A stretch of 26,725 bases of DNA from a virus: the IMG/VR virus record IMGVR_UViG_3300006752_000181, positions 1 through 26,725 of that record; one strand, 5' to 3'. The translations under genes and the position numbers were made by a program. Under the pieces are notes generated by a model. That model was not told the origin of the DNA and did not search any database. It was given only the letters and a program-made list of their open reading frames with translations. Positions within the stretch are counted from its first letter, which is position 1. Each line of letters begins with the position of its first letter. Positions 1-26,725 of this stretch are shown here, one piece after another.

Positions 1-795
1 CTAATTAGTTATGATGGTACTAATTCTACGCAGTATAGCATTTTTAATCCAGCTTATAAAGATTATAAAAATGCACAAAATGCTCAACAATCAAAAATAA
101 AAATTCAAGAAATATTTCATTTTTCTCCACAAGCTGCATACAGATTTTTTGATACAACTTCAGCAATAAATTATTTAAATAATCAATTTGCTTTTGAATC
201 TTTTACTCCTGAAACTGTTTTTTATGTATTACCTGTTTTTGAAGATTTATTAAGAGCTGGTCAATTAGACATATCTAATAGAGTAAGAAGAAGTAACTAT
301 TCTTATAAATTACAAGGTCAAGATTTAAGAATTTATCCTAATCCTACAAGTAGTAATCCAATGAATCTATTTATAAAGTTTACATTCCCAGCTGATCCTT
401 ACAAACCTTCTTTACCTTATGATGATACTTCTTTGCAAGGTGTATCTAATATATCTAATGTTCCTTTTGGAAATATTCCTTTTAAAGGAATGAATGCAAT
501 GTCACGTCAGTGGATAAGACAATATACTTTAGCTTTATGCAAAGAAACTTTAGGATTAATAAGATCAAAGTTTGGAACTGTTCCTATACCTGGAGGAAGC
601 TTGCAATTAAACGGATCTGATTTATTAAGTCAGGCTGCTACAGAAAAAGACAAACTAAATCAAGGGCTAGGTGAAACATTAGATAAACTAACATATCAGA
701 AGCTTATTGAGAGTGACGCAGCTCAGTCTGATTCTATGCGATCGATACTTAAAAATATTCCTGTGCCTAATGGCAGAGCGATAATAATGGGATAA
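1..795 (+). CDS. gp13-like neck protein (5' partial)
   Basis: The frame is open from the first base of the window, so the start lies upstream and 264 C-terminal residues are visible; an internal ATG at 361 is not the true start. In T4, gp13 forms the neck with gp14, closes the filled head and provides the site for tail joining. The C-terminus matches my recollection of T4 gp13: a W-x3-Y-x2-AL-x-KE helix (nt about 508-550), then a P-x-PGG turn (VPIPGGSLQLNG), then an A-x2-EK-x2-L helix, ending in a short hydrophobic strand (RAIIMG). It is followed by gp14- and gp15-like genes as in T4, which supports the call. The stop is 10 nt before the next ATG. The upstream visible part, rich in N, Q, Y and F, is less recognisable. 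Confidence 0.82.
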   Translation, partial: LISYDGTNSTQYSIFNPAYKDYKNAQNAQQSKIKIQEIFHFSPQAAYRFFDTTSAINYLNNQFAFESFTPETVFYVLPVFEDLLRAGQLDISNRVRRSNYSYKLQGQDLRIYPNPTSSNPMNLFIKFTFPADPYKPSLPYDDTSLQGVSNISNVPFGNIPFKGMNAMSRQWIRQYTLALCKETLGLIRSKFGTVPIPGGSLQLNGSDLLSQAATEKDKLNQGLGETLDKLTYQKLIESDAAQSDSMRSILKNIPVPNGRAIIMG

Positions 796-805
796 GGATA
801 AAAAA

Positions 806-1462
806 ATGGCAAGATTATTTATTGGGCAAAGAGAAGCTGACTTTATATCTGATATTACAAAAGAATTAATAAAAGATGTTGTAGGTCAAAAAATATATTA
901 TTATACAGTTAGAGAAGATTTGTCTAATGTTCATGACATATATGAAGAATCAATACATAAGATATTTAATCCTCCTGTAGAAGTTGAATGTCTTATTGAA
1001 TGGCAGCCTTCTGTTGTTAAAACAACTAGATTTGGTCAAGAGCAATTAAAAAAGATTATTGCTTATCTTCACCCAAGAGACTTAATAGACAGAAATATTG
1101 ACGTAAAAGACGGAGATTACTTTTCTTATGGAGACAATTTCTATGAAATAACATCAGTATTTACAGATCAAATTGCTTTTGGACAAGTTGAAAGAGTTGT
1201 ATCTATTAAATTAAATGCTATACAAACAAGAATAGAAAATATAAATAAAACTCCATTAGGACCTACTAATGAATTCTACTCTGATAAAGATGCAATACAA
1301 ACTACTTTTGAACAACAAAGAGGATTAACTGAAACTGATAAGCGACAATTAGTAGAAGATAAAGTTTTAGAAGCACCTATTGGTAAAGCAAGAAAAGTTG
1401 CTCCTGACGGTACTGAAAGATCTTTAAATGGTATTGGTTCTTCTTTTTATGGAGATGACTAA
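806..1462 (+). CDS. gp14-like neck protein
   Basis: 218 aa, near the length of T4 gp14 (256 aa). Gp14 assembles with gp13 below the portal and completes the neck before tail attachment. Two family-like segments are visible: residues about 28-50, with VGQKIYYYTVRED followed by an I-x-E-x-I stretch (compare VEVYYVPRE in T4 gp14), and residues 103-118, GDYFSYGDNFYEITSV, matching the T4 GDLIYFP...LFEI segment, followed by a GQ-x3-R-x6-K beta strand. The C-terminal 70 residues are polar, probably extended, and end in GIGSSFYGDD. A purine-rich AAGGAT sits just upstream of the ATG. The stop overlaps the next ATG by one base (TAATG), suggesting translational coupling with the gp15-like gene. Confidence 0.8.
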   Translation: MARLFIGQREADFISDITKELIKDVVGQKIYYYTVREDLSNVHDIYEESIHKIFNPPVEVECLIEWQPSVVKTTRFGQEQLKKIIAYLHPRDLIDRNIDVKDGDYFSYGDNFYEITSVFTDQIAFGQVERVVSIKLNAIQTRIENINKTPLGPTNEFYSDKDAIQTTFEQQRGLTETDKRQLVEDKVLEAPIGKARKVAPDGTERSLNGIGSSFYGDD

Positions 1463-2682
1463 TGACTACAAAGTATGATGAAATAAAAAATAGATATGCT
1501 CCTACAGGATATGAAGGTCAAAATTACACAGAAAACTTTACTATTCCTTCTTGTGGAATAGAAGATTTAGATAAAGCTGTATTTAATCTTTTTGACAAGC
1601 AAATGCCTTTATATTATGATTTAAAAGGTGAACAAAAGAAAGTTCCTGTTATATTTGCTACAGGTGAAAGATATGCTTTATTAAGAAGAAAAAAACCTAT
1701 TATAGATAGAACAGGTGCACTTATTTTACCTTTAGTTTCAATATCTAGAGATTCTATTTCAAGTAAAGCTACACATCCTGCAAACAATCAAATGTTTCCT
1801 CACGTAATAAAGAAAAAGATATCACCTAAAGATATTATATATAGACAACTAAATAACTTTGAAAATTTAAGAAATTCAAGTAATTCTGAATCTAAAGAAG
1901 AAAAAGAAGTAGATTTTTCATTAAAGCCTAACATTAAAAACAATATTATAGAAACTATAGAAATACCACCAATAAAATATTATTCAGCAACATATAATAT
2001 TATATTATGGGCATCATTTACTCAGCAAATGAATCATTTTCTAGAAGCAGTATTAAATAGTTTTACAATAAACCCGGGAAATATATTAAAAATAGAGTCT
2101 GATAAAGGTTATTGGTTTACAGCGTCTATACAAGATCAGATATCTCAGCAAAACTCATATGAAGATTATACTGATGGTGAAAGGTTTGTAAAGAATACTT
2201 TAACTTTAAGTACCAATGGATACATTATAGCTCCTAATATAAAAAATGGTAAAACAGCTTTAAGATCATTCGTAAGCTCTCCTGTTATTAATTTCGAAGT
2301 GTTAACCGATTATACAAATATTGAGCCAAAATCAAACGGAGTTCAAGATAGTGATCCTAATGCAAACATTTTAGATGATCTTAGAACTGAAGATGGATTT
2401 GTTCCAAGCATGCAGATAGGAATAGATTCTTTTGAGAATTCAAATAATTTAAATAATTACGATAAATCGGATGCTTTTTCTTCAAATTCGCAAGACGAAA
2501 AATATAAATCAGAGCTTGTAGGTGAAAGAGGAACAGACTATACTAAAAAAGTTAAAAAAGTTTTTAAAGATTCTAGTGGTAATTCTGTTCCTGTTATGGT
2601 AACAACATCTACAGGACAGGGAGAAACGCTATATGATTCTCGTTTTGCTGAAGTTTTGTTTAATATTTCTAACGAAGAGTAA
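1462..2682 (+). CDS. gp15-like tail terminator / sheath-stabilising protein
   Basis: 406 aa. T4 gp15 (272 aa) caps the finished tail tube and sheath and links the tail to the neck. Segments resembling gp15 are: KKVPVIFATGERYALLRRKK (residues 59-78; compare VPITYAS-KEHF), a P-x-I/V-S strand at about 90-96, the YNIILWASFTQQMNHFLEAV helix region (179-198; compare YELSIFTRYEDDMFQIVEQI), and a late L-x-LSTNGYIIAP strand (about 247-258; compare LTFEVNGWMYPP). A polar Ser/Lys/Glu linker at about 136-156 separates the halves. The 125 residues after about 280 are acidic and Asn/Ser-rich and have no clear T4 counterpart. The start overlaps the gp14 stop by one base. A 57-nt gap to sheath 1 follows. Confidence 0.78.
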   Translation: MTTKYDEIKNRYAPTGYEGQNYTENFTIPSCGIEDLDKAVFNLFDKQMPLYYDLKGEQKKVPVIFATGERYALLRRKKPIIDRTGALILPLVSISRDSISSKATHPANNQMFPHVIKKKISPKDIIYRQLNNFENLRNSSNSESKEEKEVDFSLKPNIKNNIIETIEIPPIKYYSATYNIILWASFTQQMNHFLEAVLNSFTINPGNILKIESDKGYWFTASIQDQISQQNSYEDYTDGERFVKNTLTLSTNGYIIAPNIKNGKTALRSFVSSPVINFEVLTDYTNIEPKSNGVQDSDPNANILDDLRTEDGFVPSMQIGIDSFENSNNLNNYDKSDAFSSNSQDEKYKSELVGERGTDYTKKVKKVFKDSSGNSVPVMVTTSTGQGETLYDSRFAEVLFNISNEE

Positions 2683-2724
2683 TATTTGGATCGTAATTAC
2701 ATATTTAATAGATGAATATATAAT

Positions 2725-2731
2725 TTAGGAG
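2725..2731 (+). promoter_or_regulatory. Strong Shine-Dalgarno of sheath 1
   Basis: TTAGGAG lies 8 nt before the ATG at 2740. It is a near-perfect ribosome binding site and fixes the start, which also begins directly with the expected sheath N-terminus. The 57-nt gap before it holds no clear promoter. Confidence 0.75.
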
Positions 2732-2739
2732 TTATAACT

Positions 2740-5700
2740 ATGGCTGAACAGACATTTAAGTCTCCAGGATTCTTTGAACGAGAAATAGAAATAATTAGCA
2801 GACCATTATTTAGAAATTATACAACACCAGTGGGTGTCATCGGGTCAACACAAAAAGGACCAGCTTTTGTACCAACAACAGTCACTTCATTTCAAGAGTA
2901 CGTAAGAGTTTTTGGACAACCCGAACAAGATAGAGATTCTGCACATGCTGCTGCAGAATTCTTTTCTAACGGTGGTAAATCTCTTACGATGTGTAGAGTT
3001 TTAGGCGCAGGTCACGGATCAAGCTCAGTAAACGCAGGCTTTAAAGTAGTAGGAACTGCAGGACCAGGAGGTGCTGGTTTAAATACTAATAGAGCTTCTG
3101 GCGCAGTTCAATTTATTGTTGCAGATCATACAGTAAATAATGCAGAGCACGTTACACTTGGGCTATTAAACGATAATAACTCGATTACGCTAGCTGCAGA
3201 TCAAGATCCAAGTGATGGCGTCTTAACTACAGGAACAGAGCTTAATGCGCAACTTATTAGAGCAATGATTTTTATGGAAAAAGATCATTCAATGCTAATA
3301 TGCGAAGTAGGAGCAGCTGTTAGTAATGCTGGTGATAACGATGTTGCAACTGCATCATCTTCTAGATTTAAATTAATTATAGTAAATAAAGCTGACGAAG
3401 ATGCAGAAGTTGCATCTTATGTTGTTTCTTTAGATCCTAGCGATGATGCTTATATATCTAAAGTTTTAAATACTGATAGCTTTAAACATCAAGAAAAGTT
3501 ACATTATTTATATGCAGATTTTCCTGTAGATACATCTGTTGCTGATGTTGCGGGTAATAAAGTTGCTATATTACGAGGAAAAGATTCGTATTTAAATTAT
3601 TACGGTGACTTTTCTAGCAAGTTTACTGCAGCACAAACGCCAATGTTTATCTCACAGCCCTACGGTGAAAGAGAATATGAACTTTTTAAATTCGAATCAA
3701 TTGACGATGGTGAGTTTGGTTCAGGAAAATATAAAGTAAGTATTTCTGATTTAAGAGCTTCTACAGATCCTAATGATAAGTTTGGAACATTTTCAGTTCA
3801 AGTTAGAGACTTATACGATTCTGATTTAAATCCTACAGTTTTTGAATCATTTGAAAGAGTATCTTTAAACCCAAACTCTGACAATTATATTGCTAAAGTT
3901 ATTGGTGATCAAAAGATTTATTTAAACTTAGCAACAGACGATGAAAACGAAAAAAGATTAGTTAGAGAAGGAACTTATGAGAATCAATCAGAAAGAGTTA
4001 GAATTAAAATCTCTGATGATGTTTTAATGGGTGAAGTACCTGAAGATGCTCTTCCTTTTGGATTTAGAGGTATTCCTACTTTAAAAACAACAAGCACGCT
4101 TAAAGACGGACAATCAAGCAGAGATGCTAGTTCAAATTATCTTATTGGTATTGACGATTCATCAAATACACTTGTTGCTGCTAATGCTGGATCTAACAAG
4201 TTATTATTATCAGTTATACCTCCATTACCTTATAGAATGAAAGTTACATTAGGAGATATGAGAAAGCCTGATGGTAAGTATTTTCAAACTTATTTAGGTC
4301 AAGTTTTAGGTAGTGATGGATTAGAGTTAAATAGTGAATCTGTTAATACTAATTTACATTGGGGATTAAATGCTAGCAGAATAACAGATATTCATAATCC
4401 TAATAGAGCTACTGATATTGATTCTAATAGGCTAGCAGGTAACCTTGTTAAAACTTTAGGGAAAGTTGTTAATGTTCTAACAAGTGGATTAGATAGTGAT
4501 ACAATAAATAATAATAAATTTAGTTTAGCAAAAGTTGCTTTAAAGGAATCATCTTCTTCTACAGTTTCTGGAACTGTTAGTGATGTTTATTTAGAAGCAG
4601 TATATATTAGAAACGCTGAAGTTTCGAGTAATATTTATGATTCAGCTTCTGGTCAAATTAAAATGTCACTAACACAAGATCCTTTTACAACAGAAGGTGC
4701 AACTAATAGCAATGAAATAAGATTGACTTTAGCTGGTCTTTTAAAAGAAGACAAGGTTAAATTTAACAAGTACAATAGAATGGCTAAATTTACAGCGCCT
4801 ATGTATGGAGGTTTTGATGGGGTAAATATTATGGATAAAGATTCATATTACTTTACAGACAAATCTGCATCTGTAGAATCAGGTGGTCATGGTGTAAATT
4901 ATACAAGTGGTTTGTCTGGAACTTCATCTGGAATGAGTGGTGAAAGATTATCAAACAATTCTATAAACGCTTTTAGAAGTGCTGTTAAGTTAATGACAGA
5001 CGAACTTGTTATAAATCATAATGTATTGGTTTTACCTGGAATAAGAGATGATCTAATTACAAGCTACGTATCTGAAAGAGTTAAAGAGTATGGTAAAGCT
5101 ATATATTTAATGGATATTCCACATTATGATTCTTATGATACTAGAATATTTTTAGATTCAAGTGGAGTAACATCATTAGTACCTGATGCTGATGCTACTT
5201 CTACAAAGTTTAATGGAAAAGATTTAGATAATAATTATGTAGCAACTTATTTCCCAGACGTTACAATATTAGATCAGGGTGACGATTTAGGAGCGAGTCA
5301 ATTTAATCCTAGACTTGTTCATGTACCTGCTTCTGTTGTTGCTTTAGGTGCTCTTGCGAAAACAGATAATGATTCTCAACCTTGGTATGCCCCTGCTGGT
5401 TTTTCTAGAGGCGCTTTAGCTTCTGTTGCATCTGTTGATTCAAGATTAAATGCTGCTGACAGGGATACATTATATGAGTCTAGAATTAATCCTATTGCTA
5501 GTTTTCCCAATAATCAATTTGTTATTTTTGGTCAGAAAACAACTCAAGTAGCTAGAACTGCTTTGGATAGAGTTAATGTTAGAAGATTAATGATTGAGAT
5601 AAAGATGCGAATTGAAAAGATTGCTTTAGGATTATTATTTGCTCAAAATGACGCTCAAACAAGATCATCTTTTATTTCTAGCGCAACTAGAGAGTTAAAT

Positions 5701-5883
5701 GATATTCAGATAAATTCTGGTATTGAAGATTTTAGAGTTATAATGGATGAAACAAATAATACTGACGAGGATGTTGATAATAATAGACTTAACGGAAAGA
5801 TTATTGTTGTGCCTACAAGAGCAGTTGAATTTATAGCAATGGACTTCATTATTACAAATAGTGGCGTAGAATTCCCATCATAA
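2740..5883 (+). CDS. Tail sheath protein 1 (gp18-like)
   Basis: 1047 aa, much longer than T4 gp18 (659 aa). Sheath subunits surround the tube and contract on infection. The N-terminus has SPGFFERE, then the GSTQKGPAFVP signature (KGPAFVP at residues 39-45), a FQEYVRVFG helix and an FFSNGG-x5-CRVLG strand, all typical of sheath domain I. The C-terminal domain has PWYAPAG followed by RGAL (about 882-892), the FGQKT turn (about 930-934), an LDRVNVRRL helix and a final strand VVPTRAVEFIAMDFII, the region forming the inner-core linkages in known sheaths. The middle (about 100-840) holds protruding domains shared with sheaths 2 and 3, for example SDNYIAKVIGD. It is the shortest of the three paralogs and the most likely principal sheath subunit, by inference. 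Confidence 0.93.
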   Translation: MAEQTFKSPGFFEREIEIISRPLFRNYTTPVGVIGSTQKGPAFVPTTVTSFQEYVRVFGQPEQDRDSAHAAAEFFSNGGKSLTMCRVLGAGHGSSSVNAGFKVVGTAGPGGAGLNTNRASGAVQFIVADHTVNNAEHVTLGLLNDNNSITLAADQDPSDGVLTTGTELNAQLIRAMIFMEKDHSMLICEVGAAVSNAGDNDVATASSSRFKLIIVNKADEDAEVASYVVSLDPSDDAYISKVLNTDSFKHQEKLHYLYADFPVDTSVADVAGNKVAILRGKDSYLNYYGDFSSKFTAAQTPMFISQPYGEREYELFKFESIDDGEFGSGKYKVSISDLRASTDPNDKFGTFSVQVRDLYDSDLNPTVFESFERVSLNPNSDNYIAKVIGDQKIYLNLATDDENEKRLVREGTYENQSERVRIKISDDVLMGEVPEDALPFGFRGIPTLKTTSTLKDGQSSRDASSNYLIGIDDSSNTLVAANAGSNKLLLSVIPPLPYRMKVTLGDMRKPDGKYFQTYLGQVLGSDGLELNSESVNTNLHWGLNASRITDIHNPNRATDIDSNRLAGNLVKTLGKVVNVLTSGLDSDTINNNKFSLAKVALKESSSSTVSGTVSDVYLEAVYIRNAEVSSNIYDSASGQIKMSLTQDPFTTEGATNSNEIRLTLAGLLKEDKVKFNKYNRMAKFTAPMYGGFDGVNIMDKDSYYFTDKSASVESGGHGVNYTSGLSGTSSGMSGERLSNNSINAFRSAVKLMTDELVINHNVLVLPGIRDDLITSYVSERVKEYGKAIYLMDIPHYDSYDTRIFLDSSGVTSLVPDADATSTKFNGKDLDNNYVATYFPDVTILDQGDDLGASQFNPRLVHVPASVVALGALAKTDNDSQPWYAPAGFSRGALASVASVDSRLNAADRDTLYESRINPIASFPNNQFVIFGQKTTQVARTALDRVNVRRLMIEIKMRIEKIALGLLFAQNDAQTRSSFISSATRELNDIQINSGIEDFRVIMDETNNTDEDVDNNRLNGKIIVVPTRAVEFIAMDFIITNSGVEFPS

Positions 5884-5910
5884 TAATAGTTAATAAATAA
5901 AACAAATTAA

Positions 5911-5916
5911 TAGGAG
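5911..5916 (+). promoter_or_regulatory. Strong Shine-Dalgarno of sheath 2
   Basis: TAGGAG lies 10 nt before the ATG at 5927 in a 43-nt gap after sheath 1. It supports that start and high translation. Confidence 0.7.
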
Positions 5917-5926
5917 ATTAAATAAC

Positions 5927-8900
5927 ATGGCTGGACAAAAACAAGGATCAGCAAGAGTAACACTAAGAGAAATTGACTTATCACAAGTAAGCTCTACTTC
6001 TATAGAGCCGCAAGGCGTTCCAGCTGCTATTGTTGGTACTTCACATAAAGGTCCTGCCTTTGTACCTAGAACATTTGCCAATATGCAGCAGTTTCAAGAA
6101 GTTTTTGGAAGCATGACTTCTAGAGGTAGACTTAAAAATTCAAATTTATATGCACCTTTAGCTTTTAACGAATGGATGAGAAATTCACAAGCAGGAACTT
6201 TTATTAGAGTTCTTGGTGTTGGTGATGGAAGTTCTGCAGCAACAGGATCTGGATTTGTTGTAGGAAGTGAACAAGTTCAATTAAATCCAGAAGACTCTGC
6301 TAATAGATCAAAAGTATTCAAAAACAAATATGCATCAATAGATGATAACAGAAGAACAAAAGCTACAGAAATAGCAAGAACTCACATGCTTGGTTGCTTT
6401 ATGAAAGATTCAACAGGAAGTACATTTCTTCAAGATTCTGGAGTTCAAACAGCACAAGCAGCTGGATCATTAAAAATAACTTTAAGTAATGATACTCATA
6501 TAACAGATGGAAGTACTTTAAAGTTAACTTTTAATACTGATCCTAACAATTCTTCTACAACAAAAGTAGTCACTTTTACTTTTTCAGACGGAGAAGCACT
6601 AAATGATAATGATAAAGTTATTAAAGCTGATGGTTCTAACGCTGTAGTACTTACTGATTTAAGAGATGCTATCAATGGAACTACTGTAGCAGATGATAAT
6701 TCAACACGTTTAGATGCACATTTAATAGCATCTTTAACAGGAAGTACTTTAACAATTTCTTCTCAACACTCTTCTTTAGGAACAGCAACAAATAATATGA
6801 CTGCTGAGTCTGACATGAAATCAGATGGTGTAGTTACAGATATTAATGTTGGTGGTAAAACAGCATCTGAAGTTAGTCAAACTGTGAGTTTTGGTTCTGC
6901 TGGAAATACTGCTGCAAGATTTGATATAATGAAAACTGCAGGAACTTCTGCAAATGTTTCTGCAAATGAAACAATTACTTTTAACCTAATTGAAAATGAT
7001 GGAGATGCATCACTTACAGAAAAAGGTGTTTCATATCACTTTAAAGCTGCAGAATCTATCGTGATAACTCAAACAAGTGGAGGAAATACAACTGCTGATT
7101 TAGTTACAGGTAAATATGTCATTAAGTCTAATAATAATGTATGGGTTCAAATTGGATCTACACTTTTAGAATCTTTAAGAAATTTAAAAACTGCAATTGA
7201 CCGAGTAGCACCTTCAGGTGGTACAGCTACTCTTCATCAAGGCTTATCTACAACAACATTAGATACACAAAGTACTAAGTTAACTATCTTTCAAAAAAAT
7301 CTTGGTGAAGATGGCAATGCTGATCCTGATGACTCTCCAAATATTACAGCCTTTACTCTGTCTAATATTACACTTGTAAATGCTTCTAGTCAAGCAAACG
7401 CTGTTTTATCTACAACTAATGAAAAGACTAAAGCAGACTTTGCAGCATGTCATTTTTATGGTGGAACAGATAGCTCTGAAAAGAAAAACTTAACAATTAA
7501 GTTAACTGGAAATCCTCGTGTTGGTGATAAATTAGTTATTAGGACTCAAAGAGTTGATGATGTTGATGGATGGCATAAACTTCACTTATTATTTGATGTA
7601 ACCAGAGACGATGAAAATGGGCAAAACTCAGGACAACCAAGAAAAGTTAAAATAGGTGTCGACCTACAGGAAACACTTTATAATTTAAGAAACGAAATAA
7701 TTGACCCTAGCAATAAAGCTGGTATTTCTAGTGTTCATCTATCTTTAGATGTTACAGTTGATGACGCAAATGATTCTTTAACATTAACATATAAAAACAA
7801 TAATGCAGCAAACGATACTTTTGTTGCTGAAGGTAGTGCTCAAGGTGGTTTAAGAGGTGACACGACTTGTGTAGGAATTGAAATGGGTGAATATGCTACA
7901 TTTAGCAATACTAGCGGATTTAGCTTAGTTGGAAATCACGGGCCAAAAACAGTTAACTTTACAGGAGGAGGAGGAGCAGCTGCTCCAGTAATTCGTGGTA
8001 TTTTAATGGCTCCTCAAGGTGTTAAACCAACATTAAATGTTACAGAAGGAAATACTGTAAAAAATAACTATGTATCTTATTCTGAAGCATCTGCTGATGT
8101 TACAAGTAATATTTCTAAAGAAGTAAACATAAGTGTTTTTGGTAATACTACAGGTAGTAATTTAGTTGGATATTCTGTAGGTGATGTAACTAATAATACA
8201 TTTAAAATAGTATTAAATGGATTTCTTAACGCTGAACAGTCTTCTGTTTATACATGTTCTTTTAATCCTCAAGATGACAATTACTTTGCTAAAGTTTTAA
8301 ATACAGACCCAACTAAAATAGAAGAGCTTGGTCATTATTTATACGCAAATTGGGATATTGAAGCTGCTGTAGCACAAGTTAGTAATAGCGGTTTATTAAG
8401 AGGTGGTGCTCCAATAAATGGAACAGATTACACTAACATGACAGGATTTCTTATATCAAAAGATTCTAGTGATACTGATTATGAATATGAAAAGTTTGAG
8501 GGTAGATTTGGAACGGCAAAAACTCCTTGGATAGTTTCTCAATATAACGGAGGAAATGATACGTCAAATAGAGGAACTGATGGTGTACATAAGTTATTTA
8601 AATTACATATTTTAGATGATGGTAGTAGTGGAAATAGTTTATATAGAGTTTTAATATCTGACTTAAGATATGAAAAAGATGATTATGGAACATTTTCTCT
8701 TACTTTAGAAGAATACAGTTCAGATTCTATATTAGGAACTCCTGTTGTTACTTGGAAACAATTAAATTTAGATCCTAATAGTAGAAATTATATCGGAAGA
8801 GTTATAGGTGATAAATATACATATTACGATTTCTCTTCTCAAAAATTAAGAACAAAAGGTAATTTTGAAGTAAGAAACGAGTATGTAAGAGTTGAACTAT

Positions 8901-10483
8901 CAGATGAACTAAAAAGAAATACAGTTAATATCGATGCTTTGCCTACAGGTTTTAAAGGACACGGTTACTTACATACAACTAGCGAGTTTACTGAAGAGTT
9001 TACAGATGGCGATGATCAATTAGTATTTTCAGATAGTTCAAATAATAAAATAAACAAACTTAATGACATAAAAGTTTTACCTCTTTTTTACGTAACATCT
9101 ATAAGTAAAAAAGTTACTGATAGTGTTTATGAAGCTACTAATGATTTAGCTTGGGGTGTCAAGCTAGGTATTAAGAAAAACGTTAATGAAGATACTAATC
9201 CTAAAGAGCACATAGAAAATGAATTCAATAAATCTCTTTTGAGTTGGGCAAAGTTTTATCCTTCGCTTGTTTATAAAGAAGATGATGCTGATACTTTTCA
9301 AAATTCATTCTTTAGTTTAGAAAAGATTAAAATACCTGCTGGAGGTATTAGCAGTGATTTTATTACTTCTTGGGGTCAAGCACGTTATAATAGAGATGGT
9401 GTTTATGGAACAGGTGGTAGATTTGTTAGTATTTCAAAGGATGCAAAGGGAAGTAATGTTAAATATCTTAAGTTTAGATGTTTATTCCAAGGAGGATGGG
9501 ATGGAGTTAATATATTTGACAAAGATAAGTCTGAGTTAAATGGAGCTGCTGCATCTAGAGAGAGTAGAGACGAAAAAGGAACAAGTCAAGTAACAGGTCC
9601 TACAGTTATGTCTTATAGAAAAGCAATTGATGTGTTATCAGATAAGTCTGCTGCAGAATTCCAATTATTAGCTATTCCTGGGCAAAGAGCTTTTTCTGTG
9701 ACTAATTATGCAATTACAGCTTGCGAGACAAGATTTGATGCAATGTTAGTAATGGATATAGAACAAAAGGGAGCAAATAGATTTATAGAGGGAGTTAATG
9801 ACGAAGAATTACCACACGTAGGAAATACGATTTCTGAGTTTGCTGTTAGATCTTTGGATTCTTCTTTTGCAGCAGCTTATTTCCCAAATGTTTTAATAAG
9901 AAGAACATCTGATTCTGCACCTGTTGAAGTTCCTCCAAGTGTTGCAATGATTGGCGTTATGAGTCGTAACGATACTTTAGAAGCACCTTGGGCTGCTCCT
10001 GCTGGTTTAACAAGAGGTACCCTTACCAATTCTATAGACTCAAAGGTTCAAATGAACAGAGAGCTTCTGGATGATCTTTATGACAATGATATAAATCCTA
10101 TTTACGTTCCAGCTGGTCGACCAGGTGAAGTTTATGCATTTGGACAGAAAACATTGCTTCAAAGTGCATCAGCACTTGATAGAATAAATGTTAGAAGACT
10201 TCTTATTGATATTCGTAGAAAAGTTAAGAAAATTGGTGAGAGTTTATTATTTGAACCTAATCGTGAATCAACATTGGAAAGATTTTCTGCATTAGTTGAA
10301 CCAATTATGCAAGACGTTCAAAGAAGAAGAGGCGTTGTTAGATATAAAGTTTTGATTGATACAACAACTACAACACAAAACGACATTGAAAATAACACAA
10401 TTAGAGGCAAAATTTATTTACAACCAACAAAATCTGTAGAATTTATTTCTCTTGACTTCGTTGTTGCAAATACAATTCAATAA
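5927..10483 (+). CDS. Tail sheath protein 2 (gp18-like) with a repeat-built insertion
   Basis: 1518 aa, among the longest for a sheath-type protein. The core is complete: KGPAFVP at 41-47, a FQEVFG helix, an IRVLGVGDGSS strand, a middle domain homologous to sheaths 1 and 3 (FGTAKTPWIVSQ; LNLDPNSRNYIGRVIGD), PWAAPAG at 1354-1360 then TRG, FGQKT at 1405-1409, LDRINVRRL, and a closing strand PTKSVEFISLDFVV. Between about residues 172 and 685 there is extra sequence not present in sheath 1, made of three beta-rich units (annotated separately), probably exposed on the outside of the tail. With the C-terminal signatures intact it should be able to join the sheath lattice. Whether it mixes with sheath 1, forms a separate zone or is a minor component cannot be told from the sequence. 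Confidence 0.92.
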   Translation: MAGQKQGSARVTLREIDLSQVSSTSIEPQGVPAAIVGTSHKGPAFVPRTFANMQQFQEVFGSMTSRGRLKNSNLYAPLAFNEWMRNSQAGTFIRVLGVGDGSSAATGSGFVVGSEQVQLNPEDSANRSKVFKNKYASIDDNRRTKATEIARTHMLGCFMKDSTGSTFLQDSGVQTAQAAGSLKITLSNDTHITDGSTLKLTFNTDPNNSSTTKVVTFTFSDGEALNDNDKVIKADGSNAVVLTDLRDAINGTTVADDNSTRLDAHLIASLTGSTLTISSQHSSLGTATNNMTAESDMKSDGVVTDINVGGKTASEVSQTVSFGSAGNTAARFDIMKTAGTSANVSANETITFNLIENDGDASLTEKGVSYHFKAAESIVITQTSGGNTTADLVTGKYVIKSNNNVWVQIGSTLLESLRNLKTAIDRVAPSGGTATLHQGLSTTTLDTQSTKLTIFQKNLGEDGNADPDDSPNITAFTLSNITLVNASSQANAVLSTTNEKTKADFAACHFYGGTDSSEKKNLTIKLTGNPRVGDKLVIRTQRVDDVDGWHKLHLLFDVTRDDENGQNSGQPRKVKIGVDLQETLYNLRNEIIDPSNKAGISSVHLSLDVTVDDANDSLTLTYKNNNAANDTFVAEGSAQGGLRGDTTCVGIEMGEYATFSNTSGFSLVGNHGPKTVNFTGGGGAAAPVIRGILMAPQGVKPTLNVTEGNTVKNNYVSYSEASADVTSNISKEVNISVFGNTTGSNLVGYSVGDVTNNTFKIVLNGFLNAEQSSVYTCSFNPQDDNYFAKVLNTDPTKIEELGHYLYANWDIEAAVAQVSNSGLLRGGAPINGTDYTNMTGFLISKDSSDTDYEYEKFEGRFGTAKTPWIVSQYNGGNDTSNRGTDGVHKLFKLHILDDGSSGNSLYRVLISDLRYEKDDYGTFSLTLEEYSSDSILGTPVVTWKQLNLDPNSRNYIGRVIGDKYTYYDFSSQKLRTKGNFEVRNEYVRVELSDELKRNTVNIDALPTGFKGHGYLHTTSEFTEEFTDGDDQLVFSDSSNNKINKLNDIKVLPLFYVTSISKKVTDSVYEATNDLAWGVKLGIKKNVNEDTNPKEHIENEFNKSLLSWAKFYPSLVYKEDDADTFQNSFFSLEKIKIPAGGISSDFITSWGQARYNRDGVYGTGGRFVSISKDAKGSNVKYLKFRCLFQGGWDGVNIFDKDKSELNGAAASRESRDEKGTSQVTGPTVMSYRKAIDVLSDKSAAEFQLLAIPGQRAFSVTNYAITACETRFDAMLVMDIEQKGANRFIEGVNDEELPHVGNTISEFAVRSLDSSFAAAYFPNVLIRRTSDSAPVEVPPSVAMIGVMSRNDTLEAPWAAPAGLTRGTLTNSIDSKVQMNRELLDDLYDNDINPIYVPAGRPGEVYAFGQKTLLQSASALDRINVRRLLIDIRRKVKKIGESLLFEPNRESTLERFSALVEPIMQDVQRRRGVVRYKVLIDTTTTTQNDIENNTIRGKIYLQPTKSVEFISLDFVVANTIQ
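6464..6871 (+). repeat. Insertion unit A in sheath 2 (protein-level repeat)
   Basis: Residues about 180-315 of sheath 2. The order of elements is: a leading strand (SLKITLS), strands LKLTFNT and VVTFTFSDG, a helix LTDLRDAIN, a strand GSTLTISS, and a closing Gly-Gly motif (INVGGKTA). Units B and C show the same order. Large marine phage structural proteins, as I recall, often carry beta-sandwich repeats of this layout, with a helix ending in AIN, an LTI strand and an F-x-GG end. The similarity is at protein level only; the DNA is not a direct repeat. Confidence 0.5.
6914..7480 (+). repeat. Insertion unit B in sheath 2 (protein-level repeat)
   Basis: Residues about 330-518 of sheath 2. It has a leading strand RFDIMK, strands ETITFNLI and VSYHFKA, a helix LLESLRNLKTAIDRV, a strand TKLTIFQ and a closing motif CHFYGGTDSS. 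It is longer than units A and C because of extra loops between the strands. The order of elements is what supports the repeat; residue identity between units is low. Confidence 0.5.
7481..7981 (+). repeat. Insertion unit C in sheath 2 (protein-level repeat)
   Basis: Residues about 519-685 of sheath 2. It has a leading strand NLTIKL, strands KLVIRTQ and LHLLFDV, a helix LQETLYNLRNEI, a strand DSLTLTY, and a closing Gly-rich stretch VNFTGGGGAAAP before the sheath core resumes at APVIRGILMAPQG. That re-entry point resembles sheath 3 (DVIMCPQGVFPTL), which helps place the right edge of the insertion. Confidence 0.5.
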
Positions 10484-10516
10484 TTATAGATTAACTTAAT
10501 ATATATTATAAAGATT

Positions 10517-10522
10517 TAGGAG
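10517..10522 (+). promoter_or_regulatory. Strong Shine-Dalgarno of the tail tube gene
   Basis: TAGGAG lies 9 nt before the ATG at 10532. The sequence TATAAAGA just upstream (10507-10514) resembles the T4 late promoter core, but similar A+T words are common across this window, so only the ribosome binding site is supported. Confidence 0.65.
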
Positions 10523-10531
10523 AAAATAACA

Positions 10532-11020
10532 ATGGCTGAAACATTATCAGTTACAGAAATGATACCAAATAAGTTTGAATCAAAAAGAGGAAATAGATGG
10601 GTATTTGCTATTGAAGGTATAGACGCTTTTCTTATGAAGACAGCTAATAGACCTACATACAGTACTTCACCTCAAACTATTAGATGGATAAATAGTGAAA
10701 GACATGTTGCAGGAAGAATGACTTTTAATGATATTCAATGTACTTTACATGATCCTATCGCTCCAAGTGGCGCTCAACAAGTTATGGAATGGGTTAGAAC
10801 TCATCATGAAAGTGTTAGTGGTAGAGCTGGATATGCAGACTTTTATAAGAGAGATTGTCAACTTAAGCTTCTTGATCCTGTAGGAACTGTAATTGAACTT
10901 TGGGATATTAAAGGAGCATTTATTACAAGTGCTAATTTTGGTTCATTATCTTATGACAACGAAAACTTAATGGAAATTTCATTGACTCTTAAGTACGACA
11001 ACTGTGTTCTCCAGTACTAA
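10532..11020 (+). CDS. Tail tube protein (gp19-like)
   Basis: 162 aa, essentially the length of T4 gp19 (163 aa). Tube subunits stack as hexameric rings inside the sheath and form the channel for DNA. Features typical of the family are: an early NRWVFAIEGIDAFLMKTANRP stretch interrupted by loops (about residues 21-41), a middle segment with a GRMTFNDIQCTLHDP strand followed by an S-G-A-Q-Q helix, and a C-terminal beta pair with WDIKGAFITSANFGSLSYD and a final ISLTLKYDNCVLQY strand. These are the alternating strands of a tube/Hcp-like beta barrel. It sits between sheath 2 and sheath 3. It is the only tube gene in the window, although there are three sheath genes. Confidence 0.93.
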   Translation: MAETLSVTEMIPNKFESKRGNRWVFAIEGIDAFLMKTANRPTYSTSPQTIRWINSERHVAGRMTFNDIQCTLHDPIAPSGAQQVMEWVRTHHESVSGRAGYADFYKRDCQLKLLDPVGTVIELWDIKGAFITSANFGSLSYDNENLMEISLTLKYDNCVLQY

Positions 11021-11108
11021 TCAATATTAAAATTTCTATTTATAGATAATTTTGTTTTTTTTGATATATATCATTATAAATTAGTATTACAAAAAGAGCA
11101 GATTATCT
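11021..11108 (+). other. 88-nt A+T-rich gap with a T run before sheath 3
   Basis: This is the longest gap between recognised genes. It contains a weak 5-bp palindrome (11035-11046, TCTAT/ATAGA) followed by T-rich sequence ending in a run of eight T residues, then TATAAATT at 11075-11082, which differs by one base from the T4 late promoter core. A weak terminator followed by a late promoter would fit, but the stem is short and A+T-rich, so both are speculative. Only a poor Shine-Dalgarno (AAAGAG, about 11093-11098) precedes the ATG at 11109. Confidence 0.3.
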
Positions 11109-14100
11109 ATGAATAGAGTTGAAAGACATAGCGATATACCTTCGCTTAAAGGTGTTATTAATCCTAGTTTTAATATTGATACTTTATGTTCTATAGGCGT
11201 TTCTCATAAAGGACCTGCATTTGTTCCTACGCAAATAGCTTTACATGAAGAAGATGACAATGTTAAAAATACATTCGAAAACATTTTTGGATTACAAGAA
11301 TTTAATAAGTTTAAAAATTTAAGAGACGAATATTCTTGTAATGTTGACTCACAAGGTTATGAATCTTCAAGGGTTTGGTTTGAAAACGGCGGGACACAAT
11401 TTTCGTTTACTAGAGTTTTAGGTTTAGGTACTGGAGTTAAAAATGCTGAAGGTGTTTATGAAGGTAGTGGGTTTAACTTGTCAGAGCCTATATATAGAAA
11501 CTCTATTTTAAATAACTCTGTTTATGAAAATCCAAATAGTGTTTCTGGAGGAATAGAAGGATCTGTAAGTTTTATAATAAAAGATATGGAAAATATATCT
11601 ACTACTAATTTAGATCCTTTTAAAAACTACTTAAATGAACTTTCTATTTCAGGTACAAGTTCAAAATTTATAACAGACGTTATAATGTGTCCCCAAGGTG
11701 TTTTTCCTACTTTACATTCTAAAGATTCAAATAATGATCTTACAATAAACTTTAATCACTTTGATCCACAACCTGTCTTAATAGAAGAAGCAAATTTACA
11801 ATTATCTACAAAACAAGCAACATTTAACTTTTCTTCATCTGGTTTATTAGGCTATCCTTTTTCATATCAATCTAATGTTAATACTCCTACTTTTTCAACA
11901 AATTTTTATATACTATTGAATGGTTTATCTAACGTCAGTAATGCTAACAATGTTATTCAGATTACAGAGTTTGATATATTAAGATCACAAAGTAACAAAG
12001 AATTTAAAGAATCACTTTCTAAAAATTATTATTCTAGTAGAATACAAGAAAAAGGCCATAAATTTTATTGCAGTTTTAATACAAATAGAACTTTAAATCT
12101 AAAAAATCCAACATCAAATCAAAACAATGTAAGTATATTTACTGCATTAAAAAAACAAACTGTTGAATCTGCTGCTGGTGATAATATTGTACCTGATTAT
12201 AATGAATTTAGGGACAAATATCAAGTTGCAAAAACTCCTTGGATAGTTTCACAGCCTTACAATAGAAATGATTTGCAAACAAATAGAGTTAATATATCAA
12301 AAAACGTTTATAGACTTTTTAGATTTTATTCTTTAGATGATGGTGAAATAGGAAATAGATTTAGAATAAAAATAGCGCCTAAACAAATAGGTGATATATA
12401 CGAGAAAAGGTTCTCGCGATTTGACGTTTTTATTTTTGAATATAACTTGATTGATAATACATATTCTTTATTAGAGACTTACAGAGATTTAAATTTAAAC
12501 CCTGATGATATGGATTATATTGGCAGAAGAATAGGTACTAAAAAAACTTATTATGATATATCATCTAAAAAAGTTATAACTACAGGTCTTTTTGAAAATG
12601 TTAGTAAAAACGTTAGAGTAGAATTAAGCGAAGATGTTATAAATAAAAAGTTAGAAGTAACATATATTCCTAGTGGATTTGAAGGTTATCCACATATAGA
12701 ATTTAATAAAATTGCTTTTAAAAGCTATCAGGTAAATGATATAACTGAATTAGATGATTCTACTAAGTTTGATAATTATTTTAGTAATATTAATCAGTTA
12801 CCTTTAACTTATAATCCTAATTATTCTATAGATAAAAGTTTGCCTGAAGATATAGAGTATATTAATTCTTGGGGTTCTCTATTCTATAATATAAAATCAA
12901 AAGAAGAAATTTACAAAAATATTATTCTCTATAATCAAAATACTTCATCTAATAGCACTTATCTTTATAAACAAAACATCTATGAATTTAGAGATAGTAA
13001 TGAAAACGATAAACATTTTTCACCTCACTACTTCTATACAAAATATTTTCAGTCAAATAAAACTAGTCCTTCTAAAAATGTATGGGTTGAAGAATCTAAT
13101 TGGTTAAATTCTTTCTTTCATCTAGAAAAAATTGCTTATCCTCAAAAAAGTAATAGTTTAGTATTAACTAATTTATTAGAAAAATCTATTTATATCAGAT
13201 CAGGTAAAACAATAGATAGTAGTTTACATTCAACAGCTTATACAGCTTATAAATATTTAAATATTGACGAAGTACTTGATAGCAATAAAAACTCAAGATA
13301 CAATATAGATTCTTTCAAACTCACATTTGATGTATTTACTTATGGAGGTTTTGATGGAACAAATATATTAGATAAAGATAAAAAGTTTTTAAATAATAAT
13401 GCTATAACTAGAGAAAACAATAGAGAATCAAATACTGTAACAAAAGAATCTTATAAACACGCTATAGACTTAGCAACTGAATTTTCTAATTGTCTTGGTG
13501 ATATATTTATAATACCTGGTATTAGAGATAAAGAAATATCAAAAAAGATAATAAGAATATCTAATGAAGAAGAAAGATTTATTTATTTAACTGATATACA
13601 AAATGTTGTAACTACAGAAGAAATATCAGGAGACTTTTTTGTTATAAGTGATGAAGTCAATATAAATAGAGAAGATACAATAATAAAAAATGTATCTAGC
13701 GGTAAAATAGAATATAGAGAAAAAGTTATAAACAACTATGATCTGTATTATAGGAATTTTAATTTATACGATTATTCCAGTAAGTACTTTGTCCCTTTAT
13801 TGGGTGAAATAATAGATAATGAAAGAAAATTCATACATTGTCCAACTGTGTATATTTCTGGGCTTATGTCACAAACAATTAGTGATCCTATAAATAGTAT
13901 TGACTTTCAATATGATTTAGGAAATGAATTAATAGATAATGAAAACTTTAAGTATTCTGAAGAGTTTTTTGAAGATAGATTAAAAACTTTAAAAGAAAAC
14001 GGTTTAAATATTATTATTGATGACAATTCAGAAGGATTAAGACTTTATACTTCTAATACTACGTTTGGAATAAGAAGTTCCGAATATAGACAACTAGAAT

Positions 14101-14474
14101 CTGTTAGAGCAATAAATCATGTTAAAAAAGTTTTAGAAAGCGAATTAATTCTAAATAGAAACGGAATATTGTTTGATCTAAATTCTAGTACTAGTAACTC
14201 TTATGTTGTTGCTGAAAATAAAATAAGGGCAATAATGGAAAATTTAAAAAGCCAAAATATAATAGAAGATTTTCAAGTATCTGTACCTAATCCTAGCATT
14301 ACAGGCGTTAACGAAGATCTATTAAACAATATATTAAAAACAAAATTATATATTCAGCTAAAAAGTTCTAGAAATGAAACAAATCCTATACAATTATTTA
14401 CATTAAATGAGCTTAGCAAAGAAATAAAAAGTTTAACAAATCTTGCTGAAGATATAAAATTACTTTCTGTATAA
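11109..14474 (+). CDS. Divergent tail sheath paralog 3 (gp18-like)
   Basis: 1121 aa. Its sheath origin is shown by GVSHKGPAFVP (residues 30-40), a WFENGG-x6-TRVLGLG strand, a middle domain close to sheath 2 (YQVAKTPWIVSQPYN; LNLNPDDMDYIGRRIGTKKTYYD), and YGGFDGTNILDKDK, which matches GGWDGVNIFDKDK of sheath 2. The C-terminal domain is eroded: the PW-APAG-RG and FGQKT signatures of sheaths 1 and 2 are missing, and a Tyr/Asn/Glu-rich stretch stands in their place before a helix ESVRAINHVKKVLESELI and a final strand KLYIQLKSS. It lies after the tube gene with a weak ribosome binding site. It may be a low-copy sheath-like part, for example at the baseplate or neck end; that role is inference. Confidence 0.85.
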   Translation: MNRVERHSDIPSLKGVINPSFNIDTLCSIGVSHKGPAFVPTQIALHEEDDNVKNTFENIFGLQEFNKFKNLRDEYSCNVDSQGYESSRVWFENGGTQFSFTRVLGLGTGVKNAEGVYEGSGFNLSEPIYRNSILNNSVYENPNSVSGGIEGSVSFIIKDMENISTTNLDPFKNYLNELSISGTSSKFITDVIMCPQGVFPTLHSKDSNNDLTINFNHFDPQPVLIEEANLQLSTKQATFNFSSSGLLGYPFSYQSNVNTPTFSTNFYILLNGLSNVSNANNVIQITEFDILRSQSNKEFKESLSKNYYSSRIQEKGHKFYCSFNTNRTLNLKNPTSNQNNVSIFTALKKQTVESAAGDNIVPDYNEFRDKYQVAKTPWIVSQPYNRNDLQTNRVNISKNVYRLFRFYSLDDGEIGNRFRIKIAPKQIGDIYEKRFSRFDVFIFEYNLIDNTYSLLETYRDLNLNPDDMDYIGRRIGTKKTYYDISSKKVITTGLFENVSKNVRVELSEDVINKKLEVTYIPSGFEGYPHIEFNKIAFKSYQVNDITELDDSTKFDNYFSNINQLPLTYNPNYSIDKSLPEDIEYINSWGSLFYNIKSKEEIYKNIILYNQNTSSNSTYLYKQNIYEFRDSNENDKHFSPHYFYTKYFQSNKTSPSKNVWVEESNWLNSFFHLEKIAYPQKSNSLVLTNLLEKSIYIRSGKTIDSSLHSTAYTAYKYLNIDEVLDSNKNSRYNIDSFKLTFDVFTYGGFDGTNILDKDKKFLNNNAITRENNRESNTVTKESYKHAIDLATEFSNCLGDIFIIPGIRDKEISKKIIRISNEEERFIYLTDIQNVVTTEEISGDFFVISDEVNINREDTIIKNVSSGKIEYREKVINNYDLYYRNFNLYDYSSKYFVPLLGEIIDNERKFIHCPTVYISGLMSQTISDPINSIDFQYDLGNELIDNENFKYSEEFFEDRLKTLKENGLNIIIDDNSEGLRLYTSNTTFGIRSSEYRQLESVRAINHVKKVLESELILNRNGILFDLNSSTSNSYVVAENKIRAIMENLKSQNIIEDFQVSVPNPSITGVNEDLLNNILKTKLYIQLKSSRNETNPIQLFTLNELSKEIKSLTNLAEDIKLLSV

Positions 14475-14475
14475 T

Positions 14476-14481
14476 AAGGAG
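14476..14481 (+). promoter_or_regulatory. Shine-Dalgarno of the gp26-like gene
   Basis: AAGGAG lies 10 nt before the ATG at 14492, starting two bases after the sheath 3 stop. It supports this start over later ATGs. Confidence 0.65.
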
Positions 14482-14491
14482 AATTTAAAAT

Positions 14492-15328
14492 ATGAATAGT
14501 GATATTAATAAGCCTATTGACAAGTCAGCTTACGAAGGAATAAAAAGAGTTGACGTTATGAAAGAAGATTTTGGAATTGATATACCCATTGAAAGTGTTC
14601 CACTTCCATCTAAAGGTATTATATATGATCCTTCTTCAAGTCTGTATAATAAAGAAACTTTAGATATTAGACCAATGACAGCAAGAGAAGAAGATATTCT
14701 AATGTCAAGAGTGCTTATTAAAAATGGATCTGTATTAACAGAACTTATTAAGTCATGTCTTGTTGATAAGTCAATTGATCCTGATGCAATGATTAGTGGT
14801 GATAGAAATGCTATTTTAACTTCTTTAAGAATTACAGGATATGGAGCAGATTATGAAGTTTCTGTAGACTGTCCAAAATGCTCTTTTACTAACAAAAAAA
14901 CATTTAATCTTTCAGAACTAAAATTAAAAAGATTAGAAATAGATCCTGTTGAACCTGGACAAAATTTATTTGAAGTATCTTTGCCTGTTACTAAAAAGAC
15001 TTTAAGAGTAAAGTTCTTAACTGGTCATGACGAAAAAGAAATGACTATTACTAGTGAAAGAAGAAAAAAGCAAGGATTTAAACAAAGTTCTACAATAACA
15101 GATAGATTAATAAAATCTATTGTTTCTATTGAAAGTATTAAAGATAGAAATAAGATATCTTTATTCGTAAAAAATATGCCTGCTAGAGATTCTTTGGCTC
15201 TTAGAAAATTTTTAGACTTGCATGAGCCTGGTGTTGATATGTCATCTTGGATTACTTGTGATTCTTGTTTAGAAGAAAGTGAGGTTATTATTCCTATGGG
15301 AACTTCATTTTTTTGGCCTGACACCTAA
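14492..15328 (+). CDS. gp26-like baseplate hub assembly protein (T4_baseplate family)
   Basis: 278 aa. T4 gp26 (208 aa) is needed for building the central hub of the baseplate; proteins at this position before the tape measure have been proposed to act as tail assembly chaperones. Family signatures are VPLPSKGIIYD (36-46), DIRPMTAREEDIL (58-70) and a GS-x-LTELIKSCL helix (79-90). Two cysteine pairs, CPKC (127-130) and CDSC (256-259), probably bind zinc. Codons 273-275 (TTT TTT TGG) lie in a run of seven T residues, and a second frame open across this point encodes a further helical stretch (next entries), so the 278-aa product may be only the short form. Family call is good; the exact T4 counterpart is less certain. 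Confidence 0.8.
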   Translation: MNSDINKPIDKSAYEGIKRVDVMKEDFGIDIPIESVPLPSKGIIYDPSSSLYNKETLDIRPMTAREEDILMSRVLIKNGSVLTELIKSCLVDKSIDPDAMISGDRNAILTSLRITGYGADYEVSVDCPKCSFTNKKTFNLSELKLKRLEIDPVEPGQNLFEVSLPVTKKTLRVKFLTGHDEKEMTITSERRKKQGFKQSSTITDRLIKSIVSIESIKDRNKISLFVKNMPARDSLALRKFLDLHEPGVDMSSWITCDSCLEESEVIIPMGTSFFWPDT

Positions 15329-15500
15329 TGACAAAGAATATCTTTTAGAACAGATATACGTTTTAATAAAACATCTAAGGTTTACTTATTATGCAGCCTA
15401 CAATATTCCTGTTTGGCAAAGAAATTGGTTTATAAAAAGACTTCAAAAAGAAATAAAAGAAAAAGAAGAATATTACAAAAACCAAACTCAAAATAAATAA
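15279..15500 (+). CDS. Out-of-frame C-terminal extension of the gp26-like protein
   Basis: This frame (+1/-2 relative to the gp26-like gene) is open from 15279 to the stop at 15498-15500 and contains no ATG. Its only conventional start is GTG at 15279, without a Shine-Dalgarno sequence at proper distance and inside the gp26-like coding region. Past the T run it encodes about 61 residues: DKEYLLEQIYVLIKH, then FTYYAAYNIPVWQRNWF, then a charged Lys/Glu helix. The pattern of a helix followed by an N/M-P-V/T-x-x-R-x-W/Y-F motif resembles, as I recall, short segments encoded at or after the end of gp26-like genes in other T4-related phages. It is most simply read as the tail of a frameshift fusion of about 335 aa. 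A separate small protein started at GTG is the alternative. Confidence 0.6.
   Translation: MRLLFLWELHFFGLTPNDKEYLLEQIYVLIKHLRFTYYAAYNIPVWQRNWFIKRLQKEIKEKEEYYKNQTQNK
15308..15314 (+). promoter_or_regulatory. Seven-T run: candidate programmed frameshift site
   Basis: Seven consecutive T residues are read as TTT TTT T(GG) in the gp26-like frame, five codons before its stop. Moving +1 or -2 here enters the frame that stays open to 15500. A homopolymer of this kind lets the tRNA re-pair after slippage. Phage Mu uses a -2 shift and lambda a -1 shift in chaperone genes at the same position, upstream of the tape measure. Loss of a single T would also fuse the two frames, so a sequence error or a real indel must be excluded. 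Confidence 0.5.
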
Positions 15501-15545
15501 TTTAAAAGAATATTTATAATTAAATAATATTTTTGAGAGTTAGTT

Positions 15546-15806
15546 ATGAAAAATAAAAAATTAGAAGAAGTATCTTTTGCATTACATAAAATTGCAGCTG
15601 AGTATATAACAGGAAAAACAAATAAACTTTCAGAAGGAAATTACAATATTAAACAAGAAATATTTGTTGAATTGACTAATGAATGCAAAAAACTAAAAAA
15701 TGCACTTGAAACAAACGATATTCAAAAAATAAGTGAAATTATAAAAAGAAAAAATTATTTAGCTGAAAAATTTTATAACTCAACTTGCATTAAATGGCTT
15801 TTATAA
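15546..15806 (+). CDS. Small helical protein before the tape measure (unknown)
   Basis: 86 aa, not recognised. It is predicted by eye to be almost wholly alpha-helical, with heptad-like spacing of Leu/Ile in ECKKLKNALETNDIQKISEI and many Lys/Glu/Asn residues; there is no signal peptide or membrane segment. GAGAG at 15535-15539 lies 6 nt before the ATG and supports the start. It lies between the gp26-like gene and the tape measure, where phages usually place tail assembly chaperones, so a role in tape measure handling or hub assembly is plausible but unproven. Base composition is like that of its neighbours. It could also be a small structural protein of the hub. Confidence 0.6.
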   Translation: MKNKKLEEVSFALHKIAAEYITGKTNKLSEGNYNIKQEIFVELTNECKKLKNALETNDIQKISEIIKRKNYLAEKFYNSTCIKWLL

Positions 15807-15823
15807 ATAGAAAGTAAAGTATA

Positions 15824-18811
15824 ATGGCAAATGGTGATGATACAACAAATAATAGTAATAATGAACAATCTACTACTGATTCTCAAAACAAAATAAATAC
15901 AGGAGATCAAAAGCTAGATAAATCTTTAATGTCAATGAACAATCTCATTGTAAATAATTGCAATGAGATAATAAAAAAAATAGATTCGAAATTAGGTAGC
16001 CCAACAAAAAATCAACAAGATCAAATAAAACAACTAACTACTGCACTTATGAAACAAATTGAAATAAATAACCAAACAAAAGGAATACGTGTATTAGTTC
16101 AAAATTATTTTGGAAATAACGAATATCCAGGAGCAAGTAGTAAGCCTAGAATTATTAAAGCTATAGGACCAGATCAAACTACTTCTCCTATTTCTACGCA
16201 ACAAAAAAAATCACAACAACAAACATTACCAGGAGTTGTTAAAAAATCTCAACAAGGAAATAGTACTTTGGACTATATACTTGGATTAACTGGTTTAGGT
16301 GGTGTTTTAGCTGCTGATAGACTTGTGACTGGAGGAGGACTTACTAGATTTGTAGGAAATATGATCGGGAAAGGTATTGATGCATTTGCTATAAAACCTA
16401 CAAAAAGATTACTTGAAAAAATAAAAAGATATCCAATGCAAAAAATAGAAGAAGGAGCATCAAAACTTTATAATTTAAAAGATATGATGATAGAAGTAGC
16501 TAATGAAGTCAATACTTTAATTAATCAAACTATACCTATGACTTTAGAAAAATTTAAAGAAGAGTATTCTGTAGGTGACAAGTCTGTTTTAGGTCAAGCT
16601 TTTAAAAATGTTGGTACATTAGGAGAAAGAATATACACTCAATTTCAAGACATGAAAGGTGAATATTTTCAGCTTTATGAAACTGTAGAAAATTTCATGG
16701 AAGCTTTAAACAAGAATATAACTTCTTTAGGAAGTCTTGGAGAAATATACGGCAGGTCTTTGTCTGATAATGAAAAATTAGCAAATCATTTTGAAAGAGC
16801 AAGAAGAGCTTTAGCTTTAAGTGACGATGACATTAACAACTTAGCAAAAATATCAATCACAAGAAACGAATCAATATTTGAAAGTTTTAGTAGAATTCAA
16901 AATGCATCAGATCAAGCTGCGCAAAAGTTTAATTTAAATCAAAAATCTTTAGTAAAAGATGTTAATAGTTTAAGAAAAGACTTTGTTAATTTTGGACATA
17001 TGAGCGAAAAAGAATTGTTTAATTTAGTTGGAAGATTTAAACAATTAGGCGTTGCTGTTTCTGATTTAGATAAGTTAATGGGTTTTGATACTTTTGAAAG
17101 TGCTGTTGAAAGTGCTTCACAACTTCATCAAGCTTTTGGTATGAATATAGATGCTTTAAAGTTAATAAAAGCTGAAAACCCTGGTGAAATTGCTGATATC
17201 TTTGTTAATGCATTTAAAGATACAGGAACAACATATGATCAATTAAACTTTAGACAGAAAAGATTTTTAAGTCAACAAACAAGAATGTCTGATGACATGT
17301 TAAGACTTATGATGAACAACAGATTATCTTTTGAAGACGCTCAAAAGGAATTTGGAAATATAGATCCTCAATCTGATTCAAAATTGCAAGATCAAATAAA
17401 TCAATTTAAGGCTCTTGATCATTCTATACCAAAAACAAAAAAGATAAAAACATTTGCTGACGATACTGCTGCACTTACTGCTGGATTAAAAGACGCAATG
17501 AGAAATAGTATAGGTCTTAAAAATTCTTTTGTTAATTTATCAACAGCTTTTTCAAATATACATACAAAGTTTACTTCTGATGGAGAATTTAGGCAGAAAC
17601 TTGAAAAATCATTTTCTGATTTAAGAAACTACATTGATAGAATAACAAAGTCTGTAGTTACTCCTAACTTTGAAAAAATAATGGATCAATTACCTGCAGT
17701 TATTTCTGGGTTTGGATTGAGAATGTCGCCAGAATTAACAAAAGATCAAAGAAATAAAGTAAAAAATTCTTTAGATGATCAATTAGAAATTATTGCACAA
17801 AATATGAATAAACACTTTGCTAAAACAAAAAGTTTAATAATAGATACAATGTTGGAAGGCGGAGGTATTGCAATAAGATCATTTTTGCCTTTTATGCAAT
17901 CTGTTGTTGACGATGTTAAAAAGACTATGGATTCTATGAAAGATCCAGGTAGTGATTTTATTAACATAAGAAAACTTTTTAAAAAGTTTAATTTTAAAAA
18001 AAATAGAAAAATAGAAGATAAAATAATAAAATTAGCAAATAAAGGTACAAGCGTCATTATCGATATAGGCGTTAATGCTTTTAATTTATTGTTACAAGGA
18101 GCTATACAAGGAATTGGGAAAGGAGTGCCTTTAGCTTTACGAATGTCTTATAAAATTTTTATGTCATCATTAAAATCTATTGGATCATTATTAAATCCAT
18201 TTGGCGGAAGTGGGAATAATAAACAAAAACAACAGACTTTAAGTAATTATCAAAAATCACAGCTTGATGCTTTAAATAGATTAGCAAAAACTTATCAAAA
18301 TCAAAGCGACATGACGTTACGTGCAAGTCAAATGAGAACAAAAGAAGTCAGCAAGTCTCATCAGTTTTTTCAAATGTTAAGGGACTATACATCAACAAAA
18401 AATAGACAATTTGATGCTAGTGACTTTTTTAACATGAAAAAAGAAGCGAAAGCGAAAGCTTTGTTTAAATTTTTAGATAATTTATCAGAATATGAATTAA
18501 AAAATTTAATTCCACATCATAAATTTAACAAAATGAATATTCATGGACGTCGACACAAAAGATACATGCAAAATGTTTTGTATGATAGTGATTTTAATTA
18601 CAATCAGCAAGATGAAGCTTTCAAGTATTTTAAAGCAATGTTTGACGAGCTTAATGAGCTTAGAAAAGAAAACAGTAATTCTAAAAATGGCGACGTTAAT
18701 GTTACAATACCTGTATTTATACGTGATGAAAATGGTATGTTGCTATTAGTAGGGCAAGAAAGAGCTAGATTTAATGCAAATCAACAAACGACAGTGATTC
18801 AAACAACATAG
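15824..18811 (+). CDS. Tail length tape measure protein (gp29-like role)
   Basis: 995 aa. Tape measure proteins run through the tube lumen, set tail length and reach the hub; T4 gp29 has 590 aa. Visible parts are: a polar, disordered N-terminus (1-35), a helix and a Gln-rich linker (to about 145), a Gly/hydrophobic stretch LGLTGLGGVLAADRL (about 153-167), a long helical centre with LARRAL-like repeats and a segment FKQLGVAVSDLDKLMGFDTF followed by SASQLHQAFGMN that is frequent in tape measures of T4-related aquatic phages, a second Gly/hydrophobic part (about 740-800, VIIDIGVNAFNLLLQGAIQG), and a C-terminal beta stretch VNVTIPVFIRDENGMLLLVG. If the usual about 1.5 angstrom per residue held, the tail would be roughly 150 nm. 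Its ribosome binding site is weak. Position after the gp26-like gene fits. Confidence 0.85.
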   Translation: MANGDDTTNNSNNEQSTTDSQNKINTGDQKLDKSLMSMNNLIVNNCNEIIKKIDSKLGSPTKNQQDQIKQLTTALMKQIEINNQTKGIRVLVQNYFGNNEYPGASSKPRIIKAIGPDQTTSPISTQQKKSQQQTLPGVVKKSQQGNSTLDYILGLTGLGGVLAADRLVTGGGLTRFVGNMIGKGIDAFAIKPTKRLLEKIKRYPMQKIEEGASKLYNLKDMMIEVANEVNTLINQTIPMTLEKFKEEYSVGDKSVLGQAFKNVGTLGERIYTQFQDMKGEYFQLYETVENFMEALNKNITSLGSLGEIYGRSLSDNEKLANHFERARRALALSDDDINNLAKISITRNESIFESFSRIQNASDQAAQKFNLNQKSLVKDVNSLRKDFVNFGHMSEKELFNLVGRFKQLGVAVSDLDKLMGFDTFESAVESASQLHQAFGMNIDALKLIKAENPGEIADIFVNAFKDTGTTYDQLNFRQKRFLSQQTRMSDDMLRLMMNNRLSFEDAQKEFGNIDPQSDSKLQDQINQFKALDHSIPKTKKIKTFADDTAALTAGLKDAMRNSIGLKNSFVNLSTAFSNIHTKFTSDGEFRQKLEKSFSDLRNYIDRITKSVVTPNFEKIMDQLPAVISGFGLRMSPELTKDQRNKVKNSLDDQLEIIAQNMNKHFAKTKSLIIDTMLEGGGIAIRSFLPFMQSVVDDVKKTMDSMKDPGSDFINIRKLFKKFNFKKNRKIEDKIIKLANKGTSVIIDIGVNAFNLLLQGAIQGIGKGVPLALRMSYKIFMSSLKSIGSLLNPFGGSGNNKQKQQTLSNYQKSQLDALNRLAKTYQNQSDMTLRASQMRTKEVSKSHQFFQMLRDYTSTKNRQFDASDFFNMKKEAKAKALFKFLDNLSEYELKNLIPHHKFNKMNIHGRRHKRYMQNVLYDSDFNYNQQDEAFKYFKAMFDELNELRKENSNSKNGDVNVTIPVFIRDENGMLLLVGQERARFNANQQTTVIQTT

Positions 18812-18834
18812 ATATAATTTTTAAAGAGATAGTA

Positions 18835-19080
18835 ATGAATAAAGTTTTTGATTTTAAGAGTAGTATTGAGAAAAATCAGAGTAAGTATATACATATTTTA
18901 GCGTATGTTTATTCAAAGCATTCTGGTTTAAGTTTTGAAGAGTCTAAAAATATTATAAATAAAGCTGTAAATAAAAACAATGAAAAGATTTTTAAAAGTA
19001 TTTTAGATGATAAATATAATAAAGGCAAGCTAAAAGATATGAAAGTTGATGACATATTAAAAAAGTCAATAAAGGATTAG
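18835..19080 (+). CDS. Small basic protein after the tape measure (unknown)
   Basis: 81 aa, not recognised. It is Lys/Asn-rich and helical in appearance: KYIHILAYVYSKHSGLSFEE followed by KNIINKAVNKNNEKIFKSIL, then a short Lys-rich end DDILKKSIKD. No signal peptide, membrane segment or catalytic motif is seen. AAAGAG about 7-12 nt upstream of the ATG serves as a modest ribosome binding site. It lies 23 nt after the tape measure and 7 nt before the large hub gene, so it is almost surely co-transcribed with them. It may be a small hub or chaperone component; this rests on position only. Confidence 0.55.
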   Translation: MNKVFDFKSSIEKNQSKYIHILAYVYSKHSGLSFEESKNIINKAVNKNNEKIFKSILDDKYNKGKLKDMKVDDILKKSIKD

Positions 19081-19087
19081 ATTAGTT

Positions 19088-21754
19088 ATGAAATATATTT
19101 TGCAACCTGATGGTTCGATAAAGAACATAGAAAATAGTTCAGAAGAACTATCACGTAGCGAAGTAAAAAATATTAAAAATAAACTTGCTAATTCTATTTA
19201 TCAATCAAGAGATCCTGTTTTTGATGTAGCAAGTGCTACAGATCTTCCTGGTTTTGAATCTTTAAACGATTTAATAACTAGATCAAGACAAGGTCAGTAC
19301 ATTGGCGATTTAGATGAAGATTTTTTTTCGAGAAGAGTTGAATTAAAAAAAAATGAAAGCTTTGATTTTGTAAATCCAGATTCTAGTGAGTCAATTTATT
19401 CTTATCGACCTTTTAATTTGTCTGACGAAGTATTTGCTAGAGAGTTTGAAATACTTTCAGGTTGGGCTCCTCCAAAAGGTGGAGATGAATATTTTTTAAA
19501 TAGATTAAATTCTATAATAGCATTTATATCTAATTCAATATCTTATATTGGTACAATAGAAGCTTTTGTAGAAGCAAATAGAATAGTACAGGGTACCAAT
19601 GATAACGTTGCAGAATCTTATACTTTTAGATATGGAAATAGATCTATAGACGGTATTGACGTATATTCAAAATTTATATTAAATAAATTAAACTATCCAA
19701 AAACAAAAATGTCTATAGATGAAAGATTTATATCATTTATTATTGGCTTTTTAGCTTGGATAAAACCAGATAGACTTATAGATATTGATTATCTAACAAA
19801 AGAAATATCAGCTAATGCAAATACTGATATTAAAAGCTTTTTAGAATTAACAGGAACTTTATTTTTAGATAAAACTTTTTTAGTTTCAGCCCCTCCTTTA
19901 AATGTTGCATTAACAACTGTTTTATACATAGTAGAAGCTTTATTGACTATAAATGGATCTTTAGAAAAAAGAGTAAAGTTATTATTTAATAAATTTTCTC
20001 AAGAAAAAATATGGCAAAATAGAATATTATATTCAGCTAAAAAAAGTGAAGATGATGCAACATTAAGTTCATTAAGTGAATTTAATTACTACTATGTAAA
20101 GTTTTACATTGAAAGAATAAATGTAGGATCTAGTTTTTTAAGAAGTGTTCTACAAAAAGGAAGTTACTACGATAAAAGAGAAAAAGAATCTCCTGACAAT
20201 AGAACTATTGGTGGAAAGTTTTTTCAAACATTAGAAAACAAAATAAATTCAAATGTTGAAGGTAAATACGAATGGAATAGCTTATTAACAAAAAGACAAA
20301 ATGTTCCTGGTGAGCAAGCTACTAGAATAAGAAGTTTACCACAAGGCCTTTTATTAAATAAACACTTATTAAAAGATATATTTGGTAATAAAACTCCTGC
20401 TAAAGGCAAACAATCTCTAAAAATAGGAGAAGATATTTTACAAAACTTTTATGTTCCTAAAAGCTTTAGTAGATATAAACTTCCAATAAGCTTAGTTAGA
20501 AAAATAGAAGATTCTCTAGAATCAGAGTATATGCCTTTTTATTTTCACGATTTAAGAACAAATGAAATATTATCTTTTCATGCTTTCTTAGATACACTGC
20601 AAGATACTTTTAAACCAGACCATGAAACAATTTCAGGAATAGGAAGAGTAGAACCTGTAAAAACTTATAGATCAACTTCTAGAACTCTAAGCTTGTCTTT
20701 TCATGTAGTAGCAACTTCTAAAAAAGACTTTGACTTAATGTGGTATCAAATAAATAAATTAATATCAATGATATATCCACAATACACTAGAGGAATACCT
20801 GTTTCTACGCAATTTACAGATGGTACTATAAAAGAAACGTTTAGCGTTCCTTTTTCTCAAATGCCTGGAAACTCTCCTTTAATAAGATTAAGAGTTGGTG
20901 ATGTTATAAAATCTAACTATAGTCCTACTAATATATCTAGAATGCATGAGATAAGAGACGAAGAACTCGACAATGAAACTGCTTTAAAAGCACTATTTGA
21001 AAAATCAGTCGAAATAAAACCTGATATTAAAGAATCAAATACGCCTATTCCAATACCAGGAATAAATGAAAATCAAATAGAATATATACTTTTGCCCGGA
21101 ATGTATAGAAAAAATATGACGTTTGGTTTTACTACTAATGATTTTACTCAAGGTTATATTAAAATAAAAAAGGCAGTTAAAGTTAAAATAGAAGATGAAA
21201 ATATAGCATTAGGTAAAAATAATGAGACTTCTTTAGATGTTAAAATAATAGAAAAAGATCATCAGTATAAAGATTTTGAAATAGTAGCTGATACTAGATG
21301 TGTTGTAGAGTATAAACCTGGAATGAAACAAAACAACGAAAAAACTTCTTTAGAAAGTAGATATAACCAGATAGTAAATCCGTTTGAAAGTGATGGATCT
21401 GAAAATTTAAATAATCCTGTAACTTTAGCTTTTGAGACTAATATGAGTAGAGGTTTGCCTGGAATAATAAATAGTTTTCAAATGGATGATATGATTGCTA
21501 ATCATACTTGGGAAACAGGTGTTATAGGATCTAGAGGCCCAAGATCAGTAAAAATAACGTTAGGATTTGATGTAATACATGATATAACTCCAGGACTAGA
21601 TTACACAGGCATGATGAGAGCTCCTGTTTATAATTTAGGTCAAGTAAACAACGAAATGTTTGGAGATCCAAGTGATAAATATGGAAAAGATAATGATACG
21701 GGTCAAGGGCTACAAAGTATAAAGAAAAAAGTTAATAAGATAAATAGACAGTAG
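19088..21754 (+). CDS. Large baseplate/hub structural protein
   Basis: 888 aa. The N-terminal half (to about 440) is helical with hydrophobic stretches such as LNSIIAFISNSISYIGTI and FISFIIGFLAWIKPD; these look like buried helices rather than a membrane anchor set. From about 450 the chain is beta-rich: YMPFYFHDLRTNEILSFHAF, then FLDTLQDTFKPDHE, GIGRVEPVKTYRSTSRTLSL and a W-x2-INKLISMIYPQYT helix (to about 563), ending with FDVIHDITPGLDYTG and RAPVYNLG (about 827-852). As I recall, this beta module and the RAPVYNLG-type end recur in hub or tube-initiator proteins of T4-related aquatic phages, where T4 would have gp48/gp54. The exact T4 equivalent is not settled. It starts 7 nt after the preceding stop. 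Confidence 0.6.
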   Translation: MKYILQPDGSIKNIENSSEELSRSEVKNIKNKLANSIYQSRDPVFDVASATDLPGFESLNDLITRSRQGQYIGDLDEDFFSRRVELKKNESFDFVNPDSSESIYSYRPFNLSDEVFAREFEILSGWAPPKGGDEYFLNRLNSIIAFISNSISYIGTIEAFVEANRIVQGTNDNVAESYTFRYGNRSIDGIDVYSKFILNKLNYPKTKMSIDERFISFIIGFLAWIKPDRLIDIDYLTKEISANANTDIKSFLELTGTLFLDKTFLVSAPPLNVALTTVLYIVEALLTINGSLEKRVKLLFNKFSQEKIWQNRILYSAKKSEDDATLSSLSEFNYYYVKFYIERINVGSSFLRSVLQKGSYYDKREKESPDNRTIGGKFFQTLENKINSNVEGKYEWNSLLTKRQNVPGEQATRIRSLPQGLLLNKHLLKDIFGNKTPAKGKQSLKIGEDILQNFYVPKSFSRYKLPISLVRKIEDSLESEYMPFYFHDLRTNEILSFHAFLDTLQDTFKPDHETISGIGRVEPVKTYRSTSRTLSLSFHVVATSKKDFDLMWYQINKLISMIYPQYTRGIPVSTQFTDGTIKETFSVPFSQMPGNSPLIRLRVGDVIKSNYSPTNISRMHEIRDEELDNETALKALFEKSVEIKPDIKESNTPIPIPGINENQIEYILLPGMYRKNMTFGFTTNDFTQGYIKIKKAVKVKIEDENIALGKNNETSLDVKIIEKDHQYKDFEIVADTRCVVEYKPGMKQNNEKTSLESRYNQIVNPFESDGSENLNNPVTLAFETNMSRGLPGIINSFQMDDMIANHTWETGVIGSRGPRSVKITLGFDVIHDITPGLDYTGMMRAPVYNLGQVNNEMFGDPSDKYGKDNDTGQGLQSIKKKVNKINRQ

Positions 21755-21763
21755 GAATTTGTT

Positions 21764-22033
21764 ATGCCATTTGATAGATATAAATTTACTCGTGAAAATA
21801 TAAATAGCAAAATTTACGAAGGTATTAAAAAAAATACAATAGATTATAAAGTGGTTATATCAGAATCAGGAAAAAGATTAGACAATTATGCTTTAGAAGA
21901 ATATAACGATAGTTCTTATTGGTGGGTTATAGCTTCTGCGAGTGGAATCAATTGGCCTCTCCAGCTAATTCCCGGTATTGTACTATACATACCCACTAAT
22001 CTTGATCAAATAGAATCATTAAAGCTACAATAA
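21764..22033 (+). CDS. Small baseplate protein, LysM / tail protein X / gp53-like
   Basis: 89 aa. The signature is at residues about 38-76: RLDNYALEEYNDSSYWWVIA, followed by SASGINWPLQLIPGIVLYIP. Such an order (Y...WWVIA, N/I...P, then PG-x-V/L-x-IP) is found in LysM-like tail proteins such as gpX of P2 and, in part, in the W-V/I-L segment of the T4 baseplate wedge gp53. LysM-like modules in small tail proteins mostly take part in baseplate or tube-tip assembly. It lies between two large hub genes with about 10-nt spacing, which agrees with a baseplate role. Whether it is a true gp53 equivalent or only shares the fold cannot be decided here; it is much shorter than T4 gp53 (196 aa). Confidence 0.6.
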   Translation: MPFDRYKFTRENINSKIYEGIKKNTIDYKVVISESGKRLDNYALEEYNDSSYWWVIASASGINWPLQLIPGIVLYIPTNLDQIESLKLQ

Positions 22034-22044
22034 AAGGTAAAACA

Positions 22045-25000
22045 ATGTCAATAATATATGATCTAATCACTAATTCTTACCAGAGTTTATTTGATCCTGG
22101 CAATAATGCTAATGTTACTGAAGTTTTAAAAAACTTAAAAAAAGAGTTAGAAGAAGAAAGTGTTTCTACTGGATTAGACAAAGCTGATCTTGATAATTTA
22201 TTAGATTTGTTTTGCTCTTTAACTAAAGGTGGTTTAACTACACACGATATTTTAAAAAATATTTTAGAAAAAATTCAAAGTAAATCTAATAATAATAATA
22301 CAATAAAAAGTATATCTGAAAAATACGATATAAAAGTAGTTCAATCAGATTATAAAATAAACAAATTAGATAACAAAAAACATTCTTTTTTTTTGAAAAA
22401 AAATGATAAAGTATACGGTCATTATACTAATCAGAATAATAGTAATAATAATGGTGATGAAGTAGTTAAAATTAATGATTTATTTCATAATTCAAAAGAT
22501 TATAATTCTTCTCCAGATAATCCTAATTTAACAAAACCAAACTTTTCTGTTTTATTATATAATCAACTTCAAACAAAGTTTTCTAATGCTCAAAACAAAG
22601 AATTAAAGTTTTTTTTTAATGATATAAACAACATGGATATTGCTAAATTATATCCTTACGCAAACGTAATATTTGAAATGCCTTCTTTAGAGACATATGG
22701 TATAACTACTAAAGATTCAACATCTTCTATAAATAGATTTTTATTTGGGTCTGTAGAAGGTGTAAATACAACAAACGTGTATAGATCTTTTGATAATTTA
22801 AAAATAAATGCTGAAAGTGATGAAGAAAATTTAACAAATATTTTAACAATGAACATGTTTACATCTCCAAATACTCAAAACAACTTTGACGAAAAGTATC
22901 TAGGGTATTTGGAGAGTCAAAAAGGTATTAAGAATAGAAGAAATTCTATTTTAGATGTAACAAAACCATTTGGAACAATAACTTCAATAAACATAAGTGA
23001 AAAACCAATATCTTCAGATCCTTTAAGACCTTTTAGAACTGCAACTATGAAATTGACAATTCATGATAGAACAAGAATGCCTGATGTTATTCACTTTTTT
23101 AGTCCTGCTTATTATTCTAATCAAACTTGCAGGGTAAATATTGAATATGGATGGAATCATTTAGAATCTGAACAAAAAGATAATTTAAAAGCTCAAATAC
23201 TTGATCAACTAAAAGTTAGAGATAGTTTTATAGTAAAAACAGCTACTACTTCTTCTAATGAATCAGGAGGAGTTGACATTACTTTAGAATTATATACACA
23301 CAACTTATTAGAGCAAAGAATCTTATTAGATTCAGAGTTTGTAGGTCTTACTAATAATATTAACGGAAGTTTTAAAAAAATAAACGCAGTTATTAATAAA
23401 ATAAATGATACTAATAAAAAAAATAAAATACCAATAAGATACAATTTTGCATCAGAAAATAAATTAGGAGACGTTTCTTCATATTTTAAAACAAGAAGTA
23501 TTTTTGAAATTAAAAAATTAGATGAAATGATAAGTATTTTACAAAATTCAAAAAATATTTTTGTAAATGGAAATATAAATGCTACTGAATTTTTAAAGTT
23601 ATTTGATTTTTCAAACTCTTCAGTAGAAAAAACAAAAGATAATGAAGTAATTAAATCAGTTATTGAAAATTTAAATATACCTTTTATAAGAGATATAATA
23701 CAAATAGCATTTGATAATGATGAATCACCTTTTAATAAAATAAAAGAAAACATAAAAAAGATAAAGGAAGTAATAAGTAATAAAAATTCAGATGTTTTAA
23801 AAAAATTAACTACTGATAGCGAAGATGATCCTTTTTTCGACAAAGAAATAAAAAAACTCTTACGAGAAAAATTTAAAGACGATATAAATTCTAGTGATTA
23901 TATTACTTTTGGAAAATTAATGACAGGATTAATAGGTAATTATGTTACATCAAGCAAAGATTTATTTGAAGAAATTCAATTAGTTTTTAATACTGTTAAT
24001 GACAATTCTGGATTGATGAAAAATAAAAATATTGCATCATTTCTTATAGAAAAAAAAGATCTTATAGATTTTTTAAATACACAAGTTATGAGTAGTAAAA
24101 AAAATTATACATTTACAGTTCAATCTTTTATTACTCTTATAATAAAAAGATACATACATGTAGAAAGTAATCAAATTGCTTATGGATTAGGAACTAAAAA
24201 AGGTGATAATATTGAAGAAGTTAGGTCAGATAGGTTAAATCAGTTAGGAGGCTCTTTTAAAAAGCCAAACATTGATTTCAAAATACAATTTATAAATCCT
24301 ACAAATAAAAACAAATTATTTCCTAAAAGCGTAAGAAATAGAAGAGTATACAAAATTATATTTTACGATAAAACAGATTCTTCTTTGGACTCTTTACTAA
24401 ATGACTTTTTAAATGTTAATTTGCAAACTCAAAATCTAGTTAAAATAAATCAAACTATAAGAAGCTTAAGGAACCTTGAGAACGAAAAAAACTTAGATAT
24501 TAGTATAATAAAATTAATTAATATAATAGGAAAAGAGAATATAAAACAAATTAACGAAGGTAAACTAGTCCTTAATATACCTGAGTTAGAAGGAATAAAA
24601 AAGAAAATAAAAAATATTTTACCACAAATAACTATTGGATCTCAAAATTCTCCTATTACTAAAGCATCGTTTAGTACTAAAAATCATCAAGTAATAGGTA
24701 CAATTAAAATGATAGATAGTGATAAAAGCTATGAAATATCAGGAGTTAAATTTGACAATGAATTGCCTATGCCTTCTATGCATGGAGATGTAAGTATATC
24801 TACTTTAGGCTGTCCAATAGCTTCTATTGGAAATTTACTATTTATTGATTTTTTAACTAATACTTCTATAGATAATTCATACTTTATAACTGAAGTTAAT
24901 CATTCTATATCACAAGGAAAATTTGAAACTGATATAAAGTTATCATTTAATGACGCATATGGTACTCATACTAATGCTATAAACAATATATACAATGTAC

Positions 25001-25293
25001 TAAAAAACTACAAAGATAGAACAAAATACTTTCTTCCTGAGAATGTTATAAACGAAATACAAGCAGATATAACAAAAAAACAAAAACAAGTAGATGACAT
25101 TGAAAAAATAAAAATATTTATACAGAAAAAAGGTTATACAGTAAAAAGTGACGAAGTAAACAAAAAGAAAAAAGTAGATCAAACAAAAATCGATACTAAC
25201 AAGATAAAAGAGTTTAATCTGAAAATAGAAAAAATAAATACTTTGAACGTAGAAACAAAAGAAGATAAATTAAAATCTGAGTATGAAAAATAA
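22045..25293 (+). CDS. Large baseplate hub protein (gp27/gpD-like layout)
   Basis: 1082 aa. The first 300 residues are Asn/Lys-rich and poorly conserved in appearance. A beta module starts with FGTITSINISE (about 309) and runs through FRTATMKLTIHDR, IHFFSPAYYSNQ and VNIEYGWNH (368-372 for YGWNH), as in hub proteins where a ring-forming barrel meets the tube. A helical middle (about 440-800) follows. A second beta module near 890-975 has the segment GCPIASIGNLLFIDF (922-936), then FITEVNHSISQGKFETDIKL, which closely resembles the last barrel of gp27/gpD-type hubs (GCP...G...FIDFGT...Y.I..V.H.I..G.F.T...L). The last 90 residues are a Lys/Glu-rich helix. A cell-wall enzyme domain is not visible. 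Ribosome binding site AAAGG is 7-8 nt upstream. Confidence 0.7.
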   Translation: MSIIYDLITNSYQSLFDPGNNANVTEVLKNLKKELEEESVSTGLDKADLDNLLDLFCSLTKGGLTTHDILKNILEKIQSKSNNNNTIKSISEKYDIKVVQSDYKINKLDNKKHSFFLKKNDKVYGHYTNQNNSNNNGDEVVKINDLFHNSKDYNSSPDNPNLTKPNFSVLLYNQLQTKFSNAQNKELKFFFNDINNMDIAKLYPYANVIFEMPSLETYGITTKDSTSSINRFLFGSVEGVNTTNVYRSFDNLKINAESDEENLTNILTMNMFTSPNTQNNFDEKYLGYLESQKGIKNRRNSILDVTKPFGTITSINISEKPISSDPLRPFRTATMKLTIHDRTRMPDVIHFFSPAYYSNQTCRVNIEYGWNHLESEQKDNLKAQILDQLKVRDSFIVKTATTSSNESGGVDITLELYTHNLLEQRILLDSEFVGLTNNINGSFKKINAVINKINDTNKKNKIPIRYNFASENKLGDVSSYFKTRSIFEIKKLDEMISILQNSKNIFVNGNINATEFLKLFDFSNSSVEKTKDNEVIKSVIENLNIPFIRDIIQIAFDNDESPFNKIKENIKKIKEVISNKNSDVLKKLTTDSEDDPFFDKEIKKLLREKFKDDINSSDYITFGKLMTGLIGNYVTSSKDLFEEIQLVFNTVNDNSGLMKNKNIASFLIEKKDLIDFLNTQVMSSKKNYTFTVQSFITLIIKRYIHVESNQIAYGLGTKKGDNIEEVRSDRLNQLGGSFKKPNIDFKIQFINPTNKNKLFPKSVRNRRVYKIIFYDKTDSSLDSLLNDFLNVNLQTQNLVKINQTIRSLRNLENEKNLDISIIKLINIIGKENIKQINEGKLVLNIPELEGIKKKIKNILPQITIGSQNSPITKASFSTKNHQVIGTIKMIDSDKSYEISGVKFDNELPMPSMHGDVSISTLGCPIASIGNLLFIDFLTNTSIDNSYFITEVNHSISQGKFETDIKLSFNDAYGTHTNAINNIYNVLKNYKDRTKYFLPENVINEIQADITKKQKQVDDIEKIKIFIQKKGYTVKSDEVNKKKKVDQTKIDTNKIKEFNLKIEKINTLNVETKEDKLKSEYEK

Positions 25294-25303
25294 AAGGTAA
25301 AAA

Positions 25304-26632
25304 ATGTCAAGAATAAAATTTAGCAATAAAAACTTAGGTAAACTTTCTAGCATAAATCTTAGTGACAAAGATAAGAATTCAATAAACGCAATCATAAGAA
25401 AAAAACAGATAATCCCTAAGTTTAGTAAATCTATTTCTAATATATTACTATACTCTTTTTTTAGTTTTAAAGATTTAAAGATAACTGATGTAGAAATTAA
25501 TATAGTTCAAGTTTCAAAAAAAACTAAAGATAAAAAGGTATTTTACGTTAAAGAAAGCATTAAAGAAACAAAAGAAAGAAAAAATATAAGTAAAATCGAA
25601 TTTCTAAAGAGCTCAAGAGATTTTGATTTTTCAATATTAGAAAACGATATAAACAAATTAGATAAAGATATTTTTAATAGTATTAATTCATACGAAATAG
25701 AAAAAGGAAAAGTAAAAGAATCAAAAGAAAAAGACAAGAAATTATCTAGCTCGTATAAAAAAATAAAATATTTATTAAATTTTTTAAATGAATCAAAAGA
25801 AATTATTAAAATTTTTCAAGAAAAAACAATACAAAAAAAGACACCTAAATTAAAGTATATAATTTATGTAAACATGAATAGTGAAGATATAAAAAAAATT
25901 AACGATCAATCTGAAGTTGAATTAAATTTTTCTTCTTATATACGAAAGCTAGATAAAATTATTATTTCTAATAATCAAAAAAAAGATTATTTTAATTTAA
26001 GTTTAAGTGATGAAAACAAAAGTGAAAATTCTAAAGAGTTATTTTTCTATTATTTTAGTAAATTTTTAACTATTAATATTAATGAACAAGTAAGAAAAAT
26101 TTTATATAAAGATACAGAAATAGATAATCTATTTATTTTTACAAAAGAATTTAATCCTAAGATAAAATCAATACCTATCAATATTTCTGTTAAATTTAAA
26201 TTAAACAAGCCAGAAAATAGTAAAAAAAATATTAGTGATGTTTCATGTGAATTTTCTTTTAATTATAAAAACTTAAAATTTAACAGCAGTGATATAGAAG
26301 TTATTAGTAAAGATTCTGAATATGAAAAATGTAATATTACTAGATCTATAAAACTTATTAATAATTCTTACTTTGTAGTATTGGAATTTAATAAAATAAG
26401 CCCGGAAGATTTAAAAACATTAAAAGAAAATTTAAAAAAAATAGATTTAAACAAAGATAACAATAGTTCTAATAAAATTAATATAAAAAAAATATCAGAA
26501 GAAAAAGAAATAAACGAAGAAAACGAGTCTTTTATAAAATCAGATAATAAATCTTTTTCTATTTATATTAATTTTAATAAATTATGCAATATATTTTGGA
26601 ATAAACTTTATAACGTAGAAAGTATAAAATAA
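25304..26632 (+). CDS. Lysine-rich protein of unknown function
   Basis: 442 aa, not recognised. It is extremely Lys/Ser/Asn/Ile-rich, in line with the local A+T content. It can be divided by eye into an N-terminal part with LLYSFFSFKDLKITDVEINI, a long charged helical section (about 75-190, many K/E/D), and a beta-looking C-terminal half (INISVKFKLNKPEN; DVSCEFSFNYKNLKF), ending in a Trp-containing helix CNIFWNKLYNVESIK. There is no signal peptide, membrane segment or enzymatic motif. It follows the hub gene by 10 nt with AAAAGG before the ATG and so probably belongs to the same transcript. A baseplate or fibre-attachment part is the likeliest role from position, but nothing in the sequence proves it. 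Confidence 0.6.
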   Translation: MSRIKFSNKNLGKLSSINLSDKDKNSINAIIRKKQIIPKFSKSISNILLYSFFSFKDLKITDVEINIVQVSKKTKDKKVFYVKESIKETKERKNISKIEFLKSSRDFDFSILENDINKLDKDIFNSINSYEIEKGKVKESKEKDKKLSSSYKKIKYLLNFLNESKEIIKIFQEKTIQKKTPKLKYIIYVNMNSEDIKKINDQSEVELNFSSYIRKLDKIIISNNQKKDYFNLSLSDENKSENSKELFFYYFSKFLTININEQVRKILYKDTEIDNLFIFTKEFNPKIKSIPINISVKFKLNKPENSKKNISDVSCEFSFNYKNLKFNSSDIEVISKDSEYEKCNITRSIKLINNSYFVVLEFNKISPEDLKTLKENLKKIDLNKDNNSSNKINIKKISEEKEINEENESFIKSDNKSFSIYINFNKLCNIFWNKLYNVESIK

Positions 26633-26725
26633 ATAAATTTTTAATTTGTGTAAATTTATATAAAAAAAATTATATTAAATTTATGCTAGATTTAATAAAA
26701 CAATACAAAATAAATAAATTAGATA
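26633..26725 (+). other. A+T-rich 3' end of the window, possible start of a further gene
   Basis: After the last stop there are 93 bases, almost all A and T. An ATG at 26683 opens a frame that stays open for 14 codons to the edge of the window (MLDLIKQYKINKLD). There is no clear Shine-Dalgarno sequence in front of it, so it may be a real gene start or chance. TATAAAAA at 26659-26666 resembles a T4 late promoter core, but the same kind of word is frequent in this window. Confidence 0.25.

Follow-up and report, generated by a model that had tools for sequence, protein, structure and literature searches.

How several sheath proteins might be used around a single tail tube is the question raised by this locus, since contractile sheaths are the textbook case of one protein in identical, repeated positions. 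The stretch of DNA analyzed (the window) comprises 26,725 nt, positions 1-26,725 of IMG/VR virus record IMGVR_UViG_3300006752_000181. A preliminary description of it had listed three homologous sheath genes (S1, S2 and S3) and one tube gene, and the ORFs lie exactly where it placed them and have the lengths that it gave (Table 1). The N-terminal KGPAFVP that it noted is found in S1, S2 and S3, as is the shared middle motif, which reads LNPNSDNYIAKVIG in S1, LNLDPNSRNYIGRVIG in S2 and LNLNPDDMDYIGRRIG in S3.

Table 1. Features of the sheath-tube locus (positions in the window).
Feature	Position	Strand	Evidence
S1, tail sheath paralogue 1, 1047 aa	2740..5883	+	PF17482, PF04984, phrog_23; own clade
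S1 universal core motif PWYAPAGFSR, aa 881-890	5380..5409	+	Shared with S2, T4, P-HM2
S1 universal C-terminal motif GQKT...ALDRVNVRR, aa 931-949	5530..5586	+	Alignment and motif counts
S2, tail sheath paralogue 2, 1518 aa (core ~1000 aa plus insert)	5927..10483	+	PF17482, phrog_23
S2 variable insertion, aa ~96-690, tandem homologous domains	6212..7996	+	Homologue length comparison
S2 insert domain A, aa 179-322	6461..6892	+	Profile homology to B (95.8%), C (97.9%)
S2 insert domain B, aa 344-488	6956..7390	+	hhalign B-C 99.4%
S2 insert domain C, aa 521-626	7487..7804	+	Profile homology to A, B
S2 universal core motif PWAAPAGLTR, aa 1354-1363	9986..10015	+	Alignment and motif counts
S2 universal C-terminal motif GQKT...ALDRINVRR, aa 1406-1424	10142..10198	+	Alignment and motif counts
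Tail tube protein, gp19-like, 162 aa, single copy	10532..11020	+	phrog_4542, PF06841
S3, divergent sheath paralogue 3, 1121 aa	11109..14474	+	BLAST to S2; AF2 model; PDB matches
S3 region aligned to PWxAPAG, motif lost	13887..13916	+	APAG 0/50 S3
S3 region aligned to GQKT...NVRR, motif lost	14049..14108	+	GQKT 0/50, NVRR 1/50 S3
T4 baseplate hub-type protein	14492..15328	+	PF12322 64.4 bits; synteny

Gene order and the single tube gene

The order S1, S2, then tube was found in all 79 distinct related tube loci whose upstream sequence was long enough to show it. The lineage carrying these S1/S2 genes consists of uncultured phages, largely marine. By synteny, the hub-type gene (PF12322) is the constant downstream neighbor of the tube or S3 gene. 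Further along the window, positions 21764-22033 encode a gp25-like protein of 89 aa. Of 100 loci whose sequence extends as far as the gene after the tube, 53 have S3 between the tube gene and the hub gene. The remaining 47 have no S3, with nothing or small ORFs in its place, so the task of S3 is either dispensable there or done otherwise. A search for S3 elsewhere in two-sheath genomes found none, the S3 profile matching only the S1 and S2 genes in those contigs. We also rejected the idea that S3 is an oddity unique to the window, given 56 distinct complete homologues at a constant position. In two loci (L226 and L227) S1 is split over two ORFs, with homology running on across the frame change; these are probably sequencing or assembly errors.

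Protein and PF06841 searches confirmed that there is only one tube gene in the window, as had been claimed, and found one each in 10 related contigs (102-236 kb) and two phage records (190 and 484 kb), with no hidden second tube gene in any of them. The tube protein matches phrog_4542 (E 9.6e-28) and PF06841 (E 1.2e-5). Its nearest counterparts outside the lineage are 38-49% identical and belong to phages Mel-JY01, immuto and RM378 (38% for RM378). The capsid gene lies outside the window.

Sheath homology and the predicted fold of S3

The likeness among S1, S2 and S3 far exceeds chance: S1 and S2 align at 29% over 1010 aa (E 1e-90) and S2 and S3 at 26% over 996 aa (BLAST, E 2e-46), while the similarity of S1 and S3 falls into separate pieces (best E 1e-22). 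Membership of the gp18-like family was defined by Phage_sheath_1 or Phage_sheath_1C domains above the curated cut-off, which are found in both S1 (PF17482, 37.5 bits; PF04984, 33.6 bits) and S2 (PF17482, 30.5 bits; PF04984 sub-threshold, 15 bits). Both also match PHROG tail-sheath family 23 (E 3.5e-56 for S1 and 8.2e-41 for S2), and 23-24 of 25 S1 homologues match sheath domains. S3 is homologous to S2 by BLAST and by profile; it has no Pfam or PHROG match, and no sheath family matches its 26 aligned homologues either.

AF2 predictions were made for S3 and for the S2 insert. The S3 model (pTM 0.80) was compared with the PDB, and all 50 matches listed belong to sheaths or contractile tails, with Z from 17.6 to 26.2, the best Z among them being ~26 and that of T4 gp18 (3j2m) 21.7; the sheath alignment extends to residue ~1088 of 1121. 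S3 is thus predicted to have a sheath fold, though sequence families miss it. The preliminary description had named a lack of the sheath core fold in two of the three proteins as evidence that would count against its proposal, and this core is present in the predicted structure of S3.

Origin and divergence of the paralogues

S1 and S2 fall into separate clades (S1 support 100/100), and the trees place the S1/S2 duplication after the lineage's parting from single-sheath relatives. All S3 sequences, those of L226-L234 included, form one clade (100/100), which led us to reject an independent duplication for the L226-L234 genes. The trees point to a single origin of S3, out of S2, with the qualification that the biased amino-acid composition of S3 could affect its placement.

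S1 and S2 diverge at equal rates and S3 diverges faster: across 12 genomes, mean pairwise identity is 57.3% for S1, 57.2% for the S2 core, 29.7% for S3 and 80.8% for the tube. The rate of S3 is not raised in every pair (L058-L059: S3 67% vs S1 65%). Tube identities of 23-24% in two of the pairs came from a wrongly picked ORF and were left out. Almost all complete main-clade S3 genes have an uninterrupted reading frame, 1042-1231 aa long, with a 276-aa fragment ORF in L053, and dN/dS in one close pair is 0.235, indicating purifying selection; on both counts, a pseudogene is disfavored.

Loss of universal motifs in S3

APAG, GQKT and NVRR each occur in 88/88 S1 and 88/88 S2 sequences, and in main-clade S3 sequences in 0/50, 0/50 and 1/50, respectively. 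Of the positions conserved in S1 and S2, S3 retains 74-77% toward the N-terminus and in the middle but 28-36% in the core and the C-terminal region, its middle domain being conserved despite the motif loss. The C-terminus of S3 had been described as eroded; this holds for the universal core and C-terminal residues, which are gone, but not for the domain, which is present, with the predicted fold continuing to residue ~1088. Conserved N- and C-terminal arms are specific to each of S1 and S2, the N-terminal ones being strongly conserved, and the terminal arms of S3, including the N-terminal one, are unconserved. Amino-acid composition is nearly the same in S1 and S2 (GASTVD content 47% in each) and different in S3 (36%).

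The variable insertion of S2

The S2 insert ranges from 78 to 839 aa across homologues, with 0-5 variable tandem domains, while the length of the S2 core is constant. Among the ORFs of the loci, iterated insert-domain profiles matched those of S2 only. The domains are beta-rich, and nothing in the PDB matched them strongly (the top match, to antibody folds, had prob 0.38 and E 5.6e-3). The sheath of cyanophage A-1(L) gave one match, spanning 135 columns (prob 0.99, E 0.02), and phage structural proteins gave weak ones.

Possible roles of the three sheaths

Because S3 has lost residues kept by ordinary sheaths, the three copies probably perform different jobs around one type of tube. The division of roles proposed in the preliminary description is backed in part: non-redundancy by the retention of S1 and S2 in 79/79 loci, their separate clades and distinct arms, and a separate role for S3 by its one origin, constant place, fast divergence and universal motif loss.

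We propose that the tail would be of the T4 contractile type, its sheath wall made of two co-evolving paralogues, S1 and S2, over one kind of tube, and that S3 would be a sheath-derived subunit freed from the constraints of a repeating, contracting lattice. S3 would most likely sit at one end of the sheath, as the baseplate-proximal first ring or the neck-proximal last ring; an alternative function in the same scheme would be that of an adaptor or assembly factor. We give somewhat better than even chances to this joint reading, in which S1 and S2 form a two-component wall and S3 is an end-ring or adaptor sheath. Both S1 and S2 would be present in bulk, whether mixed or alternating or in two long zones, and the lost lattice motifs, together with analogy, suggest an end position with few copies for S3. 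More tentatively, the wall may be heteromeric, S1 and S2 alternating within or between rings via paralogue-specific arm handshakes, with S3 a dedicated end-ring sheath that kept the fold and lies outside the repeating lattice. We know of no solved phage tail with three specialized sheath subunits around one uniform tube.

A zoned tail, with S1 and S2 each a continuous stretch of rings and S3 the boundary or end, is a lesser possibility. Equal S1/S2 rates would equally suit two separate zones, the distinct conserved N-terminal arms would let S1 and S2 each recognize their own kind, and there is a parallel in eCIS such as Afp, in which different sheath proteins (Afp2, Afp3, Afp4) occupy different layers; however, a single tube gene is found here vs several tube proteins in Afp, and no zone-determining gene was identified. 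It is rather improbable that one of S1 and S2 makes up most of the sheath and the other is a minor end subunit, with S3 a second minor subunit: S2 alone has variable tandem domains, as a surface-exposed minor protein might, but S1 and S2 are equal in divergence, carry the full motifs and are near-identical in composition. Similarly doubtful is S3 as a sheath-assembly or nucleation factor, or otherwise outside the mature virion. The loss of lattice motifs, the unconserved arms and the absence of S3 from about half of the loci would fit such a protein, against which stand the full-length predicted sheath fold, a large middle domain conserved over long divergence, and the purifying selection seen in a single close pair. 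The fast divergence and motif loss of S3 might suggest that the duplicates are redundant or in decay, with no roles of their own, but this is highly improbable given that S1 and S2 are always retained and that complete main-clade S3 genes are nearly all open, constant in position and of one origin.

Comparison with known contractile systems

Multi-protein sheaths have precedent in PaBG and Afp. Pseudomonas phage PaBG has a two-component sheath (Kurochkina 2018, as cited in PMC7412058); both proteins were identified among those of the virion (Table 1, bands 4 and 5, in PMC7412058), and the pair arose, according to that paper, by duplication within the PaBG lineage. PaBG thus resembles our phages in having two paralogous sheath proteins from gene duplication, seen here at the gene level in all 79 loci. 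Its sheaths are ~58 kDa, their genes are far apart (gp76 and gp213) and no third paralogue is reported, whereas the S1 and S2 genes are adjacent, encode 1047-1518 aa and are accompanied by S3; in our tree, gp213 falls outside the S1-S3 clade. Afp/PVC combine three sheath proteins (Afp2, Afp3, Afp4) in one contractile machine (PMC12961389, PMC9230969) with several tube proteins (Afp1, Afp5, Afp7). The locus described here differs in its phage genome, T4-type neighbors and much larger sheaths, and the Afp/PVC pairing of multiple tubes with multiple sheaths was not found, there being one tube gene per contig. T4 gp18, Straboviridae and cyanophages share with it the core motifs of S1 and S2, the predicted fold of S3, the gp19-type tube and the PF12322 neighbor, but have one sheath gene, well outside the S1-S3 clade. 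With respect to arms and ends, N- and C-terminal extensions of the phiKp24 sheath make a lattice mesh between rings (PMC9700779), and end-layer sheath termini in AlgoCIS adopt different conformations (PMC8894135).

Our literature search found no three-sheath phage. A widespread lineage with constant S1 and S2, plus S3 in one branch, offers a probe of the residues used for lattice, contraction and ends, and the split between motifs kept by S1/S2 and lost by S3 names testable residues. S3 also illustrates that family models can overlook relatives of the sheath, so tallies of a single sheath per phage may be too low.

The closest tubes and sheaths are those of Microcystis phage Mel-JY01, Flavobacterium phage immuto and Rhodothermus phage RM378 (Far-T4), the first two with the same sheath-tube-hub gene order; these phages differ in having a single sheath of 709-812 aa. 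The 484 kb phage LR756508 has two sheaths, which we judged to come from a separate duplication, rather than that of S1/S2, because they group with the single-sheath relatives (98/92; LR756508a is a long branch).

Three sheath paralogues and one tube gene

S1, S2 and S3 are large plus-strand genes flanking a gp19-type tail tube gene, in the order that the preliminary description had reported. Their mutual similarity is far beyond chance (S1 vs. S2, E 1e-90 over 1010 aligned aa; S2 vs. S3, E 2e-46 over 996 aa; S1 vs. S3, E 1e-22 for the best piece). S1 exceeds the Pfam cut-offs for PF17482 and PF04984, S2 that for PF17482, and both match the PHROG tail-sheath family. The tube protein matches phrog_4542, with a PF06841 match below cut-off, and the gene directly after S3 encodes a T4 baseplate hub-type protein (PF12322; hub gene). 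Elsewhere in the window, an 89-aa protein (21764-22033) weakly matches baseplate wedge family phrog_7145, and also phrog_15542, and is a candidate gp25-like sheath initiator; a 442-aa protein (25304-26632; 43% Lys+Ile+Asn, GC 0.18) has no convincing family match.

Sheath and tube features of the window
Feature	Position	Length	Remarks
S1 sheath	2740-5883	1047 aa	
S2 sheath	5927-10483	1518 aa	
S2 insert	6212-7996		tandem, mutually homologous domains
S2 insert domain A	S2 aa 179-322		hhalign 95.8-99.4% (A, B, C)
S2 insert domain B	S2 aa 344-488		
S2 insert domain C	S2 aa 521-626		
Tube	10532-11020	162 aa	between S2 and S3
S3 sheath paralogue	11109-14474	1121 aa	

S3 itself matches nothing in Pfam or PHROGs, and none of its 26 aligned homologues matched a sheath family. 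An AlphaFold2 model with 26 homologues as input (pLDDT 72.7, pTM 0.80) nevertheless predicts that S3 is a sheath by fold: all 50 PDB matches listed are sheath or contractile-tail entries, spanning S3 from near its start to about residue 1088. They include the Klebsiella phage KP1 variant sheath (Z 26.2, 450 residues), pyocin R2 (Z 23.6, 318 residues), T4 gp18 (3j2m; Z 21.7, 425 residues) and the Afp and PVC sheaths (Z about 21); Foldseek gave E 7e-12. Since sequence profiles identify S1 and S2 as sheaths, and structure prediction does so for S3, the possibility raised earlier that two of the three lack the sheath fold does not hold.

Distribution and order of duplications

About 230 loci were recovered from IMG/VR by protein-guided scanning, and synteny was counted for 135 distinct tube loci. 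The tube is preceded by S1 and then S2 in 79/79 loci with enough sequence, with S1 interrupted by a frame change in two (L226, 7371-10122; L227, 3476-6363); each of these has two ORFs with unbroken homology, the break site differs, and the split is probably a sequencing or assembly error. Downstream of the tube, S3 then the hub gene follow in 53 loci, and the hub gene without S3 in 47. Contigs of 102-236 kb carry a single tube gene, with sheath-like genes confined to the cluster (three or two, fewer if the contig starts inside it). The three- or two-sheath arrangement is a lineage trait. Small ORFs occupy 1.7-4 kb at the usual place of S3 between tube and hub gene in L114, L125, L129, L130 and L131. 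The S1-S2-tube-hub cluster also occurs in contigs that binning assigned to Flavobacteriales, Methylococcaceae and Halobacteriovorax (L239, L240 and L241); host calls made in this way are unsafe.

The named relatives, Microcystis phage Mel-JY01 (812 aa), Flavobacterium phage immuto (709 aa) and Rhodothermus phage RM378, have one sheath. As RM378 is described as the sole isolated Far-T4 phage (PMC13037479), the lineage is probably Far-T4-like. The preliminary description had proposed dating the duplications with a sheath tree, and three concordant trees (the second and third under a mixture model) give their order. S1 forms one clade (100/100); S2 and S3 together form another; within it, S3 is one clade (100/100), sister to S2 of the same phage branch (99/98 in the second tree, 100/100 in the third), and is closer to S2 than to S1 by BLAST as well. 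The exact place of S3 needs caution because its rows are long and composition-biased. Also in the S3 clade is a more distant second group (L226-L234), in which S3 invariably sits between tube and hub gene. The S1/S2 split postdates the parting from Mel-JY01, immuto and the 484 kb phage LR756508. The latter has two 824-aa sheath genes (7464-9938 and 10953-13427), both of which cluster with single-sheath relatives and thus appear to reflect a separate duplication.

Divergence of S3

Among 12 three-sheath genomes, mean pairwise identity is 57.3% for S1, 57.2% for the S2 core, 29.7% for S3 and 80.8% for the tube. Single pairs mostly agree (L227-L231: S2 85%, S3 56%; window-L009: S1 68%, S2 67%, S3 47%), with L058-L059 an exception (S3 67%, S1 65%). 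S1 and S2 share 106 conserved positions. Retention of these in S3 is 74% for the N-terminal part and 77% for the middle domain, against 28% for the core and 36% for the C-terminal domain. The losses include PWxAPAGxxR and GQKT...ALDRxNVRR, most positions of which are common to T4 and cyanophage P-HM2. APAG and GQKT are present in 88/88 S1, 88/88 S2 and 0/50 main-clade S3, and NVRR in 88/88, 88/88 and 1/50; the middle motif GG[FWYS]DG is kept in 49/50 S3. Strong conservation marks both the first 18 residues of S1 and residues 8-20 of S2, two stretches that differ in sequence; the N-terminal residues of S3 are unconserved. G, A, S, T, V and D make up 47% of S1 and S2 vs. 36% of S3. In the sole close pair, S3 has a dN/dS of 0.235 and is still under purifying selection.

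Proposed sheath organization

Two-sheath phages are already known: PaBG has two sheath genes that arose by duplication, and both proteins are present in its virion (PMC7412058). The Afp sheath is built from three proteins (PMC12961389), and in phage phiKp24 the sheath N- and C-terminal extensions make the inter-ring mesh (PMC9700779). We found no phage with three sheath genes in open-access papers, which is not proof that none has been described. The data are best fit by S1 and S2 together forming the wall about a single type of tube, and by S3 being a sheath with an end-ring, adaptor or assembly role; positions and copy numbers in this scheme are inferred. The shared wall is supported by the obligate co-occurrence of S1 and S2, their equal rates, their complete retention of motifs, the arms specific to each and the PaBG precedent, although S1 and S2 may form zones instead of mixing. 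An end position for S3 is suggested by its loss of lattice motifs and arms, its retained middle domain and the finding that sheath termini differ between proximal and distal layers in AlgoCIS (PMC8894135).

A variable domain array in S2

The S2 core is constant in length (about 1000 aa), and a single insertion site (aa 96-690 in the window) carries 78 to 839 aa. The insert domains are found only in S2, with up to five copies detected in one protein and none in many relatives (insert about 80 aa). The modelled insert is beta-rich (pLDDT 68.8), without a clear PDB match. Because the site corresponds to the position of the outward domain I in T4 gp18, the domains are probably surface decorations. 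Two S2 homologues (L115, 5442-9530; L117, 867-4997) owe their extra length to another site (aa 1000-1180 of the window's S2) rather than to a longer array at the usual one.

What the first reader, a model, noticed from the sequence alone, without database searches (positions are those of the whole stretch)
15279..15500. Candidate programmed frameshift extending the gp26-like hub chaperone
A 7-T run (15308-15314) lies five codons before the stop of the gp26-like gene. The +1/-2 frame is open through it for a further 61 codons, has no ATG, and its single GTG has no ribosome binding site. The extra segment carries a helix and an IPVWQRNWF motif, a coherent protein end rather than random sequence. 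The location, upstream of the tape measure, is where lambda (-1) and Mu (-2) use frameshifts to make two chaperone forms. A two-form system in a T4-like gp26 would be a notable parallel.
Basis: partly seen in the sequence, partly recalled or inferred. Interest (0 to 1): 0.7.

Follow-up and report, generated by a model that had tools for sequence, protein, structure and literature searches.

The report
Tail chaperone gene with +1 frameshift
In this phage, ribosomes reading a tail-building helper gene very probably sometimes skip one base at a fixed spot, so one gene makes a short and a long helper protein; the spot is kept in about a hundred related viruses, and the trick is known from other phages but was not annotated in the relatives examined here.

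Summary
The gp26-like gene (14492-15328, Pfam T4_baseplate) is followed in the +1 frame by a 61-codon extension (15315-15500). In 100 loci (window included; 75 after removing close copies), two of them cultured phages, the gene always ends just past (T/C)TT_TGG, and the +1 frame is open for 55-90 codons in every complete one. The extension evolves as protein, lacks a usable start and is predicted as a confident three-helix domain. Variants TTT CTT TGG and TTC TTT TGG (16% of loci) argue against a read error, a -2 slip and polymerase slippage. Best reading: a +1 programmed ribosomal frameshift with UUU or CUU in the P site and UGG in the A site.

The short form resembles tail assembly chaperones of HK97 and YqbN in predicted structure. 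The extension is homologous to -1-frame extensions of cyanophages and jumbo phages and, through the cyanophages, to the C-terminus of T4 gp51. The pair thus corresponds to lambda G/GT. That T4 gp26/gp51 are tail assembly chaperones is already published (Vladimirov 2022, read only through citing papers). What looks new is the +1 signal and the change of shift direction within one family. Frameshifting is inferred, not measured.

The parts
14492..15328 (+). Short form (278 aa) of the gp26-like tail assembly chaperone, stop TAA at 15326-15328
   Evidence: PF12322 E 1.6e-17; phrog_150; chaperone-like fold
15308..15319 (+). Slip region TTT TTT TGG CCT; P-site TTT 15311-15313, A-site TGG 15314-15316
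   Evidence: Core conserved in 100 of 100 loci; nucleotide profile
15315..15500 (+). +1-frame extension, 61 codons plus stop, predicted three-helix domain
   Evidence: Protein-level selection; model pLDDT 92; homology to -1 extensions
15824..18811 (+). Presumed tape measure protein gene (995 aa), likely client of the chaperone
   Evidence: Position only; the gene at this place is annotated tape measure in immuto, LIS04 and SP-15
10532..11020 (+). Tail tube protein gene, presumed client of the long form
   Evidence: phrog_4542 E 9.6e-28

Best explanation
The gp26-like gene encodes a tail assembly chaperone made in two forms from one start codon. Most ribosomes stop at 15328 and give the 278-aa short form. 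A fraction pause with UGG 15314 in the A site; the tRNA-Phe in the P site slips from UUU 15311 onto the overlapping UUU 15312 (+1), and translation continues in GGC CUG ACA for 61 codons, giving a 335-aa long form (..GTSFFGLTPNDKEY..IPVWQRNWF..). Both forms presumably bind the tape measure protein, and the long form's C-terminal helical domain recruits tail tube subunits, as lambda gpG and gpGT do. Shown: conserved split frames, conserved slip sequence, protein-level selection on the extension, homology of the extension to C-terminal parts of related chaperones. Supported but modest: chaperone-like fold of the short form. Inferred: that the ribosome shifts, its efficiency, +1 rather than -2, the pause at UGG, and the division of labour between the forms.
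For: 100 loci with in-frame (T/C)TT_TGG, always split the same way, +1 frame 55-90 codons; 13 more from genome contigs. P-site codon choice against each gene's own codon usage: log10 p about -16 over 75 representatives treated as independent. TTT CTT TGG (10 loci) and TTC TTT TGG (6 loci) allow +1 re-pairing on UUU but not -2 re-pairing. CUU, CCC and UUU are reported as the most slippery +1 P-site codons at the RF2 site (PMC10885494). Extension under purifying selection: differences 854/573/1611 at codon positions 1/2/3 over 50 pairs. One of 75 representatives has an ATG with a Shine-Dalgarno core in the +1 frame; 25 have no candidate start. The extension profile matches jumbo-phage -1 extensions (E 5e-7) and cyanophage -1 extensions (E 1e-6), and the latter match the T4 gp51 C-terminus (E 3e-11). 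In two bacterial loci the same two parts form one uninterrupted ORF. Tail assembly chaperones are the only two PDB entries above Z 3 for the short form.
Against: No experiment: no junction peptide, reporter or ribosome profile. No conserved RNA structure or close Shine-Dalgarno stimulator was found. Two other in-frame YTT_TGG sites exist in the window, at 10898 and 26594, so the hexamer alone may not be enough. The direct profile match of this extension to T4 gp51 is weak (prob 16%); the link runs through cyanophages. Z values of 5-6 are modest and Foldseek's own E-values were not significant.
Confidence: 0.88

Rival explanations
1. A -2 ribosomal slip on the T run, as in phage Mu, reaches the same frame with one extra Phe.
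For: Seven T residues in the window allow UUU to re-pair two bases back; 84 of 100 loci have TTT TTT TGG.
Against: 16 of 100 loci have TTT CTT TGG or TTC TTT TGG, where -2 re-pairing fails but +1 works.
Confidence: 0.06
2. Transcriptional slippage on the 7-T run yields mRNAs with six U, so a normal ribosome reads the long form.
For: A homopolymer is present in most loci.
Against: Loci with CTTT or TTCTTTT break the run yet keep the split; the window has 38 A or T runs of 7 or more, so slippage at this length would be damaging in many genes (inference).
Confidence: 0.04
3. The extension is a separate downstream gene, translated from its own start or by re-initiation after the stop.
For: Mel-JY01, 121Q, XbC2 and cyanophages are annotated with a second small CDS; in all 80 cyanophage loci an ATG lies just after the stop.
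Against: In the window's clade 25 of 75 representatives have no start at all and one has an ATG with a Shine-Dalgarno core; a separate gene would not need to conserve the slip sequence or keep its frame open back through it; in T4 gp51 and two bacterial loci the parts are one chain.
Confidence: 0.03
4. Sequencing or assembly error: the true gene has six T and is one uninterrupted long gene.
For: Reading one T fewer would join the frames; long forms exist as one ORF in T4 gp51 and in two bacterial loci.
Against: The same split occurs in dozens of independent assemblies and in cultured phages Mel-JY01 and immuto, including variants with no 7-T run.
Confidence: 0.01

Closest known systems
Lambda gpG/gpGT tail assembly chaperones (-1 frameshift)
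   Same: Two forms from one gene upstream of the tape measure gene, the longer reached in a shifted frame near the end of the short one
   Different: Shift is +1 at (U/C)UU_UGG instead of -1; the protein is of the T4 gp26 family, with no sequence match to lambda G tested
T4 gp26 and gp51
   Same: Both are PF12322/phrog_150; gp26 ends where the window's short form ends (profile position 235 versus 233 of 282) and gp51 runs on to 280, so they are a short and a long form
   Different: T4 uses two separate genes. The relation is published: Vladimirov, Gautam and Davidson 2022, doi 10.1016/j.virol.2021.11.003, known here only through PMC10885494 and PMC12846349
Cyanophage gp26/gp51 (P-SSM2, S-PM2) and jumbo phages 121Q, PA5oct, Munch, XbC2, Atu_ph07, RAS14
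   Same: Homologous gene ends at the same place with an open shifted frame carrying a homologous extension
   Different: They use the -1 frame with the canonical heptamer T_TTT_TTC (T_TTT_TTT in RAS14); cyanophages add a GAGGG box about 8 nt upstream
Phage Mu (-2) and haloarchaeal virus HSTV-2 (+1) chaperone shifts
   Same: Same kind of device; +1 use in a myovirus has precedent (PMC5009743)
   Different: Slip sequences differ; here the signal is (U/C)UU_UGG (Mu and HSTV-2 sites not compared base by base here)
RF2 (prfB) +1 frameshift, CUU_UGA
   Same: P-site CUU or UUU re-pairs on UUU before an A-site codon that starts with U
   Different: A-site is a sense codon (UGG), and no Shine-Dalgarno stimulator is seen close upstream

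Membership tests
Tail assembly chaperone pairs made by programmed frameshift | Gene lies between tail tube and tape measure genes | tested here: met
   Tube at 10532-11020; the large gene downstream is annotated tape measure in immuto, LIS04, SP-15. In the window a 1121-aa gene lies between tube and chaperone
Tail assembly chaperone pairs made by programmed frameshift | Frame-0 stop within a conserved overlapping open frame that lacks its own start | tested here: met
   100 loci; start codons
Tail assembly chaperone pairs made by programmed frameshift | Conserved slippery sequence in the overlap | tested here: met
   (T/C)TT_TGG in 100 of 100
Tail assembly chaperone pairs made by programmed frameshift | Chaperone fold of the short form | tested here: inconclusive
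   Top two PDB chains are tail assembly chaperones, YqbN Z 5.8 and HK97 Z 5.4, next 2.8; Foldseek E-values not significant
Tail assembly chaperone pairs made by programmed frameshift | Both proteins made, absent from the virion, needed for tail assembly | not testable with these tools
   Needs experiment
T4 gp26/gp51 family (PF12322, phrog_150) | Match to the family profile above its cut-off | tested here: met
   64.4 bits, cut-off 24.5
T4 gp51 C-terminal domain | Homology of the extension | tested here: met
   Transitive: extension to cyanophage extension E 1.3e-6, cyanophage extension to gp51 C-terminus E 2.6e-11; direct match weak, prob 16%
+1 programmed ribosomal frameshift | P-site tRNA can re-pair one base on, where -2 cannot explain all cases | tested here: met
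   UUU or CUU to UUU possible in all 100; -2 not possible in 16
+1 programmed ribosomal frameshift | Measured +1 product | not testable with these tools
   Needs reporter or mass spectrometry

The most novel reading that the evidence does not exclude
Within one homologous tail assembly chaperone family the direction of programmed frameshifting has switched: a large, mostly uncultured clade uses +1 at (U/C)UU_UGG, cyanophages and jumbo phages use -1 at U_UUU_UUC at the same place, and T4 has two paralogous genes instead.
Probability: 0.8. Interest if true: 0.6.

Novelty: new variant of a known kind. Interest (0 to 1): 0.5.

Why it matters
Two-form tail chaperones govern tail assembly in long-tailed phages, and the T4 group was once listed as the exception (PMC5009743). 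This family reaches the same pair by +1 shift, -1 shift, duplication or fusion, a natural series for asking how recoding signals change direction. It also gives a simple rule, a gp26-like gene ending just after (T/C)TT_TGG, that would correct annotation in many environmental phage genomes where the extension is missed or called a separate hypothetical protein.

Tried and rejected
Homopolymer read error, -2 slip and transcriptional slippage were each set against natural sequence variants and fall short. RNA structure near the site: mean z -0.4 to -0.9, no more than a trend. Direct tblastn of the 61-aa extension in phages and plasmids: no match. Foldseek of the extension model against the PDB: no useful match. 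In Gram-positive relatives (SP-15, LIS04, vB_SagM-GXN1, L209) I first took NCC_CGA as the slip site; L209 (ACC AGA) does not fit, and TTT at the same aromatic position as elsewhere is as good, so the exact site there is open. LR756511 (L004) does not fit cleanly and was left unclassified. Vladimirov 2022 itself could not be read. No tree was built, so the number of direction switches is not known.

Full report
What is there. The gene at 14492-15328 codes for a 278-aa protein of the T4 gp26 family (PF12322, 64 bits against a cut-off of 24.5; phrog_150). It ends ..TCA TTT TTT TGG CCT GAC ACC TAA. The +1 frame is open from 15273 to 15500, so a ribosome that moved one base forward at 15311-15314 would add 61 residues. 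In a 28% GC genome with 38 A/T runs of seven or more this would be weak evidence on its own.

Relatives make it strong. A protein search and a profile search of the viral contig collection, plus named phages, gave 100 loci, the window included, that could be read through the junction. Every one has an in-frame (T/C)TT_TGG with the frame-0 stop 9-18 nt after the slip point, and every complete one has 55-90 further codons in the +1 frame. The forms are TTT TTT TGG (84), TTT CTT TGG (10) and TTC TTT TGG (6). Another 13 loci in metagenome-assembled bacterial or archaeal genomes show the same arrangement; many of those contigs are probably phage. Against each gene's own codon use, the P-site choice has log10 p about -16 over 75 representatives; relatedness makes that figure optimistic.

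The extension is protein. Over 50 pairs of relatives the differences in the extension fall 854, 573 and 1611 on codon positions 1, 2 and 3 of the +1 frame, and dN is mostly far below dS. A model built on 45 extensions is a three-helix domain at mean pLDDT 92. Usable starts are absent: 25 of 75 representatives have no ATG, GTG or TTG before the domain, and one has an ATG with a Shine-Dalgarno core.

Which shift. With TTT CTT TGG or TTC TTT TGG a +1 move lets the P-site tRNA re-pair on UUU, while a -2 move does not re-pair; both forms also lack the 7-T run that polymerase slippage or a read error would need. CUU, CCC and UUU are reported as the most slippery codons for +1 at the RF2 site (PMC10885494). 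The A-site is UGG in all 100 loci, whereas elsewhere in these genes UGG makes up 40 of 26,921 codons. No conserved RNA structure was found. That UGG causes the pause is inference.

What the protein is. The AlphaFold model of the short form (pLDDT 87) was aligned with Foldseek's candidates; the only two chains above Z 3 are the HK97 tail assembly chaperone (2ob9, Z 5.4) and YqbN (3klu, Z 5.8), the latter a tail assembly chaperone relative by my own knowledge. Foldseek's own E-values were not significant, so this is support, not proof. In T4, gp26 and gp51 both belong to this family. gp26 stops at profile position 235 of 282, where the window's short form stops (233), and gp51 continues to 280. 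That T4-like phages carry a short gene and a longer fused gene for their tail assembly chaperones was published by Vladimirov and colleagues in 2022; I could read it only through papers that cite it. An earlier review called T4 the exception to the conserved G/GT frameshift (PMC5009743).

The family uses several solutions. In cyanophages P-SSM2 and S-PM2 and in 80 of 80 related contigs the gene ends in T_TTT_TTC with the -1 frame open (two are cut by contig ends or shorter), and a GAGGG-like box lies about 8 nt upstream, the layout known from -1 sites such as dnaX. Jumbo phages PA5oct, 121Q, Munch, XbC2 and Atu_ph07 also show T_TTT_TTC with an open -1 frame (RAS14: T_TTT_TTT). The +1-clade extension profile matches the jumbo extensions (E 5e-7) and the cyanophage extensions (E 1e-6); the cyanophage ones match the T4 gp51 C-terminus (E 3e-11); the direct comparison of +1-clade extension and gp51 is weak. 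Of 45 extensions, 25 match PF20546 (DUF6760) at E up to 1, best 1e-7. In two bacterial loci beside tail tube and Pvc16-type genes, gp26-like and DUF6760 parts are one uninterrupted reading frame. Taken together, the same long product appears to be reached by +1, by -1, by duplication or by fusion.

Verdict. It is a new variant of a known device: the +1 signal (U/C)UU_UGG and the change of direction within one gene family were not found in the papers searched, but that search covers only open-access papers. The remaining gap is direct measurement of the long product.

Noticed in passing
L118 1465-2196, L119 1450-2193, L128-L207: Marine T4-like cyanophages: gp26 ends in a GAGGG-like box, about 8 nt, TTTTTTC, then stop, with the small annotated 'gp51' in the -1 frame, in 80 of 80 contigs; annotated gp51 is probably the frameshift extension. 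An ATG directly after the stop is also invariant.
   Followed up: partly
L233 859-1623, L234 859-1623: Loci from the Bacteroidota draw, beside gp19 tube and Pvc16_N genes, carry gp26-like and DUF6760 parts in one uninterrupted ORF, suggesting a fused tail assembly chaperone in contractile injection systems.
   Followed up: partly
L232, L235, L236: Other bacterial loci have a short N-part ORF followed by DUF6760 in the -1 phase, possible further frameshift or coupled pairs; no slip site was identified.
   Followed up: no
window 2740-5883 and 5927-10483: Two large adjacent genes both match tail sheath families (phrog_23 E 3.5e-56; Phage_sheath_1C E 3.9e-7), so the window may encode more than one sheath protein; the 1121-aa gene at 11109-14474 has no match.
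   Followed up: no
L219 and L220 (NHDW01000006.1): The same locus occurs near both ends of a 305,838-base contig binned as a Methylococcaceae genome, which looks like a terminally redundant phage in a bacterial assembly.
   Followed up: no
window 10898 and 26594: Two other in-frame YTT_TGG sites occur in window genes, so the hexamer alone may not be sufficient for shifting.
   Followed up: no
window 15546-15806: An 86-aa ORF between the extension and the presumed tape measure gene has no family match; small ORFs sit at the same place in Mel-JY01, immuto and SP-15.
   Followed up: no
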